A stretch of DNA of 64,000 nucleotides from Lachnospiraceae bacterium (GTDB lineage: Bacteria; Bacillota; Clostridia; Lachnospirales; Lachnospiraceae), in NCBI GenBank assembly GCA_017542245.1, contig JAFXXN010000107.1:1-64000 (forward strand), written 5' to 3'. The notes below the pieces were generated by a model. The model was not told where the DNA came from and ran no database searches. It was given only the letters and a program-made list of their open reading frames with translations. Within the stretch, counting starts at the first letter, position 1. Every line of letters starts with the position of its first letter. Shown here in pieces: positions 1-64,000 of the stretch. Both the position numbers and the translations under genes were made by a program.

Positions 1-219
1 AAAATCAGACCATTACTGTCCTGGGATGAGATAACCATAATGACAAAAGTTAATTTTGAAGAACGGCTGTTTCATACAATGCCCGGCATTATCGCTGCAT
101 TATTACTAATCTTTCTATATAATCAAAAGAAAGGCAAACAGTTGCCCAAAGCATTTTACTACCTGTTCTATCCGCTACATTTGATTATTATCTTTTTCCT
201 CATGCAATTGATTTTTTAA
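1..219 (+). CDS. C-terminal fragment of a TraX-like membrane protein (5' end outside window)
   Basis: The reading frame is open from the first base to TAA at 217-219 and gives 72 residues. It contains two hydrophobic segments, MPGIIAALLLIFLY and a C-terminal LIIIFFLMQLIF. Between them is KGKQLPKAFYYLFYPLHL; the YLFYPLH signature followed by a last membrane helix is typical of TraX-family integral membrane proteins, which were first known from pilin acetylation and are widespread in gut Firmicutes. Only the tail is visible, so the family call rests on this motif. A strong terminator follows within 35 bases. Confidence 0.55.
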   Translation, partial: KIRPLLSWDEITIMTKVNFEERLFHTMPGIIAALLLIFLYNQKKGKQLPKAFYYLFYPLHLIIIFFLMQLIF

Positions 220-249
220 CCCGGATCATCCATTACATGCCATAACAAA

Positions 250-290
250 ACACCGTTTCGGAAATTCAATAACAATTTCCGGAACGGTGT
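250..290. terminator. Intrinsic terminator after TraX-like gene
   Basis: A 17-base-pair near-perfect inverted repeat pairs bases 250-266 with 274-290 around a 7-base loop. It is followed by a T/A-rich stretch. It would end the rightward TraX-like transcript and could also serve the leftward anti-sigma operon that ends at 364. Confidence 0.8.
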
Positions 291-363
291 CTAATTATTT
301 ATGGTAAGCCATCATATTATTTCCAAGCCAGTTCTAATTTTCTTCCAGACTTTACACAGTCGG

Positions 364-1587
364 CTATTCGTATATTTTGCCATCTACTTCAATCTTTACC
401 TTTTCATCATTACCGAGAATATAACCGAAATTGTAAACAAGTGCTATACCTTTGTTTATGTATGCACCTCCTCCAAGAAAGTAATTCTGCACGCCATCGA
501 TCATCCAGTTGAGTCGTATATCGGTCGGATTACCCATCTGATCACAATACTCTTCATTAAGTCTGAATTCTGTTCTTGTACCGTCTTCACGGATAATGGT
601 GAAATCATCCACGATACTGTCATTTATACCATATTCCATTATCAGACTCATTCTGCCAATCGTGAGCTTGAGATTATCTATTTGGACCACCTGGGCTGTT
701 GAAGTTATGCCTTCGACACCAATCATGTCATATTTATTTATTATCTTTGCTACCTCAGCATGTATACCGGCATAATCATCTATCTGTTTATACCACACCC
801 TTGCATCCGGATCGTATTCCATCGGGATATCCTTCTCTATATCCCGTTTCTCAACTCTTATAATTTCACTAAGCTCTTTGTTCAGTCTGTTTATTTCATC
901 CTTATTTAATATCGTAAATGAAAAATCCTGATATTCAGGTAATTCCGTATATCTATAGCCATTAAAATGATCAAGGTCAAATCTTGAAATCGTAAAATAT
1001 ATCCCGTTCCCGTTAGTCGATATATGAGCATCCCTTGCTCCATCCATCAATAATCCCCAAACATCATCTCCTATCTTATATGGAATAAGGCCTGTGAATG
1101 TAGCTTCCGTATAATCATTTGAATATAACTCATAACTATAATCTTTCACTTCTTCAAGTACTACTGGCAGATCCGCAGGCTGTCCCTGTGCATCCCAAAC
1201 ACTAAAATACAGGCATATCTGTTCAACACCCTTATCATATATCGAACCTTCATAAACTATCTTATGCTCTCCGATATTATATTCTTTCCCACCGGTGGTA
1301 TACAGCTCATTAAACTCTTTATCGCTATTATTAAAGAAAAAATCCTTTAATCCGGTATTAGTCATTGCCCAGACTACCCCGCCACTAAGTGCCAGCACAC
1401 AAGCAAATGCAATAACTGCTGCAGCTGCTCTTGGCAACCTACGCCTACTGATTTTATTTATACAAATAATATCGGAGTTTTGCCCATCATAACCTTTTAT
1501 ATCGTTACTCATACGCATTCTTCCGACTTCTTCAATATAACTTTCATCCAAGTACTCTGAAAGATCAAACAGATCATCATTTTTCAT
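364..1587 (-). CDS. Membrane-anchored anti-sigma-like protein, DUF4179 type
   Basis: The 407-residue protein has a cytoplasmic N-terminus of about 50 residues rich in acidic and basic residues, one membrane helix at roughly 53-75 (AAAAVIAFACVLALSGGVVW), and a large extracellular beta-rich domain. This architecture, next to an ECF sigma gene, matches the DUF4179 anti-sigma family of Firmicutes. The start overlaps the sigma stop by four bases (ATGA), so the two are translationally coupled. The likely role is to hold the sigma factor at the membrane until an envelope signal arrives. No signal or ligand can be read from the sequence. DUF4179 membership is judged from layout and the AMTNTGLKDFF-type segment after the helix. 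Confidence 0.7.
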   Translation of the reverse strand: MKNDDLFDLSEYLDESYIEEVGRMRMSNDIKGYDGQNSDIICINKISRRRLPRAAAAVIAFACVLALSGGVVWAMTNTGLKDFFFNNSDKEFNELYTTGGKEYNIGEHKIVYEGSIYDKGVEQICLYFSVWDAQGQPADLPVVLEEVKDYSYELYSNDYTEATFTGLIPYKIGDDVWGLLMDGARDAHISTNGNGIYFTISRFDLDHFNGYRYTELPEYQDFSFTILNKDEINRLNKELSEIIRVEKRDIEKDIPMEYDPDARVWYKQIDDYAGIHAEVAKIINKYDMIGVEGITSTAQVVQIDNLKLTIGRMSLIMEYGINDSIVDDFTIIREDGTRTEFRLNEEYCDQMGNPTDIRLNWMIDGVQNYFLGGGAYINKGIALVYNFGYILGNDEKVKIEVDGKIYE

Positions 1588-2144
1588 AATTCAAAACCCT
1601 CCTTTGTAAGGTATTTCTTAAGCTTTTTTCTTATCCTGAACAAAATGCTTTTGGCTTTGCTTTCAGTTATCCCATTGTAATCCGCAACAACCTTTATAGG
1701 ATCAAAATAGCAATATCTTCCTATAAACAGTTTTCTCTGATCCGGTGGCAGTGAACTTACAAACTTTCCTATCGCTGTATTCAACATTTTACCGTCATAT
1801 ACCTTATCCGGCGAACTTCCTCCCGAAATAGAATCTGCCAGTTCATCAATTGATAGAACACATTCTGAGGGTATCCTCTTTTGGCTGTTTCTTTTTCTTA
1901 AGACATCAATGCATGTTCTTCTCGTAAGTTTGATAAGTAAAGCCATAAGACTGCTCTCAGTATTTATTGTTTCCATGTTCCATACGAATAGAAAAGTGTC
2001 GTCCAAACACTCTTCTGCATCCTCATGGTTTCCCACTATCTGAAATGCAATTTTGTATAGGTAGTTATAATATTTATCTTTTGTAGCTGTAATAGCCTTT
2101 TCATCCCTTTTAAGATATAAAGTTATAATCTCTTCATCAGACAT
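1584..2144 (-). CDS. ECF-type RNA polymerase sigma factor
   Basis: A 186-residue sigma-70-family protein. Region 2 is visible as the segment around AFQIVGNHEDAEECLDDTFLFVWN, and region 4 as SSLPPDQRKLFIGRYCY then a helix-turn-helix (VVADYNGITESKAKSILFRIRKKLKKYL). I place the start at 2144 and not at 2180 because GGGAGGATAAG stands directly before that ATG, and because the upstream 12 codons lie in a promoter-like box shared with the second sigma operon. It is the first gene of a two-gene operon with the DUF4179 anti-sigma protein. Its regulon is probably itself plus envelope genes; that is inferred from this type of pair. Confidence 0.85.
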   Translation of the reverse strand: MSDEEIITLYLKRDEKAITATKDKYYNYLYKIAFQIVGNHEDAEECLDDTFLFVWNMETINTESSLMALLIKLTRRTCIDVLRKRNSQKRIPSECVLSIDELADSISGGSSPDKVYDGKMLNTAIGKFVSSLPPDQRKLFIGRYCYFDPIKVVADYNGITESKAKSILFRIRKKLKKYLTKEGFEL

Positions 2145-2165
2145 CTTATCCTCCCTGTTTATTCT

Positions 2166-2187
2166 TAAAGGATCCTTCACTATATAT
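2166..2187 (-). promoter_or_regulatory. ECF autoregulatory box, copy 1
   Basis: Twenty-two bases that recur with one mismatch before the second ECF sigma gene (9541-9562). Read on the minus strand the box is an AT-rich ATATATA, then GTG, then the palindrome AAGGATCCTT. It starts 22 bases before the sigma ATG. The ATATATA part may be the -10 region and AAGGATCCTT the start of the transcript. A GCAACC hexamer upstream (around 2206-2211) resembles ECF -35 elements, but its spacing is not kept in the other copy. Confidence 0.5.
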
Positions 2188-2229
2188 ATCGTAAAAAGTT
2201 ATAGTCGGTTGCAAAAACTTACTATGTGA

Positions 2230-2279
2230 GCCAAAAATAGTCAAAAATAGTCAAAATTTCGTCAAAACAGTGTTCAAAA
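2230..2279. repeat. Phased GTCAAAA repeats upstream of sigma operon
   Basis: Five GTCAAAA-like heptamers start at about 2230, 2240, 2250, 2261 and 2273, a period of 10-11 bases, about one helical turn. They lie 45-95 bases upstream of the ECF box. Phased A-tracts bend DNA, and the repeated TTGAC core (minus strand) could also be a regulator site. Confidence 0.6.
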
Positions 2280-2292
2280 CAAAGAAATTAAA

Positions 2293-2318
2293 ATCGGCAG
2301 TCTGTAAAGGCCGCCGAT
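2293..2318 (-). terminator. Terminator of the ABC transporter operon
   Basis: ATCGGC at 2293-2298 pairs with GCCGAT at 2313-2318. On the minus strand the hairpin is followed by TTTTAATTTC. It sits 45 bases after the last permease stop and separates that operon from the sigma operon. Confidence 0.6.
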
Positions 2319-2362
2319 AGCTTAATCATTTTTACAACCAGATAGTCATGCCTCTGATTGAT

Positions 2363-3298
2363 CTACTTAATATTTTTCTTCCTGAATATCAATACCCCTA
2401 AGCAAGAGAAAACTACCATTATTCCAACATTATAGGCTGTTTCTCTCTTTAGCGTACTCACTTTTTCCTCAATATATTTATTCTGTGTCTTGGCAACTTC
2501 TTCCGGAAGTTTTGCATCTGCTATCTGTGACGAACCAATATACTGATCAAACTCAACCAATGCATCATATGCACTTGCTTCATATATAACAGTCAGGATC
2601 ACACGACGAATTCCACCTATATATCCGCTATTGGGTATCCTGTTAACTTCAACCACGTCATCAGGTTTTCTCATGGAATCAGGGTCAGCCCCCAGCGTTT
2701 CAGTATGTCCGTCTTCGTAAACATACTCTGCAAAATACTCCGGTCTCATAAGTCTCGAATAAAGCTCATCCCTCATTACAATCATCACTACAATGATCAT
2801 CATACCTACAATAGCTGCCACAATACGATTTTCCAGTATAAAACACAGGAAAACCATAATAACCGCTACCGATAAAATACAACATAACAGCAATGCTGAT
2901 GCACCAAACAGGAAATCCAGCCTGCTAAGATATTTCCAATATATGACTAAGAAAGGACCATAAAAAAGCAGATATAAAATAGTTGAAAATAAAACCGCCA
3001 GTATCAGTTCTGAAATAAATACTATAGATTTGGCATAACCCGCGATCAACTTATTTCTTATAGCCCCGGAGCTGAATTCACCGCCTAGGTTAAGGACAGT
3101 TACTATGACCGCTAAAAACATTATAAAAAGGGCAAATGACAGATCCGACTTAAAATACTTAACCTGACCATCATACCATTCCTGCCTCATCGAACCTATA
3201 ACAGTAATTATCCCCAAGGTCAATGAAATCAGAAAAGCCAATAAAGTAACCGGACGTCTGATATAACGGACAAAATTGGCATGCAAAAGATTACGCAT
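2363..3298 (-). CDS. ABC transporter permease (second copy of a tandem pair)
   Basis: An approximately 311-residue polytopic membrane protein of the ABC-2 type. Six hydrophobic segments are visible: one near the N-terminus, one after a short loop (SFALFIMFLAVIVTVLNLGGE), three central, and one at the C-terminus before IFRKKNIK. A large extracellular loop lies between the fourth or fifth helix and the last. It is a clear paralogue of the gene at 3384-4364, sharing MRNLhHANFhRYI at the N-terminus and the same tail. I choose the start at 3298, where GGAGGT lies seven bases upstream, exactly as in the paralogue. The longer open frame to 3382 encodes a relic of the ATPase C-terminus (see findings). 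Confidence 0.8.
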   Translation of the reverse strand: MRNLLHANFVRYIRRPVTLLAFLISLTLGIITVIGSMRQEWYDGQVKYFKSDLSFALFIMFLAVIVTVLNLGGEFSSGAIRNKLIAGYAKSIVFISELILAVLFSTILYLLFYGPFLVIYWKYLSRLDFLFGASALLLCCILSVAVIMVFLCFILENRIVAAIVGMMIIVVMIVMRDELYSRLMRPEYFAEYVYEDGHTETLGADPDSMRKPDDVVEVNRIPNSGYIGGIRRVILTVIYEASAYDALVEFDQYIGSSQIADAKLPEEVAKTQNKYIEEKVSTLKRETAYNVGIMVVFSCLGVLIFRKKNIK

Positions 3299-3383
3299 TT
3301 TCATCACCTCCGTTGCGAAAGAAAAGTTCTCCGTACTTTCATCCTTGATGTAAACATCACGAAGCCCTTCATTAAAATCCATT

Positions 3384-4364
3384 CTACCTGATATTTTTCT
3401 TCCTGAATATCAGTACCCCAACAGATGCGAACGCTACAATCAAAAGAACATTGTAGATCATCTCAAGCCTAATCTTATCAACGGTTTCTTCATTAAGTTT
3501 TTCATATTCTAAGGCGATATCTTTGGCGATATCGTCATGCAACCCGCTTTCTCCATATTTTAGCATATTCTGTCTATTAAATAATTCTATACTGTCCTTT
3601 ATCCTTTGAAAGCAGTTAATCTCCAATGCAAAGGATAAAACCTTTCTAAATATTCCATCAACATATTTAGGATTGGGTATATCACGGATTTCCTTAACCC
3701 CCACATCATCTGTTATGGCATTATCTGAAAATCTACGGATAACACCATTTCCCATCACAAGCATGCTGCTTCCGTCTTCATATATAGTTTCCTGATTATA
3801 TTGAGGTTCTTTAAGCCTTTTAGCAATCGCATCAGCACTCATAAGCATGACCACTACCACCATAATCCCAATGACAACTGCTATTATCCGGTTCTCAGTA
3901 AGAAAACAAAGAAAAACCGCAAATACCGTCAATGACAGGATGCTGAGCAAAAGAAGAGCGGTTACTTCAAGTATATAATCCAAATCCCCTAAATACTTCC
4001 AGCCTTTTACTATAAAAGGAAGATAATACAATATAAATAATATTACCGAAAAGATAAGTGACAGAATAAGCTCCGAAAAGAATATTTCCATCTTTGTATA
4101 GCCTGAAACAAGCTTGTTCCTTATTGTCCCTGCTGCAAACTCACTTCCTATATTCACAACAGATACAATAACTGCTAAAAAGAACACGAAGAGCAGGTAC
4201 TGCAGCTCAGGTGAAAAATAATCATTCTTTATTCCATTAACATACGACTCTTTTGATGAATCAAATGCAGTCACCAGACCAAGCGTCAGAGAAATCATAA
4301 AAGCAATAAGTGTTGACAGTCTGCTGATATACCTGATAAAATTTGCATGCATCAGATTACGCAT
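3384..4364 (-). CDS. ABC transporter permease (first copy of a tandem pair)
   Basis: A 326-residue ABC-2-type permease with six predicted membrane helices and an extracellular loop of about 110 residues before the last helix. The start at 4364 follows GGAGGTGAGCAGG; this coding start lies inside the 3' end of the ATPase gene, an overlap of eight bases, so the two are coupled. With its paralogue downstream it probably forms the heterodimeric membrane part of an exporter. ATPase plus permeases of this size next to a two-component system is the usual layout of peptide-antibiotic resistance and lantibiotic immunity transporters. The substrate is not shown by the sequence. Confidence 0.8.
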   Translation of the reverse strand: MRNLMHANFIRYISRLSTLIAFMISLTLGLVTAFDSSKESYVNGIKNDYFSPELQYLLFVFFLAVIVSVVNIGSEFAAGTIRNKLVSGYTKMEIFFSELILSLIFSVILFILYYLPFIVKGWKYLGDLDYILEVTALLLLSILSLTVFAVFLCFLTENRIIAVVIGIMVVVVMLMSADAIAKRLKEPQYNQETIYEDGSSMLVMGNGVIRRFSDNAITDDVGVKEIRDIPNPKYVDGIFRKVLSFALEINCFQRIKDSIELFNRQNMLKYGESGLHDDIAKDIALEYEKLNEETVDKIRLEMIYNVLLIVAFASVGVLIFRKKNIR

Positions 4365-5271
4365 CCTGCTCACCTCCTGTCAGGCTTATGAAAAAGCTTT
4401 CCAGGCTCTCATCCTTATTCTCCAATGAGAGCAGCTCGCAGTCTACCTTTACAAGGTCTAATGTCAGCTCAGTCAGATTCGGTTCAGCATAAACATCGCA
4501 AAGAGACTCGCTGATCACTTTATATTCCAGTTTCTTCTCATCAAGAACTTTTGCCAGTGCTTTAACATCAGTTACTTTCAGCCTTACACATTTACGGCTG
4601 GAAGCCTCCAGCTCATCAGCACTCATCTCACAGACAATTTTCCCTTTGTCTATAAAGCCAAAGTGCGTGGCAAGTCGTGCCAATTCATCCAGAATATGTG
4701 ACGAAATGAGCACCGTGATCTGTTTTTCACGGTTGAGCCTAAGGATAAGCTCCCTTATCTCAATGATTCCCTGCGGGTCAAGTCCGTTTATCGGTTCATC
4801 CAGGACAAGGAAATCAGGATTTCCGCATAATGCCACCCCTATACCTAGCCTCTGTCTCATGCCAAGAGAAAAATTCCTTGCTTTCTTCTTGCCGGTACTT
4901 TCAAGCCCGATCAGATTCAGGATCTCGTCTATCCCATCAAAATCCGGCATACCTAAAATTCTATACTGGTGTTTCAGATTCTCCTTTGCTGAAAGGTCAG
5001 GGTATATGGATGGAGTTTCTATGACCGCCCCCATATGCCTGCGTGCTTCGGAGATTTTCTTGCTGTTGTTTTTTACTCCATATAATTCATATTCACCGCT
5101 GCTAGGATCCTGCAGTCCACAGATTACTCTAAAAAGTGTAGTCTTTCCTGCTCCGTTTTTCCCGACAAAACCATAAATAGCTCCCTTGGGTACATTTATA
5201 TCTACCCCGGATAAAGCTGTAAACCCCCGGTATTTCTTTTGAAGATTTTTTGACTTTAGTGCATACTCCAT
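4357..5271 (-). CDS. ABC transporter ATP-binding protein (antibiotic/lantibiotic exporter type)
   Basis: A 304-residue ATPase. Walker A is GKNGAGKTT, the Q-loop region follows at VIETPSIYPDL, the signature is FSLGMRQRLG, Walker B is FLVLDEPINGLDP, and the H-loop is ISSHILDEL. The C-terminal 90 residues are a small regulatory-type extension common in BcrA/SpaF-like ATPases. I choose ATG at 5271 because GGAGGTATAGAG precedes it and because the promoter -10 (5326-5331) lies inside the longer open frame. It is the first gene of a three-gene operon with the two permeases and probably exports a peptide or antibiotic. Confidence 0.9.
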   Translation of the reverse strand: MEYALKSKNLQKKYRGFTALSGVDINVPKGAIYGFVGKNGAGKTTLFRVICGLQDPSSGEYELYGVKNNSKKISEARRHMGAVIETPSIYPDLSAKENLKHQYRILGMPDFDGIDEILNLIGLESTGKKKARNFSLGMRQRLGIGVALCGNPDFLVLDEPINGLDPQGIIEIRELILRLNREKQITVLISSHILDELARLATHFGFIDKGKIVCEMSADELEASSRKCVRLKVTDVKALAKVLDEKKLEYKVISESLCDVYAEPNLTELTLDLVKVDCELLSLENKDESLESFFISLTGGEQDA

Positions 5272-5325
5272 CTCTATACCTCCGACCTTGCTCCCTTTTA
5301 TTTCAAAGCTACACATTACAAATTC

Positions 5326-5382
5326 AGTATACCACGGGATAGTCAAGAAACCGTTAAAGAAAAGGTCAAGATTTTGTCAAGA
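5326..5382 (-). promoter_or_regulatory. Promoter and four-repeat operator of the ABC operon
   Basis: An extended -10, TGGTATACT, lies at 5326-5334 (minus strand), with no good -35. Where the -35 should be, and upstream of it, lie four direct repeats of TCTTGAC (one degenerate, TCTTTAAC). On the plus strand GTCAAGA starts at 5342, 5353, 5365 and 5376, a spacing of 11-12 bases. Helically phased direct repeats that overlap a weak -35 are what OmpR/VanR-type activators use. The adjacent response regulator (6309-6974) is the obvious candidate. Confidence 0.6.
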
Positions 5383-5413
5383 TTTTCCAATAATCAAAGT
5401 CACATGACCTATA

Positions 5414-6289
5414 TCAAAAACAAATTTTAATGTTCAATATGCCATTAACATACTCTGAAGAAATGGACCCGCCCTGCCTTTCTACCAGGAGCTTTACGAT
5501 AGAAAGACCTAAACCGGTCGAGTTCCTTGCGGCTTCAACAGTATAGAACCTGTCAAACAGCTGTTCAACGTCAATGCCTTTTAAACCCTCTGCTGAATTT
5601 GAAAATGTTATTGTTCCTTCATCGTCCAGAACTATTTTAAGATCCCCATCACTGTATTTTACAGCATTATTCAGCAGATTACTAAAGATTCTGGACATAT
5701 AGTTTCTGTTAAGCATTCTTACAATCTTTTTCTCAGTGATCTCAGCTTTCAGTTCTATATTTTTTTCGGTCAGGACTCCATAATACCCCATTATGCTGTC
5801 TTCAAGTACTCTATTTATATCTACTTCCTCTTTTGCCACTTCCGTGCCTATATTTGAAAAGTCCAGGGAGTAATCGAACAGTTCCTCCGTCAGCTGCTTC
5901 ATGTTTTCCGCTCTTTCCGAAACAATCGGAAGGTACCTCTCCATTTTTTCCTTATCATCTGATTTTCGGATCATATCCAGATAACCTATGATAGCCGTTA
6001 ACGGAGTCCTCAAGTCATGAGATATATTGGTTATGGCATTGGAAAGCTCTACATTTCCGTGAATATACCTGTTTTTCTCTCTTCTTAATGTTTTTAATTC
6101 CGTATTAATTTTTATGGCAAGGTTCCTCATCCTGCCATCCCGCGTATTTAACGTGATAACGTTATTTGTATCCTCATTAACGATTCTATGAAATCCCTGT
6201 TCGATTTTTAATGCGGCACTTCTAAGATCATAAACCTTTAAAACAAGAAATATATTAAATACTGCCAGCAGAATAACTATATATATCAT
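5414..6289 (-). CDS. Sensor histidine kinase
   Basis: A 291-residue kinase with a single N-terminal membrane helix (about 1-20) and no extracellular sensor domain. A coiled linker leads to HisKA, with the phosphoacceptor His at about residue 91 in ISHDLRTPLTAIIGY. The ATPase domain has its N-box at NLLNNAVKYS (about 204-213) and G2 box at TGLGLSIV (about 259-266); the G1 region looks reduced. Kinases without a sensing domain next to ABC exporters usually read the transporter's activity. It follows the response regulator gene by 19 bases, and its stop lies about 30 bases from the operator of the ABC operon. Confidence 0.88.
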   Translation of the reverse strand: MIYIVILLAVFNIFLVLKVYDLRSAALKIEQGFHRIVNEDTNNVITLNTRDGRMRNLAIKINTELKTLRREKNRYIHGNVELSNAITNISHDLRTPLTAIIGYLDMIRKSDDKEKMERYLPIVSERAENMKQLTEELFDYSLDFSNIGTEVAKEEVDINRVLEDSIMGYYGVLTEKNIELKAEITEKKIVRMLNRNYMSRIFSNLLNNAVKYSDGDLKIVLDDEGTITFSNSAEGLKGIDVEQLFDRFYTVEAARNSTGLGLSIVKLLVERQGGSISSEYVNGILNIKICF

Positions 6290-6308
6290 ATTTTCCCTAC
6301 CTTATCTG

Positions 6309-6974
6309 TCAGAACTGGTTTTTAAACTTAAACCCTATACCATATATTGCCTCGATATAATCTTTCCCACTCACTGCCTGCAGTTTATGGCGTATGTTAC
6401 TGATATGCTGCTTTAAAGACCTGTCTGTACAGTCAGGCGTATCCATGCTTATGCTGTCAAGTATCGCAGTACGCCCGACCGGAGTATGTGGATTCTGCAT
6501 CAATAGCTTCAATATAGCTGTTTCTGTCCTTGTAAGCCTTATCTCTGTCCCTTCTATTTCAGCGGTCAGCCTATCCGCATAAAGTGTGACTTCATTTACC
6601 CTTATAACAGATTTATCTTTAGTACCCTGAGTCCTTAGCCTGACCTTTATCCGTGCCAGCAATTCTTCCATGTCAAAGGGCTTAGTTACATAATCCTCTG
6701 CGCCGTTCAGAAGCAGATTAACCTTATCATTCGTATCTGCCTTAGCACTGATTACTATAACAGGGATGTTTTTAATCCTTGTTATCAGTTCTTCTCCCGT
6801 AATCCCCGGAAGCATCAGGTCGAGCAGTATAAGGTCCGGATTTTTATTCTTTAGCATCAACTCTGCTTCCGTCCCGGAATATGCACTGTATACGTCATAA
6901 CCTTCCCCTGACAGAGTTTCTTTCAGCATATTGTTTATATAAACATCATCGTCAATAACCATAATCTCCAACAT
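6309..6974 (-). CDS. OmpR-family response regulator
   Basis: A 221-residue two-domain regulator. The receiver domain has the acidic pocket VIDDD at residues 6-10, the phosphoacceptor Asp52 in LILLDLMLPG, a Thr/Ser switch at VIVISA and Lys98 in VTKPFD. The C-terminal half (about 125-221) is a winged-helix domain ending in YIEAIYGIGFKF, the usual RGxGY-like wing slightly altered. GAGG lies nine bases before the start. It is first in an operon with the sensor kinase and likely activates the ABC operon through the phased repeats at 5342-5382. Confidence 0.9.
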   Translation of the reverse strand: MLEIMVIDDDVYINNMLKETLSGEGYDVYSAYSGTEAELMLKNKNPDLILLDLMLPGITGEELITRIKNIPVIVISAKADTNDKVNLLLNGAEDYVTKPFDMEELLARIKVRLRTQGTKDKSVIRVNEVTLYADRLTAEIEGTEIRLTRTETAILKLLMQNPHTPVGRTAILDSISMDTPDCTDRSLKQHISNIRHKLQAVSGKDYIEAIYGIGFKFKNQF

Positions 6975-7060
6975 ATCATTTCCTCATTTCCAATTTTTTG
7001 ATAAGTGATCCCATTTTGCTGAATAGTCCGTTCCATTGATTATGCTGTTCACAATTGGAA

Positions 7061-7208
7061 GCAGTAATATCCTTGACATCTTTTATAAAAATATTACCGC
7101 GGTTGATGTACCTAAATTTCTAAAATCAGCTTTGTCAGCATCAAACTCCTGCTTTATACCCATATTTTTAAATTGTTCTGACATTTCCGATGAATATTCA
7201 GTTTTGAA
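7061..7208 (-). pseudogene. Possible serpin gene remnant
   Basis: Immediately after the stop of the gene at 7212 the minus strand stays open for 41 codons. It reads FKTEYSSEMSEQFKNMGIKQ, then EFDADKADFRNLGTST. After a one-base frame change near 7100 it continues RGNIFIKDVKDIT. This order (helical segment, GI..FD..KADF, a loop, then a GNI.I..V strand) resembles the middle of bacterial serpins. No start, reactive-centre loop or rest of the fold is present. Both frames then end or degrade. I read it as a decayed insertion or deletion remnant; the match is from memory of the family and is modest. Confidence 0.4.
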
Positions 7209-8969
7209 CTATTGATTTTTAGTTTTCCTTACCTTCATACTGTAATGATCATTTCCTGTACTGATATCCACTGAAGTTTTCCCGTTTATAATATCAAAGC
7301 CGAAATCCTGTTCAGCTATTTCAACATGCTCTATATCAGATAATGATACCTTTGTACTCTTTATTTCAAGATTCGATCCAAGACTTGTAACCATATCATA
7401 TCCGTCAATCATAGTATTATCACTCATTAGAATGACACTTGCCTGCTTTTTCATTTGCATGGATACTGTAGCTTCTCCATTGGCGGGAATATCAACAGTA
7501 AATGATTGACACATAAGACGATTCATAATTAAAGCATCCCGGACTATCATCTCAAGGCTGCCATCACTATAACGGTTAACAGGTGCATCTGAAATAAGCC
7601 CATAACTCTCCATAAGCTCTGCTAAAAGCCCGAGATTGTATTCATCTGAGATAGAATTATAAATATACCTGGAATTATCCGATTTTTCTGAAGAGTAACC
7701 AATATATTCATCTGCATACTCTTTATACAGCCTGCCGAGTATCTCACCCAGAATACTCTCATATCTGACTATCGTACATCCTGCACCTTCAAGTTCCGTA
7801 TCACATCCTCCGTTCGTATATGCTTTTAGTGTATAGTCTCCTATATCTTCTCCAAGCACGATCATATATGCACTCTTTCCATAATCAGCGTTATACTCTT
7901 TTGGGATAAAACCGCCATAACTACGCTCGCCTGAATTTTTAAGGCTGTATCCATTAAAACGGTATGTCATAATAGTCGTTTTTCCTGTATCTGCCTTAAA
8001 GCTTATGTTCAGATACGGTGCTCCTGAAAAATCTTCTGCATACCTGTCCTTTAATTCATATACAATTACCTTTTGGTCAAATCCGGGCAGTTCATCCATA
8101 GTCAGAGAAATATAGCCTGACTCAATTAGTTTCTTATATTCCTCCCAGTTCTTAACATCTGATATATTAAAGGTTGTTTTTACAGGAGGCTGCTCTCCTG
8201 CACCGGTAAATGAGCCGGAAAACGGTCCGATTTTAAGGTCAGCTTTAATTGTTTGCCCATTGACACTAACAACCGGTACTTTCTGATATGCATCAGTGAG
8301 TTTGCCCACAAAAGGATATAGTAAAGTTAACTGCTTGTCCTCATTTGTCGAATTAACCAAACGGTAGCTGTCCGTAACCAGACTCATAGACTCATGTATT
8401 TCATATGAAAATGTCTGTTCCACGCCATTCATTACTACAATATCCGTTTGTGTTTTATTTACATATGGAGAAAAGCCAAAATCTATATCTCTTTCGACCA
8501 TGATATCCGAAACAGGGTCCATAGAATACAGTGGAAATACCGGTCCCTCATACCTGGTAAAACCATAACCATATTCTTTTCCGCCATCGACACCTCCATC
8601 GACAATGAGATCTTTATCCTGCTGATTTGAGCTTGCCGTATCGCCCGGACACGAGGTGGGTCCATTACTGCCGGTATATCCACCCATTTCATCAGTATGT
8701 GTATTAGTATAGGTCTTATTATTCTTATTAGGCCTAAATATCATTATTCCAACAATGACCACAAGAATCAAGCTGGCTGCAAGTGCTACCCATTTAGCTA
8801 TTATCATGCCTTTTTTATTTTTCTTTAATTCTACCGGTATTGCTTCTTTCTGCAGTAACTCATGTTTTTTATCTGCAAAATGGTTTTCACCCTTTATATT
8901 CGTCTCACTTTCTTCTAGTATAGAATCATCAAGATCATTCAGAGCTTCAAACAAATCTTTTTCAGTCAT
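7209..8969 (-). CDS. Membrane-anchored anti-sigma-like protein with large extracellular domain
   Basis: A 586-residue protein: acidic cytoplasmic N-terminus (1-52), one membrane helix at about 55-78 (WVALAASLILVVIVGIMIF), a Gly/Ser/Asn-rich linker to about 130, and an extracellular region of about 450 residues without a motif I recognise. The start overlaps the stop of the upstream ECF sigma gene by eight bases, and the N-terminus (M..KDLFEALNDLDDSIL) resembles that of the protein at 364-1587 (MKNDDLFDLSEYLDESYI). By position and layout it should be the cognate anti-sigma factor. What the large outer domain senses is unknown. Confidence 0.6.
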   Translation of the reverse strand: MTEKDLFEALNDLDDSILEESETNIKGENHFADKKHELLQKEAIPVELKKNKKGMIIAKWVALAASLILVVIVGIMIFRPNKNNKTYTNTHTDEMGGYTGSNGPTSCPGDTASSNQQDKDLIVDGGVDGGKEYGYGFTRYEGPVFPLYSMDPVSDIMVERDIDFGFSPYVNKTQTDIVVMNGVEQTFSYEIHESMSLVTDSYRLVNSTNEDKQLTLLYPFVGKLTDAYQKVPVVSVNGQTIKADLKIGPFSGSFTGAGEQPPVKTTFNISDVKNWEEYKKLIESGYISLTMDELPGFDQKVIVYELKDRYAEDFSGAPYLNISFKADTGKTTIMTYRFNGYSLKNSGERSYGGFIPKEYNADYGKSAYMIVLGEDIGDYTLKAYTNGGCDTELEGAGCTIVRYESILGEILGRLYKEYADEYIGYSSEKSDNSRYIYNSISDEYNLGLLAELMESYGLISDAPVNRYSDGSLEMIVRDALIMNRLMCQSFTVDIPANGEATVSMQMKKQASVILMSDNTMIDGYDMVTSLGSNLEIKSTKVSLSDIEHVEIAEQDFGFDIINGKTSVDISTGNDHYSMKVRKTKNQ

Positions 8970-9525
8970 CCATATACCCTTCTTTCTGCAAATATTTCTT
9001 AAGGTCCTTTCTTGTACGGCTCAAGATTACCATGATATTGTTCTCTGTAAGTCCATATCTTTCTGCGATTTCTTTTACAGAGTCAACAAAGAAGTAACGT
9101 CTCACAAATATATTTCTTTCACGCTGAGACATGGTACCTACATATTTACGAATGCAGGCACTAAGTTCTTTTCCTTCATATGCCTTTTCTACGTCAGTGT
9201 TATCCGCGATGCTCTCAGCCAGTTCTTCAAGTACCAGAGTCATCTCTCCGCCGCCTCTCTTTTTTGCAACATTTGCATTAAACTTATTAAACGACAGATT
9301 ACGGACAATCTTTGCCAAATACATACGAAAATTACCGGGCTTAGTCGGCGGTATCGAGTTCCACACTTTAAGCCAGGTATCATTTACGCACTCCTCAGAA
9401 TCTTCTTCGTTTTGTAAAATATTGTTAGCTATGAACCGGCAGTAAGCTCCGTACTTATGATCCGTTTCCGTGATCGCATTTTCATCTCTCTGCCAATACA
9501 TCTCAATAATCTGGTAATCTTCCAT
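8962..9525 (-). CDS. ECF-type RNA polymerase sigma factor
   Basis: A 187-residue sigma factor. Region 2 contains CRFIANNILQNEEDSEECVNDTWLKVWN, and region 4 contains MSQRERNIFVRRYFF and a helix-turn-helix ending in NNIMVILSRTRKDLKKYL. GGAGG stands ten bases before the ATG. It heads a two-gene operon with the anti-sigma-like protein and is a distant paralogue of the sigma factor at 1584-2144. Both carry the same 22-base box just upstream, which suggests that they recognise similar promoters or control each other. Confidence 0.88.
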   Translation of the reverse strand: MEDYQIIEMYWQRDENAITETDHKYGAYCRFIANNILQNEEDSEECVNDTWLKVWNSIPPTKPGNFRMYLAKIVRNLSFNKFNANVAKKRGGGEMTLVLEELAESIADNTDVEKAYEGKELSACIRKYVGTMSQRERNIFVRRYFFVDSVKEIAERYGLTENNIMVILSRTRKDLKKYLQKEGYMDD

Positions 9526-9540
9526 TCAAAAAACCTCCGG

Positions 9541-9562
9541 TAAAGGACCCTTCACTATATAT
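9541..9562 (-). promoter_or_regulatory. ECF autoregulatory box, copy 2
   Basis: It is identical to 2166-2187 at 21 of 22 positions; the one change turns the palindrome AAGGATCCTT into AAGGGTCCTT. It starts 16 bases before the sigma start codon. GTAACC lies 15 bases upstream of the AT-rich core, against 19 bases for GCAACC in the other copy. Confidence 0.5.
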
Positions 9563-9695
9563 GACAGGAAAAAGATGGGTTACCTTACAAAGTATCTCAT
9601 TTATGTCTTATACCATATTAGACAAAAAATATCAAATTATCTTACAGGCAATTTTCACGCCCATCCACAATTTTCAAAAATTTTTATTTTCTCTA

Positions 9696-9724
9696 TTGAC
9701 ATATTTAAATGTATGTGTTATAAA
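9696..9724 (+). promoter_or_regulatory. Promoter of the GGDEF gene
   Basis: TTGACA at 9696-9701 and TATAAA at 9719-9724 are separated by 17 bases. A leader of about 120 bases follows before the start codon at 9851. No riboswitch fold was recognised in the leader. The remainder of 9563-9695 is AT-rich with nothing else identifiable. Confidence 0.75.
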
Positions 9725-9850
9725 ATAATTGTTTTCAGATATTATTTTTAAAATAATATGTCTGTATAATATTTATGGCTAATATTAATCGTGTCCGACT
9801 TAACCGGAAAAAGCCGGACCATGCAGGTCACCTGCAGAAAGGAGGAACTT

Positions 9851-10573
9851 ATGGCAAAGAAAATCACAGAAGTTGAAACTACCCAAAGACCGATCACAGT
9901 TGAGGATCACAAGAAACTGAACAAAAGACATGAGGCCAAAAACCTCAACGCAGTAAACAAAGCACTTGGATTTCCTAACGGAGACGAATTTGAAAGCGAT
10001 CTTACAGAAATTCTGAACAGCGACTGTGAGGAGAAAGGTGAAACGGTTGTTATCGCACTTATTGATTTCGATAACTTTCTTCATATCAATAAGGATTTCG
10101 GAACTGACGTCGGAGATAAGGTTTTGATCGACACCGGTCTTTACATTAAGGGAAAGGCACCCGAAGACGCCAAGGTATATCGTATCGGTGGTGATGAATT
10201 CGGTATTATTTTCAAGGGACTAACTGAGAGAGAGGATATTTTCTTATTCCTAAATGATCTTAAGAATAATTTTAATGTCAAGACGCCCGACGGTGCAGCA
10301 CAGACGCTCACTATCGGTATGGCTACCGCGTTTATTGATGCTACCCGTTATGCTGAGCTTGTAAGAAAAGCTGACGGAGCACTATATCGTGCAAAAGTAC
10401 AGGGTGGAAACAGGGTTGTTATGGCAAGGGAGGAAAAAATGGTTCCCAAAACCAGTCACTTCACCCAGGACCAGCTTCAGCGTCTCGCAAAACTTTCCAA
10501 ACGTGAAGGTATAGGTGAAGCTATATTGCTCAGAGAAGCTCTGGATATGCTGCTCAAAAAATATGATATTTAA
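9851..10573 (+). CDS. GGDEF-domain protein (probable diguanylate cyclase)
   Basis: From ATG 9851, which follows AAAGGAGGAACTT, the protein has 240 residues. The GGDEF domain spans about residues 35-185 and keeps the metal-site FDNFLHINKDFG region and an intact signature, RIGGDEFGIIF, so c-di-GMP synthesis from two GTP is plausible. There is no membrane segment and no recognisable sensory domain. A basic C-terminal tail of about 45 residues follows, with a helix (FTQDQLQRLAKLSKREGIGEAILLREALDMLLKKY) that looks like a ribbon-helix-helix or dimerisation element. The gene is monocistronic between a strong promoter and a strong terminator. Confidence 0.8.
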   Translation: MAKKITEVETTQRPITVEDHKKLNKRHEAKNLNAVNKALGFPNGDEFESDLTEILNSDCEEKGETVVIALIDFDNFLHINKDFGTDVGDKVLIDTGLYIKGKAPEDAKVYRIGGDEFGIIFKGLTEREDIFLFLNDLKNNFNVKTPDGAAQTLTIGMATAFIDATRYAELVRKADGALYRAKVQGGNRVVMAREEKMVPKTSHFTQDQLQRLAKLSKREGIGEAILLREALDMLLKKYDI

Positions 10574-10583
10574 TTAACGTTAA

Positions 10584-10628
10584 GCAGGACGGTTCTTAAT
10601 CTAAGAGCCGTCCTGCATTGTCATTTTG
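10584..10628 (+). terminator. Terminator of the GGDEF gene
   Basis: Fifteen bases at 10584-10598 (GCAGGACGGTTCTTA) pair almost perfectly with 10602-10616, followed by ATTGTCATTTTGTT. Confidence 0.85.
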
Positions 10629-10717
10629 TTCGTATCATTACTTTCTTTCCTGAAAACGCGATACTTAATTTAAGAATATTTTTACTCTTTCATCTATTAA
10701 GTCAAATTGTTTCTTGA

Positions 10718-10815
10718 TTTCGCAATAAACATCCCGCAATATGTCATTTCTTAATTGATATATTGCGAAATAATATCGATATATTGCGAAATAAACCTGA
10801 TATTTTGCGAATAAA
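10718..10815. repeat. Three 21-bp-period repeats with an inverted half-copy
   Basis: GATATATTGCGAAATAA begins at 10757 and again at 10778; a diverged copy (GATATTTTGCGAATAAA) begins at 10799. The period is exactly 21 bases, two helical turns. An inverted TTTCGCAATAAA lies at 10718-10728. The stretch 10629-10814 between the GGDEF gene and the next terminator has no open frame of note. Multimeric protein binding is a reasonable guess; the binding protein is unknown. Confidence 0.7.
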
Positions 10816-10850
10816 TATACCGCCAGAGGATAAAACCACCGACGGTATAT
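10815..10850 (-). terminator. Probable terminator of the moxR-DUF58 gene group
   Basis: ATATACCG at 10815-10822 pairs with CGGTATAT at 10843-10850; on the minus strand TTTATT follows. It lies about 50 bases after the stop of the gene at 10902. Confidence 0.5.
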
Positions 10851-10901
10851 TCAGGATTATTTCAATTTTGTTATATCAGTTAATACTCTCGCTTTAAATC
10901 T

Positions 10902-12188
10902 TCACGAATCTATTATCTCCTGGCAGATTTTCTTCATAGCCTCGGCATCTTTTTCGGTTATTTCCTGATCTGAATACCTTGCCCTGTCATAGATATCTGC
11001 CATATCTCTTCTGTTCATGGCTGTACCGCACTCACCTGAAGTAAAATATGCCAAACGGCCTGTATCTCCGGATTTACATATCCTAAAGACTTTCTCTTTT
11101 GTTGTTTTTTTGTATTCCCGTCGGATTTTTTCCGCAGGAGTAAGGAACAATTTAAACTGTCTCTTTTTATTTTCTTTCAGACTTGCCTTATCGCAGCTTT
11201 CCCTGACATCTGTCACAACATTATCCACTACCACACCGGGTTGATCGATCTTGAAATTAAGAAGGCTTAGTATTTTCAGAGCAAGCTTGTACAATGCATA
11301 GAGAATAAGCAGGATCAGCAGAATTATTATCACTTTTTCCATGATCCGTCCAAAAAGTGACTGTTCTCTAAGTTCCCCCTGCCCAAGCTGTGTGGTCAGA
11401 GAATCAAAATCATTATAATCAAGCGGCGTAGATTCCGGAGGAGTCTTATCCGGATTTGAAAAGATTTTTTTCAATAACTGTTTAAAATAATATCCGATTT
11501 TACCGGAAATAAACTCCCATAACCTTGTAAGGCTATCCATATTGGCTATGATAAAGAATATCCCGGCGGATATCCCGACATATATGATCACATTTTTAAG
11601 TCCCGCTCCCATAATTTCACTTTTCGGGAAGAATCCGGCACTTCTTTCATTCAATCTGACAAATTTCGTATACCTTCCAAAATAATGCTGCATAAAGAAC
11701 ATTGAAAAAAGGCATATCAAAAGATTTCGATACATCTCGGTTACTTCTGGATAATTCGTAATAACCAGTACAAAAAACGGTACACATATCAGAAGCGAGA
11801 TAACCGGTATAGGATAGCTATCGTCCTCCTGTTCAAGCCCTCCGTTTTGTTTAAGTATTGAAAGTACGGCATAAAACAGTGCAAATACAGCATGAAGCCC
11901 ACAGAACAAAAGTTCGGGAAGCGCCGCAGCCGCCATTAATAATACTACGAGAAAATGTAATGGGATGGACAGTAATAATTTATCAGTCTTTATCCTGATA
12001 AAATAATTCAATATAAGCCCAATGCCCATTAACCCCCAGCCTATTAAGCTCAAACGACCTATTCCGTAGACCTCAGACAGCATGACAGATAAACCGTATG
12101 CCAAACCAAACACACTCCAGTGGTTCGTTTGGGTAACGATTATCTCTCTGACCATTATTAAGGTTTTTTCTTTTGTCGATACTGTCAT
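10902..12188 (-). CDS. Polytopic membrane protein with DUF4129-like C-terminus
   Basis: A 428-residue protein with about seven hydrophobic segments in the first 210 residues, another at about 290-310, and a soluble C-terminal domain. The last 70 residues (REYKKTTKEKVF, then GECGTAMNRRD, then YDRARYSDQEIT) match the DUF4129 pattern of a helical bundle ending in a YxxARYS box. DUF4129 proteins usually stand next to MoxR and DUF58 genes, as here: the gene follows DUF58 by 32 bases. No transglutaminase domain is present. Its role is unknown, probably in envelope quality control with the two upstream genes. Confidence 0.6.
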   Translation of the reverse strand: MTVSTKEKTLIMVREIIVTQTNHWSVFGLAYGLSVMLSEVYGIGRLSLIGWGLMGIGLILNYFIRIKTDKLLLSIPLHFLVVLLMAAAALPELLFCGLHAVFALFYAVLSILKQNGGLEQEDDSYPIPVISLLICVPFFVLVITNYPEVTEMYRNLLICLFSMFFMQHYFGRYTKFVRLNERSAGFFPKSEIMGAGLKNVIIYVGISAGIFFIIANMDSLTRLWEFISGKIGYYFKQLLKKIFSNPDKTPPESTPLDYNDFDSLTTQLGQGELREQSLFGRIMEKVIIILLILLILYALYKLALKILSLLNFKIDQPGVVVDNVVTDVRESCDKASLKENKKRQFKLFLTPAEKIRREYKKTTKEKVFRICKSGDTGRLAYFTSGECGTAMNRRDMADIYDRARYSDQEITEKDAEAMKKICQEIIDS

Positions 12189-12220
12189 ACCTTTTCCCTA
12201 TATCAATCTTAAGTGCATTG

Positions 12221-13348
12221 TCACTTCATCCAGTTCTTTACCGGAAGCATTCGGGTTAAAAGCGTGGGCGTTATACCCATAGTAGAAATTCCTGACATTA
12301 TATAAAACCACAGAAAGCTCATATGCATGCTGTCATAACTTAGAAGAAGCCTCTGGAACTCATCATATGAGTTAACGGAAATATAATAATCGCACATGCT
12401 TCCGTCTCCGTCCATAATGATTTTTTCAAAGGATTGTATCATATCTTCCGCTGTTTCTTTTAGGTCTATACGTGCCAGTGCCCTGTATATTTCCTGCTCA
12501 TGTATCCTGCCTCTTCCGCGTTTTATACGTATGGTACGGTGACTCAGACAATCCACCCCATTGCTGTAAAGAGCAAATTCCATATCTTCCTGAGTAAAAT
12601 TCTTTACAAGTCCTGCTGCCACTTTTATGGCAGCTTCACAGGCTTCAGAACGTTTGATCACTCCGTTGTCCTCTAAATTAAGGAATATCCTTACCACTTT
12701 TTGCGACGTAAAGTCACGCATGTTTACTCTGAGATCCCCTGTTCTCGCCGTAGCCTTCCAGTTTATACTCTTCATACTGTCGTATGGCTGATATTCACGG
12801 ATTCCACGAAATTCAAACGGATCTTCTATCAGATGAGCCTTGCTTTTTATCTCTCCGTTTATCCATTGAAGCGAGTTCCTGAACTCAGATGTATCAAAAG
12901 GCCTCGGAAGTACATATATCTCATCATAAAGCTTATACATCAAAACCGTTTCAAGGGTAAAGAACATATCTGTTCCTACAAGTTCTGCATCTTTTATATT
13001 GTACAGGCCTCTTTTGTGAGCCATGAAAGTGATGCTTCTTGTAAGCTTTTCCCTGCCCCCAAGCGAAAACACATCGTTTCTGTAATAATTATCCGTGTTC
13101 TGATTTGTAGTAGTATTATCAAACATAAGATTTCTGCTGGTCAGGAATTTACATTTTATCATCGGAAGTGGAAGTCTTTTTGCATTTGTTATGGTCTCGA
13201 TCAGTCTTCCGTGTTCTCCTTCAAAAATCTCCTTACCTTCAAAATGTATGTCTACTGAAAGTTTCTTGGCCCAGTTTTTCATATAGATCAGACGTTGGAT
13301 AAAATACAGAACAGCTGCCATGATAATTATGGCGATAAACTGTATCAT
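12221..13348 (-). CDS. DUF58 domain protein
   Basis: A 375-residue protein with a membrane helix at 1-20, a beta-sandwich-like region of about 100 residues, and then the DUF58 core with FRGIREYQPYDSMKSINWKATARTG (split by the family consensus as F.g.R.Y..gD....INW..sAR). A vWA-like domain follows. The start overlaps the moxR stop by four bases. MoxR-DUF58 pairs act together, the AAA+ partner remodelling targets presented by the vWA-like protein. The target here is unknown. Confidence 0.85.
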   Translation of the reverse strand: MIQFIAIIIMAAVLYFIQRLIYMKNWAKKLSVDIHFEGKEIFEGEHGRLIETITNAKRLPLPMIKCKFLTSRNLMFDNTTTNQNTDNYYRNDVFSLGGREKLTRSITFMAHKRGLYNIKDAELVGTDMFFTLETVLMYKLYDEIYVLPRPFDTSEFRNSLQWINGEIKSKAHLIEDPFEFRGIREYQPYDSMKSINWKATARTGDLRVNMRDFTSQKVVRIFLNLEDNGVIKRSEACEAAIKVAAGLVKNFTQEDMEFALYSNGVDCLSHRTIRIKRGRGRIHEQEIYRALARIDLKETAEDMIQSFEKIIMDGDGSMCDYYISVNSYDEFQRLLLSYDSMHMSFLWFYIMSGISTMGITPTLLTRMLPVKNWMK

Positions 13349-14286
13349 TTAGAAAAATCCTCCGTAGGAACCTTTATACCTGCCATCATACCTGCTATTA
13401 CCTTCTGCGGATTGCCTATTCCGATACCAAGTTTTATCCTGTGTGCAAGTACTGGTACCGCTACTTCCTTAACATCATCCGGAACTACAAAATCCCTTCC
13501 GCTGATATATGCGTAAGCTTTTGCACAACGCATTAAGGCTATACTGCCTCTGGTACTAATACCTAAAGATATTTCCGGATGGTTACGGGATGCTGCTGCG
13601 ATATCAGCTATATACTCGGGTATACATTCATGCATCTTTATTTCCGATGCTCCCTTACGTATTCTTAACAGTTCGCCGGCATCAGCAACTTTCTCCAGTG
13701 TATCTAACGGATCACTGCCCATATATTTATTCAAAATGTCTATTTCTTCTTCTTTATCCGGGAGTCCAACCGAAAGCTTCATTATAAATCTGTCAAGCTC
13801 TGCTTCAGGAAGTGGAAAAGTTCCGGCGCTCTCTATTGGATTCTGTGTAGCAATAACAAAAAACGGAGCTTCAAGCTTCAAGGTCTCTCCGTCTATAGTT
13901 ACCTGCCTTTCCTCCATACATTCCAATAAACCGGCCTGTGTACGAGGTGTTGCCCTGTTTATCTCATCTGCAAGAAGAATGTTGGTGAAAACAGGTCCTT
14001 TACGGAGTATAAAATCATTTTCCTTACGGTTAAATACGTTAATACCGGTAATGTCGCTCGGAAGCAGGTCCGGTGTAAACTGTATTCTCGAAAAGTTTAT
14101 ATTCATTGACTTTGCAAGTGATTTTGCAAGTTTTGTTTTTCCTGTTCCGGGTACATCCTCAAGCAGGATGTGTCCGTCTGCTAACATCGCCGTAAGCATA
14201 AGCTTAACTGTTTCTTCTTTTCCTACTATAACCTTGCCAACATTTTCGGTTATTCTGTTTAAAAAAGCTTTTCCCTCTGTTTCCAT
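13345..14286 (-). CDS. MoxR-family AAA+ ATPase
   Basis: A 313-residue AAA+ protein. Walker A is DVPGTGKTKLAK at about 44-55, Walker B is ILLADEINRATPRTQ, sensor 1 is FVIATQNPIE, and the arginine-containing lid region follows (LSVGLPD). The length is typical for MoxR. GGAGAAGAAAA precedes the ATG. It starts 52 bases after rlmB with no terminator between, so it may be read through from the cysS promoter. It is the ATPase of the moxR-DUF58-DUF4129 group. Confidence 0.92.
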   Translation of the reverse strand: METEGKAFLNRITENVGKVIVGKEETVKLMLTAMLADGHILLEDVPGTGKTKLAKSLAKSMNINFSRIQFTPDLLPSDITGINVFNRKENDFILRKGPVFTNILLADEINRATPRTQAGLLECMEERQVTIDGETLKLEAPFFVIATQNPIESAGTFPLPEAELDRFIMKLSVGLPDKEEEIDILNKYMGSDPLDTLEKVADAGELLRIRKGASEIKMHECIPEYIADIAAASRNHPEISLGISTRGSIALMRCAKAYAYISGRDFVVPDDVKEVAVPVLAHRIKLGIGIGNPQKVIAGMMAGIKVPTEDFSK

Positions 14287-14338
14287 TTTTCTTCTCCTGT
14301 AAATAATTCTCTTCCCGTTTTCTTCCTAAACCTAATAA

Positions 14339-15076
14339 CTACATCCTCTGTCTTACTATCTCATAAGCAAGCACCCCTGCCGCTACAGAGGCATTCAATG
14401 AATCTATATCTCCTTTCATCGGAATAGATGCAATCATATCACAATGTTCTTTTACCAACCGCGAAACTCCTTCGCCTTCATTTCCTATCACCAGTCCTAT
14501 AGGTCCTTTCAAGTTGCACTTATACATGCACTCGCCGGTCATATCGGCACATACAAACCATAGACCCTGTTTCTTTAATTCTTCCATGGTTGCTGTCAGA
14601 TTGGTAACCTTTGCAACCGGAGTATAATTCAGTGCTCCGGCACTTGTTTTTGCAACAGTGGAAGTAAGTCCGACCGCTCTTCTTTTCGGTATAACAACCC
14701 CATGTGCACCGCAAAGATTAGCAGTTCGTATTATGGCTCCGAGATTATGCGGATCCTCTATTCCATCAAGCAGGAATATGAAAGGATCTTCCCCTTTTTC
14801 TTTTGCTTTGTCAAGTATCTCGCTGAGTTCTGCATACTCATATGCAGCAACATATGCTATTACTCCCTGATGATTATGGGTCTGTGACATCTGATCCAAT
14901 CTTTCCTTCTCAGTAAATTGGATAACAGCTTCTGTCTTTTTTGCTTCACGGAGAATCGTGTTTATTGGGCCGTCCTGCAGTCCCTTTTGTATAAAAATCT
15001 TGTCTATTGTCTTTTTAGCTCTTAATGCTTCAATCACGGCATTTCTGCCTTCAAGTGTAAGTTCTTCGAATCGCAT
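14339..15076 (-). CDS. rlmB: 23S rRNA (guanosine-2'-O-)-methyltransferase, RlmB/TrmH family
   Basis: A 245-residue SPOUT methyltransferase that transfers a methyl group from S-adenosylmethionine to a ribose 2'-hydroxyl. The N-terminal substrate-binding domain (EGRNAVIEAL) is followed by the knot motifs DGIEDPHNLGAIIRTANLCG, VIGNEGEGVSRLV and IPMKGDIDSLNASVAAGVL. It comes third in the conserved Firmicutes order cysS-mrnC-rlmB, nine bases after mrnC. The exact rRNA or tRNA position modified cannot be read from the sequence. Confidence 0.92.
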   Translation of the reverse strand: MRFEELTLEGRNAVIEALRAKKTIDKIFIQKGLQDGPINTILREAKKTEAVIQFTEKERLDQMSQTHNHQGVIAYVAAYEYAELSEILDKAKEKGEDPFIFLLDGIEDPHNLGAIIRTANLCGAHGVVIPKRRAVGLTSTVAKTSAGALNYTPVAKVTNLTATMEELKKQGLWFVCADMTGECMYKCNLKGPIGLVIGNEGEGVSRLVKEHCDMIASIPMKGDIDSLNASVAAGVLAYEIVRQRM

Positions 15077-15085
15077 TCTTATCTC

Positions 15086-15556
15086 CTACTTTGATTTTTC
15101 AAGCTTGTCAATGCCTTTCTCTACAAGCTCCAGTATCCTGTCTGTTTTCCCCTGTAAGTAAAGAAATCCGAGCATGGCTTCAAATCCGGTAGCAGCTCTG
15201 TAATCTGTTACAGTACCGCTTTTAGCTACACTACCGGATTTTGCATTTCTTCCTCTTTTATATGTTGCCATCTCTTCTTCAGAAAGTTCTTCCTCCAGCA
15301 AATGAAATATCATAGCCTGGGTCGGAGCTTTTGCATATCCTGAAGATTTTTTATTCAGATCATTTACATGGCTCATACCGTCTTTTACCAGTTTGGTCCT
15401 GATAATAAGTTCATATACGGCATCCCCCAGATATGCCAGTGTTAATGCAGGCACCTGTCTGATGTCACTGTTATCATTCTCTGTAAAGTGTTTTTTTATT
15501 TTTTCACAGCTTTCAGGACAGAGTCCGAAGCTTTTATCTGTTTTTTCCGAATTCAT
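15086..15556 (-). CDS. mrnC: Mini-ribonuclease III
   Basis: A 156-residue protein with an RNase III catalytic domain but no double-stranded-RNA-binding domain. The helix ALTLAYLGDAVYELIIRTKLV carries the conserved Asp and Glu, and the C-terminal part has YRAATGFEAMLGFLYL with the second acidic residue. In Bacillus the enzyme trims 23S rRNA precursor ends. It lies between cysS and rlmB, its usual place. The first 30 residues, before the domain, are a charged extension. Confidence 0.92.
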   Translation of the reverse strand: MNSEKTDKSFGLCPESCEKIKKHFTENDNSDIRQVPALTLAYLGDAVYELIIRTKLVKDGMSHVNDLNKKSSGYAKAPTQAMIFHLLEEELSEEEMATYKRGRNAKSGSVAKSGTVTDYRAATGFEAMLGFLYLQGKTDRILELVEKGIDKLEKSK

Positions 15557-15582
15557 CTTTTCTGTCTTCTTTTAAAGCTTAC

Positions 15583-17001
15583 TTATGCCAGATGCCACTT
15601 AACACCTTCACGGGTATCTTCAAGCACAACTCCTTTTTCAAGAAGTTCTGCCCTGATCCTGTCTGCTTCTGCGAAGTTTTTCTCTTTTTTGGCAGCCTTT
15701 CTTAATTCAATCTGTTCTGTGATGTATTTCTCAAATTCAGGATCGATATCAGATGAAGCTGTTTCCTTTTCTACCAGTAAGTCCAGTCCAAGAACCTTGT
15801 CGAAACTTTCTATAAGCGCGATTTTATCCACCGCATTTATGTCAGCCTTTAGAACATCATAAACAAGTGTGGTTGCCATGGAAGTGTTGATATCGTTTCC
15901 TAATGCATCCTTAAATTTTGCATCAAAATCGTCAAAAACAGCCTTGTCTGTTTTGGCTTCTGATTTTTCGGCTTCTTTCTTTATTTCAAGGCATTTTTTC
16001 TTTAATTTCTGATAAGCTGCGTTTGCATTATCCAATGCTTCAAAAGAAAATTCCAGAGGTTTTCTGTAATGGGATTGGAGGCAGAAAAATCTGTAAACCA
16101 AAGGATCATAGCCGTTTTCTTCCAATACTGATACGGTAAGAATAGTTCCTTTTGATTTGCTGATTTTTCCATTTTTGTCATTTAAATGATGAACATGGAA
16201 CCAGTAATTGCACCATTTATGCCCGATATAGGATTCACTCTGAGCTATTTCATTGGTGTGGTGAGGAAAAATATTGTCAACACCTCCGCAGTGAATATCC
16301 ATATATTCTCCCAGATGTTTCATACTTATGCATGAGCACTCTATATGCCATCCCGGATATCCTACTCCCCAAGGGCTGTCCCATTTCAAAGCCTGATCTT
16401 CAAATTTTGATTTTGTAAACCAAAGAACAAAATCATTCTTATTCCTCTTATTTGTATCTTCGGTTACATCATCTCTTACTCCAACCATCAATTCATCTTC
16501 GTTCTGCTTTCCGAAAACATAATATTCTTTAAGCTTTGAGGTATCAAAATATACATTTTCTCCGGCTTTATATGCATAGCCCTTTTCAAGCAGCACAGTT
16601 ATCATATGTATAAACTCAGAGATGCAGTTTGTAGCTGGTTCAACAACATCCGGAGTCTTTATGTTAAGCTTTCTGCAATCTGAGAAGAAGGCATCAGTAT
16701 AGAATCTTGCTATTTCCATAACTGTCTTATGCTCACGCTTTGCGCCTTTAAGCATCTTATCTTCTCCGGTATCTGCATCGCTTGAAAGATGACCTACATC
16801 GGTTATGTTCATTACACGTTTCACATCATATCCCAGATATCTCAATGTTTTTTCAAGGACGTCCTCACAGATATAGCTACGAAGGTTTCCAATATGTGCA
16901 AAATGATAAACCGTAGGCCCGCAGGTATACATAGATACCTTTCCTTCAACATTTGGAACAAATTCCTCGACTTTTTTCGTCAGTGTATTATAAATCTTCA
17001 T
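15583..17001 (-). CDS. cysS: Cysteinyl-tRNA synthetase
   Basis: A 472-residue class I synthetase of normal length that charges tRNA-Cys. The HIGH-like motif is FAHIGNLRSYI, and the KMSKS loop is KISKSKGT. Zinc ligands are Cys in YTCGPTVY, Cys in HIECSCIS and the HHTNE cluster. It heads the cysS-mrnC-rlmB operon under its own promoter at 17065-17092. No T-box leader was found; the transcript leader is only about 55 bases. Confidence 0.96.
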   Translation of the reverse strand: MKIYNTLTKKVEEFVPNVEGKVSMYTCGPTVYHFAHIGNLRSYICEDVLEKTLRYLGYDVKRVMNITDVGHLSSDADTGEDKMLKGAKREHKTVMEIARFYTDAFFSDCRKLNIKTPDVVEPATNCISEFIHMITVLLEKGYAYKAGENVYFDTSKLKEYYVFGKQNEDELMVGVRDDVTEDTNKRNKNDFVLWFTKSKFEDQALKWDSPWGVGYPGWHIECSCISMKHLGEYMDIHCGGVDNIFPHHTNEIAQSESYIGHKWCNYWFHVHHLNDKNGKISKSKGTILTVSVLEENGYDPLVYRFFCLQSHYRKPLEFSFEALDNANAAYQKLKKKCLEIKKEAEKSEAKTDKAVFDDFDAKFKDALGNDINTSMATTLVYDVLKADINAVDKIALIESFDKVLGLDLLVEKETASSDIDPEFEKYITEQIELRKAAKKEKNFAEADRIRAELLEKGVVLEDTREGVKWHLA

Positions 17002-17064
17002 ATATCATCGGCACTGTCCTATTAACATTTTCTTGACAGTCCCTGCCTCCTTATCTTTTATATA

Positions 17065-17092
17065 ATTATATCTCCGGACTTCCGTCAGTCAA
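17065..17092 (-). promoter_or_regulatory. Promoter of the cysS operon
   Basis: On the minus strand TTGACT (17087-17092) and TATAAT (17065-17070) are separated by 16 bases. The predicted start is near 17058, about 55 bases before cysS. Confidence 0.75.
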
Positions 17093-17119
17093 CTTATCTT
17101 TTTAAGTATAAATACACGT

Positions 17120-17163
17120 AAATAAACAAAATGCAGCCCGGCACTCATTCCGTGCAAAGCTGC
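17120..17163 (-). terminator. Terminator of the NlpC/P60 gene
   Basis: GCAGC...GCAC (17133-17144) pairs with GTGC...GCTGC (17152-17163); on the minus strand ATTTTGTTTATTT follows. It insulates cysS from the wall-hydrolase transcript. A second GCAGCCCGCTG hairpin-like element lies at 17203-17220. Confidence 0.7.
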
Positions 17164-17241
17164 AACCTTTTTCTAATCAGCCTCCGACAGACTGCAAAAA
17201 TGCAGCCCGCTGTTATCAGCTTTTATCGTACTAATTCATTT

Positions 17242-19224
17242 TCAGTCAAAGATACGCCATGCGCAGATAAAGTTTCTCTTCCACCAGTCACCCATGGTTC
17301 TGTGAACTATCTTGCCATTACTTGATGAAGCATCAATAACCTCACCGTTTCCGGCAGCAATTCCTACATGACCATAAACAACGATGATATCACCCTTCTT
17401 TATCTTTGAGAATTCAGTGATCTTCTTATATTTATTCACTGTTCTCCAGCCATAAGAAGTAATATAACTCTGTTTAACTCCTATCTGATTCAGACACCAG
17501 TAAACGAAACCTGAACAGTCGAATGTATTGGGTCCTTTGCTTCCCCATACATACTTACATCCAAGTTTTGACTTTGCAACTTTGATCAGATCATCCGGTG
17601 AACAGCTGTATGAAACAACTTTTCCGGGATCATATCCGCTGCCACTTCCGCTACCGCTTCCGCTTCCGCTGCCACTTCCACTGCCGCTTCCACTGCCGCT
17701 TCCGCTGCCGGAACCTGCTTTTACAGCATTTCCGCTTGTCAGCACACTCATAGTCTTCTGTCCGACATTACCGTCTGCAGTAAGACCATTTCTTTCCTGG
17801 AATTTCTTAACGGCTGCTTCAGTAAGATCACCGAAATATCCGGTATCACTTCCGCTAGCAAGGTATCCGTACTTGATCAGATATTTCTGAACCTGTCTTA
17901 CCGTTTCGTTATTATCACCTATTACCAGACCGTTAGGTTTAGCGTCGCCACTGATAAGAATTGCTCTGGTTGAAGGTCCAAGGTAGCCGTCAACAATACA
18001 GTCATTTCTCGACTGGAAAAGCTTAACAGCTGCCAATGTATCGTCTCCGTAGAATCCATCAGGTGTCGTGGTCAGGTATCCCAACTCTTTCAAGCGTTTC
18101 TGACACTCAAGGATAACATCACTCTTTTCTCCGAAGGAAACTATATTAGCCTTTACATTTTCGCTATACAGAAGCTCATTGGTCATAACACCTATCTTAC
18201 CATCCGGAGTAAGACCGTTAGCAGTCTGTAATGATTTAACTGCTGCATCTGTAACATCTCCGAAATGTCCGGTAATCAGATCTTTGGTAGCAAGGTAACC
18301 TAATTCGTATAAACGCTGCTGTACACGTCTGATATCTTCACCGTCCATATCCTTCTTAAGGAGGTATGATTTAGCATTTTCGTCAAACAAAATGCCTATA
18401 GTCTGTTCACCTATGATGCCGTCCTGTTTTAGATCATTCTGTCGCTGGAAAAGCTTAACAGCCTCAAGAGTTATGGGTCCGTAATGCTCTGTAGGCTCAG
18501 CGAACTCCATAAATCCGAGCTGCATCAGACGTTCCTGGATGGCTGCTACACTCTTGTCATCGGTTCCAAGATAATAAACTGACAGGAATGTGAGCGGTTC
18601 TTCTCCTGTACCGTCAGCATTTTCCGTTCCGTCAGCATTTCCTCCGTCAATGCTCTGTTCTGCATAAGTCTCATCGTTCTTGTTCTTATAGCCAAGCATT
18701 TCAAGATATTTCTGACGATTCTCATAATAAGCCATTGACAGCTGAGAATTATTCATAGAATTCTCAAGTATCTGTTCTATTCTTTCTTCCTGTGACTTTT
18801 CTCCTGAACCATCTTCAGTTTTTTCATTGTTCTCACTGCCCTGCTCCGGAGAACCTGCATCCGAAGCCGAACCATTATTAGAAGAATTATCAGATACTAC
18901 ATCAGCATCCGTTACATTTTCCGAATCAGCATTTTTCTGACCTTCTTCATAATCTTTAAGGATGTCAGAAATAGCATCAATCTCAAACTTGTTAATTCCC
19001 GGTACAACTGCATTCTGAGGAACATTTTCAACCGTTCCGTCTTTATCTATCAATACCAGTTCACCGTCAGATCCGGAAACTGCAACAGTTTTTCCTTTCA
19101 GATCAATTCCGCCGTCGTTACTTGGATTGAGTTTTGAAAAGGCTATCAATCCTCCAAGTGCTCCGACAATAATCAGCAGCACTATGGCTATAATGACCTT
19201 GGAATTATTTCCGCCATTTTTCAT
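17242..19224 (-). CDS. Secreted peptidoglycan hydrolase: peptidoglycan-binding repeats plus NlpC/P60
   Basis: A 660-residue protein with an N-terminal membrane helix at about 8-29, an acidic Ser/Asn-rich linker, four or five peptidoglycan-binding type-1 repeats (about 205-500, each with hxxLQ..L...GY and VK.FQ..N.L..DG.hG), a (Gly-Ser) linker at about 505-535, and a C-terminal NlpC/P60 domain. The catalytic Cys is residue 570 in FDCSGF, with His in YGHVGI. Such enzymes cut gamma-D-Glu-meso-DAP bonds in wall peptides. It follows purC by 35 bases without a terminator, so the two may be co-transcribed. Confidence 0.9.
   Translation of the reverse strand: MKNGGNNSKVIIAIVLLIIVGALGGLIAFSKLNPSNDGGIDLKGKTVAVSGSDGELVLIDKDGTVENVPQNAVVPGINKFEIDAISDILKDYEEGQKNADSENVTDADVVSDNSSNNGSASDAGSPEQGSENNEKTEDGSGEKSQEERIEQILENSMNNSQLSMAYYENRQKYLEMLGYKNKNDETYAEQSIDGGNADGTENADGTGEEPLTFLSVYYLGTDDKSVAAIQERLMQLGFMEFAEPTEHYGPITLEAVKLFQRQNDLKQDGIIGEQTIGILFDENAKSYLLKKDMDGEDIRRVQQRLYELGYLATKDLITGHFGDVTDAAVKSLQTANGLTPDGKIGVMTNELLYSENVKANIVSFGEKSDVILECQKRLKELGYLTTTPDGFYGDDTLAAVKLFQSRNDCIVDGYLGPSTRAILISGDAKPNGLVIGDNNETVRQVQKYLIKYGYLASGSDTGYFGDLTEAAVKKFQERNGLTADGNVGQKTMSVLTSGNAVKAGSGSGSGSGSGSGSGSGSGSGSGSGSGYDPGKVVSYSCSPDDLIKVAKSKLGCKYVWGSKGPNTFDCSGFVYWCLNQIGVKQSYITSYGWRTVNKYKKITEFSKIKKGDIIVVYGHVGIAAGNGEVIDASSSNGKIVHRTMGDWWKRNFICAWRIFD
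17635..17712. repeat. Gly-Ser coding microsatellite
   Basis: About thirteen hexamer units of the form TTCCGCTTCC/TGCCACTTCC encode an uninterrupted run of about 15 Gly-Ser pairs in the NlpC/P60 protein. Codons vary between units, so it is a degenerate tandem repeat and not a pure microsatellite. Confidence 0.85.
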
Positions 19225-19259
19225 TCAAATCACTCCTTATAAAAGCCCTCTGAAATCAA

Positions 19260-20135
19260 TTAAAGCTCCATACCGGTAAGCTTTTTAAATCCTTCAAGGT
19301 ACTTTTCTATGGTCTTATCCACAATCTCCTGTGGAAGTGTCCAGTTGTGTCCTTCGTTACTCTTAAGCCAATCCCTCGCAAACTGTTTGTCAAAAGACGG
19401 CTGGGAATGTCCCGGCTCATAACCGTCTAAAGGCCAGAAGCGTGAACTGTCCGGAGTAAGCATTTCATCACCTACAACAATCTCACCATTCTCATCAAGA
19501 CCGAATTCAAACTTGGTATCAGCGATGATAATTCCCTTAGAAAGAGCATAATCAGCACATTTCTTATAAAGTGCAATGGTACAGTCTCTGAGCTTTTCTG
19601 CATATTCCCTTCCTTTTCCGGGGAAACGTGCTTCCAGATAATCTACACTCTGTTCAAAGCTGATATTTTCATCATGATCACCGATTTCTGCTTTTGTCGA
19701 AGGAGTATAGATAGGTTCAGGAAGCTTATCGGATTCCTTTAATCCTTTCGGAAGTTTAATTCCGCATACTTCACCGGTCTTCTGATAGCTCGCCCATCCG
19801 CTTCCGGTAATATAGCCTCTGACAATACATTCTACTGGAAGCATATTAAGCTTTTTACAGAGCATGCTTTTGCCTTCAAAGGCCGGCTGTCTGAAATATT
19901 CAGGCATATCATTTACATCTACGGATATCATGTGGTTCGGGATAATGTCCTTGGTCATGTCGAACCAGAACTTGCTCATCTGTGTAAGAACAGTTCCCTT
20001 CTTTGTAACAATGTTATTCAGTATTACATCAAAACAACTGATTCTGTCCGTAGCCACCATGATAAGAGTGTCACCGTTGTCATAAATCTCGCGTACTTTG
20101 CCTTCTTTTACAGGCTTTAATGATTCCATTTTCAA
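19260..20135 (-). CDS. purC: Phosphoribosylaminoimidazole-succinocarboxamide synthase (SAICAR synthetase)
   Basis: A 291-residue PurC of the longer type. Key segments are [24 protein letters not shown] for ATP binding, [15 protein letters not shown] for the CAIR site, [10 protein letters not shown] and [12 protein letters not shown]. It joins aspartate to CAIR using ATP in purine synthesis. It has its own promoter at 20195-20223. The other purine genes seen in the window (61614-63625) lie 40 kb away, so the pathway is scattered in this genome. Confidence 0.96.
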
Positions 20136-20194
20136 ATCTCCTTATATAGTTATCTTTTAAATGTTACAAACTTATTACAAATATATTCGATTGT

Positions 20195-20223
20195 ATCTTA
20201 TCACATTGTTTAAGATTTGTCAA
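20195..20223 (-). promoter_or_regulatory. Promoter of purC
   Basis: On the minus strand TTGACA (20218-20223) and TAAGAT (20195-20200) are separated by 17 bases. A leader of about 50 bases follows. No purine riboswitch fold was seen. Confidence 0.75.
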
Positions 20224-20251
20224 ATTAAAGGATTGTAAAGTCCGGATAAAT

Positions 20252-20293
20252 TAAAAATAGTCCCATATAAAGATTCATACGGGACTATTTTAA
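20252..20293 (-). terminator. Terminator in the purC-prfC gap
   Basis: AAATAGTCCC (20255-20264) pairs with GGGACTATTT (20281-20290), with A-rich and T-rich flanks on the two sides. It lies 82 bases after the prfC stop and ends the prfC transcript. Confidence 0.8.
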
Positions 20294-20374
20294 TTACAGA
20301 ATTCAGGTATACTATAAAAGTCTAAAAACCTAAAAAACATTACACGTCATTCTTTTTTTACTTTAACATTCTTC

Positions 20375-21961
20375 TTAATTCTTGGAAAATTCAGCAAGCT
20401 CCAGTCCCTTATTTCTTTCCATAACGGTCCTAATGCTCCATTCATGTGCGAATAAAAGAAGCGGATTTCCCTTCATATCTTTTACACGCTTAGTATCGGA
20501 TGTAAGGTTAAGTTCTGTAAGCGGAGCAGGAGTATCTGTTACCCAGCGGATATATTCATAAGGCAGAGTTTCCATTTTTATTTCAACACCGTATTCCGAC
20601 TCCATCCTGAATTTCATTACATCAAATTGCAGAACACCGACTACGCCGACTATTATCTCTTCCATACCCGAGTTAAACTCCTGGAATATCTGGATGGCAC
20701 CTTCCTGGGCTATCTGAGTAACCCCCTTTAAGAACTGTTTACGTTTCATGGTGTCAACCTGTCTTATCTTCGCAAAATGCTCCGGAGCAAATGTAGGTAT
20801 TCCTTCGTAACTAAACTTGAGTCCGGGAGCGCATACTGTATCTCCTATCGAGAAAATACCCGGGTCAAACACGCCTATTATGTCACCTGCGTATGCTTCA
20901 GAAAGAATCTTTCTCTCTGATGCCATAAGCTGTTGGGGCTGTGAAAGACGAAGCTTTCTTGCTCCCTGTACGTGGAAGACTTCCGCTTCAGCATCAAACT
21001 TACCCGAGCATATCCTCATAAACGCGATTCTGTCTCGATGAGCTTTGTTCATATTGGCCTGTATCTTAAATACAAACGCGGAGAAATCGGTATTAAGAGG
21101 ATCTATCACTTCTCCCTGTGCTACTCGCGGCAACGGAGTAGGTGCAAGTTTCAAAAAGTATTTCAGGAAATTCTCAACACCGAAATTATTAAGCGCAGAC
21201 CCGAAAAATACAGGAGTCAGCAATCCTTTCTGTACTTTTTCAAGATCAAATTCATCGGTTGCTCCCTCTACAAGCTCTATCTCATCTTTTAACTTTTCAT
21301 GAGCTTTTTTTCCGATGATATCATCTAACGAAGGATCTCCGATAACAGCCGAAACAGACTCTACTTCTTTCATTCCGTATGTTGTGGCAAAATATCTGTT
21401 GATCCTTCCCGTCTGCCTGTCAAACACGCCTTGAAATTCCTTACCGGATCCGATCGGCCAATCCATAGGACAGGTTCTGATACCCAGAACGCTCTCTATT
21501 TCATCTAAAAGCTCATAGGTATCCTTTGCTTCACGATCCATCTTATTAATAAATGTAAATATAGGAATATGACGCATTACACATACTTTAAACAGTTTGA
21601 TAGTCTGTGCCTCAACACCTTTAGATCCGTCTATGACCATTACCGCAGAGTCCGCAGCCATTAGCGTTCTATATGTATCTTCAGAGAAATCCTGGTGTCC
21701 GGGAGTATCCAGAATATTGATACAGTAACCGTCATAATTGAACTGCATAACAGAAGATGTTACAGAAATACCTCTTTCTTTCTCTATTTCCATCCAATCC
21801 GATACCGCATGTTTTGCAGTCTTCTTAGCCTTTACTGATCCGGCAAGATTTATTGCTCCGCCATAAAGCAGCAGTTTTTCGGTAAGAGTTGTTTTGCCTG
21901 CATCGGGGTGGGATATTATCGCAAATGTCTTTCTTCTTTGTATTTCTTCTTTTATACTCAT
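20375..21961 (-). CDS. prfC: Peptide chain release factor 3
   Basis: A 528-residue translational GTPase, the normal RF3 length. G1 is SHPDAGKTT, the G2 region is ERGISVTSS, G3 is DTPGHQDF, and G4 is FINKMDREA. RF3 recycles RF1 and RF2 after peptide release. The N-terminal IQRRKTFAIISHPDAGK and the C-terminal FRMESEYGVEIKMETLPY match RF3 and not EF-G. The gene is monocistronic; its 280-base upstream gap contains repeat copy 1. Confidence 0.96.
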   Translation of the reverse strand: MSIKEEIQRRKTFAIISHPDAGKTTLTEKLLLYGGAINLAGSVKAKKTAKHAVSDWMEIEKERGISVTSSVMQFNYDGYCINILDTPGHQDFSEDTYRTLMAADSAVMVIDGSKGVEAQTIKLFKVCVMRHIPIFTFINKMDREAKDTYELLDEIESVLGIRTCPMDWPIGSGKEFQGVFDRQTGRINRYFATTYGMKEVESVSAVIGDPSLDDIIGKKAHEKLKDEIELVEGATDEFDLEKVQKGLLTPVFFGSALNNFGVENFLKYFLKLAPTPLPRVAQGEVIDPLNTDFSAFVFKIQANMNKAHRDRIAFMRICSGKFDAEAEVFHVQGARKLRLSQPQQLMASERKILSEAYAGDIIGVFDPGIFSIGDTVCAPGLKFSYEGIPTFAPEHFAKIRQVDTMKRKQFLKGVTQIAQEGAIQIFQEFNSGMEEIIVGVVGVLQFDVMKFRMESEYGVEIKMETLPYEYIRWVTDTPAPLTELNLTSDTKRVKDMKGNPLLLFAHEWSIRTVMERNKGLELAEFSKN

Positions 21962-22083
21962 TGTTACAAAGTTTCCTTTCTATATTCACAGGCTGTCAAC
22001 CTTTGAATCTCCCATACTTCAGATCAAAGTTTTAAGCTTTGGCCGGAAGTAAGCCGACAGCAAAGCCCTGACATTTTGTCCTG

Positions 22084-22159
22084 GTCAATGTCACCTCGAA
22101 AACGCCTTCTGAGTTTCCTCGGTAACAAAACGATGCTCAGCATCTTCTGTTTTGTTATA
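22084..22159 (+). repeat. Modular hairpin repeat, copy 1 (short form)
   Basis: Starts with a TGTCACCTCGAAAACGCC module (imperfect hairpin), then TAACAAAAC, a GATGC-TCA-GCATC hairpin and TTTTGTTATA. The TAACAAAA and TTTTGTTA ends pair with each other. Compared with copy 2 it lacks the two large internal hairpins. It lies in the prfC upstream gap. Confidence 0.8.
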
Positions 22160-22192
22160 TTCTATCAGACATTTTCAAAAAATCAAGAAAAA

Positions 22193-22221
22193 AAATTCGG
22201 GAGCTTTTAGGTCCCGAATTT
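22193..22221 (-). terminator. Terminator of mscL
   Basis: AAATTCGGGA (22193-22202) pairs with TCCCGAATTT (22212-22221); on the minus strand a run of eight T follows. It is 22 bases after the mscL stop. Confidence 0.9.
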
Positions 22222-22243
22222 CCGTATTTAGTGATAGTTCTTA

Positions 22244-22705
22244 TTATTTTTTCAGTTCTGATGTACAATGAGGACATCTGGTAGCCTTGATGCTGATCTC
22301 GGACTGGCAGAAAGGACAGGTCTTTGTTGTAGGCTCTGCCTTCTTCTCTTCCTTCTTGGAGAGCTTCTTGCCGCCTTCTGCGAGCTTGTTCATACCCTTT
22401 ACGATAAGGAATACAACGATAGCCATTAATAAGAAATTAATAATAGCGGTAATGAAGCTACCATAGTTAAGAGTGGTAAGACCTAACTCCTGAGCCTCTG
22501 CCAAAGTATTGGCAGTGCCTTCGCCACTGAGTACTATGAACAGGTCTGAGAAATCCGGTTTTCCGATGACAGCTGCCAGTAAAGGCATGAAAATGTCATT
22601 TACCAAAGATGTTACGATATTGTTGAATGCAGCACCAATGATCATACCGACTGCTAAGTCTATCATGTTGCCGCGCATAATAAATTTTTTGAATTCTTTA
22701 ATCAT
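22244..22705 (-). CDS. mscL: Large-conductance mechanosensitive channel with C-terminal zinc ribbon
   Basis: A 153-residue protein. Residues 1-110 are MscL: the amphipathic FKKFIMRGNMIDLAVGMIIGAAF with the pore-lining first helix, a periplasmic-type loop, and a second helix (FITAIINFLLMAIVVFLIV). The tail of residues 113-153 replaces the usual short C-terminal helix: after a Lys-rich stretch come two CxxC pairs, CPFC and CPHC, 14 residues apart, a rubredoxin-like zinc ribbon. MscL opens under membrane tension in hypo-osmotic shock. The zinc ribbon is cytoplasmic; its purpose is unknown. Confidence 0.93.
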   Translation of the reverse strand: MIKEFKKFIMRGNMIDLAVGMIIGAAFNNIVTSLVNDIFMPLLAAVIGKPDFSDLFIVLSGEGTANTLAEAQELGLTTLNYGSFITAIINFLLMAIVVFLIVKGMNKLAEGGKKLSKKEEKKAEPTTKTCPFCQSEISIKATRCPHCTSELKK

Positions 22706-22737
22706 TTTTTCACACTTTCCAATAAATAGTTATTCTT

Positions 22738-23106
22738 TTATACTTCCTCAACTGTTGCGTCAGGTGCATTCTTCTTTACACTCTCGACACCGTTAACACA
22801 GTTCTTCAAAGTTGTATAGCCCTCGCCTATAGCAATAATCTGACCATTTGTAGCCTTCAGGCGGAACCTGAATTCGCCTGACTTGTCGGCATAAATTTCA
22901 AACTTGGGGCACTTTTCTGTTTTGAAGCCTTCTACGGTCTGATCCTCAATATTTGCTCCGGGTGCGTTCTTTTTAACGCTCTCAATACCGTTTACACAAT
23001 AAGCCTTGTCCTTGTATACCTGAGATGTTGCAATAACCTGGCCATTGGTTGCTTTCAGATCAAACTTGATACCTGTGTTTGTCTTTTTGATGATAAATTT
23101 TCCCAT
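22738..23106 (-). CDS. Tandem DUF1508 protein (YegP-like)
   Basis: A 122-residue protein of two DUF1508 repeats (about 1-57 and 58-122), each with F.hKATNGQhIA, then a YxxxxxCVNGIESVKKNAP segment. The family forms a small beta-sheet fold of unknown function, like E. coli YegP. The start at 23106 is chosen because GGAGGAGAAT precedes it and because the promoter (23167-23195) lies in the upstream extension of the open frame. Its leader contains a CCGCAT/ATGCGG hairpin. The gene is monocistronic. Confidence 0.88.
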   Translation of the reverse strand: MGKFIIKKTNTGIKFDLKATNGQVIATSQVYKDKAYCVNGIESVKKNAPGANIEDQTVEGFKTEKCPKFEIYADKSGEFRFRLKATNGQIIAIGEGYTTLKNCVNGVESVKKNAPDATVEEV

Positions 23107-23166
23107 ATTCTCCTCCTTATCTTTTCCGCATATAAATATATAACCCCATGCGGATATCATGGGTTT

Positions 23167-23195
23167 ATTATAATACAATTCTTCTTTATTATCAA
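23167..23195 (-). promoter_or_regulatory. Promoter of the DUF1508 gene
   Basis: On the minus strand TTGATA (23190-23195) and TATAAT (23167-23172) are separated by 17 bases. Confidence 0.75.
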
Positions 23196-23235
23196 TGATT
23201 TTTTATATTTTTTTTATATTTTCCAAATCAAATAT

Positions 23236-23392
23236 GTCAATGTCACCTCGAAAACGCCTTCTGCGTTTCCTCGGTAACAAAACGATGCTCCGCATCTCGT
23301 TTCAGTCGGGGCTTGAACCCCGCCTGAAACGAAGATCTCCCCCCACCTTCGCTACGCTAAGAGGTGGGGGATATCTTCTATTTTGTTATACT
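23236..23392 (+). repeat. Modular hairpin repeat, copy 2 (full length)
   Basis: The full 157-base form. In order: the TGTCACCTC...GGTAACA module with inner AAACGC/GCGTTT stem; TAACAAAA; a GATGC-TCC-GCATC hairpin; GTTTCAG..GGGG/CCCC..CTGAAAC; a very stable CCCCCACCT/AGGTGGGGG hairpin enclosed by GAAGAT/ATCTTC; then TTTTGTTATA. It lies between the divergent DUF1508 and HTH genes, upstream of both promoters. Confidence 0.85.
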
Positions 23393-23446
23393 AAATCACA
23401 TCCTTTAACATAATTATCAGATTTTTTAAGCGAATCAACAAAAGAC

Positions 23447-23475
23447 TTGTAATTATTTCCCCAATCTTATATAAT
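23447..23475 (+). promoter_or_regulatory. Promoter of the HTH gene
   Basis: TTGTAA (23447-23452) and TATAAT (23470-23475) are separated by 17 bases. The start codon is 56 bases downstream, after GGCGGAGG. Confidence 0.75.
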
Positions 23476-23530
23476 GATAAGGATGTAAAAAAGTCATAAG
23501 ACAGTTAGCAGAACGGCGGAGGATTATGTA

Positions 23531-24028
23531 ATGGGTAAGAAATCAATAAAGGAAAATAAGAATATCTATCAGATCTGTCGTGAGAAATGCGATTTTACCA
23601 GACAGCGTGCAAGTGAAGGTATGGTCTTCATCTCTGACGACAGAATTGAAAAAATAGAAAGCGGAAAGTCTCTTCCTCATCCGGATGAGATAATTGCCAT
23701 GGCCGAATGTTATAAAGCTCCCGAATTATGTAACTATTTCTGTGCACGGGAGTGTCCTATAGGCCAGACACATGTTACTGAGTTAAAACTTCAGAATCTT
23801 TCTCAAATTATACTGGAGATGATTGCTTCTCTTAACGCCATGAACAAAGAAAAAGATCGTCTTATCGAGATTACTGCCGATGGTGAAATTACAGAGGATG
23901 AGATAAAAGATTTCAATAACATAAAAAACCAGCTCGACAGGATTTCCGTTTCGATAGAAACCCTGAAGCTCTGGGTTGATAAGACCATAGCGGATGGGAA
24001 ACTTGACGATTCCATATCCTTCAGGTAA
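23531..24028 (+). CDS. XRE-like helix-turn-helix protein with coiled-coil C-terminus
   Basis: A 165-residue protein. Residues 10-65 form an XRE-type domain (YQICREKCDFTRQRASEGM, ISDDRIEKIESGKSLPHPDEI, MAECYKAPEL). CNYFCARECPIG gives four closely spaced Cys (residues 71-80) that may bind metal or form a redox site. The C-terminal half is helical and acidic, without a recognised domain. It has its own promoter. Its convergent neighbour ends two bases after its stop. The targets are unknown. Confidence 0.7.
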   Translation: MGKKSIKENKNIYQICREKCDFTRQRASEGMVFISDDRIEKIESGKSLPHPDEIIAMAECYKAPELCNYFCARECPIGQTHVTELKLQNLSQIILEMIASLNAMNKEKDRLIEITADGEITEDEIKDFNNIKNQLDRISVSIETLKLWVDKTIADGKLDDSISFR

Positions 24029-24030
24029 AT

Positions 24031-24732
24031 TCATTGTATCTTTATAAAATTATTCCCGGGCTCTCTTTTTCCATAGAGAGCCTCTAATTGTCTTATGACG
24101 ACCTTTTTGGGTCTGACAATATGCTTTTCATGACTCAAAATACAATTCTCCGGTTTTAAGTTTTTTAATAAATCTATCTGTTCTTTTAATTTCTGGACAT
24201 TATACTCTGCCCATCTTTCACCTGTTTCACCTTTTTCTACATATGCGCAATATGTTGAATCTCCCATAAAAAGGTACTCATCATTCACCGATAACGCAAG
24301 GGCATCTTTAGTGTGAGAAGATGGCATAGGAATTATCTCAAGTTTCAAAGGCAGTCCTGAAGGAGTTCTATCATTTATTACAGTTTTTTCTCTTACAATT
24401 ATTCCATCTTTCAGATATTTTTCTCCGCCTTTTCCTATGAAAAGTTTTTCAAATTCCGGTCTTTCATAAGTCAGGCTTATCTCATCCCCTTCTTTAAGAC
24501 CCTTATCTCCTTTTCTGTGCTTTGTAAGCCACCATGTATGATCGGCATGAAAATGCGATATGATTATCTGCATTTTTCCTTTAAGAGAATATAAAAAATC
24601 AAGGCATTCATACGTGCTTCCCACATCATATAGATATGTAGTTTTTTCTCCCTTTATAACACCTACATCTCCGGATATCGGATCTTCACAGCTTGGTATA
24701 TATGAAATATAATCGTTTATCTCTGATAACAT
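24031..24732 (-). CDS. Metallo-beta-lactamase-fold hydrolase
   Basis: A 233-residue single-domain MBL-fold protein. The metal motif is HFHADHTWW, a later Asp is in FMGDSTYC, and final His residues are in PSSHTKDAL and LSHEKHIV. This set is typical of class II MBL hydrolases similar to glyoxalase II-like or YcbL-like proteins. No signal peptide is seen, so it acts in the cytoplasm. The substrate is unknown. It ends two bases from the convergent HTH gene, and a GGCTCTC/GAGAGCC hairpin at 24059-24082 lies in its 3' coding end. Confidence 0.82.
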   Translation of the reverse strand: MLSEINDYISYIPSCEDPISGDVGVIKGEKTTYLYDVGSTYECLDFLYSLKGKMQIIISHFHADHTWWLTKHRKGDKGLKEGDEISLTYERPEFEKLFIGKGGEKYLKDGIIVREKTVINDRTPSGLPLKLEIIPMPSSHTKDALALSVNDEYLFMGDSTYCAYVEKGETGERWAEYNVQKLKEQIDLLKNLKPENCILSHEKHIVRPKKVVIRQLEALYGKREPGNNFIKIQ

Positions 24733-24769
24733 ATCTTCCGGTACTCTTTCCTAAATTATCAATGTCACC

Positions 24770-26086
24770 TCAGCCGGCTGCTTCTCCTCCATTCTGAGAT
24801 CCCTGAATAAACTCAACTTCATGTGCTACTTCTTCTATAGTCCAGTTATCAGTATCCGGTATCTTGCCTTTTACCAGATTCGGACGATTTGAAGGGCGTT
24901 TTACCAGGTTTAACTGCTTGCGTATAGCTGCAGTTTCTTTATCGTCAGCCGAACCTTTTCTTACAACAACTTCAGTACCGGGTGCGACATTATAGTATAT
25001 CCATCTTGCGTCCGGAACCGTGAGTCTGATGCAGCCATGTGATACGGCTTTTCCTAAATTATCGTAAGATGTGACTGTATAGTCTTTTGCATCAAATGAA
25101 TTATACAGAATGGAATGGAAATAAATCCTTCCCGTCAGTATGCTCCAGTACTGTCCATAACAGTTTGTTCCGTTAAAACGTTCATATCTTAATCTGTAAT
25201 TTTCCATTTTAAAGGTTCCTGTCGGTGTTGGTGTGGCTGATGCCCCGACTCCGCACAGCATATACCTTACAGGACGTACGTATTTTCCGTTTTCATCTTT
25301 AGTATAAGCCATAACTACTTTGTGATAAAGATCTACAACAAGTTTGTAAGTCCCCGGTTCCGGCATTGCCACGAGTTCGTCATATATCCCGTTATCACCT
25401 ACCAGTTCTTCAAAACTCATTTTTGTTGTCGGTGCAAGATCCTCAAACTTGGGATTTTCTATATCGAGTATATTCTCGTATACTTCAACCTCACATGTAT
25501 ACGTAATTCCGTTTTCACACTCGCAGGAAATAACCGCATTTCCTTTTCTCTTTGCGGTTACTACACCGTCAGCTGAAACTGAAGCTATCTTTTTTGAGGA
25601 AGATTTATATGATATTACTTTTGTTCCTTTTACTGTTAGGTTAAAACTGTTATTAACCCTTATTTTTTTCTTTGTTTCAGATAATTCCGGTTTCTTGACT
25701 TTTACATGACAGCTGTATGTTTCTCCGTCACATAAAGCATAGATATAAGCAAAACCTTCTCCGACTCCTGTTACTTTTCCTCTTTCAACAACAGCTATGT
25801 TCTCATCAGAAGATGACCAGATTACTTCTTTGTCAGTTCCCATGAGCTTAAGTCTAAAGGTTTTATCTATATACATTACTTTCACTGTGTGGTTAAGTTC
25901 TATCTTTTCTTCAGGAACACTTTCTTCTGCAGCTTCACTTTCAGTTACAGCTTCTTCCTCTTCTGTATCATTTACTTTTTCACTGTTATCCTTGTTTTTT
26001 CCCTTTGCGGATACTCTCGCACAGCATGGCAGAATAAGTACTAAAAGCAGCATACTAAGGATTGTCACCAGTATTTTTCTTTTCAT
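24770..26086 (-). CDS. Secreted L,D-transpeptidase with bacterial Ig-like domains
   Basis: A 438-residue protein. An N-terminal signal peptide (about 1-28, ending in a Cys-rich LPCCARVSA), an acidic linker, two Big2-type Ig-like domains (about 65-135 and 138-210, with IAVVERGKVTGVG and IASVSADGVVTAKRKG motifs), then a YkuD domain (about 235-385). The catalytic motif is SHGCIRL with Cys352. Such enzymes crosslink peptidoglycan through 3-3 bonds or attach proteins. The Ig-like part may bind the wall or act as a spacer. It could instead be a lipoprotein, but the lipobox is not canonical. Confidence 0.9.
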   Translation of the reverse strand: MKRKILVTILSMLLLVLILPCCARVSAKGKNKDNSEKVNDTEEEEAVTESEAAEESVPEEKIELNHTVKVMYIDKTFRLKLMGTDKEVIWSSSDENIAVVERGKVTGVGEGFAYIYALCDGETYSCHVKVKKPELSETKKKIRVNNSFNLTVKGTKVISYKSSSKKIASVSADGVVTAKRKGNAVISCECENGITYTCEVEVYENILDIENPKFEDLAPTTKMSFEELVGDNGIYDELVAMPEPGTYKLVVDLYHKVVMAYTKDENGKYVRPVRYMLCGVGASATPTPTGTFKMENYRLRYERFNGTNCYGQYWSILTGRIYFHSILYNSFDAKDYTVTSYDNLGKAVSHGCIRLTVPDARWIYYNVAPGTEVVVRKGSADDKETAAIRKQLNLVKRPSNRPNLVKGKIPDTDNWTIEEVAHEVEFIQGSQNGGEAAG

Positions 26087-26167
26087 AATTTCATTTACCT
26101 CTCCGAAATAATAAAAAATCCGTTACACATTATACCATATCTCATTCTGTTCTGACAATATTTTTTT

Positions 26168-26275
26168 CAATGCTCCGCATCTCATTTCAGTCAGGGCTTG
26201 ACCCCCGCCTGAAGCGAAGATATCCCCCACCTTCGCTACGCTAAGAGGTGGGGGATATCTTCAATTTTGTTATAT
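26168..26275 (+). repeat. Modular hairpin repeat, copy 3 (5' module deleted)
   Basis: It begins TCAATG and passes directly into CTCCGCATCTC, then carries both large hairpins and the TTTTGTTATA end of copy 2. The first module is missing, as if deleted between two ATG triplets. It lies downstream of the GH3 gene and upstream of the L,D-transpeptidase gene, where its hairpins could terminate GH3 transcription. Confidence 0.85.
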
Positions 26276-26277
26276 TA

Positions 26278-29043
26278 TCATATAAATGTAAATCTTACAC
26301 TCTCAATCTTTAATCCGTTTACTGGGGTAAATATCTTGAATACAGCATGTCTTGAATGAACAAAGATTTCTCTGTCCAATGTAACCGCTTTTCCTCCTGT
26401 ACCATTAAATGTATATACTCCGTATACTTTACCCATATAGAAGAGCGTTACCGGAAGCTGAGCCAGTTCCCCAAGATCCGACGATGCGGTTATTGCTATC
26501 TTGCACATTCCCATCGTCTCAAAATCAAGTCCGATAGAATACGATGTACCGGCAGTAAATACTTCTTTGCTCAGATCACAGGTATGATCAAGTCCGACGG
26601 CAACGAAATCAAGATCTTCATTCTCATCTTTAAAGTTTTCGTCAGGGTCTTCAAGTTCTATCTCCGCCTTATTTCCGTTAAGTCTCTCGAAAGCGTACAT
26701 GTTCATTGCCTGACCACATATATTTGCGGCACTTCTCTGAAGTTCTGCAATTGTCAGTTTCCCACAATCCAATGCTTCCTTAAGATTATCTCCATGCTTG
26801 TTCAGTGACGAATCCGGACATACCATATAAAGATCATTCTGAGCTCGTACCATTGCGGCAAAATTATTCTTTTCTCCCTCTCCGCCTTCTTCACTGGTCA
26901 TAGCCCACCAGTCGGTCATTACTATTCCTTTAAATCCCCACTGTTCACGGAGGATTGTTGTATTCAGATCATAGCAGCTTGATGTCCAAGTACCGTTTAA
27001 ACTTCCGTAAGTGGTCATAAACGAATCGGCAACACCCTCTTTTACAACCATTTCGAATGCTTTTAAATATATCTCTCTTAACGCACGTTCGGAAATGACT
27101 GAATCTATAAAGTGCCTCTTGGTTTCCTGATTGTTTCCCGCAAAATGCTTAACCGTTCCGGTAACACCTGCATAATGTAACCCCTTAAGTATTGCTGAAG
27201 CCATACTGCCGGTCACCAGAGGATCTTCTGAAAAATATTCAAAATTTCTTCCGTTGAGGGGATGTCTGTGAATATTCATACCCGGTCCCAAAAGGTTATC
27301 CACATTATTATTTACCATTTCAACCGATGTAAATTCATAAAGGGATTCCACCAGTTCAGTATTAAATGTAGATGCAATAAGAAATCCGTTTGGAAGTGAA
27401 AATGCCCTGGCTCCGGTATCAAGACGCATTCCCGAAGGACCGTCATCACAGCAGCATGCCGGAATTCCTTTCTCTGCCAGACTATCACTAACTCCGCCGT
27501 AAGCCGCAGCAGTACCCGGCGTTACCTTGGGGCTTCCCATTCCTTCGCCCCTTACTATAGATATAAGCTCATCTTCGGTTAACTGTGCGATAAAATCATC
27601 CATGGATACTTTACCGTTCTTTACATCAATAAGCTTATATCCCTTATCTCCTGTCATTTTCAGTTCTTCCGGAAGTCTGCTATCCCTTTTTTCGCTTTGT
27701 GATATCTTACGTACAGGTACTTTTTCTTTTATCATAAATGGGATGTCATCCGGCATATCACATACAACTGCCTTCATCCTGTCAAAACTTCTTACCGGAG
27801 CCATTGCGCTCTCCAGTTTTTCCAGACAAATGTTCTTCTCAACAACAAAGCTTCCTGAATAAACTGTTTTTCTTACATTTTCACCGGCAAGAACTGAATA
27901 TCCGCCCTTTTCCAATACCCATGCCGTTCCGAATCCTAAAGCTCCCGCGTCATCAAAAGAAGCAAAATTCTTATCTTCACAATTAAGAGTAACTGTCTGT
28001 TTTTCCCCGGGTTTCAATATTTCCGTTTTCGTAAAAGCCGTCAAAACTCTTGAAGGTTTTCCAAGTTTTCCCATAGGTGCGGAAACGAACTGCATCACAA
28101 CTTCTTTTCCCGGATAATTACCTATATTGGTAACTTCAACAACCTGTCTTATAGAAACATTTTTGCAGGTGATCTCTACCTTAATATCTACCGGTTCAAT
28201 GCTGAATTCGGTATATGAAAGTCCGTACCCGAACGGAAACTGCACCTTATCCTTTGCCGCAGTTTCAAAATATCTGTATCCGACATATATGTCCTCTTCG
28301 TAAAACAGATCTTTCGTTCTTCCGAAAGTACACGATGAAGGATAATCTTCGAGTTCATAAGCAACAGAAACAGGAAGATGCCCTGAAGGAGTGACGTCTC
28401 CCATCAACACCTTTGCAGTGCCATATCCTCCTTCCATTCCTCCCTGCCATGCAATGAGTACTGCGTCCGGAGATACTTCATCTATAAAGGAAAAATCGAT
28501 AATATTTCCGATGTTTAAAACTACAGCCATCTTGTCAAAGGCTTTACGGACTTTCTTCAAGGTGGAAAGTTCCTCGCTGTAGAGCCTGAATGCTCCTTCT
28601 TTATCAACATTATCCTGATCTTCCCCGGCTGTTCTTGCTATAATAACAATAGCCATGTCGGAATTTGCTGCCGCATCCTGAACATCCTTTTCACATATGT
28701 CCATTTCTTTTTGTGACCAAGGATCTGCACCCCAGCCGCATCCTGTTTCAAGAGGATTTTCGTTGTCCCATTCCAGATAAGTCTTCTTCAATGGTTCATA
28801 GATTTTTATATCGCTTCTCTCTTCCAATGCTTCAAGAATACCGGTAACCTTTTTAACATTTACCATACCTCCGGAACCCAGTCCGCTCTTATAATAATGA
28901 AACTGCATTCTTCCAAATACAGAAACCATAAAATCTTTTTTTACAGGAAGAACTTCATTATCATTTTTTAAGAGTATCTGCCCTTCAGTAATAGTATCAA
29001 TAGCTGTATTCTTGTAAGCATCAAAATCAAGTACGTATTTCAT
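26278..29043 (-). CDS. Glycoside hydrolase family 3 beta-glucosidase, circularly permuted type
   Basis: A 921-residue cytoplasmic enzyme without a signal peptide. The usual C-terminal GH3 domains come first (about 1-400: LLKNDNEVLPV, VVIARTAGEDQD, fibronectin-like domain with FPFGYGLSYTEF and KEVVMQF), and the catalytic TIM-barrel domain follows (about 485-780: CCDDGPSGMRL, GPGMNIHRHPLNGRNFEYF, TVKHFAGNNQE). The catalytic nucleophile is Asp711 in IVMTDWW. This permuted order is known from rumen Butyrivibrio and Ruminococcus albus beta-glucosidases. A C-terminal carbohydrate-binding-like sandwich ends the protein. The likely substrates are beta-glucosides such as cellobiose. Confidence 0.92.
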   Translation of the reverse strand: MKYVLDFDAYKNTAIDTITEGQILLKNDNEVLPVKKDFMVSVFGRMQFHYYKSGLGSGGMVNVKKVTGILEALEERSDIKIYEPLKKTYLEWDNENPLETGCGWGADPWSQKEMDICEKDVQDAAANSDMAIVIIARTAGEDQDNVDKEGAFRLYSEELSTLKKVRKAFDKMAVVLNIGNIIDFSFIDEVSPDAVLIAWQGGMEGGYGTAKVLMGDVTPSGHLPVSVAYELEDYPSSCTFGRTKDLFYEEDIYVGYRYFETAAKDKVQFPFGYGLSYTEFSIEPVDIKVEITCKNVSIRQVVEVTNIGNYPGKEVVMQFVSAPMGKLGKPSRVLTAFTKTEILKPGEKQTVTLNCEDKNFASFDDAGALGFGTAWVLEKGGYSVLAGENVRKTVYSGSFVVEKNICLEKLESAMAPVRSFDRMKAVVCDMPDDIPFMIKEKVPVRKISQSEKRDSRLPEELKMTGDKGYKLIDVKNGKVSMDDFIAQLTEDELISIVRGEGMGSPKVTPGTAAAYGGVSDSLAEKGIPACCCDDGPSGMRLDTGARAFSLPNGFLIASTFNTELVESLYEFTSVEMVNNNVDNLLGPGMNIHRHPLNGRNFEYFSEDPLVTGSMASAILKGLHYAGVTGTVKHFAGNNQETKRHFIDSVISERALREIYLKAFEMVVKEGVADSFMTTYGSLNGTWTSSCYDLNTTILREQWGFKGIVMTDWWAMTSEEGGEGEKNNFAAMVRAQNDLYMVCPDSSLNKHGDNLKEALDCGKLTIAELQRSAANICGQAMNMYAFERLNGNKAEIELEDPDENFKDENEDLDFVAVGLDHTCDLSKEVFTAGTSYSIGLDFETMGMCKIAITASSDLGELAQLPVTLFYMGKVYGVYTFNGTGGKAVTLDREIFVHSRHAVFKIFTPVNGLKIESVRFTFI

Positions 29044-29166
29044 TTTATCCTCCCAAATATATCATATAAGTATAAAACCGGACCCGGATTGCAGAATCAT
29101 GTCAAAATAATGATAGTATAATTATCTTGAAAATCAATGTATTAAAGTGTAAAAAAATAAACAAAA

Positions 29167-29186
29167 ACCCGGGATAACTCCCGGGT
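29167..29186 (-). terminator. Terminator of the ATP synthase operon
   Basis: ACCCGGGA (29167-29174) pairs with TCCCGGGT (29179-29186); on the minus strand TTTTTGTTTATTTTTTT follows. It lies 22 bases after atpC. Confidence 0.92.
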
Positions 29187-29208
29187 ATATCGTCTGGAAT
29201 TTCAGGCT

Positions 29209-29640
29209 TCAGATATCAACTCTCTTTGCTGCAGACTGATTTCTGTTGTTCGGTTTTAAAGTATTAACTGCTTTTGCGATAGCTATCTGAGTTTTCATAA
29301 AATCAACCCTTGCTTTTCTTTCCTCTTCCTCTATCCTCTCTTCATATTCTCTTCTGCGCTCCATCTCAGAATCCCATTCATCGGGATCTATAGCTGATTC
29401 GCATAAAAGTCTGGCATCATTTTTTGAAATATCAAACATACCTTTGGATATTATGCATGTTTTCTTTTCTCCGCTCGGCAATGTGAAATTAACCGTCCCG
29501 TCTCCTAAAACTGCTGTCATTGCAGGATGATTTGCCATAACTCCTATCATACCGTCACTTATAGGAAGGACAACCGATACGCAGTCTCCTTTATAGAACG
29601 GACGTTCCGGAGACAGTATTTCCAAATGGAACGTATTCAT
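29209..29640 (-). CDS. atpC: ATP synthase F1 epsilon subunit
   Basis: A 143-residue epsilon subunit: an N-terminal beta-sandwich (FHLEILSPERPFYKGDCVSV, GMIGVMANHPAMTAVLGDG) and a C-terminal helical hairpin (about 90-135), rich in Glu and Arg. It joins the F1 head to the c-ring and can inhibit hydrolysis. It is the last gene of the operon, 68 bases after atpD. Confidence 0.94.
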   Translation of the reverse strand: MNTFHLEILSPERPFYKGDCVSVVLPISDGMIGVMANHPAMTAVLGDGTVNFTLPSGEKKTCIISKGMFDISKNDARLLCESAIDPDEWDSEMERRREYEERIEEEERKARVDFMKTQIAIAKAVNTLKPNNRNQSAAKRVDI

Positions 29641-29708
29641 GATTTATCATCCTCCCTTTTCACATCTCTTAATAATTATAATAATCAATTCTTCATTTCA
29701 CAGGCAAT

Positions 29709-31199
<1,491 letters not shown>

Positions 31200-32087
31200 T
31201 TATGACTTTTTCTGTTTTTTCCTCAATGCCCTTGTTCCGGATGTAAGTTCCGTCATTTCTCTTGTAATGGCAGTCTGACGTATCCTGTTATATTCCTGCC
31301 TAAGCTTTTTCAGCATATCCTCGGCATTATTTCCGGCAGTATTCATCGCAGCCATACGTGCATTCTGTTCACTGCAGTAACTTTCAACCAGTACACTGTA
31401 TATAAATCCTGTGATAAGACTCGGAACTATACCGTCCAATACAGAAGCCGGATCAGGATGATACTCTTTTCCGAAAGGTATCTCGAAATCATTTGAGTCA
31501 TAGTATTGACTTGCATTTAACGGCAGAAGACTTACACTCTTACATTCTTCCGGTTTTCCTGTCATATAATGAGTGTATATAATATCAATCTCATCAACAA
31601 GATCGTTATTATAGTATTCCAAAAGGTCGGCACATATCTTTCTTGCCTTCCAGATAGTAGGAAACGCGGCAGTATAATTAAAGTTCTCAGCCACACGGAA
31701 TTTTCCGTTACCGAAATAGTTCTTCCCATATTCTCCAATAGGAAACACTATCATGTCATCATGCTCAGTAAGCAGTTTCTCTGCAGCTTTTATCGCTGTA
31801 TGATTGTAGCTTCCGCTTAATCCCTTATCCGAAGTGATCAAAAGAAGTGCCCTGCCTACTATACCATCATTATCAAGTATCTGAAAATACCTGTTTTTAT
31901 TCTCAGGTATATAGTGAAGCAGTTCTCCTATCTCTTCACGCAGTGCAATAAAATATGGAGCAGTTTTTTCTATCTCTCGCTTTGCTTTCCGCATCTTAAC
32001 GGAGGATATCATATACATGGCATCGGTAACTTTCTTCGTTTCCGAAATACTGTTTATTCTTGTTTTTATTTCAGCAGCGTCTGACAT
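31200..32087 (-). CDS. atpG: ATP synthase F1 gamma subunit
   Basis: A 295-residue gamma subunit with long N- and C-terminal helices that form the rotor coiled coil (INSISETKKVTDAMYMISSVKMRKA; the end EMTELTSGTRAL). The central Rossmann-like part has ITSDKGLSGSYN. The family usually has AITKELxEIVxGAxAL at the C-terminus; here the segment reads AITREMTELTSGTRAL, so the pattern is kept. It lies between the alpha and beta genes as usual. Confidence 0.96.
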   Translation of the reverse strand: MSDAAEIKTRINSISETKKVTDAMYMISSVKMRKAKREIEKTAPYFIALREEIGELLHYIPENKNRYFQILDNDGIVGRALLLITSDKGLSGSYNHTAIKAAEKLLTEHDDMIVFPIGEYGKNYFGNGKFRVAENFNYTAAFPTIWKARKICADLLEYYNNDLVDEIDIIYTHYMTGKPEECKSVSLLPLNASQYYDSNDFEIPFGKEYHPDPASVLDGIVPSLITGFIYSVLVESYCSEQNARMAAMNTAGNNAEDMLKKLRQEYNRIRQTAITREMTELTSGTRALRKKQKKS

Positions 32088-32139
32088 ATATAAATCCTCA
32101 GGTTATAAACTCATATTTTCTTTAAACAGTAAAAGTATA

Positions 32140-33939
32140 CTATTTGTTTTTTTCCGTTTTGTTATATTTCTTAAAGAATTCCTTTGCAGCAGTCAGAACT
32201 TTCTTTTTCATTTTATCAGAATAAACTTTTTTATGTTCTATACTCATACAAAGGTTTGCGTTGGTCTCATCAAACCACTTAAGTAATTCGTTTTTTACGG
32301 CAGGTATGTCCTTTACCGGGATATTGATAAACATTTTTTCTCTGGCACACAAAAGAAGTATCACCTGTTCGTGTAGCGACAGAGGCGTCTGATTAGGCTG
32401 TTTCAGTAACTGCATCAATCCTGCACCATATTTCAACTGTTTTAGGGTTTGTTCATCCAGGTCACTTCCAAACTGAGAAAATACCTGCATCTCACGGTAT
32501 TGAGCAAGATCAAGTCTTATGCTTCCGACTGATTTCTTCATTACGTTTGTCTGAGCTGCTCCGCCTACACGGGATACCGAAAGACCTACATTCACAGCCG
32601 GTCTCTGTCCGGAATAGAACAGCTCACTGTCAAGAAAGATCTGTCCGTCAGTAATAGATATAATATTTGTGGGAATATATGCCGAAACATCTCCTGCCTG
32701 AGTTTCAACTATAGGAAGTGCAGTCATGCTTCCGCCGCCTTTTTCATCCGAAAGCTGGGCTGATCGTTCCAAAAGTCTTGAATGCAGATAGAAAACGTCT
32801 CCGGGATAAGCCTCTCTTCCCGGAGCCCTCTCCAGTAAAAGGCTTATAGTTCTGTAAGCTACCGCATGTTTTGAAAGATCATCATAAATTATCAGTGTAT
32901 CCCGTCCATGATTCATAAAATACTCGGCAACCGCACACCCCGAATAAGGAGCAATGTACTGAAGCGAAGCGGCATCACTTGCCGGTGATGAAACGATAAC
33001 GGTATAATCCATGGCGCCGTTCTTTTTCAGAATATTTACAACTTTCGCAACCGAGCTGGCTTTCTGGCTTATTGCCACATAGACGCAGACTACATCTTTT
33101 CCTTTCTGATTCAGGATAGTATCTATTGCTACCGATGTCTTTCCTGTCTGTCGATCTCCTATAATAAGTTCTCTTTGTCCACGCCCTATCGGGAACATAG
33201 AATCTATTGTGAGGATTCCTGTTTCCATAGGAGTACAGACTGATTTTCTGTCAATAATCCCCGGTGCGGGTTTCTCTATCGGATAGTATTTTTTCGCACC
33301 GATAGGCGGTCCTCCATCTATCGGTTTACCTAACGGGTCTATCATTCTTCCAAGTATTCTGGTGCTTATGGGAATACCTGCAGTACGACCGGTCCTCACA
33401 ACTCTTGAGCCTTCCGTGATATCAGATGCATCTGCAAACAGAATTATACCGGTAGTCCCATCAGTCCTGATATCCTGAACCATGCCCTTTACGCCGCTGT
33501 CAAAAAGCACTATCTCTCCATATGCTGCTTCCCGAAGCCCGTTTATAACCGCTATGCCGTCTCCGACTGTTACAACCTCTCCTACCTGCTGATATCCCGT
33601 ATCCAGTTCAAAACCTTCTATATCATCTTTTATAAGAGATATTATGTTCTTAAATTCATTCTCTTTCGGAAGTTTCTGGATAGATTTTCTCAGTTGTCTG
33701 ATCCTGCCAAGTGTTGTCCAGTCATAGTTGTCGTCACCAACAAATATATTAAAACCATCCACAGCCGAAGGATCTTTTTTTATAACGATCTCTACGGAAT
33801 CTGCATTATATTTTTCCATGAAGAACTTTTCAAGTCTTTTCTGCTGATCCTCATCCGGAGGATAAACACAGCGGATTTCCACCTTTAACGGCAGATCTTT
33901 TTGTTCTTCATTCTCGTCAAGAGTATCTTCAAACTTCAT
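32140..33939 (-). CDS. atpA: ATP synthase alpha subunit with N-terminal delta-subunit domain
   Basis: A 599-residue protein, about 100 longer than normal alpha. Residues 96-599 are a standard alpha subunit (IISLIKDDIEGFE, GDRQTGKTS at 261-269, SxSRVGGAAQ near the end). Residues 16-90 look like the C-terminal domain of the delta (OSCP) subunit: VEIRCVYPPDEDQQKRLEKF, then IVIKKDPSAVDGF, then GRIRQLRKSI. In delta this part binds the b stalk. No separate delta gene occurs, and its N-terminal six-helix domain is missing. The start at 33939 is chosen because GAGG lies 7-8 bases upstream; a TTG at 33978 is possible but lacks a site. Confidence 0.9.
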   Translation of the reverse strand: MKFEDTLDENEEQKDLPLKVEIRCVYPPDEDQQKRLEKFFMEKYNADSVEIVIKKDPSAVDGFNIFVGDDNYDWTTLGRIRQLRKSIQKLPKENEFKNIISLIKDDIEGFELDTGYQQVGEVVTVGDGIAVINGLREAAYGEIVLFDSGVKGMVQDIRTDGTTGIILFADASDITEGSRVVRTGRTAGIPISTRILGRMIDPLGKPIDGGPPIGAKKYYPIEKPAPGIIDRKSVCTPMETGILTIDSMFPIGRGQRELIIGDRQTGKTSVAIDTILNQKGKDVVCVYVAISQKASSVAKVVNILKKNGAMDYTVIVSSPASDAASLQYIAPYSGCAVAEYFMNHGRDTLIIYDDLSKHAVAYRTISLLLERAPGREAYPGDVFYLHSRLLERSAQLSDEKGGGSMTALPIVETQAGDVSAYIPTNIISITDGQIFLDSELFYSGQRPAVNVGLSVSRVGGAAQTNVMKKSVGSIRLDLAQYREMQVFSQFGSDLDEQTLKQLKYGAGLMQLLKQPNQTPLSLHEQVILLLCAREKMFINIPVKDIPAVKNELLKWFDETNANLCMSIEHKKVYSDKMKKKVLTAAKEFFKKYNKTEKNK

Positions 33940-33996
33940 AAAATACCTCATATATCTTTTGAGAATCAGATCTGTCAAGCTTTTTAACTAACAGAT

Positions 33997-34491
33997 TTAT
34001 ACATCTGCAGACACAGATTTTTTTAGAAAATCATCATATAGCTCATGTGTCCTTTCAGCCGATGCACTTTCGGTAAGCAGTTTCTGAGTTGCTTCAACTA
34101 CAAGCTCTCCTATCTCTGTCTGAGCGGAATCAAGTATCTGTATCTTTCTTTCTTCAGCAACTTCCTCTGCTTCCATTATGATAGCAGCTGCTTTTTCCTT
34201 TGCTGTATCTATGTATTCTTTTGCTGTCTCAGCTGTCTCCGTCTTAGCCTTCTGTTTCATCTCAGCTATCTCTTCATCAGCGTCTTTCAGCTTCTTTTCA
34301 TATTCATTCTTCAGATTTTCATTTTCTATATGCTTTTCATTAATTATCTTCTGTTGGTCCTCAAAATATTTCTGCCTTTCGGCAATAAACTTTTTTACAG
34401 GCTTAAAAAGCAGAAGAGTCAATCCTCCTGCAAGTATCACGAAATTAAGCATATGAAGAAGTATCTGCACAAAATCAATATTAAGCGGCAT
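33997..34491 (-). CDS. atpF: ATP synthase Fo b subunit
   Basis: A 164-residue b subunit with one N-terminal membrane helix (about 10-27, LLHMLNFVILAGGLTLLLF) and a long charged helix to the C-terminus that forms the peripheral stalk. FKPVKKFIAERQKYFEDQ is typical of the membrane exit. It lies between the c and alpha genes, where b and delta normally lie. Its stop is 57 bases before the fused alpha gene, leaving no room for a separate delta. Confidence 0.94.
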   Translation of the reverse strand: MPLNIDFVQILLHMLNFVILAGGLTLLLFKPVKKFIAERQKYFEDQQKIINEKHIENENLKNEYEKKLKDADEEIAEMKQKAKTETAETAKEYIDTAKEKAAAIIMEAEEVAEERKIQILDSAQTEIGELVVEATQKLLTESASAERTHELYDDFLKKSVSADV

Positions 34492-34543
34492 ATCTTTCCT
34501 CCAAATCTACATGACTGCTATAAAACTGTTTCGTTCGAATTGT

Positions 34544-34906
34544 TTACAGTACGAAAATAATCAGGATTGCTATGATCAATGCATAGATGATAGCGGTCTC
34601 TATGAATACAAGTCCCAGCATCATGGTCGAATTTATCTTTCCGGCTATTTCAGGCTGGCGAGCCATACTTTCGGTACTCTTTGCTACAGCTATTCCCATG
34701 CCTAAAGCTCCTGCTGCCGCTGCTAATCCTACAACTATTCCTGCTGCTATAGCCTTCTCTCCTGTACTGTCAGCTCCGGTTGCCTCAACCGTTGTTTCTT
34801 CTCCCTCGGCGTGTACCTCGACATTGCCGCTGAAAAACAGCATTAAACTAAAAACTGCAATAAATGCCAATGCCAATGTTCCTGAAAATAATCTTCTGTT
34901 TCTCAT
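34544..34906 (-). CDS. atpE: ATP synthase Fo c subunit with extra N-terminal segment
   Basis: A 120-residue protein; a normal c subunit has 70-90. The c hairpin is residues 50-120: first helix with GLAAAAGALGMGIA, the MARQPE loop at 81-86, and the second helix with the ion-binding Glu103 in LVFIETAIIY. Before it lies an extra hydrophobic stretch (6-27) and VHAEG, which resembles a cleavable signal peptide, then an acidic linker. The sodium ligand Gln of Ilyobacter-type rings is Met70 here, so protons are the more likely ion. Confidence 0.93.
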   Translation of the reverse strand: MRNRRLFSGTLALAFIAVFSLMLFFSGNVEVHAEGEETTVEATGADSTGEKAIAAGIVVGLAAAAGALGMGIAVAKSTESMARQPEIAGKINSTMMLGLVFIETAIIYALIIAILIIFVL

Positions 34907-34956
34907 AAATAATTCTCCAATCGTCTATACGTTTATATAATAATCCGGGTAATTTC

Positions 34957-35814
34957 TTACCCTGTCACATGTTCCGGTTCATTTTCTAAAGATTTCCCTT
35001 TTTTCTTCTTAGGTTCCACGGCTTCTCCGTAAAATACGGAAGCCAGTGTTGCAAGAACATATGTCTGAATCAAAGCATGTAATGTTGTAAATAAGATTCC
35101 GACTATGACAGGCAAAACAAAACTAAGTGAAATGTAATAGTATACCAGTTCCGTAACCAAAAGTCCGCTCAGCAAAGCACCAAAAAGTCTGAAGCTCATG
35201 GATATGGGAAGCGAAAAATCCTTAAGGACTTTGAGTCCGCCCTTTATGCCATTACAGATTATTCCTGCAAAAAGTATCATCAGATATGTCATGAAACCCA
35301 TTGCAATCGCTGCATTTATATCCGCTATCGGAGCCGGGAGTGCTATAGAATGTCCCTCCGTAGTCACAGCCTGTACGCCAAACAGTTCAAACAATGTTCC
35401 AAAGAAAACGTAAACTCCGGCACTAAAGATATATGCTGATATAAATCCTGTTTTATGAGGACTGTTCCCTTTGGCCATATCATCAAAAAACTCAACGAGT
35501 TTCTCTATCGCCGCCTGAAATTTCCCGGGAATTAATTTAAATCTGGGTATGGCAATTATTCTGATAAGCACTGCCGCCACAAGTAAAACAGCTGTAACAA
35601 CATATGCCGATATAAGAGCCGGATTCACATCCAGTACCCCGAAGAGGCTGATTTTATTCTTATCATGAAGAACTCCGTCCTTCATGACCTCCTTTATGCT
35701 TTCCGTTTCCCCCGGTGGTTCACGCAAAGCAATTATCAGCCCAAGGATGGCAAAGATCAGGACCAGCCAGACTATTATGAAGACCGCCCTGCGTTTTGAA
35801 ATTTTCTTTTTCAT
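34957..35814 (-). CDS. atpB: ATP synthase Fo a subunit
   Basis: A 285-residue membrane protein with six or seven hydrophobic segments. The conserved half-channel Arg lies in SFRLFGALLSG and the C-terminal helix has HALIQTYVLATLASVFYGEAV. It is the first gene of the operon (order a, c, b, delta-alpha, gamma, beta, epsilon); atpI is absent. A Lys-rich tail (EPKKKKGKS) follows. The start has GGCGGATC upstream. No clear vegetative promoter with good spacing was found in the 200-base divergent gap. Confidence 0.94.
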   Translation of the reverse strand: MKKKISKRRAVFIIVWLVLIFAILGLIIALREPPGETESIKEVMKDGVLHDKNKISLFGVLDVNPALISAYVVTAVLLVAAVLIRIIAIPRFKLIPGKFQAAIEKLVEFFDDMAKGNSPHKTGFISAYIFSAGVYVFFGTLFELFGVQAVTTEGHSIALPAPIADINAAIAMGFMTYLMILFAGIICNGIKGGLKVLKDFSLPISMSFRLFGALLSGLLVTELVYYYISLSFVLPVIVGILFTTLHALIQTYVLATLASVFYGEAVEPKKKKGKSLENEPEHVTG

Positions 35815-35947
35815 GATCCGCCTTTCTTGTTTTTCTTATCTTTTTTATGTATCCCATTCTAAATGTATTTTATCAACGTAAATGACAGATTATAAAATCT
35901 TCGAATTATTATACACCTACTGAAATAAAAATGCTACTGTTTTTTTC

Positions 35948-35975
35948 TTGACATATTCCTTATTTATTTTATAAT
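35948..35975 (+). promoter_or_regulatory. Promoter of the 2-hydroxyacid dehydrogenase gene
   Basis: TTGACA (35948-35953) and TATAAT (35970-35975) are separated by 16 bases, 42 bases before the start codon. The remainder of the divergent gap to atpB holds possible minus-strand TATAAT motifs without a matching -35. Confidence 0.8.
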
Positions 35976-36016
35976 CATAATGTTCTTTATTTCTTTTCAT
36001 AAAAGGAGAGCTTACC

Positions 36017-36976
36017 ATGGCAGACAGAAAAATGAAAATAGTCTTTCTTGACAGGAAAACCATAGGAGACGATCTTGATCTAAGTGGTTTTGACCAGCTC
36101 GGTGAAGTGGTAATGTATGATTTTTCCGACCCTGAAGAGGTTCCCGATAGGGTACGTGATGCTGATATCATCGTACTTAATAAAACCAGGATAGATGAAT
36201 ATACCATAGGAACGGCCAAAAGATTAAAGCTTGTCTGCGTGACCGCTACCGGAACAAACAATCTGGATAAGGATTATCTTGCAAAAAGAGGTATTGAATG
36301 GAGAAACGTAGCCGGTTACTCTACGGAAACAGTTGCTCAACATACTTTTGCTCTTCTTTTTTATCTGTTTGAACATCTTCCATATTATGATGAATACGTT
36401 AAATCAGGAAGTTACGCAGGCGACAGGCTCTTTACGCATTTTTCAAAGAATTTTCATGAACTTAAAGGAAAAACCTGGGGTATAATCGGTTTGGGCGCAA
36501 TCGGACACAGAGTAGCTGAAATCGCCGGTGTTTTCGGTTGTAATACTATGTATTATTCTACCTCCGGCAAGAACCATGATAAAGAAATAAAAGAAGTTGA
36601 CTTTGAAGAACTGCTTACAACTTCAGATATTATTTCGATACATGCTCCGTTAAATGACGATACGTTAGGGCTTATAAACATCAACGCTTTAAAGAAAATG
36701 AAGAATACCGCTATTCTCCTTAACTTAGGAAGAGGTCCCATAGTAAACGAAAATGATCTTTGTGAAGCTCTTGATACCGGAATAATCGCCGGGGCCGGTC
36801 TTGATGTCCTTACAGTTGAGCCGATGAAAACCGACAGTCCTTTTCTCTCACTAAAAAACAAAGACAGACTCTTCATCACACCTCATATTGCATGGGCGTC
36901 AATAGAAGCAAGAGTCCGTCTTATGGAAATAATAGAAAAACAGATTGAGGAATGGCAGGCCTCACACGTAATTTAG
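36017..36976 (+). CDS. D-2-hydroxyacid dehydrogenase (glycerate/hydroxypyruvate reductase type)
   Basis: A 319-residue NAD(P)-dependent dehydrogenase of normal length. The nucleotide-binding motif is GLGAIGHRVAEIAG, the catalytic Arg lies in LNLGRGPIV, the Glu in the LDVLTVEP segment and the His in TPHIAWASIEAR. The VAGYSTETVAQHTFALL segment is typical of glycerate dehydrogenase-like members. It acts on hydroxypyruvate, glyoxylate or a similar 2-oxoacid; the exact substrate cannot be told. AAAAGGAGAG precedes the start. It is monocistronic and ends 28 bases before the convergent motor operon. Confidence 0.88.
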   Translation: MADRKMKIVFLDRKTIGDDLDLSGFDQLGEVVMYDFSDPEEVPDRVRDADIIVLNKTRIDEYTIGTAKRLKLVCVTATGTNNLDKDYLAKRGIEWRNVAGYSTETVAQHTFALLFYLFEHLPYYDEYVKSGSYAGDRLFTHFSKNFHELKGKTWGIIGLGAIGHRVAEIAGVFGCNTMYYSTSGKNHDKEIKEVDFEELLTTSDIISIHAPLNDDTLGLININALKKMKNTAILLNLGRGPIVNENDLCEALDTGIIAGAGLDVLTVEPMKTDSPFLSLKNKDRLFITPHIAWASIEARVRLMEIIEKQIEEWQASHVI

Positions 36977-37004
36977 AAACTGCTGCCTTTAAAACATTTT
37001 TGTA

Positions 37005-38018
37005 TCAATTACTGATAGAATGGATAACATAGGCCACATCTCTTATATGGTTATTGGTATTATCGTCCGGATAATATAGATACAGCATACATACTATACC
37101 TGTTGAATCGTTTTTAAAGAAAAACTCCAGGCGATAGTCCCTGCCTTCGGCAGGCTTATATACAGTCGAGCAATAATCAAATTTCTTATCACCGCCGAAC
37201 TTAACGGTTGATATGTCAACTTTAAAATCTCCCGTAAGGACTCCAAGAATATTTTTTATTATCAGTTTTTCAATATCCTTTATATCAAAAGAATCAGGAT
37301 TCTTCTTTACCTTGTCAAGATATGTTTCATATTTAAAATAAAACATATAAAAATTCTCAGGGTATTCCAGATTCTGCGGTGATATGGCATTCAGGAAGAA
37401 CTGGTATCCGTTAACATCATTGTTTGTGAGCCTTCCCATAACATATTCATCTTTCCATTCCCAAGGAAGATTAAAACTCACATGACCGTCCCTTGCAAGA
37501 TCTTTAATCTCTTCTTCCTTATATACCTTATCCGGATAATATACATAAGCCAAAAGTGGAAGTTCTTTCTCGGGATTTATGACAATGTAGTCAGCGACCA
37601 GCTTAAATGAACCGCTTGTAATTCCGATAACGTCAATCTTGCCATATACCGTAACTCTGTCACCGATTTTAAGCTGTCCGACCATTCCGTTTACCGATGA
37701 TTTTGATGTATCTACTTCAACACCGGTGTTATTTCCGAAAACTTTTATGCTTTTGCTGCCTCCTGACAAAGAAGAATATTGTATTCCTCCGTTCATGGCA
37801 ATATAAGCATCTTCATATTTATCTTTAAAACCACTCTTATTTGCGGCGAAGTAACTTCCCAGGAAATCAGGAGTCAGTACCATATACAGATGATCGTTCT
37901 CCAGGCAATACTTTAATCTTGCCGTTTGTTCCGCAGCAACTACCGAAGTATTGAATACAAATATAAGAATGGCCGAAAAAATCAGAAGAAATCTTTTCAT
38001 AACGCCCTTTATACTCAT
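37005..38018 (-). CDS. Secreted OB-fold-like protein, last gene of the ExbB/ExbD-like operon
   Basis: A 337-residue protein of unknown function. A signal peptide (about 1-29, FLLIFSAILIFVF, then VVAA) leads to the outside. The region 110-150 (GQLKIGDRVTVYGKIDVIG, then FKLVADYIVIN) resembles an OB-fold of the tRNA_anti type found in secreted proteins. The C-terminal 180 residues are mixed alpha/beta without a known motif (PAEGRDYRLEFFF). It follows the ExbD-domain gene by 30 bases on the same strand. It is the only fully secreted product of the operon, so it may be the outside partner of the motor; that is inference from position. Confidence 0.6.
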   Translation of the reverse strand: MSIKGVMKRFLLIFSAILIFVFNTSVVAAEQTARLKYCLENDHLYMVLTPDFLGSYFAANKSGFKDKYEDAYIAMNGGIQYSSLSGGSKSIKVFGNNTGVEVDTSKSSVNGMVGQLKIGDRVTVYGKIDVIGITSGSFKLVADYIVINPEKELPLLAYVYYPDKVYKEEEIKDLARDGHVSFNLPWEWKDEYVMGRLTNNDVNGYQFFLNAISPQNLEYPENFYMFYFKYETYLDKVKKNPDSFDIKDIEKLIIKNILGVLTGDFKVDISTVKFGGDKKFDYCSTVYKPAEGRDYRLEFFFKNDSTGIVCMLYLYYPDDNTNNHIRDVAYVIHSISN

Positions 38019-38048
38019 CTTTCACCTCTTTGTTCCGATCAAATTCCG

Positions 38049-38573
38049 TCAATTTGCTTCTACAGTCTCTTTGCTAAAGCTTTTTCCGTGTTCCTCCAGT
38101 ATTTCTGCTACAGCTCTGTATGTTTTTGTTTCAGCATAATTGTCAACAATTACAAAGCTTTTTCCTTCATACTGTTGATCTTCGATCAGTTCTGCAAGCT
38201 TCTCTACCGAACCGATATCATAGTCGTTTACTGATATCTTTTCTCCTGCCCCCGCCGGGTTTTCATCACCGACCATAATCCTTACTTCTGTCTTATCAGG
38301 TTTTATTTCGGGAGTATCTGTTACTTCGGGAGCATCAGTGGGAACAGGCTGGTCCGTAGGAGACGGACTGTCTGTCGGCACGGCTACCATGGTTGCCTTC
38401 TCATATGCAGCTTTTGCATTTCCTATAGAATCGCCTACAGAGCCTGCCAGATCTATAAAAGGTTTGTCCGCATTTATCAGCTTAGGCATATTCCACGGTA
38501 AAAATGCAGTAAATATCACCGTCAGCAATATACATTTGATGATCAGTGCTTTTTTATTCCAGCCATTTTTCAT
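38049..38573 (-). CDS. Membrane-anchored protein with ExbD-like extracytoplasmic domain (second)
   Basis: A 174-residue protein with one membrane helix (about 9-29), a Thr/Pro/Asp linker (about 66-90, TDSPSPTDQPVPTDAP), and a C-terminal domain of about 75 residues. This domain (KISVNDYDIGSVEKLAELI, SFVIVDNYAETKTYRAVAEIL) follows the ExbD/TolR order: a strand, a helix, a strand ending in D, then a helix. It lacks the ExbD membrane-helix Asp motif, so it cannot be the channel partner. The start overlaps the upstream gene by 20 bases. Confidence 0.55.
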   Translation of the reverse strand: MKNGWNKKALIIKCILLTVIFTAFLPWNMPKLINADKPFIDLAGSVGDSIGNAKAAYEKATMVAVPTDSPSPTDQPVPTDAPEVTDTPEIKPDKTEVRIMVGDENPAGAGEKISVNDYDIGSVEKLAELIEDQQYEGKSFVIVDNYAETKTYRAVAEILEEHGKSFSKETVEAN

Positions 38574-39036
38574 CTTCTATGCTTATCCTTACGCCTTTTT
38601 TCTCACAGATGGCTTTTATCTCACGGAATAGTGCTACCGTGGAATAGTCATCGACTATAGTTACGGTAATGTTGTTCTCTACACGATAGTCAAGATATTT
38701 ATCCAGGGTTTTACTGTCTGCCTGCTCATTCTCAACCCAGACTTCATCGCCCCGTAAAACAACACAATTTTCTTTCTTGATTTCAAGTTCTTCCTGTTCT
38801 GCAGCCGTCCTTACATGTTCTGTACTTTCGTTGCCCGAAATTCCGCCGGTTCTGTCATTTATCAGGAAATAGACAAGATATACTATAGCGCCGATAATTA
38901 CAAGGAAGAGCAGCACAAATATTCCTTTCGGCATTCTTGCTATATATAGTTTTATAGAAGGTAAAAGTATTTTAAAAACCCCTATAAGAAGAACTGCCAG
39001 CAGTACCAACAGTATTATGGCCGTGGTTTTGTTCAT
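38554..39036 (-). CDS. Membrane protein with ExbD-like extracytoplasmic domain (first)
   Basis: A 160-residue protein with two membrane helices (about 3-25 and 37-59) and a C-terminal domain of about 75 residues. The domain reads VVLRGDEVWVENEQ, DKYLDYRV, TVTIVDDYSTVALFREIKAI, KKGVRISI, similar in layout to the periplasmic domain of ExbD/TolR and to the neighbour at 38049. AGGAGAGATGCCAT precedes the start. It is the fourth gene of the operon. I know of no named family for it. Confidence 0.55.
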   Translation of the reverse strand: MNKTTAIILLVLLAVLLIGVFKILLPSIKLYIARMPKGIFVLLFLVIIGAIVYLVYFLINDRTGGISGNESTEHVRTAAEQEELEIKKENCVVLRGDEVWVENEQADSKTLDKYLDYRVENNITVTIVDDYSTVALFREIKAICEKKGVRISIEDEKWLE

Positions 39037-39108
39037 ATGGCATCTCTCCTTTCTGTAAGTGTTCCTTCGTCGTTAATTCCGATTCGCCTTTAATCCCGAA
39101 ATAACCAC

Positions 39109-39663
39109 TTATTTTATTATAATATTGGTTTTTGTATACTTGTTACGGAAATCGTTAAATATCTTTAATATTGATTCCTCATCCCTATAGAGCATCTTGT
39201 CATCTCTTTCTTTTGCAATTGAGAGAATAACAGGCAGACTATCGTCTTCACTGATAACATCATCTATCATTTTTCTGCATTCGCTCCACGCTTCTTCTTC
39301 CCTGCTGGGATTGAGTGATATCTCAACAGGAGCATTGTTATTTATCATAACGTATATAGTACGATATTTTCTGTTTTCGTGGCTATAGCCTGCATATACC
39401 GTTATAACATTAAAAAACTCGTTAATATCCTCATATGCTTTCATCTGCTGAGAATATGTGACATTCTGTGCCTCCATATCGGCTATTTTCTCTTCTGCAG
39501 TATTGACATATTGTTCAGCCTCGGCATATTTTTTATCTGCCTCTGAGTTGTAATTATCCTGTCCGGCCAGAACAACTATCAGTACAATAAATATTACATC
39601 CAGTAGCGGAGTAAGATCTATCAGAAGTCTACCGATGGATTTCTGCTTTTTTTCTTTTCCCAT
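39109..39663 (-). CDS. ExbD/TolR-like proton-channel subunit
   Basis: A 184-residue protein. A short Lys-rich cytoplasmic N-terminus is followed by one membrane helix with the ExbD/TolR signature LIDLTPLLDVIFIVLI; the Asp (residue 22) is the proton-carrying residue in the family. A coiled-coil-like stretch (about 43-85) and a C-terminal mixed domain outside the membrane follow. ATG 39663 is chosen, with GAGGG upstream and the shorter N-terminus usual for ExbD; GTG at 39684 is possible. It comes after the ExbB-like gene, as in exbBD and tolQR operons. Confidence 0.8.
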   Translation of the reverse strand: MGKEKKQKSIGRLLIDLTPLLDVIFIVLIVVLAGQDNYNSEADKKYAEAEQYVNTAEEKIADMEAQNVTYSQQMKAYEDINEFFNVITVYAGYSHENRKYRTIYVMINNNAPVEISLNPSREEEAWSECRKMIDDVISEDDSLPVILSIAKERDDKMLYRDEESILKIFNDFRNKYTKTNIIIK

Positions 39664-39700
39664 AAGCGGTACCCTCATTATCACGGTAATCTCTTAATAC

Positions 39701-40231
39701 TTATTCCTTGGTATCAAGCATATGCTTATCCCTTGCCATCTGATAATTCTGCTCAAAATTATCAAAATAGAGTTCCATTTTATTTACCGTTTTACTTACA
39801 AGTATAGCATCTGCAAATTTAAGAACTATCGCAGCGATCAATCCCCAAAACGTAGTTGACATTGATAATGCAAGGGCTTCACGCATCTGTTCTATATTAT
39901 CAAGCTGTTGGATAAGTCCTGCGACCGTACCCAGTATGCCCAGCAGAGGAAATATCGGAACAAGCTGTCCAAACGTAGAATATAAAAGCTGTGTTTTGTT
40001 AAACTCTTCTTTGTACTCTAAGGTTTCCTCCCATGTATATGCGTCCGGTGTTTTCTTTATACCTCCGGGAGTAAACTCCGTAGAACGATTCTTTTTATGC
40101 TTTTCGTCTATTGTATTCTGAAGCTTTGAAATGTTCATTACAACATAGGCAAAGCCGGCTATTGTTATTATAGCAAGTCCCAGAATTATTCCGTTAATTG
40201 AATGTCCTATGATAATAGCTAATGATTCCAT
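39701..40231 (-). CDS. ExbB/TolQ/MotA-family proton-channel protein
   Basis: A 176-residue protein with three membrane helices: about 5-33, 84-108 and 121-146. The family core is present: FPLLGILGTVAGLIQQ (about 94-109) and ALALSMSTTFWGLIAAI (about 119-135), the helix pair that lines the ExbB pore. A cytoplasmic loop of about 50 residues lies between helices 1 and 2. The start at 40231 has AAAGGA seven bases upstream; the frame also opens at GTG 40258. It probably forms an ion-driven rotary pentamer around the ExbD-like protein. Confidence 0.85.
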   Translation of the reverse strand: MESLAIIIGHSINGIILGLAIITIAGFAYVVMNISKLQNTIDEKHKKNRSTEFTPGGIKKTPDAYTWEETLEYKEEFNKTQLLYSTFGQLVPIFPLLGILGTVAGLIQQLDNIEQMREALALSMSTTFWGLIAAIVLKFADAILVSKTVNKMELYFDNFEQNYQMARDKHMLDTKE

Positions 40232-40254
40232 ATAATCATCCTTTCTTAAACCTG

Positions 40255-41046
40255 TCACTCCTTCGGAGTCCTTATTCCTTTGTTTTCCCTGACCGGAGCT
40301 ATCAATACCCTTCCAGTTCCGGAATATACATTTACGAAGCCTTCACCTGAAGCTAATGAACCTATCAATGTACTTGTTGTTTTCTCCACGGTAAACTTTA
40401 AAGACGATGACCAGGCTACCGCCATGTTTCCATCAATCTTTATTACATCTTCCTTTAAATCTGCGACTATAAGCTCGTCGGAAGGAACCGGGCTTTCCAA
40501 GGCAACTATTCCTTCCCCCATAAGTCTCGTATTAAATATGCCTTCATTTCCAAGTATAAGAGAAGAAACATTTTTTCTGGCAACCACGTCAAGTTCAACC
40601 GTATCCTCACATGCAAGGAACATGCCGTCTTCTATCACAACATCTCCCTCCCAATCGTTCAGATCGATCAGCAATATGTGATAAAACGTAGGCTCCAGTA
40701 CAAGATTTCCTATACCAACATAATGCGGTTTTATAATAGTCTCGCTTGTCACTGTACTTTTAACAAGCTTTTTAAAGAAATCTCCTGCTCCTTTAACTCC
40801 CGTAGACGCTTCTACATCTCCCATCATCATCTGCATCTCGCCTGCCTGAACATATACCCCGGCTTTATCATCAATATCAACTATCAGCTGGCGTTTACGA
40901 ACATTCATCTCAGACGCAAAATAAGCTTCCTGAGCCATCTTGGGAGATACTGATATATCCCTCAGATACTCGATCACAGTAAATCTTCCGAGATTGTCAA
41001 TAATCTTTCTCGACTCGGTTTCCGCCATCAAATTTGTCTTTATCAT
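40255..41046 (-). CDS. AIM24-family protein
   Basis: A 263-residue all-beta protein of the AIM24 (TIGR00266) type, with repeated beta segments such as VYVQAGEMQMMMGDVEA, FYHILLIDLNDWEGDVVIEDGMFLAC and LMGEGIVALESP. It is named after the yeast mitochondrial protein and has a trimeric TRAP-like fold of unknown activity. GGAGG precedes the ATG. It is the first gene of the motor operon under the promoter at 41144-41172. AIM24 beside an ExbB/ExbD pair is not a context I know from a described system. Confidence 0.82.
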   Translation of the reverse strand: MIKTNLMAETESRKIIDNLGRFTVIEYLRDISVSPKMAQEAYFASEMNVRKRQLIVDIDDKAGVYVQAGEMQMMMGDVEASTGVKGAGDFFKKLVKSTVTSETIIKPHYVGIGNLVLEPTFYHILLIDLNDWEGDVVIEDGMFLACEDTVELDVVARKNVSSLILGNEGIFNTRLMGEGIVALESPVPSDELIVADLKEDVIKIDGNMAVAWSSSLKFTVEKTTSTLIGSLASGEGFVNVYSGTGRVLIAPVRENKGIRTPKE

Positions 41047-41143
41047 ACAAATCCTCCGGTAACTGATCTAAAAAAATTCCAAATAATAAGTCAGGGAAAA
41101 GGATTCTGATATTTGCTCCTTCAAATTAACCTGATTAAATAAA

Positions 41144-41172
41144 ATTTTACTACATTTTACCATATTTGTAAA
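41144..41172 (-). promoter_or_regulatory. Promoter of the AIM24-ExbB-ExbD operon
   Basis: On the minus strand TTTACA (41167-41172) and TAAAAT (41144-41149) are separated by 17 bases. The leader is about 90 bases. The -35 is eight bases from the -35 of the divergent beta-helix gene. Confidence 0.7.
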
Positions 41173-41179
41173 GTACTGC

Positions 41180-41207
41180 TTGAAAAACAACATAAGTATG
41201 TTAAAAT
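41180..41207 (+). promoter_or_regulatory. Promoter of the beta-helix gene
   Basis: TTGAAA (41180-41185) and TAAAAT (41202-41207) are separated by 16 bases. The start codon is 32 bases downstream after AAGGAGG. Confidence 0.7.
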
Positions 41208-41238
41208 TATCATATAACAGATTTTTAAGGAGGAACCT

Positions 41239-43365
41239 ATGAAAAAAGCCGGATATTTTTTACTGTTAACATTCATCGCCCTGTGTTTCATTGGCATCAG
41301 CATTCCCAAAGCTGCTTTTGCGGCCTCTTATGCTAAAACCATTAACGTAAAACTCAAAGACGGACAGGATGCCACCGATGCTATCCAAAAAGCTCTTGAT
41401 GAAGCAGCAAAAGCAGGTACAAAAAAGAAACAGGCACTTGTAAAAGTTCCTGCCGGAGAATATTATATCAGCAAAACTCTGGTAATAGGTTCCAATACGT
41501 ACTTAAAGCTGGATAAAAACACCTATATCAGAAAAAATCCGAAAGCCAAGGATCCTATTCTGCATATGCTTCATACAAAACAGGGCTCGAAGGGTAAATA
41601 TTCCGATAATTCCCGTATAACGGTACAGGGCGGAACCTGGGATACGGAATTTATTCGATATAACGAGACCTCCAGTGGATCCATCTTCATGTTTGCCCAT
41701 ACAAATACACTGAAAATTCTGGATGTAACTTTATGTAACAGTTACGGAACCCATCTTATTGAATTGGGAGGCGTAAAAAACTGTACAATTAAAAACTGTA
41801 CATTATATGGCTTTGAAGCTCCTGCCGGGGATGTTGATAAGGAAGCTATACAGATTGATGTCTGTCATTCCGATTCCATCCTTCCCTGCGGCGAACCGTA
41901 TGATGACTCTCCATGTACCGGGATTACAATATCCGGTTGTGAGATTTACGGATACCCCAGAGCCATAGGATCGCATATGATGGTTGAAGGTATCTATCAT
42001 AAAAACATTAAGATACTGGATAATAATATTCACGATATTTCCGCCGCCGCTGTATATGGGTATAATTATGCAAATCTGACCATCAGCATGAATATTATGG
42101 AAAATGTCTGCTGCGGTATCCAGTTAAAAACCGATTCTGTAGCTAAGAAAACAATTCTTACCAGGAACAAGGGCGTAAAAGCCATGAAGATATCAAAGAA
42201 CAATTTCAAGATTAATATATCCGATAACACGATCACCCTTGATAAAGAAATCTCACAGGATAAAGCTGACAGCGGCACCTCAATAGGCGTTTTCATCTAT
42301 GGTTCAGAAAAATATCCTATGAAAAATGTTGCTATATCGGACAATACAATAACTTGTAATTCATCAGGTGTATATCTGCGTTTCATTGATGATTCCACGA
42401 TATCCGGTAATATCATTAACAGACATGAAAATGTAATATCCGTTGAGAACACCAAATTTGCCGAAGATGCCATAAAACTTCTTTCATCCTGCAATGCTGT
42501 GATAGATGACAATTATATCTCATCATCAAACAATGTATCTTTTGAGAACGGTATCGCCTTAAGAGACGGGAGTACAAATGCCGTTTTGAACCGTAATGAA
42601 ATCAATTCAACTACAAAATCCGGGCTGGGAATTTATGATAACAGTTCTGTTTCCGGAGGATCCGGAACCATTATCAATAACTCCGGTCTAAACGGAATCA
42701 CAATAGTTAACTCCGGTGTTACTCTTTATAACAGCACAATTTCCGATTCAGCAGAACACGGAATTTCCGTAAGAAACGGAGGTTTTGTTGAACTTAATGA
42801 TTGTACCGTCACCGGAAGTAAAAGTAACGGAATTAATATAGCTGCTGACAGTTCCGCCCGTCTTAAAGGCGGACAGGTAAGTTTCAGTTCAGGCAAAGGC
42901 GTAAATCTTATGGCATCCGCCACTTTATATGCTTCAGATCTTCAGGTAATAAATAACACCGGAAAAGGAGTTGATATTGCTGAAAACTGTGTGGCTGAAC
43001 TTTATGATTGTATCATTTCCGAAAACAGCGCTAACGGGATATTTGTCGACGGTGAGAACAGTGAAACCACTATCACGGGATGTACAATTAAAAATAACAG
43101 TGCCAGCGCCATCCAATTAAAAAACGGCCTGGTACATATAAGCAACAACAGTCTCATAAATAACTGTCTTGGAGAAACTGACGGAAAGGCAGTTGCAGTA
43201 TTCGCCGGTATTTCGGGCGAAATTACAAACAATTCTTTTTCCAATCCAAACACTAAATTTGAACTGTTTATAGCATCCGATGTGATTTTAACACCCTATC
43301 TTTCAACTGTAAAACGTACCATGGCTTACGGCTATACCGATATCGGAGGTAACACTTTCAACTGA
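41239..43365 (+). CDS. Secreted right-handed parallel beta-helix protein
   Basis: A 708-residue protein with a signal peptide (about 1-29, ending AAFAAS). The body consists of many turns of a parallel beta-helix, with repeated NxI.GN.I or G..I..SG..L asparagine-ladder units (for example TISGNIINRHENV, GIYDNSSVSGGSGTIINNSGLNG, SENSANGIFVDGENS). The N-terminal part (ATDAIQKALDEAAKAG, LVKVPAGEYYISKTL) matches the pectate-lyase superfamily domain. The active site is not apparent, so it may be a polysaccharide lyase, epimerase or adhesin. It diverges from the motor operon. No sorting signal is seen. Confidence 0.82.
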   Translation: MKKAGYFLLLTFIALCFIGISIPKAAFAASYAKTINVKLKDGQDATDAIQKALDEAAKAGTKKKQALVKVPAGEYYISKTLVIGSNTYLKLDKNTYIRKNPKAKDPILHMLHTKQGSKGKYSDNSRITVQGGTWDTEFIRYNETSSGSIFMFAHTNTLKILDVTLCNSYGTHLIELGGVKNCTIKNCTLYGFEAPAGDVDKEAIQIDVCHSDSILPCGEPYDDSPCTGITISGCEIYGYPRAIGSHMMVEGIYHKNIKILDNNIHDISAAAVYGYNYANLTISMNIMENVCCGIQLKTDSVAKKTILTRNKGVKAMKISKNNFKINISDNTITLDKEISQDKADSGTSIGVFIYGSEKYPMKNVAISDNTITCNSSGVYLRFIDDSTISGNIINRHENVISVENTKFAEDAIKLLSSCNAVIDDNYISSSNNVSFENGIALRDGSTNAVLNRNEINSTTKSGLGIYDNSSVSGGSGTIINNSGLNGITIVNSGVTLYNSTISDSAEHGISVRNGGFVELNDCTVTGSKSNGINIAADSSARLKGGQVSFSSGKGVNLMASATLYASDLQVINNTGKGVDIAENCVAELYDCIISENSANGIFVDGENSETTITGCTIKNNSASAIQLKNGLVHISNNSLINNCLGETDGKAVAVFAGISGEITNNSFSNPNTKFELFIASDVILTPYLSTVKRTMAYGYTDIGGNTFN

Positions 43366-43411
43366 GCATACCTTTCGTTTCTGGTTATATAATTTTCTCA
43401 TCTTCTGGTGA

Positions 43412-43440
43412 TTTTCATAATACCAAAACCGTGATATAGT
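43412..43440 (+). promoter_or_regulatory. Promoter of the ECF S-component gene
   Basis: TTTTCA (43412-43417) and TATAGT (43435-43440) are separated by 17 bases, with a weak -35. It lies 35 bases before the GTG start. No riboswitch was recognised. Confidence 0.5.
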
Positions 43441-43474
43441 ATGTGAAAACAAAATCAGAAACGGAGGTTCTGTT

Positions 43475-44035
43475 GTGGTTAAATCGCAAGAAAATAGACG
43501 GTTAAAAGATGTTAATAAAGTACTTTGGATTACAATAACCGCAGTATTTATGGCCCTTAATATTGCGGTGTCCAGTTTTGGTATACCTGTTCCCGGAGGA
43601 CATTTATATTTATGTGATGTGGTAATATGTACCGCTGCTCTTCTTCTGGATCCTTTGGGAGCATTTGTCGTCGGAGGTTTAGGAGCCTTTATAGGCGATA
43701 TGATCTTCTACCCTCTTCCGATGTTTGTTTCTTTAGCGACTCACGGATTGCAGGCCGTAGTAATATCTCTCATGGTCAGCAAAATGAAAAAGACTACCAG
43801 TAAAAGCTTTTTTACTGTAAGTCTCATTGCTACGCTCACCGGAGCTGCCATTATGGTAGTTGGATATACTCTTGGTAAGATATTTGTATATTCAACATTT
43901 GAATATGCTATGGTAAAACTTCCTTATGAAATCGCTCAGGGACTCTTAGGTGTCGCCGGCTCCCTGCTTCTGTGCTTTAAGGGCGGGCTCATTAAGGTAT
44001 TCCGCCGCATCGAATTACAGGATATGACAAAATAG
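43475..44035 (+). CDS. ECF transporter S component (vitamin/nutrient binding)
   Basis: A 186-residue membrane protein with about six helices. The N-terminal LWITITAVFMALNIAVSSFG and GGLGAFIGDMIFYP segments are typical of energy-coupling-factor S components of the HmpT-like group. They bind a vitamin or its precursor outside and use a shared EcfAAT module, which is not in this window. It starts with GTG after GGAGGTTCTGTT. The last codons (MTK, stop) lie at the end of repeat copy 4. Confidence 0.82.
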   Translation: MVKSQENRRLKDVNKVLWITITAVFMALNIAVSSFGIPVPGGHLYLCDVVICTAALLLDPLGAFVVGGLGAFIGDMIFYPLPMFVSLATHGLQAVVISLMVSKMKKTTSKSFFTVSLIATLTGAAIMVVGYTLGKIFVYSTFEYAMVKLPYEIAQGLLGVAGSLLLCFKGGLIKVFRRIELQDMTK

Positions 44036-44096
44036 AAGATGCGTAGCATCATTTTGTTACCGAGGAAACGCCGGAAGCGTTTTCGATGTGACATTT
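44036..44096 (-). repeat. Modular hairpin repeat, copy 4 (short form, inverted)
   Basis: On the minus strand: TGTCACATCGAAAACGC, TTCCG loop, GCGTTTCCTCGGTAACA, then GATGC-TAC-GCATC. The stems of copies 1-3 are kept while loop bases differ. The outer TAACAAAAT arm pairs with bases that form the last codons and stop region of the ECF S gene (44024-44035). It lies between that gene and the YwlG-family gene on the same strand. Confidence 0.8.
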
Positions 44097-44122
44097 ACAA
44101 TAAATTACGGAGATAATTTATA

Positions 44123-44686
44123 ATGAATTTTAACGAGATTACCGAACAAAGCCGTCAGGCCGTCAGTGAAATAATAAATGCAGCAGGGCTTTCGGAAGGT
44201 TCCCTGTTTATTATCGGATGTTCTTCAAGTGAAGTACTCGGAAGCCGGATAGGGACAGCCACAAATATGGACTCAGCAAAGGCTATTTATGACGGCATCA
44301 TTCCCACTCTTTCAGATCACGGCATACTGGCTGCCGCTCAATGTTGCGAGCACCTTAACAGAGCCCTTGTGGTAGAAAGAGAAACCATGCGCCGCTTTGG
44401 TTTTGAACAGGTGAATGCAATCCCACAGCCAAACCATGCAGGAGGCGCATTTGCCACCGAATGCTACAACCGCTTTAAAGACCCTGTTTTAGTTGAGTCA
44501 GTAAACGCAATGGGCGATGCAGGCATAGACATCGGTGGGACGATGATAGGCATGCATATAAGAAGCGTTGTTGTTCCGTTAAGAATTTCTCTAAATAAAA
44601 TAGGCGAGGCTCACATAATCTGTGCCAGAAGACGTCCCAAATACGTGGGTGGAAGCCGCGCCATTTATGATGAAAAACTGATGTGA
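44123..44686 (+). CDS. UPF0340 / TIGR01440 family protein (YwlG-like)
   Basis: A 187-residue cytoplasmic protein of the DUF436 family, recognised from IIGCSSSEVLGSRIGTATN, AAQCCEHLNRALVVERE and DAGIDIGGTMIGMHI. The biochemical role is not established. Length and motifs are complete. It follows the ECF S-component gene by 87 bases, with repeat copy 4 between. It ends 11 bases before the convergent alpha-galactosidase gene. Confidence 0.88.
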   Translation: MNFNEITEQSRQAVSEIINAAGLSEGSLFIIGCSSSEVLGSRIGTATNMDSAKAIYDGIIPTLSDHGILAAAQCCEHLNRALVVERETMRRFGFEQVNAIPQPNHAGGAFATECYNRFKDPVLVESVNAMGDAGIDIGGTMIGMHIRSVVVPLRISLNKIGEAHIICARRRPKYVGGSRAIYDEKLM

Positions 44687-44697
44687 TATTGTTTTAA

Positions 44698-46935
44698 TCA
44701 GATTGCCTTAATATAGAGAAGTCTTGCCTTATAGTCTCCGAAGTAATTCCCCGTCAGATTTATACCTGCATACATGAGGGCATCTCCCGGAAGGATTAAT
44801 TCGTTTTCCTCTTCTTCTCCGGTATTCATATCAAAATACCGAAGCGAATAATTTTTCAGGGGATCAAGGCCTTTCAGTTTTACGAGCCTGGCCTTATAGT
44901 TTACCCTTGCCATAACATTAACTATCGTGATCAATGCTTCCGACTTATCCTTTGTCACGGTTTCCCAGCAGTCCCATTCGTGATTTTCCAGGAATGAAGC
45001 TACACGATAATAATCACCGTCTCTTACAATACTGTTATAGCGATGATACATGCTTACCTGAGCAGGTATCATTTTTTTATTCTTTTCACTTATTGCTGTT
45101 ACATCAAGTTCATAGCCAAAAGTTCCTGCCAGAGCGACATATCCCCTTGTTTCAAAAGGCGTCGTCCTTCCGGTTGAATGATTGGGGCAGTCACATACAT
45201 GGGCCCCCATGGAAGACAGCGGATAAATAAGTGCTGTTCCTTGTTGTATCTTTATTCTCTCAATCGGATCCTGATCATCCGATGTCCATATCTGAGGGCT
45301 GTAATATAGCATACCAGGGTCAAATCTCGCTCCTCCTCCTGAGCAGTTTTCAAGTAAAATATCCGGAAATTCGGTTATCAGTCTCTCCTGTAATTCATAA
45401 ACTCCAAGACAATAACGATGGAATACTTCTCCCTGTTCTTCTTTTCCAAGAAGAAAACTGCCCACATCCGTAAGCTGACGGTTCATATCCCACTTAAGGT
45501 ACTCTATATTCGCACTTTTAAGAATTTTTGATATCTGTCCGAAAGTATAATCTATAACATCGCGGCGTGACAGATCAAGAACATACTGCGCCCTGCTCAT
45601 AACCGCTTTTCGGTCCGGAATCTGTATGGCCCAGTCAGGATGTGCCCTATAAAGATCAGAATCGGGACTGATCATCTCAGGTTCCATCCATATTCCGAAT
45701 TTCATACCTCTCTTATTTATCTCTTCTACAAGATACTTTAATCCTCCTTTTATCTTATCTTCATTTACCGTCCAGTCTCCCAAAGAAGAAGAATCATCAT
45801 TTCTGTGACCAAACCATCCGTCATCCATGACAAGCATTTCAATCCCCAGTTTTGATGCCTGTTCCGCAATGGATATGAGCTTTTCTGTGTCAAAATTAAA
45901 ATATGTAGCTTCCCAATTATTTATAAGTATCGGACGTTCAAGATCTTTATACTTGCTTCGTATAAGGTGTTTTCTGTAAAGATCATGGAAAGTCCTGCTC
46001 ATCTGTCCTATACCTTCCGCAGAGTATACACAGATTACCTCCGGAGCCTGAAATTCTTTTCCCTTCCTTAAATTCCAGCAAAAATCCACTGGGTTGATTC
46101 CCATAAGTACCCTTACGATATCAAATTGGGATTTCTCAGCCTGTGCTATAAAATTTCCAGAATAAACAAAATTAAATCCGTATACGTCACCACTGTCCTC
46201 ATCAGCATTTCTTGAAACAAGCCCTATAAACGGATGCTCCTGGTGACTTGATTCTCCTCTTAATGACGATACACAGTGTCTTCCGTATCCTAACGGCTTT
46301 CTGTCAATAATACGTTCTCTTGCCCATGATCCATGAAGGAAAATCGTGTCATACTCATCCCCATAAAATTCAACACAGGATGACAAAACTTTTGTAAGCT
46401 TTATATTTTCAAATTTCCCGGTATTCCTGATGTTGACACTTTTTGCTATGGCATCAACATCATTAAATACTGTATAGAAAAGTGTAATCTCAAGACCGTT
46501 TACAATATCTGTTCCGATAATTTCGACAGTTTCACACTCTTCTTCTGTTCCAAATGTGGCGGGCATACCTTCTAATCTCGGTTTTCCTTTATATATCCTA
46601 TGGTTACTATAACTGAACGAAGTTACCGAATGGCCGTTTTCGTTAAGCACCGCAAAGGCATCGTCACGATAATCACCGAGTCCGTGACCGGGATACTCGA
46701 AAGGTGCACAATCCATAAAGGAGGCTCTCTCCCTTTCATTTTCCGACGGAAGAAATGGATGCTGGTATATACGGCTTAAGTCATCGATATCCGTCAAGCG
46801 AAGCCTTCTTCCATAATATATATGCAAAAGAAAACCATCGCTGTCCACTGTTTGAAACATATATGTAGTATTAGGCGTATCGAGTTTAAAGATTATTCTG
46901 CATCCGTCTTCGTATGATTTATAAGTTATTCCCAT
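44698..46935 (-). CDS. GH36 alpha-galactosidase
   Basis: A 745-residue cytoplasmic enzyme that removes alpha-1,6-galactose from raffinose-type sugars. The N-terminal super-sandwich (about 1-320) precedes the TIM barrel with VMDDGWFGHRND, the nucleophile Asp in YLKWDMNR (residue 483) and the acid/base Asp in WTSDDQDPIERI (residue 553). The 70-residue interval equals that of known GH36 enzymes. ATG 46935 is used because AAAGGA precedes it; the frame also opens at 46950. It stands alone without transporter genes. Confidence 0.93.
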   Translation of the reverse strand: MGITYKSYEDGCRIIFKLDTPNTTYMFQTVDSDGFLLHIYYGRRLRLTDIDDLSRIYQHPFLPSENERERASFMDCAPFEYPGHGLGDYRDDAFAVLNENGHSVTSFSYSNHRIYKGKPRLEGMPATFGTEEECETVEIIGTDIVNGLEITLFYTVFNDVDAIAKSVNIRNTGKFENIKLTKVLSSCVEFYGDEYDTIFLHGSWARERIIDRKPLGYGRHCVSSLRGESSHQEHPFIGLVSRNADEDSGDVYGFNFVYSGNFIAQAEKSQFDIVRVLMGINPVDFCWNLRKGKEFQAPEVICVYSAEGIGQMSRTFHDLYRKHLIRSKYKDLERPILINNWEATYFNFDTEKLISIAEQASKLGIEMLVMDDGWFGHRNDDSSSLGDWTVNEDKIKGGLKYLVEEINKRGMKFGIWMEPEMISPDSDLYRAHPDWAIQIPDRKAVMSRAQYVLDLSRRDVIDYTFGQISKILKSANIEYLKWDMNRQLTDVGSFLLGKEEQGEVFHRYCLGVYELQERLITEFPDILLENCSGGGARFDPGMLYYSPQIWTSDDQDPIERIKIQQGTALIYPLSSMGAHVCDCPNHSTGRTTPFETRGYVALAGTFGYELDVTAISEKNKKMIPAQVSMYHRYNSIVRDGDYYRVASFLENHEWDCWETVTKDKSEALITIVNVMARVNYKARLVKLKGLDPLKNYSLRYFDMNTGEEEENELILPGDALMYAGINLTGNYFGDYKARLLYIKAI

Positions 46936-47079
46936 ATGCTGTCCTTTCATGGTATGTCCATGTATCTTTTTCTTTTCTCTAAAAATCGCTGTTTCTCGGC
47001 TTTTTGGACTTTTGATCCTAGTATCATATTATTTTATATCGCCAGATTCCGGCTGTCAATGTATTATCTTGAATTCAGA

Positions 47080-47108
47080 TTGACAAATTGATATTTATAT
47101 TCTATTAT
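47080..47108 (+). promoter_or_regulatory. Promoter of the DUF4015 gene
   Basis: TTGACA (47080-47085) and TATTAT (47103-47108) are separated by 17 bases, 20 bases before the start codon at 47129. GGGGG at 47116-47120 is the ribosome site. The open frame from TTG 47114 would start too close to the transcript start. Confidence 0.75.
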
Positions 47109-47128
47109 GATAATTGGGGGTAATTTTG

Positions 47129-48454
47129 ATGGAAAACATATATTTTAATTCATCGAGAAGCCGAAGACGGCGCAGAAACAAAGGCCCGATCATACTTTTC
47201 CTTCTTTTAGCTACCTTTATTATAGGTTTCGGAGGATATCTGCTTTCAAAACATCTCTTCGAAAAAGCGGAAAATACTGAAACCTCTGTAGACTCAACAG
47301 ATCAGGAAACGGCTGTATGGTCAAGTGCCGATCCAAATTCAAACACTAACGGAATTTATATGCTCTGGTCAGAGCCAAAGGTAACCGAAGCTCCCATAAT
47401 CGTTGAAGATGAAGATGAGAAAATCTGGATGGGTGATTTTAATGATACCCGTGAACGTGTGAAGGCCAAAGGTATATATATTTCTTCCGCATATATCAAC
47501 AAAAGACTGGACAGTGCCCTTGAGCTGGTAGATTCAACCGAACTGAATGCTATGGTTATCGATGTCAAGAGTGATGCCGGTTATATAACCTACAATATGG
47601 ACTATGATGTAGCCCGTGAGATAGGTGCATGCACAAACACCATAAGCGATATTTCATCTACAGTAAAGCGGCTCAAAGAGCACGGTGTATATCTTATCGC
47701 CAGAATCGTTTCCCTGAAAGACCCTATTTTGGCAGAAAGAAAACCTGAACTGGCTTTGAAGAATACCGACGGTACCATATTCAGGGATTCTTCAGGTCTT
47801 GCCTGGGTTAATCCATATGAGGATAAAGTCTGGGAATACCTTACCGAAGTATGCAAACACTGTGTAGAAGCAGGCTTTGATGAAGTCAACCTCGATTATA
47901 TCCGTTTTTCTACCGATAAAGGAATGTCAAATGTTGATTTCGGTCCAAAAGCTGATGAAATGACCCGTATAGAAGTTATTACCGAAGGTATCAGAAAAAT
48001 ATGCGAAACAATAAAACCCATGGGAGCTTTTGTTTCCTGTGATGTTTACGGTGCAATCATTTCAAGTTCAACAGATGCAAGAATCGTAGGTCAAAGTTAC
48101 TTCAATATGGCTAAGTATCTTGATTATATCTGTCCTATGGTTTATCCTTCTCATTACGGTGACGGTTATTACGGACTTGATTATCCTGACACCCATCCTT
48201 ATGAACTGGTCTATCATGCTCTTATGGATTCCAAAAAAGTTCTTTACATGATAGATCCTGAAGAAAACAAAGCAGAAGTCCGGCCATGGCTTCAAGATTT
48301 TACCGCATCCTGGGTTAAACACCATCTCAATTACGGAAAAGATGAGGTTCGTTCAGAAATTAAAGGCGTATATGATGCCGGATATTCTGAATGGCTTCTT
48401 TGGAATGCAGGTGTCATATACACTAAAGATGCTTTAGAAAAAGCAACTAATTAA
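47129..48454 (+). CDS. Membrane-anchored DUF4015 putative glycoside hydrolase
   Basis: A 441-residue protein: an Arg-rich N-terminus (SSRSRRRRRNKG), one membrane helix (about 17-38), a Ser/Thr-rich linker, and a TIM-barrel-like DUF4015 domain (about 115-441). Recognised segments include KGIYISSAYINKRLDS, NAMVIDVKSDAG, LIARIVSLKDP and FDEVNLDYIRFSTD, with conserved acidic residues in ID and LDYIRF. DUF4015 is related to GH13-like and GH66-like barrels; its substrate is unknown, and a cell-wall polysaccharide is possible. rarA follows after 16 bases. Confidence 0.87.
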   Translation: MENIYFNSSRSRRRRRNKGPIILFLLLATFIIGFGGYLLSKHLFEKAENTETSVDSTDQETAVWSSADPNSNTNGIYMLWSEPKVTEAPIIVEDEDEKIWMGDFNDTRERVKAKGIYISSAYINKRLDSALELVDSTELNAMVIDVKSDAGYITYNMDYDVAREIGACTNTISDISSTVKRLKEHGVYLIARIVSLKDPILAERKPELALKNTDGTIFRDSSGLAWVNPYEDKVWEYLTEVCKHCVEAGFDEVNLDYIRFSTDKGMSNVDFGPKADEMTRIEVITEGIRKICETIKPMGAFVSCDVYGAIISSSTDARIVGQSYFNMAKYLDYICPMVYPSHYGDGYYGLDYPDTHPYELVYHALMDSKKVLYMIDPEENKAEVRPWLQDFTASWVKHHLNYGKDEVRSEIKGVYDAGYSEWLLWNAGVIYTKDALEKATN

Positions 48455-48470
48455 ATATAGGACTTTTGTT

Positions 48471-49796
48471 ATGGATTTATTCAGTTTTATGGAACAAAAA
48501 GAAAAAGACCGGGAATCTCCGCTTGCATCCAGAATGAGACCTTCTTCTCTGGATGAAGTGGTCGGCCAGGAACATATCATAGGAAAAGATAAACTTCTTT
48601 ACAGAGCTATAAAGGCGGACAGAATAAGCTCCGTTATCTTTTACGGACCGCCCGGTACCGGCAAAACAACTCTTGCCAAGGTCATAGCCGCAACTACAAA
48701 ATCTAATTTTCGACAGATAAATGCAACATCAGCCGGAAAAAAAGATATGGAAGATGTTATAGAAGAAGCCAAGAAGAATTTCGCCGGTTACGGTAAAAAA
48801 ACTATTCTGTTCATCGATGAGATTCATCGTTTTAATAAAGGGCAGCAGGATTATCTGCTTCCGTTTGTTGAAGACGGAACCATAGTACTTATCGGTGCCA
48901 CCACCGAAAATCCATATTTTGAGGTAAACGGAGCGCTTATCTCACGTTCACATGTTTTCGAGCTAAAGCCGCTTACCAAACATGCAATAAAAGAACTCAT
49001 TTTAAGAGCTGTAAATAACAAAGAGAAAGGCATGGGATCATTTAATGCCTCAATAGATGATGATGCTCTTGAATTCTTAAGCGAGATGGCTGATGGTGAC
49101 GCAAGAACTGCATTAAACGCTATAGAGCTCGGTATACTTACAACCGAGAGAAGTAATGACGGTATAATACATATCAGCCTTGATATCGCTTCGGAATGTA
49201 TCCAAAAACGGGTTCTGAAATATGATAAAGCGGGTGACAACCATTATGATACAATTTCCGCATTTATAAAAAGTATGCGCGGATCTGATCCCGATGCCGC
49301 AATTTACTATCTTGCCAGAATGTTATCCGCAGGCGAAGATATTAAATTTATTGCAAGAAGGATTGTCATCTGCGCTGCAGAGGATGTATCAAATGCCGAT
49401 CCCATGGCTCTGGTTCTTGCAAACGCAGCAGCAGAGTCCGTTGAACGTATAGGCATGCCGGAATCCCGTATAATACTCGCTCAGGCTGCTGCCTATGTAG
49501 CATGTGCCCCCAAGAGTAATTCCTCAATCTGTGCTATCGATGAATGCCTTGAATCAGTACAGAATGAACATATAAATACCATTCCGCCGCACCTGATGGA
49601 TGCCCATTACAAAGGAGCCAAAAAGTTAGGGCATGGTCTTGACTATAAATATGCCCACAGCTATAAAAATCATTATGTGTCTCAGCAGTACCTTCCGGAT
49701 GAGCTTGTAGGCAGAACTTTTTACAGGCTTTCCGAAATAGGATATGAGGCTAAGCTTAAAGAATATTTGGAAAAAATCCGTCGTGAAGCAGAATAA
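48471..49796 (+). CDS. rarA: Replication-associated recombination ATPase RarA (MgsA)
   Basis: A 441-residue AAA+ protein related to clamp loaders. The N-terminal MRPSSLDEVVGQEHIIG, Walker A GPPGTGKTTLAK, Walker B TILFIDEIHRFNKGQQD and sensor VLIGATTENPYF are all present, followed by the C-terminal tetramerisation domain (SMRGSDPDAAIYYLARML, LVGRTFYR). RarA acts at stalled forks. It is the second gene of an operon with the DUF4015 gene, a pairing with no evident functional link. Confidence 0.95.
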   Translation: MDLFSFMEQKEKDRESPLASRMRPSSLDEVVGQEHIIGKDKLLYRAIKADRISSVIFYGPPGTGKTTLAKVIAATTKSNFRQINATSAGKKDMEDVIEEAKKNFAGYGKKTILFIDEIHRFNKGQQDYLLPFVEDGTIVLIGATTENPYFEVNGALISRSHVFELKPLTKHAIKELILRAVNNKEKGMGSFNASIDDDALEFLSEMADGDARTALNAIELGILTTERSNDGIIHISLDIASECIQKRVLKYDKAGDNHYDTISAFIKSMRGSDPDAAIYYLARMLSAGEDIKFIARRIVICAAEDVSNADPMALVLANAAAESVERIGMPESRIILAQAAAYVACAPKSNSSICAIDECLESVQNEHINTIPPHLMDAHYKGAKKLGHGLDYKYAHSYKNHYVSQQYLPDELVGRTFYRLSEIGYEAKLKEYLEKIRREAE

Positions 49797-49830
49797 ACAC
49801 TTTTCGAAAAGAAATTAAGGAGTATAAACA

Positions 49831-50100
49831 ATGTCAACGCCTATTAAAAATGAAAACACCGCAAAAAATCCCGTAACAAACACTACTGATGTGCCGGTCA
49901 AAAAACACGGAACCTTTATGCGGATATTTGCCATTTTCGGTATCGTCCTGATCCTAGGACTTTATTTACTTTCGTTTATCGCAGCGATCAGCGATTGGGA
50001 AAACTCCTTTGGAATTTTTACCGGAGCTCTGGGTGCCTCGATTTTTGTACCTATAGTAATCTATCTGATTAAGCTTTTCTCAGATAAATCAAATAAATAG
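49831..50100 (+). CDS. Small two-helix membrane protein
   Basis: An 89-residue protein with an N-terminal polar stretch (1-28, Asn/Thr/Lys-rich) and two membrane helices (about 30-52 and 62-82). I do not recognise a family. It follows rarA by 34 bases with AAGGAG before its ATG, and the operon terminator lies directly after it, so it is probably a real gene of the DUF4015-rarA operon. Confidence 0.7.
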   Translation: MSTPIKNENTAKNPVTNTTDVPVKKHGTFMRIFAIFGIVLILGLYLLSFIAAISDWENSFGIFTGALGASIFVPIVIYLIKLFSDKSNK

Positions 50101-50103
50101 AAA

Positions 50104-50145
50104 AAGTGCCTATCCTGCAAAAAAACAGGACAGGCATTTTTTTAA
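50104..50145. terminator. Bidirectional terminator between convergent genes
   Basis: GTGCCTATCCTG (50106-50117) pairs with CAGGACAGGCAT (50126-50137), then TTTTTTTAATT. On the other strand A-rich sequence becomes TTTTT. It ends both the rarA operon and the PBP gene. Confidence 0.9.
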
Positions 50146-52893
50146 TTATTCATATACATCATCTTCAATACCAACATGTGGTGCCTCGCCGAACAAGTCT
50201 CCTTCTCCACCTTCTTCTCCATCACCCTCTGCTTCCGAGAATTCGTTGTGAACATCACACTCTCTTTCGGGGTGGTAAATATACGGTGTATCCCAAGTTG
50301 AAACATAACATCCGTTCGTATATCCCGGATATCCGTTATACTTCGTATAATCTTCAGACTTCATCAGAAGTACCGCCGATCTCTTACAACCGTCCGGACA
50401 ATATGGCCCTGCAATTCTTCCTGATTCGGAACAGAGTGTAACCCTAACATGACAAGTACATTTTTTGGTAGGTACTGTTCCCTTCGCAAAATATTCCCTC
50501 TTTATACACGAACCATCAGCAGCATTATCACAAAGTCCGTATACAGCAAGGTTACCGCATTTAGTACATATATCGGCTTCAACTATAGAATCAGGTTTTT
50601 CCCACTCTTTATACTCCAACTCCTTTGTAACATGTATCTCTTCCATAATATTTCTCCAGAGATCCTGCTGATAAGTTTTATTCCACTGGTTAAGCGGATG
50701 ATCAAATCCGGTCCATACCGCACATGTATAATAAGGAGTATATCCGACAAACCAAAGATCGCTGTTTTTGCTGGCTGTTCCCGTTTTACCGGCAACAGGC
50801 ATTTTGTAATTTCTAAAAGCAAGTCTTGTACCGGTTCCTTTAGTGGTAGTATCGTGCATAGCGTCTGTAAGAAGCCATGCAGTTGAAGTCTTCATAACCT
50901 GATTCGGTTCAGTATTATTACTTAGAATTACATTCCCTTCATGGTCAAGAATTTTCGTATAGAATATAGGTCTGTTATAAAGACCGCCATTTGCTATAGT
51001 TGCATATGCTGCAGTCAGTTCCGTATTTGTTACACCGTCTGTCAGACCGCCTAATGCAATTGTAAGATTCTTATCAGTATATGAACGTCCATTCTCATCA
51101 ACCCTGTATTCAACAAGAGTTGAGAATCCCAGTTTCTGAAGATATTCAAAGCCAAGGGGAGCACCTATCTGCTCCAGTGTCTTGACTGCAACTATATTCA
51201 GTGAGTTACAGATACCTGTCCTTATAGACTGAAGTCCCCTGAAACCGGTACTGTACCAGTTAATTACTTCCTTTCCGCCGTTCGGATAAAAGAACGGTGA
51301 ATCATCCTGAACAGATGCCAGTGTAAGTCCGCCCGCATCAAGTGCCGGAAGGAAAGATGCAAGTACTTTAAACGTTGAACCAACTGCACGGGTTGTACCA
51401 TATGCACGATTTAGAGAACGGCTCACCGTCTTTTCTCCTCTTCCGCCGTATATTGCTACAACCTTACCTGTAGATTGTTCAATAATAGTCATTGATGACT
51501 GTGGCTGAGGATTTATCTCCTTCCGTTCTCCGCTTATTTTGTCTCCGGCTTCAGTATCAACCTTAGCCGCCTTGAACTCATCAATCTTTTCCTCTAAATC
51601 ATCCATGTTAAGGAAAAGATCACTTATTCCTTTCTTAACTCCATCCTCATGATAATAGTAACCCTTTTTATCATCATAATCGGAAAAGAACTTCAAAAAG
51701 TCTGATTTTTGATAATGAGTTTCCGTTTCATCAGAATGAAGAACAGAGAGTTTATATTCACTGAGTTCATAACATGAACCGTGAGAACTGTCAAATCCAA
51801 ATTTCGGGAAATTGTTCTCATCCTGATAATACTTATCCACTATTGCCTGTATTTCAGGATCCTGTGTAGTATATATGGTTATTCCGCCATAGTAAAGAAG
51901 ATGTTCCGCTTCACTTCTGGTATAGCCAAGTCTCTCTTGAAGATCGTCATAGATCTGTTCTATCATCGCATCAGTAAAGTATGAATAGGTCTTTACCTGC
52001 GCCTTATTGTCTCTGCTGCTATTCTCCGCTATACGGATATATACATCATCGGTATCAGCCATGGCTTCATCATATTCTTCCTGAGTGATCATATTCAGTC
52101 TCAGCATATTATCAAGCACACTCTGACGACGTCCGACATTTTCAGAAGGGTTTGTCAGCGGATTCAATCTTGTAGGTGACAGAGGAATTCCTGCTATAAC
52201 CGCTATCTCAGACAGAGTAAGTTCAGAAACTGATTTTCCGAAATAACTAAGTGCTGCTGTCTCTATTCCATATGCACCGTTACCAAAATTTACAAGATTC
52301 AGATAATACTCAAGAATTTCATCTTTTGAAAGTACATGTTCCAGATTTATCGCTATGTACTGCTCCTGAATCTTTCTGAGAACAGTATCCATAAAATACT
52401 TCTCACGTCCGCCACCGAATATCTGGTTCTTTATAAGCTGCTGGGTAAGTGTTGAACCTCCGGCCTGGAATCCGGAATTAACGAGCGAAAAACCTGATCT
52501 GAATATTGTCCTGATATCTATTCCGCTGTGTTTATAAAATCTCTCATCCTCTATGGCTATACATGCGTTTCTGGCCATCTCCGGAATTTTGTCTATACCT
52601 ACCCTTATTCTGTTAGCCGAAGCTCCTGCAAAAGTTTGTGCAACCGTTCCGTCAGCAAGAAGTGATTTTGAACTGTAGCCCTTTACTTCAAGCTCAACAA
52701 TCTCAATAGCAGGAGTAGTATCAAGAATACCCTTGAATGCTCCGAATCCTGCTACAATACCCAATATGATAAGTATTATAATGGCAATAACCGAAAAACG
52801 AAATACATTAAGTAATAACTTACTGTTCATTCGTCTTGATACAGACTTTAATTCTTTTCTTTTTCTGTTAATTCCATCTCTGCTGAAATCCAT
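50146..52893 (-). CDS. Class A penicillin-binding protein (transglycosylase-transpeptidase)
   Basis: A 915-residue bifunctional enzyme. A basic N-terminus and one membrane helix (about 31-52) lead to a GT51 domain (about 85-270; EDERFYKHSGID, GGSTLTQQLIKNQ, KDEILEYYLNLV). The transpeptidase domain has Ser506 in GSTFKV (SxxK), SLN in CNSLNIVA, and KTGTA in GKTGTASKN. After this comes a Cys-rich segment (about 790-880, ten or more Cys including CTKCG and KCTCH) and a very acidic tail. It builds peptidoglycan outside the cell. Its start is one base past the IMPACT gene stop. Confidence 0.95.
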   Translation of the reverse strand: MDFSRDGINRKRKELKSVSRRMNSKLLLNVFRFSVIAIIILIILGIVAGFGAFKGILDTTPAIEIVELEVKGYSSKSLLADGTVAQTFAGASANRIRVGIDKIPEMARNACIAIEDERFYKHSGIDIRTIFRSGFSLVNSGFQAGGSTLTQQLIKNQIFGGGREKYFMDTVLRKIQEQYIAINLEHVLSKDEILEYYLNLVNFGNGAYGIETAALSYFGKSVSELTLSEIAVIAGIPLSPTRLNPLTNPSENVGRRQSVLDNMLRLNMITQEEYDEAMADTDDVYIRIAENSSRDNKAQVKTYSYFTDAMIEQIYDDLQERLGYTRSEAEHLLYYGGITIYTTQDPEIQAIVDKYYQDENNFPKFGFDSSHGSCYELSEYKLSVLHSDETETHYQKSDFLKFFSDYDDKKGYYYHEDGVKKGISDLFLNMDDLEEKIDEFKAAKVDTEAGDKISGERKEINPQPQSSMTIIEQSTGKVVAIYGGRGEKTVSRSLNRAYGTTRAVGSTFKVLASFLPALDAGGLTLASVQDDSPFFYPNGGKEVINWYSTGFRGLQSIRTGICNSLNIVAVKTLEQIGAPLGFEYLQKLGFSTLVEYRVDENGRSYTDKNLTIALGGLTDGVTNTELTAAYATIANGGLYNRPIFYTKILDHEGNVILSNNTEPNQVMKTSTAWLLTDAMHDTTTKGTGTRLAFRNYKMPVAGKTGTASKNSDLWFVGYTPYYTCAVWTGFDHPLNQWNKTYQQDLWRNIMEEIHVTKELEYKEWEKPDSIVEADICTKCGNLAVYGLCDNAADGSCIKREYFAKGTVPTKKCTCHVRVTLCSESGRIAGPYCPDGCKRSAVLLMKSEDYTKYNGYPGYTNGCYVSTWDTPYIYHPERECDVHNEFSEAEGDGEEGGEGDLFGEAPHVGIEDDVYE

Positions 52894-52894
52894 A

Positions 52895-53557
52895 TTATAT
52901 CTCCGTAGAATAATAGTCCCTGTCTATCAAATCTATTATACATTTACCGGCAGTTATCTCTGCCATTTTATTCTTTATCTTTCCCAATGCAATATCGTCA
53001 CATAAACAGATACATGTTACAATATCCGTATACTGGGTATCTATTATGACGGCATCAGACTCCTGAGCCAGATAAGAAAATTTCCCATAGCTGGTATAAT
53101 CGGTAATAAGTTTTATTTTGTTTAATAAACGCATCCGCACTTTTTCAGCAGCCTCAATTCCTTCTGCCGCTGCTTGAGAATACGCACGTACGAGACCTCC
53201 GGTACCTAAAAGTATCCCTCCAAAATATCTTGTAACTACAACGGCAACATTTTTCAACCCTGAGCCTTTTATCACTTCGAGCATCGGACTTCCTGCGGTC
53301 TTAGAAGGTTCTCCGTCATCACTGCACTTTTCAACGTCCCTGAAGACTTTTTCAATATTGTTCCCCGTATTGACAGGCTCCAGTATTATATATGCTGAGC
53401 AGTTATGACGTGCATCAAAATTTTTTTTCTTTATCTCAGTAATAAAATTCAGAGCATCTTCTTCTGATGCTACCGGACGTACAGTAGCAATAAACCGTGA
53501 TTTTTTCTCAGTTATCTCTGCACTGCACTCATTTTTTATAGTATAATATTCGTTCAT
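52895..53557 (-). CDS. YigZ/IMPACT-family protein
   Basis: A 220-residue protein with the IMPACT fold in the N-terminal part (AEITEKKSRFIATVRPVASEEDA, DARHNCSAYI, CSDDGEPSKTAGSPML, VVVTRYFGGILLGTGGLVRAY). The C-terminal part is the DUF1949 domain. The bacterial function is unsettled; the eukaryotic relative regulates translation through GCN2. It is the first gene of a tight two-gene operon with the class A PBP. Confidence 0.92.
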   Translation of the reverse strand: MNEYYTIKNECSAEITEKKSRFIATVRPVASEEDALNFITEIKKKNFDARHNCSAYIILEPVNTGNNIEKVFRDVEKCSDDGEPSKTAGSPMLEVIKGSGLKNVAVVVTRYFGGILLGTGGLVRAYSQAAAEGIEAAEKVRMRLLNKIKLITDYTSYGKFSYLAQESDAVIIDTQYTDIVTCICLCDDIALGKIKNKMAEITAGKCIIDLIDRDYYSTEI

Positions 53558-53614
53558 TTTCCTAAATATCCAACAGTACAGTAACTGTAGCTTTAATCAA
53601 AATGCGGATTACTC

Positions 53615-53643
53615 TTGCAAAAATAGTAAAACCATATTATAAT
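53615..53643 (+). promoter_or_regulatory. Promoter of the SEC-C gene
   Basis: TTGCAA (53615-53620) and TATAAT (53638-53643) are separated by 17 bases. A perfect 12-base palindrome, GCAGATATCTGC, lies at 53662-53673, in the transcript leader about 20 bases downstream of the -10 and before the start at 53688. Confidence 0.75.
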
Positions 53644-53687
53644 ACTCCGTAATAAAACAAAGCAGATATCTGCAGAACGGAGTAAAT

Positions 53688-54191
53688 ATGAGTTTATTAT
53701 CTGATTGGCGTAAAGGCGCCTATGAAACTGAACGCAGCGATTACGAAACAAATGCTTTCTGGAAAAAATATTTTGACACAGAAAAAAAATTCTATGCCAC
53801 TATTCTTTCACAAAATGGTACCCCTGTCAGCGGAACCGTCAGCGGTCTTGCAGAAAAGTTCCACACAGATCTTTTCCTTATGACAGGAATCCTTGATGGT
53901 ATCAATGACAGTCTTAAAACTCCGAATCCCATAGAGGAAATGGACGCCGATACTGAAGTAAACCTTGATTATGATCCCGAAAAACTCTATTATAACATGG
54001 TTGCAGCAAAAGCTGACTGGCTGTATGGTCTTTCAGAATGGGAAAGTATCCTTTCTGAAGAACGCAGGAAAGAGCTATATAAGGAGCAGAAAAACTCCGG
54101 AACCGTCCATGTTGAAAAAAAGCCGGGACGTAACGATCCCTGTCCTTGCGGCTCAGGTAAAAAATATAAATTCTGCTGCGGCAGAAACTGA
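53688..54191 (+). CDS. SEC-C zinc-motif protein
   Basis: A 167-residue cytoplasmic protein. The N-terminal 140 residues are helical and charged, without a domain I know. The C-terminus is a SEC-C motif, [19 protein letters not shown], which binds zinc with CxC and CC, as at the end of SecA. Such small SEC-C proteins can associate with SecB or SecA or with ribosomes. GGAG precedes the start, and it is monocistronic. Confidence 0.85.
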
Positions 54192-54197
54192 TTTTTC

Positions 54198-54235
54198 AAA
54201 GGTCTGATAAAAGCTTATCAGACCTTTCTTTTTTT
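54198..54235. terminator. Terminator between the SEC-C and UDPGP genes
   Basis: AAAGGTCTGATAA (54198-54210) pairs perfectly with TTATCAGACCTTT (54215-54227), then CTTTTTTTT. It serves the SEC-C gene and probably also the convergent UDPGP-family gene, which ends at 54239. Confidence 0.92.
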
Positions 54236-54238
54236 CAA

Positions 54239-55477
54239 TTACAGCTCATATCCGATTGCAAGGAGCATATTTCTGGCGCTCTGTACAGAATCTACTCCCA
54301 TTGCGTTCTTTATCGGAGCAAATTCTCTTTCTCTTATCACTTCAAAAGGCAAGCAACTGCCCATCATGCGAACAAAGTCAAGTGTAAGAGTTTCCAGTTT
54401 ATAGGCATTGGGTTCATCAGGTTTAACCAGAATATATCCTGTAGGTGATGAATCCGATTTTTCGAGATAAGGTACTTTTTTCTTGACAACATGAACAGGC
54501 ATCTCTTTTCTGGCTATACTATCCATATCTTTCAGTCTGAAAAGATAGTTCAATATAACTCCGTATTCATATGCCGGCTCACCGTCTGCATCCTTTTGCT
54601 CCAAAAGCTCTTCAGTCATATCATAATATTCAATAACGGAAGGCATTCCATCTTCAAGGCATATGGATCCGACTTTTTCTCCCGGATCTGATTTTTTAAC
54701 CACTTTTGCCCCCGTAGCACATCCGCTGTCTATAGTTGCCCCGACAAATATCGGATCTGCAATTCTTTGAAGAACATTATCTATAGCAAATACATTAATA
54801 TATTCGATTCCATTTTCTTTTGCGTATTCATCTAATCCTGCGTTCATCATCGAGGAATAGAATCCTCCGTTTCCGTTTGGTGACATAGCAAATTCATCAG
54901 GTTTACTGAATAAAATATTACCATCTGTATCAACGCACGGGGACATATCCTGTACAAAAAACTTTACATATTTCGGATTATATCCAAAGCATTTATGTTC
55001 TGCAAGGAATTCCTTTATTTCTCTGTCATTAAAGAGGCTGGTCATGATAAAAAGAGGAATCCATGTACCGGTCTTATCAACAACATCCATCATGTTTTCA
55101 AACATTCTCTGAAAGATATATACAGGTTTGGTAAGGCCTATATCAAACATCCCTTTTGCATGTTCGCTTCCAAGTCTGGTTCCCATGCCGCCTGCTAAAA
55201 CAAGAGCTCCTACTTTTCCTGCCTTAATAGCTTCAATACCGATATTTTCAAAATAATCTTTTTTCTCTTCTATCTCAGAAAGCTTCATAGTACGTATGGG
55301 TTCGATCAAACCTCTCTCGCTTTCCTTGTCATTCAGTGCTTTAAGAAAGCTGAAATCAAGAAAATCACACTGTCTTAATATTCTGTTTCTGTCTTTCTCA
55401 TCCATTGCCAGAACTTTGTCCAAAACGATGTCCTGACAATACATTTTCATGATATTTTCAAAATTTACTAAATCCAT
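54239..55477 (-). CDS. UDPGP-family nucleotidyltransferase (UAP1-like)
   Basis: A 412-residue enzyme of the UDP-sugar pyrophosphorylase family, with VLAGGMGTRLGSEHAKGMFD as the nucleotide-binding loop. FQRMFENM, IPLFIMTSLFND, FVQDMSPCVDTDG and MSPNGNGGFYSSM match the UAP1/AGX-type fold, which in eukaryotes makes UDP-N-acetylhexosamine. It probably makes UDP-GlcNAc, UDP-GalNAc or UDP-glucose; the exact sugar is unclear. It is the second gene after the degenerate amidase-like protein, nine bases downstream. Confidence 0.87.
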   Translation of the reverse strand: MDLVNFENIMKMYCQDIVLDKVLAMDEKDRNRILRQCDFLDFSFLKALNDKESERGLIEPIRTMKLSEIEEKKDYFENIGIEAIKAGKVGALVLAGGMGTRLGSEHAKGMFDIGLTKPVYIFQRMFENMMDVVDKTGTWIPLFIMTSLFNDREIKEFLAEHKCFGYNPKYVKFFVQDMSPCVDTDGNILFSKPDEFAMSPNGNGGFYSSMMNAGLDEYAKENGIEYINVFAIDNVLQRIADPIFVGATIDSGCATGAKVVKKSDPGEKVGSICLEDGMPSVIEYYDMTEELLEQKDADGEPAYEYGVILNYLFRLKDMDSIARKEMPVHVVKKKVPYLEKSDSSPTGYILVKPDEPNAYKLETLTLDFVRMMGSCLPFEVIREREFAPIKNAMGVDSVQSARNMLLAIGYEL

Positions 55478-55486
55478 CTCTGTCTC

Positions 55487-56020
55487 CTATCGGTAAATTA
55501 TATTGTCCTGTGCGATTGAGTACTCGTCGCACAGATCTTTCAGAAGATCATTTATTGCCTTCTGTTCAGCTTCAGGTATTTCCCCATTCTCATCGTGACT
55601 ATATGCTATTACAATATGATCTTCTCCTCCGGGAACTTTTTCTGTCAGAGGTATTATCTCTATCGATACACCGTCTATCCCCACAACATAATGAGCGCTT
55701 TTCTCTATCGGATCCTGCATAAGTGGATTCAGAATATCGGCACGTTCATATCTATTACGAAGCTCTATGGCGGTAAGATTATCAAACCCACTGTTTTCAA
55801 CAGCTATTATACCTACCAAGGGAGATTTTTCACCTGTTCTGGTCACGCCGTTCAAACTCAGGTACAGGCTGTCATCCTTTAAAAACGCTGTGGATGATTT
55901 TTTTACCTCTTTAAGGACTATATATATTCCTCCGAAAAGCAAAGATAAAACAATGACGCAAGCCAAAACAACAGCTATTCGTCTTTTCATCAGTCTACGC
56001 TTATATTCTTTCTTTGTCAT
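55487..56020 (-). CDS. Membrane-anchored degenerate amidase_2-like protein
   Basis: A 177-residue protein with a basic N-terminus (KKEYKRRLMKRR), a membrane helix (about 14-36) and an outer domain. The outer domain follows N-acetylmuramoyl-L-alanine amidase type 2 (SAHYVVGIDGVSIEIIPL, HIVIAYSHDENGEIPEAEQKAINDLL), but the first zinc His in VIHYT is replaced (IIAVENSG), and the protein stops at IIYR where the second His would come. It is therefore probably inactive. The start at 56020 lies after the promoter -10; the upstream ORF extension includes that promoter. Confidence 0.6.
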   Translation of the reverse strand: MTKKEYKRRLMKRRIAVVLACVIVLSLLFGGIYIVLKEVKKSSTAFLKDDSLYLSLNGVTRTGEKSPLVGIIAVENSGFDNLTAIELRNRYERADILNPLMQDPIEKSAHYVVGIDGVSIEIIPLTEKVPGGEDHIVIAYSHDENGEIPEAEQKAINDLLKDLCDEYSIAQDNIIYR

Positions 56021-56071
56021 AATACCAAGCCATCTTTCAAACTCAAATAATATTTTTATCCATTCTGTACT

Positions 56072-56100
56072 ATAATACTCCATTTACAATAATTTGTCAA
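56072..56100 (-). promoter_or_regulatory. Promoter of the amidase-like/UDPGP operon
   Basis: On the minus strand TTGACA (56095-56100) and TATTAT (56072-56077) are separated by 17 bases. The transcript would start near 56065, which rules out the ATG at 56083. Confidence 0.78.
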
Positions 56101-56110
56101 ATATATGTAT

Positions 56111-56146
56111 AGAAAAAAGGGATTGCCGCTTCTTAGACAATCCCTT
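56111..56146 (-). terminator. Terminator of the DUF6106-like gene
   Basis: AAGGGATTG (56117-56125) pairs with CAATCCCTT (56138-56146); on the minus strand TTTTTTC follows. It is six bases after the stop at 56152. Confidence 0.88.
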
Positions 56147-56151
56147 GATTT

Positions 56152-56655
56152 TTATTCAGTAAAAACTTTTCTCGGAGCTTTTTGTTTTGCCAGTTCTATC
56201 ATTTTTTCAGAAGGTTCAAACAAAATCTTAACTCTGTTTGTTTCATCACTTGAAATAATACAGTATTTCTTGGCTTCCGGATCATGTGAAGAGAAATCTC
56301 TTACTTTTAGCTCTGCATTTCCGTGTTTTTTTATCTCATCGGAATTTTCAGGAGCCATAACTTCTACATTATCAAGATCAATTCTTAAGACCGTTTTACG
56401 ACTCTCTCCGCCGTTTATCCTGTCAAAGTCAATCTGCCCGTCGCAGAAAATGTACTCATATTCAGCCTCAAGCCTTGGAAACAAATAGAAAAATGCCAGA
56501 CAGCCTAAACCCAAACCTATAAGCATCAGAAACTGGGGTCCTAAGAAACCAAGCACAAATAACGCTGCAACAAGAAATATAAGGCCAGCTTTTGCAAAAT
56601 ATATTGATGCGTTATTTTTTCGCTTAACTGATGCTTCAGTATATGAACCGGTCAT
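56152..56655 (-). CDS. Two-helix membrane protein, DUF6106-like
   Basis: A 167-residue protein. Two membrane helices close together (about 20-38 and 41-59, ALFVLGFLGPQFLMLIGLGLG) are followed by a cytoplasmic beta-rich domain (EYEYIFCDGQIDFDRI, VLRIDLDNVEVMAP, CIISSDETNRVKILFEPSEKM). This matches a small Lachnospiraceae family known as DUF6106. The function is unknown. It is monocistronic between the hairpin array and a terminator. Confidence 0.68.
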   Translation of the reverse strand: MTGSYTEASVKRKNNASIYFAKAGLIFLVAALFVLGFLGPQFLMLIGLGLGCLAFFYLFPRLEAEYEYIFCDGQIDFDRINGGESRKTVLRIDLDNVEVMAPENSDEIKKHGNAELKVRDFSSHDPEAKKYCIISSDETNRVKILFEPSEKMIELAKQKAPRKVFTE

Positions 56656-56722
56656 TGGTGTTCTCCTTTTGTTGTTTTTTAAGGCTATATATTACTCAAA
56701 GAAGCAATCCTTTTACTTTTAC

Positions 56723-57017
56723 AAGGCTACGCATTACTTCGCACTTCGTGCTCTCGTAATGCTCAGCTTTTAAAGGCTGCCTATCAATCTAAAAAGCAAG
56801 CGGATTGCTCCGTGCTTCGCACTCCCGCAATCCTTGGCTTTTTAAAGGCTACGCATTACTTCGCACTTCGTGCTCTCGTAATGCTCAAATGTATTCGCAT
56901 ATCGCCCTGCTCACTTTGTTCGCACGGCTTTTATGCTCATACATTTGCACGCTCGCCTTCTAACACATACTTAGGTAAGCAAGCTTACCACGTATGTGTT
57001 AAAGGCTCACTAAGCCT
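56723..57017. repeat. Nested-hairpin array between groEL and DUF6106-like gene
   Basis: The 361-base gap 56656-57017 has no gene. It contains two identical 43-base units (56723-56765 and 56845-56887), each a hairpin with GCATTAC/GTAATGC outside and GCAC-TTC-GTGC inside. Between them is a related hairpin (56791-56842; GGATTGC/GCAATCC with GTGC-TTC-GCAC). Beyond lie an AAATGTAT/ATACATTT stem (56887-56946) and a perfect nested stem AACACATAC/GTATGTGTT with GGTAAGC/GCTTACC (56960-57001). AAAGGCT-like words mark the borders. The last one forms a small hairpin with the groEL stop region. Confidence 0.85.
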
Positions 57018-58676
<1,659 letters not shown>

Positions 58677-58961
58677 TTATTCTACAACAGCAATAACATC
58701 ATTCTGCTTAACGATAATATATTCCTCTCCGTCAAGTTTAACTTCTGTTCCGGCATACTTGGAGTAAATAACCTTTTCTCCAACCTTAACCTGCATCTTT
58801 ACTTCCTTGCCGTCTATAACTCCTCCGGGACCGACAGCAATAACTTCTGCCTGCTGGGGTTTTTCCTGTGCCTTGGGTGTAAGAATAATACCCGATTTAG
58901 TAGTCTCTTCAGCCTCAAGCTGTTTTAAAACGATTTTGTCGCCTAACGGTCTTAATTTCAT
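58677..58961 (-). CDS. groS: Co-chaperonin GroES
   Basis: A 94-residue GroES of normal length (MKLRPLGDKIVLKQLEAEE, mobile loop around TTKSGIILTPKAQEKPQ, GGVIDGKEVKMQVKVGEKVIYSKYAGTE). ATG 58961 is chosen because GGAGGCGCGATC precedes it; the frame is open to 59009, but that part overlaps the CIRCE operator. It is the first gene of groESL. Confidence 0.97.
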   Translation of the reverse strand: MKLRPLGDKIVLKQLEAEETTKSGIILTPKAQEKPQQAEVIAVGPGGVIDGKEVKMQVKVGEKVIYSKYAGTEVKLDGEEYIIVKQNDVIAVVE

Positions 58962-58998
58962 GATCGCGCCTCCTGAAATATTAATTGTTATTCTTCTG

Positions 58999-59025
58999 TT
59001 AGCACTCAACTTTTTTGAGTGCTAA
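58999..59025. promoter_or_regulatory. CIRCE operator of groESL
   Basis: TTAGCACTC, nine bases, GAGTGCTAA: the exact CIRCE consensus, bound by HrcA. It lies between the promoter -10 (59039-59044) and the groES start, in the early transcribed region. HrcA itself is not encoded in the window. Confidence 0.97.
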
Positions 59026-59038
59026 CCAACTAAATGAT

Positions 59039-59066
59039 ATAATATCACGATTTATTAAAAATGCAA
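59039..59066 (-). promoter_or_regulatory. Promoter of groESL
   Basis: On the minus strand TTGCAT (59061-59066) and TATTAT (59039-59044) are separated by 16 bases, immediately upstream of CIRCE. Confidence 0.75.
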
Positions 59067-59093
59067 GCACTTTTTACAAATTTTATTTTTTTT

Positions 59094-59816
59094 TTACAAC
59101 TGTAACTCAATACTGTCCAGTTTCTTTATTGCTCTTACAAGCGCATCCTTAGAATTTTTCCAAGGAGCATCAACATTGCGGTAGTCGAATTTGTCTGTAT
59201 ACCACTCTACATCATCGCATACTCTTTTCATGTTCTCAAGGAAAAGTTCATCCAGTTTCTTGGTAAAATCCTTCAAAGCATTTCCGCTCATGTGTGAATC
59301 CGCCGCATCATAAAGTGCTGCATAATGACTGACACAAAAACCTTTGGATGAATCAAATTTTGTCCTAAACGCAGAATCCTTATCATAAAGATAAAAAATC
59401 GTATCAATATATCTTTCAAATATATTCTCTATCCTGTTGCAGATATAGCAGCTCTTTCCCAATTGCCTCATATATGCTGAAACAGCAGAACCATCCGTGT
59501 TCTTTTTGAACAGGCCACCTCCTGAACTTCTGCCTTTCTTCTGAGCCTTTTCCGTTTCTTTAATAAGTGTCTGCATATGCGTATGCAGCATAAGCCCAAG
59601 GCCTAAACGATTCTGGTTTCCGTACATCATCTCAACATGTTTGGCACAGAATCCAACCTCGTTTGTTTCCATGCGGACATCATCTTCCATATACGAAGGT
59701 CCCATGGTAAATTCTATGGCATTCTTCTGAAGGGATGCGTACATCGAGCAGACGGGACATTCCGAATCCTCATTAAAAGCGTCGTTGACCGGAATCGCAT
59801 ATAATTGTTCGTCCAT
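59094..59816 (-). CDS. DUF6062 family cysteine-rich protein
   Basis: A 240-residue cytoplasmic protein with paired Cys motifs in two halves: CPVC (about 20-23) and GFCAKH in the first, CYIC and GFCVSHY in the second. This suggests two copies of a metal- or cluster-binding unit. I associate it with DUF6062, common in Lachnospiraceae and of unknown function. It lies 34 bases after the DUF2225 protein, which also has paired Cys motifs, so the two may act together. Confidence 0.7.
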   Translation of the reverse strand: MDEQLYAIPVNDAFNEDSECPVCSMYASLQKNAIEFTMGPSYMEDDVRMETNEVGFCAKHVEMMYGNQNRLGLGLMLHTHMQTLIKETEKAQKKGRSSGGGLFKKNTDGSAVSAYMRQLGKSCYICNRIENIFERYIDTIFYLYDKDSAFRTKFDSSKGFCVSHYAALYDAADSHMSGNALKDFTKKLDELFLENMKRVCDDVEWYTDKFDYRNVDAPWKNSKDALVRAIKKLDSIELQL

Positions 59817-59850
59817 AAATCTGTTTCTCCTTTAAATTTCTTGAAATATC

Positions 59851-60711
59851 TCACTGACCACGTGAATTTTTTATCTCAAAAATTGCTTCCTTAATCTTAA
59901 GTGCCTTATCTTTGATCCTGTCACTGATGGCCCTGTTCATTAAAATCCTTTCGGCAAATTTTAATGCTTCCGTATATCTTCCGGTTTCATAGTTTAAAGC
60001 ACTTAAAAGATATATAAATGTACTCTCGTTCATCCCGCAGATAGGGAAGGATTCTTTCATCAAAGCTTCTCCAAATCCTTCTGCAGCCTTTGTAAGATAG
60101 TCATTTTCCTCATTTGAAAGAATTTCAAGTATTTTTTTCTTTTCCGGGCCTTCTATATCCAGACTGTCTGCCTTCCCCCTGGTAAGCCATCCAAGGTTTA
60201 AGCAGATATATGCCCTTTCACTTATCTTTCCATGTTTAACTATAGAATTAACAAGTGCAAGCTTATTTCGGGCAATGGCATCGTCATATGAATATACATC
60301 TCCTTCATACTTAATACCGGTAAAGTTTATACTTATCTTCTCTTTTATAAATCTTGCCTGTGCCTGTGACAGATGTTGGAATTCCTTAGAAAGAGCCGCA
60401 TATCCGCAAAGAGGGCAAACTGAAATAGTATACTTTAACGTATCCAGTTCTTCATATCTGGGCCTTAAATCCATATCCTGAGCTTTTGGTTTCATTCTGT
60501 TGGGGCGGAGCGCCTTTTCTTTAAAGCGATGACCGCAACAGGCGCAATCCATATCCTTCTCAAAAATAAAATCTTTCTCCTCAGGTTTTCTCTCAGGTTC
60601 TTTGTTAACTACCGCCTCTTTTTTCTTTTCTTCTTTTTTGTCATGGAACAGATCAACACTGCTAAGGTTGCCCAGTCCCATAGATTCGAGTCCCGAAAGA
60701 ATATCTCCCAT
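59851..60711 (-). CDS. DUF2225 family protein
   Basis: A 286-residue protein. After a charged N-terminus comes the family core: FIFEKDMDCACCGHRF, then KALRPNRMKPKAQDMDLRPRY (shown in part), then YTISVCPLCGYAALSKEF. The two CxxC pairs form a probable zinc site. The C-terminal 150 residues are helical, TPR-like (AYICLNLGWLTRGKAD, LSALNYETGRYTEALKFAERIL). The function is unknown. It is the first gene before the DUF6062 gene. AAGGAGCAGGAT precedes the start. Confidence 0.85.
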   Translation of the reverse strand: MGDILSGLESMGLGNLSSVDLFHDKKEEKKKEAVVNKEPERKPEEKDFIFEKDMDCACCGHRFKEKALRPNRMKPKAQDMDLRPRYEELDTLKYTISVCPLCGYAALSKEFQHLSQAQARFIKEKISINFTGIKYEGDVYSYDDAIARNKLALVNSIVKHGKISERAYICLNLGWLTRGKADSLDIEGPEKKKILEILSNEENDYLTKAAEGFGEALMKESFPICGMNESTFIYLLSALNYETGRYTEALKFAERILMNRAISDRIKDKALKIKEAIFEIKNSRGQ

Positions 60712-60782
60712 ATCCTGCTCCTTATTATCATTCCTGTCTGTTCAAAACAATATTTTCTTTATAAACCGGATAGCAAAGCTGC

Positions 60783-61607
60783 TTAAAAGTAAATATGGTG
60801 ATCGATTATAATATAACTTTTGCCTTTACTTTCACACTTTGCCTTTGATGCTTCGATTGATCCGTTAAAATACATGTATGTATCGGGGATTACCTTTTCT
60901 CCGCTCAGTGCCTTTTTAGCGGCACTGATATTTTTCTGCATCTGCCTGTATTGCCACTTACCCTCATAAGCTTCCAGATTGTCATAGATTTCCATAGCCT
61001 TATCTATAAGACTCGGATTTCCTTTTATTGGAGTAAACTGAACTCCCCATTTCTGATCATAGATAACTTCTTTGATAGTATTTACGTGACCCCAATCCTT
61101 TTTATCTCTCATCCTGTTCAGGATAACATTTCCTACGGCAATTCCGGCATCCTCAGACATGTCAGCCGCCTCACAGTAGATAATTGCACTAAGGAGACGT
61201 AAATCTGCCTCCGTAAACTCATCACTCCAACTCAGCGGCTCTGAATCTACAGGTTCCTGTATTTTTTCTTCCTCCGGTTTCTGAGGATCGGTTTCATCTT
61301 CCCCGGGTTTCTGAGGATCGGTTTCATCTTCCCCAGGCTTCTCTTCCGGATCCACATCCTCTGAACCTGTAGTTTCGGAAGGTTTCTTTTTCCCGGAAAC
61401 AGATAATTTGGATTTTTTCTTCAGTCTGCTTATAACCTTGTCCAAAGAAGAAGTAGGTTGTTCATCTTCTTTTTCACTTGAACTTTCCGTTTTTCCCTTG
61501 GCACTTGCTTTGATCATTTCCTGACTAAAGCCTATGATAAGTACTGCCGCAAAAAAGGCGGCAGCAAAAATCATGATTTTAAATTTATTCTTTTTCAAAA
61601 TAATCAC
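60783..61607 (-). CDS. SleB-like cell wall hydrolase (Hydrolase_2)
   Basis: A 274-residue protein. A signal anchor (about 9-27), a Lys/Ser-rich segment, an acidic repeat linker (PGEDETDPQK twice), then the SleB-type domain (about 130-274): ADLRLLSAIIYCEAADMSEDAG with the catalytic Glu, AVGNVILNRMRD, and MYFNGSI. SleB enzymes are lytic transglycosylases active in spore germination, but the same domain occurs in vegetative enzymes. Spore formation is not implied. It follows the formyltransferase gene by six bases in the purO operon. Confidence 0.88.
   Translation of the reverse strand: MIILKKNKFKIMIFAAAFFAAVLIIGFSQEMIKASAKGKTESSSEKEDEQPTSSLDKVISRLKKKSKLSVSGKKKPSETTGSEDVDPEEKPGEDETDPQKPGEDETDPQKPEEEKIQEPVDSEPLSWSDEFTEADLRLLSAIIYCEAADMSEDAGIAVGNVILNRMRDKKDWGHVNTIKEVIYDQKWGVQFTPIKGNPSLIDKAMEIYDNLEAYEGKWQYRQMQKNISAAKKALSGEKVIPDTYMYFNGSIEASKAKCESKGKSYIIIDHHIYF
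61276..61335. repeat. Tandem 30-bp repeat in the SleB-like gene
   Basis: Two 30-base units (61276-61305 and 61306-61335) differ at one base and encode the repeated acidic decapeptide of the linker. A third, degenerate unit follows. Copy-number change here would alter the length of the linker only. Confidence 0.88.
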
Positions 61608-61613
61608 TCCATA

Positions 61614-62798
61614 TTAATGGTGGAACAGCCTCATACCTGTAAAGCACATAACCATTCCATATTCATTACACTTATTTATAACAAGGTCATCCCTTACAGA
61701 TCCACCGGGCTCTGCGATATAAGTTACACCGCTCTTCTTTGCACGGTCAATATTATCACTGAACGGGAAGAAAGCATCGCTTCCAAGTGCAACACCCTTA
61801 ATCGTATCAAGATATGCCTGCTTTTCTTCCTTGGTAAGGGGAGCCGGACGCTTTGTGAAGTACTGCTGCCAATTACTGTCAGCTACAACATCTTCGCCCT
61901 CACCTGTGATATACTGATCGATTACATTATCCCTGTCAGGACGCCCTATGGAATCAAGGAAAGGAAGCTCAAGAATTCTGTCCCACTGACGCAGATTCCA
62001 GTTATCAGCCTTGTTTCCCGCAAGTCTCGTACAATGAACTCTGCTCTGCTGACCTGCACCTACACCGATAGCCTGTCCGTCTGCTGCAAAGCATACAGAA
62101 TTTGACTGGGTATACTTAAGAGTTATAAGGCTTATGATAAGATTAGTACGAGCCTCGTCTGTTAAGTCCTTATTCTCTGTAACGATATTATTTAAAAGTT
62201 CGTTATCAATTTTAAAGTTATTTCTGCCCTGCTCAAATGTAACACCGAATACCTGTTTTTTCTCCTGTACCTCAGGGATATAGTTAGGATCGATCTTTAT
62301 AACATTGTATCCACCCTTACGCTTACTCTTTAAGAGTTCAAGAGCTTCGTCGGTATAACCGGGAGCAATGATACCATCAGATACTTCACGCTTGATAATC
62401 TTGGCTGTTGTAAGGTCGCAGACATCTGAAAGCGCGATAAAATCACCAAATGATGACATCCTGTCAGTTCCTCTGGCTCTGGCATAAGCACAAGCTAAAG
62501 GCGAATCGTCCAAGCCTTCGATATCATCAGCAAAAACAGCCTTCTTTAACTTATCGCTCAGCTTGTTGCCTACAGCTGCGGAAGTAGGTGATACATGTTT
62601 AAAAGATGTGGCGCAGCATTTTCCGGTAGCCTCTTTAAGCTCTTTTACAAGCTGCCATGAGTTAAATGCATCAAGGAAATTGATGTATCCGGGACGTCCG
62701 TTAAGTATCTCGATAGGAAGCTCAGCACCGTTCTCCATATAGATTTCCGCAGGTTTCTGATTTGGGTTACATCCATACTTTAATTCAAATCTTGTCAT
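61614..62798 (-). CDS. AICAR formyltransferase (stand-alone PurH C-terminal domain type)
   Basis: A 394-residue enzyme that transfers a formyl group from 10-formyl-tetrahydrofolate to AICAR, giving FAICAR. It corresponds to the formyltransferase domain of PurH only. Segments include LKYGCNPNQKPAEIY, SFKHVSPTSAAVG, ARGTDRMSSFGDFIALSD, YTQSNSVCFAADGQAIGVGAGQQSRVHC (shown in part) and DAFFPFSDNIDRA. The MGS-like cyclohydrolase domain is missing; the next gene upstream (62858) encodes PurO instead. The two genes are 59 bases apart. Confidence 0.93.
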   Translation of the reverse strand: MTRFELKYGCNPNQKPAEIYMENGAELPIEILNGRPGYINFLDAFNSWQLVKELKEATGKCCATSFKHVSPTSAAVGNKLSDKLKKAVFADDIEGLDDSPLACAYARARGTDRMSSFGDFIALSDVCDLTTAKIIKREVSDGIIAPGYTDEALELLKSKRKGGYNVIKIDPNYIPEVQEKKQVFGVTFEQGRNNFKIDNELLNNIVTENKDLTDEARTNLIISLITLKYTQSNSVCFAADGQAIGVGAGQQSRVHCTRLAGNKADNWNLRQWDRILELPFLDSIGRPDRDNVIDQYITGEGEDVVADSNWQQYFTKRPAPLTKEEKQAYLDTIKGVALGSDAFFPFSDNIDRAKKSGVTYIAEPGGSVRDDLVINKCNEYGMVMCFTGMRLFHH

Positions 62799-62857
62799 TT
62801 TCTAATAATCTCCTCTTTATCCTTAATCTATATCGCCATTGTAACATTGAGTACTTT

Positions 62858-63625
62858 TTACACGTTCTTATTTATTATTCTGGTTTCCTTCTGTCCTGTA
62901 GCCAGATCAATATATGCAACATACAGAGAAACCTTATTATTCTCATCAAGTCCGTTCCAGATAGTGTTTGTATATTCATCAATATCGTTTGGAACGAAGA
63001 CTCTCTCCGGCTCGCCGGTAAATGTAGGGATAGGATTTCCATCATGATTGTAAGTATGGATGAAATGTCCAAGACCTGCTACGGAATTATAATTAAACGT
63101 ATATCTGTTGCATGTACTTCCTTCTGCGTCAGCACTCTTTAAAATGCTCATCTTGTAAGTGAAATCATTTGCCTTAATGAAGCTCAGCATAGCACTGATA
63201 CGGGGTGTCCAATTAGGTCCGTCGGGCTCGAACTCACGAGCTGAAAGAGCAACTTCAAAAGCATAACTCATATCTACGACCTGAATGGGATTAAGAGCAA
63301 ATGTAGACTCCCACTTCTCTAATACCTTATATACGGTATCTGTCTGGTCACCGTTTGTAACTATCATATAATTCTTGAATTCACGAACAGGTGAATAGAT
63401 AACCAGTGAAGGATCCTCCAGCTTAGAAGGATCAAAAGGCTTGATGATAATGCCGTCAGGAGTTTCAATGAACACACGGTTTCTTGAGTTTGTACTCCTG
63501 CCCATGATAAAGTAAGCGGTCACTGCCTTCTTACTGTCCTCGCTCTTTCCAACTATGATACCACGTCCTACATAAGAGTTTCCTTTTACCAGCTCGTCAA
63601 ACTTCATAACATCATAAATGCTCAT
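62858..63625 (-). CDS. purO: IMP cyclohydrolase, PurO type
   Basis: A 255-residue enzyme of the IMP_cyclohyd family (first described in archaea), which closes FAICAR to IMP. Recognised segments: YVGRGIIVGKSEDSKKAVTAYFIMGRSTNSRNRVF (shown in part), KNYMIVTNGDQTDTVYKVLE, REFEPDGPNWTPRISAML and GLGHFIHTY. It is the first gene of an operon with AICAR formyltransferase and the SleB-like gene. AAAGGACTGAGC precedes the ATG. Confidence 0.93.
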   Translation of the reverse strand: MSIYDVMKFDELVKGNSYVGRGIIVGKSEDSKKAVTAYFIMGRSTNSRNRVFIETPDGIIIKPFDPSKLEDPSLVIYSPVREFKNYMIVTNGDQTDTVYKVLEKWESTFALNPIQVVDMSYAFEVALSAREFEPDGPNWTPRISAMLSFIKANDFTYKMSILKSADAEGSTCNRYTFNYNSVAGLGHFIHTYNHDGNPIPTFTGEPERVFVPNDIDEYTNTIWNGLDENNKVSLYVAYIDLATGQKETRIINKNV

Positions 63626-63700
63626 GCTCAGTCCTTTCCGTTTGGATACAGTTTTGTTTCGGCTTTTATAATCCGAATGTAATCCAAAAACCTAACTTTC

Positions 63701-63729
63701 ATTTTAACAAGATATCACAAATAAATCAA
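63701..63729 (-). promoter_or_regulatory. Promoter of the purO operon
   Basis: On the minus strand TTGATT (63724-63729) and TAAAAT (63701-63706) are separated by 17 bases; the leader of about 70 bases shows TCGG/CCGA pairing but no known purine riboswitch. Confidence 0.65.
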
Positions 63730-63797
63730 GTTATTTTTTCAGCCCATTCTACCGGATAAAATTTTAAAATCCAGCCCGGTAACTTATAAAAAGAAAA

Positions 63798-63828
63798 GGG
63801 AGATTTTTGAATTTCTTCAAAATCTCCC
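63798..63828 (-). terminator. Terminator of the partial gene at the right edge
   Basis: GGGAGATTTTTGAA (63798-63811) pairs with TTCAAAATCTCCC (63816-63828); on the minus strand TTTTCTTTTTATAA follows. It separates this gene from the purO promoter. Confidence 0.88.
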
Positions 63829-63837
63829 ATAATATTA

Positions 63838-64000
63838 TCAATCAACTACTTTAACTTTGTATGTAATACCGGCATATTCTATTTTCTTAGGAATCTTTTT
63901 ATTTCCAACAGTAGCTTTTGATAAAGTTACCTTTCCCATCTTTCCTAAAAAACTGCCCTTCTTTATAACAGTATATTTAAGACCGTTTACAGTTATCTCT
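63838..64000 (-). CDS. C-terminal fragment of a probable secreted protein with BspA-type repeat tail (5' end outside window)
   Basis: The minus strand is open from the window edge to TGA at 63838-63840 and gives 54 residues. They read EITVNGLKYTVIKKGS, LGKMGKVTLSKATVGN, KKIPKKIEYAGITYKVKVVD. The pattern of two beta units with hxYxV, K..KIP and Y.GITYKV is typical of the tail modules in large secreted BspA-like or leucine-rich-repeat proteins of Lachnospiraceae. Only the end is seen, so the function is open. Confidence 0.55.
   Translation of the reverse strand, partial: EITVNGLKYTVIKKGSFLGKMGKVTLSKATVGNKKIPKKIEYAGITYKVKVVD

Follow-up and report, generated by a model that had tools for sequence, protein, structure and literature searches.

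Organization of the locus

The locus lies in a 64,000-nucleotide stretch of a Lachnospiraceae bacterium assembly (contig JAFXXN010000107.1; hereafter the window) and comprises six open reading frames, A–F, all leftward, between positions 37005 and 41046 (Table 1). Genes B–F are tightly packed, with gaps of 37, 72, −20 and 30 nt, and the likelier ATG starts of B and C lie at 40231 and 39663, respectively. Each of the six is a real gene subject to purifying selection, with pN << pS in comparison with five relatives. The host is a single-membrane gut bacterium. A preliminary description of this DNA had reported six leftward genes, including an AIM24 protein, an ExbB-type protein and an Asp-bearing ExbD/TolR-like protein, under a single promoter. 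The genes were confirmed by the open reading frames and by matches to PF01987 and PF01618; the single promoter was not substantiated, the region holding 20 promoter-like sites vs 17.7 (sd 4.1) in shuffled sequences and hence no excess. Ten flanking open reading frames, picked and scanned, shared no common function or theme.

Table 1. Features of the locus (coordinates refer to the window)
Feature	Position	Strand	Description	Remarks
A	40255..41046	-	AIM24 (DUF124) protein, 263 aa	PF01987
B	39701..40258	-	ExbB/TolQ-type ring subunit, 3 predicted TM	FPLLGILGTVAGL
C	39109..39684	-	Putative ExbD/TolR-type axle subunit	One TM with IDLTPLLDVIF
Channel Asp codon of C	39598..39600	-	Asp22	Numbered from ATG 39663
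D	38554..39036	-	X-family protein, two predicted TM, ExbD-like outer domain	Channel Asp absent
E	38049..38573	-	X-family protein, one predicted TM, ExbD-like outer domain	Channel Asp absent
F	37005..38018	-	Exported/anchored protein, OB-fold-like N-terminal half, unassigned C-terminal half	Hydrophobic signal-peptide-like N-terminus
Promoter-like site	41144..41172	-	Upstream of A, 10/12 matches	Region's site number at chance level

Ring and axle subunits

The match of B to PF01618 (MotA_ExbB) passes the family cut-off (3.1e-11, 43.6 bits; cut-off 22.9), and the B family profile matches the structures of MotA, TolQ, PomA and ExbB, which classes B by sequence as an ExbB/TolQ-type ring protein. 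The C protein of the window falls below the cut-off of ExbD PF02472 (0.083, 13.4 bits; cut-off 25.4). An ExbD match at E ≤ 1 was obtained for 21 of the 24 C proteins scanned, that of the window among them (best 1.2e-5), and the transmembrane channel Asp within the ExbD/TolR motif is present in C of all 27 non-flagellar loci examined. Beyond this Asp, C continues for 145–252 residues with a long stalk and a divergent outer domain, which compares poorly with ExbD (1.5%, score 16.2; sound shuffles ≤12.8). Together, these profile matches support B and C as probable motor genes of the ExbBD/TolQR superfamily.

D and E as members of family X

On profile evidence, D and E are members of a single undescribed family, here named X: D, E and X are mutually homologous at 98–98.5%, the Pfam scan gave no curated family of their own for D and E, and the channel Asp is absent from the family. 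The outer domain of X, D and E (40 proteins) aligned with that of 14 real ExbD/TolR proteins at a probability of 89.6% (E 1.9e-6), with a score of 35.4 across 74 columns, compared to 11.9 for the reversed profile. Of 300 column shuffles of this comparison, 295 stayed at or below 12.5, and the other five returned broken scores of about 132 over no more than 17 columns. The three observed scores (this one and two involving C) were beaten by 5, 4 and 6 of 300 shuffles; all 15 were broken scores (128–135 over 2 to 45 columns) and went uncounted, the next best being 12.5, 12.8 and 13.3. Three separate 4-row ExbD/TolR profiles matched the X outer domain at 86%, 86% and 43%, and a split by type gave 30% for 13 D-type and 74% for 13 E-type proteins. 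Pfam ExbD matched three of the ten X proteins scanned, weakly and in a single register (0.0068, 0.019 and 0.072).

The ExbD/TolR match was seen only with trimmed outer domains, so the result depends on trimmed profiles; full-length X and C profiles did not match each other, and the outer domains of X and C compared poorly (4%, score 18.7 vs 13.3 in shuffles). A PDB profile search placed ExbD at 0.18 and 0.43, ranked after YlbL at 0.014, and the ubiquitin rows whose alignments were displayed drew their scores from nine or four weak repeats added together. An assignment of X as TonB or TolA was rejected, the C-terminal domains matching at only 0.1% (TonB, 4 rows; TolA, 1 sequence). Overall, the comparisons support a relationship between the outer domain of D, E and X and that of ExbD/TolR, and so uphold by profile the earlier proposal that D and E carry an ExbD-like outer domain devoid of the channel Asp.

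E carries a conserved juxtamembrane motif, L-x-N-x-D...I-D-L, and a Pro-rich linker; the juxtamembrane segment is its most conserved portion (0.43 vs 0.22–0.24; 12 sequences). When X was checked for the conserved TM His of the SHLS type, a His occurred in one of its 40 best TM segments, at the segment edge. X thus lacks the His used by TonB/TolA on the motor, and docking on B is unsupported by that feature.

Distribution and gene order

All 27 non-flagellar loci examined combine B, C and X, with X immediately after C in 25. Thirteen of these (type I) form one branch of the ExbB tree and carry X in duplicate as D and E, which look like a doubling of X, the constant third part. Within type I, 12 of the 13 loci encode the secreted OB-fold protein F and eight encode AIM24; none of the 14 type II loci showed F, one contig (L049) stopping shortly past C. 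The claim of a kept gene order stood for B-C-D-E-F (12/13 type I loci) and only in part for all six genes, 7/13 loci having a co-oriented AIM24 gene upstream. Neither loss of ExbD likeness, with the fold judged by sequence profiles, nor loss of gene order, the two refutations preset in the preliminary description, was found.

The distribution is patchy: of 299 family genomes, 21 were positive with the B profile, and the sole other genome of the same genus in the set of 299 (G134) lacks the system. X was found at the motor locus in 23/23 motor-bearing genomes (E 2e-34 to 6e-9), using a profile built from 21 of them (G352 and G654 left out); 21 motor-free genomes yielded no convincing X, the best match (8e-6) being partial. 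As the preliminary description had expected of a bacterium lacking an outer membrane, Omp85 and TonB-dependent receptors were detected in none of the 23 motor-bearing genomes. F, described earlier as a secreted OB-fold-like protein, retains that description, with its signal-peptide-like N-terminus and OB-type half: its match to PF12869 (3.6e-4) is narrowly below the cut-off, and a match at E ≤ 1 was obtained for 8 of 12 F proteins, the window's among them (best 3.7e-9).

Comparison with known systems

ExbBD/TolQR-type motors are thought to serve the outer membrane in other bacteria. The present loci resemble Ton, including three same-phylum exbB-exbD-tonB operons (L097–L099), in having a ring, an Asp-bearing axle and then a membrane-anchored third protein in the same gene order, the latter built of a TM segment, a linker and a small end domain. 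They differ in that the end domain of X appears ExbD-like rather than TonB-like (0.1%), X has a short tether and no TM His, the C stalk is longer, and the receptor and Omp85 are missing from the 23 motor-bearing genomes. Tol-Pal (TolQ-TolR-TolA) shares the motor core, and the X outer domain seems to be of the TolR kind, whereas X has no TolA-like C-terminal domain (one TolA sequence) and Omp85 is again absent.

Generic ion transporters (GIT) also have non-flagellar A and B subunits of Exb/Tol type, whose cytoplasmic part is small, and include proteins of unknown function, but the available text describes no third, ExbD-domain subunit (PMC12505986). Zorya ZorAB belongs to the same superfamily, as a "distant relative" in the same text (PMC12505986), yet B and C have no PADLOC match. 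The vWA-type proteins encoded next to tolQ/tolR-like genes, reported from other phyla, are likewise proposed force transducers that replace TonB/TolA; in the portion available, they carry a vWA domain where X has an ExbD domain, and their own TM segment holds a conserved His or the Asp itself (PMC12204202). A defence system was rejected, with PADLOC matching only E of the six proteins and that at chance level (PDC-S28 at 0.03), as was a phage origin, PHROG matches being weak throughout (best 0.0028, for C).

Proposed mechanism and alternatives

The locus encodes a probable motor of the ExbBD superfamily in bacteria that show no outer-membrane markers; the gene position of TonB is taken by an unfamiliar third subunit. 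On balance, and with modest confidence, we favor a motor in which D and E act as non-conducting, force-taking adaptors in the absence of an outer membrane. By homology, we infer a B pentamer surrounding a C dimer (5:2), in which ion flow past the C Asp would turn ring and axle against each other. D and E, each a separately anchored membrane protein with an outer domain of ExbD type, would occupy the slot of TonB in an exbB-exbD-tonB operon and most likely dock on the motor to pick up its motion. E would do so by way of the conserved stretch adjoining the membrane on its outer side, where TonB has its D-box according to the available text of PMC10907165. A short tether rich in Pro and Gly would then relay the force, either to the cell wall or to exported F. 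Rather more tentatively, and somewhat short of an even chance, this would be a Ton-like machine reinvented for one-membrane cells, its transducer a detached ExbD outer domain with an anchor of its own, doubled on one branch and driving a wall-side or exported partner.

The same outer domains might instead grip peptidoglycan as the wall anchor of the motor, like the outer domain of MotB and reportedly of TolR. The TolR outer domain is able to bind peptidoglycan, that of X appears to be of this kind by profile, and one or two TM segments with a short tether would suit anchoring by the inner wall face; we nevertheless consider this reading unlikely, since it leaves unexplained both the juxtamembrane motif of E and the fact that C has its own outer domain on a long stalk. 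It is improbable that D, E and X are regulators whose ExbD-type domains pair with the C outer domain, plugging or braking the motor and releasing the ion path once F senses a signal from the wall or envelope. X does lie within the B–C cluster throughout, mostly right after C, and the available text of PMC10907165 describes ExbD outer domains as dimers around a peptide, which makes hetero-pairing with X plausible; however, no F was seen in the 14 type II loci (with the L049 contig ending early), so a sensor F would not be general.

The patchy distribution would also suit a vestigial, non-functional Ton remnant, and monoderm (Clostridia) Ton systems are termed 'likely non-functional' in the part of PMC12204202 available. 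Selection on all six genes speaks against such a remnant, as do the invariant channel Asp of C and the replacement of TonB by a different conserved third subunit, doubled on one branch, making it very improbable. We give next to no probability to an accessory flagellar stator. MotAB is of the same superfamily, has an axle with an Asp, and the B profile gives a further match in 15 of the 21 family genomes that bear the motor, with MotA-typical frames and scores where listed. This candidate was rejected on the separation of the two groups by the B profile (E at most 2.3e-28 vs at least 1.4e-9) and on the six family genomes without a MotA-like second match (G114, G189, G215, G238, G266 and G298; in G114 and G298 not every candidate was scored). 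In addition, B is predicted to have three TM segments instead of the four of MotA, and the Pfam scan of the window C shows no OmpA-type domain.

With its core under selection, outer-membrane markers absent and a third subunit of its own, the locus offers a concrete system for the question of what an ion motor does at the Gram-positive wall, and is relevant to the capabilities of ExbBD-type motors that have no outer-membrane partners. If the adaptor reading is true, the extra motor-like parts may hand motor force to the cell wall, in a mechanical, ion-powered process distinct from flagellar rotation.

AIM24 is an accessory outside the motor core, restricted to one branch (8/27 motor loci), and would assist from the cytoplasmic side in some relatives. 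As a functional guide it was discarded, eight motor-free genomes with the same AIM24 group having no common neighbor by eye. A matches PF01987 at 5.7e-40 and belongs to a lower-scoring AIM24 group (138 bits vs 244 bits for the other copy in the genome). The confinement of AIM24 to one branch and the constancy of X as third part extend beyond the single-locus view of the preliminary description.

The motor locus and its distribution

The operon contains a real, conserved and selected motor module of the ExbBD superfamily in bacteria without outer-membrane markers, and the family of its D and E proteins, here called X, is a new third subunit family of this motor. As the preliminary description had it, six leftward ORFs are present, encoding AIM24 (A), an ExbB-like and an ExbD-like protein (B and C, the motor), two small membrane proteins (D and E) and a protein with a signal-like N-terminus (F). 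A and B are separated by 23 nt, measured from the likely ATG of B, and the remaining gaps from B to F are, in order, 37, 72, -20 and 30 nt; a convergent dehydrogenase, read by eye, flanks the operon. A site resembling a promoter precedes A; because such sites are no commoner in the region than in shuffles (20 versus 17.7, sd 4.1), we infer, rather than observe, one promoter for all six genes. Compared with five relatives, pN was far below pS in every gene (0.06–0.47 versus 0.71–0.86), these ratios being rough because pS is near saturation. Among the four nearest relatives compared, B and A evolve slowest and the outer proteins fastest.

Features by position
Feature	Source	Position	Strand	Remarks
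Motor operon, A–F	window	37005–41046	-	six ORFs
Likely ATG of B	window	40231	-	
Beta-helix protein	window	41239–43365	+	large, secreted, right-handed; PF13229, 1.2e-32
ATP synthase alpha	window	32140–33978	-	612 aa
ATP synthase b	window	33997–34491		
NlpC-like protein	window	17242–19224	-	secreted
Unrelated protein in place of F	L038	8726–9331		201 aa; no Pfam match
vWA-matching protein	L034	5897–6592		weak match

A profile of 25 B proteins, made from the matched loci themselves and four named Lachnospiraceae MAGs, clearly separated two groups in 299 genomes of the same family. In the upper group, 21 genomes (the window's among them) gave 22 matches, all with E ≤ 2.3e-28; the lower, at E ≥ 1.4e-9, held mostly frames of 260–310 aa (117, 216 and 517 aa being exceptions among the matches listed) and was taken as MotA by score and frame. 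A single-sequence search returned the same 20 other family genomes and one flagellar MotA. Class-wide (391 genomes), the window's genome and two others matched at E ≤ 1e-12; phylum-wide (398 genomes), it was joined by three, all ordinary exbB–exbD–tonB operons with a proline-rich TonB (L097–L099), interrupted in L099 by a run of N.

In all, 27 different loci of non-flagellar type were read: one from the window, one from each of the four MAGs and of 20 further family genomes, and two from other class members. G097/L051 was dropped as MotAB by eye, and some motor genes of L026, L027, L038, L046 and L050, overlain by wrong-strand ORFs, were taken from ORF lists. Genome G111 carries the operon on contigs C37 and C63 (L032, L033) with identical match scores, reflecting duplication or an assembly artefact, and its second copy was left out of the count. 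Every one of the 27 loci encodes B, C and a protein of the X type; the X gene comes directly after C in 25 of them, whereas in L047 and L049 it lies ahead of B.

Neither Omp85 (PF01103) nor TonB-dependent receptors (PF00593) were matched at E ≤ 1e-3 in the 23 motor-bearing genomes, in line with the earlier expectation of no outer membrane; among 14 known genomes used as positive controls, seven and three matched, respectively. Since a second B-profile match is absent from six of 21 motor-bearing family genomes (all candidates were scored in four of the six), the motor is not tied to flagella.

Domain assignment of the motor proteins and X

A matches Pfam AIM24 (5.7e-40); two of its relatives, 1pg6 and 1yox, have solved structures, neither with a known function. 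The ExbB/TolQ-like reading of B agrees with Pfam MotA_ExbB (3.1e-11), and its profile retrieves MotA, TolQ, PomA and ExbB structures; three transmembrane helices are predicted by a crude hydropathy scan that calls just two in 5/25 B proteins. C falls under the Pfam ExbD cut-off (0.083), but 21 of 24 family members match at E ≤ 1 (best 1.2e-5), and the transmembrane Asp is present in 27/27 loci. The stalk of C is longer than that of E. coli ExbD, since 145–252 residues follow the Asp versus 116, and its outer domain matches ExbD poorly (1.5%; score 16.2 versus 12.8 in the best sound shuffle). F lies slightly under the cut-off for a Pfam OB-type family (3.6e-4), which 8/12 F proteins match at E ≤ 1 (best 3.7e-9).

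D and E have no Pfam family of their own and form a single family with X (hhalign 98%). Full-length X did not match C profiles. Trimmed outer domains of 40 X, D and E proteins matched 14 real ExbD/TolR sequences at 89.6% (E 1.9e-6, score 35.4, 74 columns); the reversed-profile control gave 11.9, and 295 of 300 column shuffles scored ≤12.5, the other five giving broken scores near 132 over ≤17 columns. Sub-profiles of D, E and single X reached 30%, 74% and 93%, and three disjoint four-row ExbD/TolR profiles gave 86%, 86% and 43%, while the C-terminal domains of TonB (four rows) and TolA (one sequence) gave 0.1%. Pfam ExbD was matched in the same register by three of ten scanned X proteins (0.0068, 0.019 and 0.072), and by 4/38 at E ≤ 10. 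When the X domain was searched against the PDB, ExbD chains were weak (0.18 and 0.43), with YlbL (0.014) and polyubiquitins, as repeat sums, ahead of them. Support for X as ExbD-domain proteins, as earlier proposed for D and E, is therefore good but not final. X matched the outer domain of C at 4% (18.7 versus 13.3 in the best sound shuffle). The family lacks the membrane features of the motor axle and of TonB: the best 19-residue transmembrane window of the 40 proteins holds an acid in three and His in one, all at or beside its end. Judged by sequence, the channel helix lies on C and the more ExbD-like outer domain on X.

X was matched at the motor locus in 23/23 motor-bearing genomes (2.2e-34 to 6.3e-9, the latter in G352), with only G352 and G654 as independent cases because the other 21 fed the profile. 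In 21 motor-free genomes the best match was partial, within a longer frame (8.1e-6); another partial, stop-containing match in the window's genome reached 5e-8.

Two locus types and AIM24

Thirteen type I loci, including the window, carry X in duplicate: D, predicted to cross the membrane twice, and E, with one predicted helix (none called in L035). F is present in 12 of them, identified in L036 and L039 from its position and an alignment (identities of 19% and 22%), and absent from L038, where an unrelated protein occupies its place. The 14 type II loci have a single X; F was not seen in any, the L049 contig stopping 100 bases past C. In the B tree, which is unrooted with several long branches, the types fall on opposite sides of one branch (99/96).

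AIM24 adjoins B in 8/27 loci, every one type I (in seven it lies upstream and shares B's strand, in the eighth it is divergent), and is therefore an add-on in part of one branch. Over 64 genomes, AIM24 fell into two main score groups plus two further hits at about 1e-18. A's own group is found in four of 23 motor-bearing genomes, adjoining B in all four, and elsewhere in the genome in 8/41 others, where no common neighbour was seen by eye. Tandem pairs of this group occur in L087 and L089, both without the motor; in L087 the pair is flanked by genes reading like ABC-transporter ATPases.

Possible roles of X

By homology, B and C would assemble into a 5:2 motor driven by ions. The best conserved part of E lies directly outside the membrane (mean pairwise identity 0.43 versus 0.22–0.24 elsewhere, 12 sequences), and in the window and close relatives a Pro-rich linker follows it. 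PMC10907165 places the TonB D-box directly after the membrane anchor, where the ExbD dimer captures it as an added strand. Given these matching positions, we favour E and X as a short-reach transducer or adaptor, which may take up motion from C and act on either the wall or F; that the parts assemble, pass ions and dock, and what they act on, is all inference. Two alternatives are live: X may instead be an anchor, holding peptidoglycan through its ExbD-type domain, or a gate. TolR can bind peptidoglycan, which suits an anchor; the resemblance of the E segment to the D-box position favours the transducer or adaptor.

PMC12204202 judges the Ton systems of monoderm Clostridia likely to be non-functional, and also describes vWA-type transducers, of which the weakly vWA-matching protein immediately upstream of the L034 motor genes is reminiscent. 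PMC12505986 defines a non-flagellar GIT class with some members of unknown function. Among the matches listed for the openly licensed PMC literature, no title concerned such an operon or a third subunit with an ExbD domain, which leaves novelty unproven.

Other features of the window

The beta-helix gene is divergent from the motor operon, and L026 has an ORF of similar length, a candidate equivalent, in its place. The ATP synthase alpha ORF looks like a delta–alpha fusion: its N-terminus carries the C-terminal half of delta/OSCP (residues 16–99 match PF00213 positions 92–171, 6.8e-9), and no separate delta gene was found between b and alpha. By eye, the NlpC-like protein combines a long GSGS linker with repeats of the peptidoglycan-binding type.
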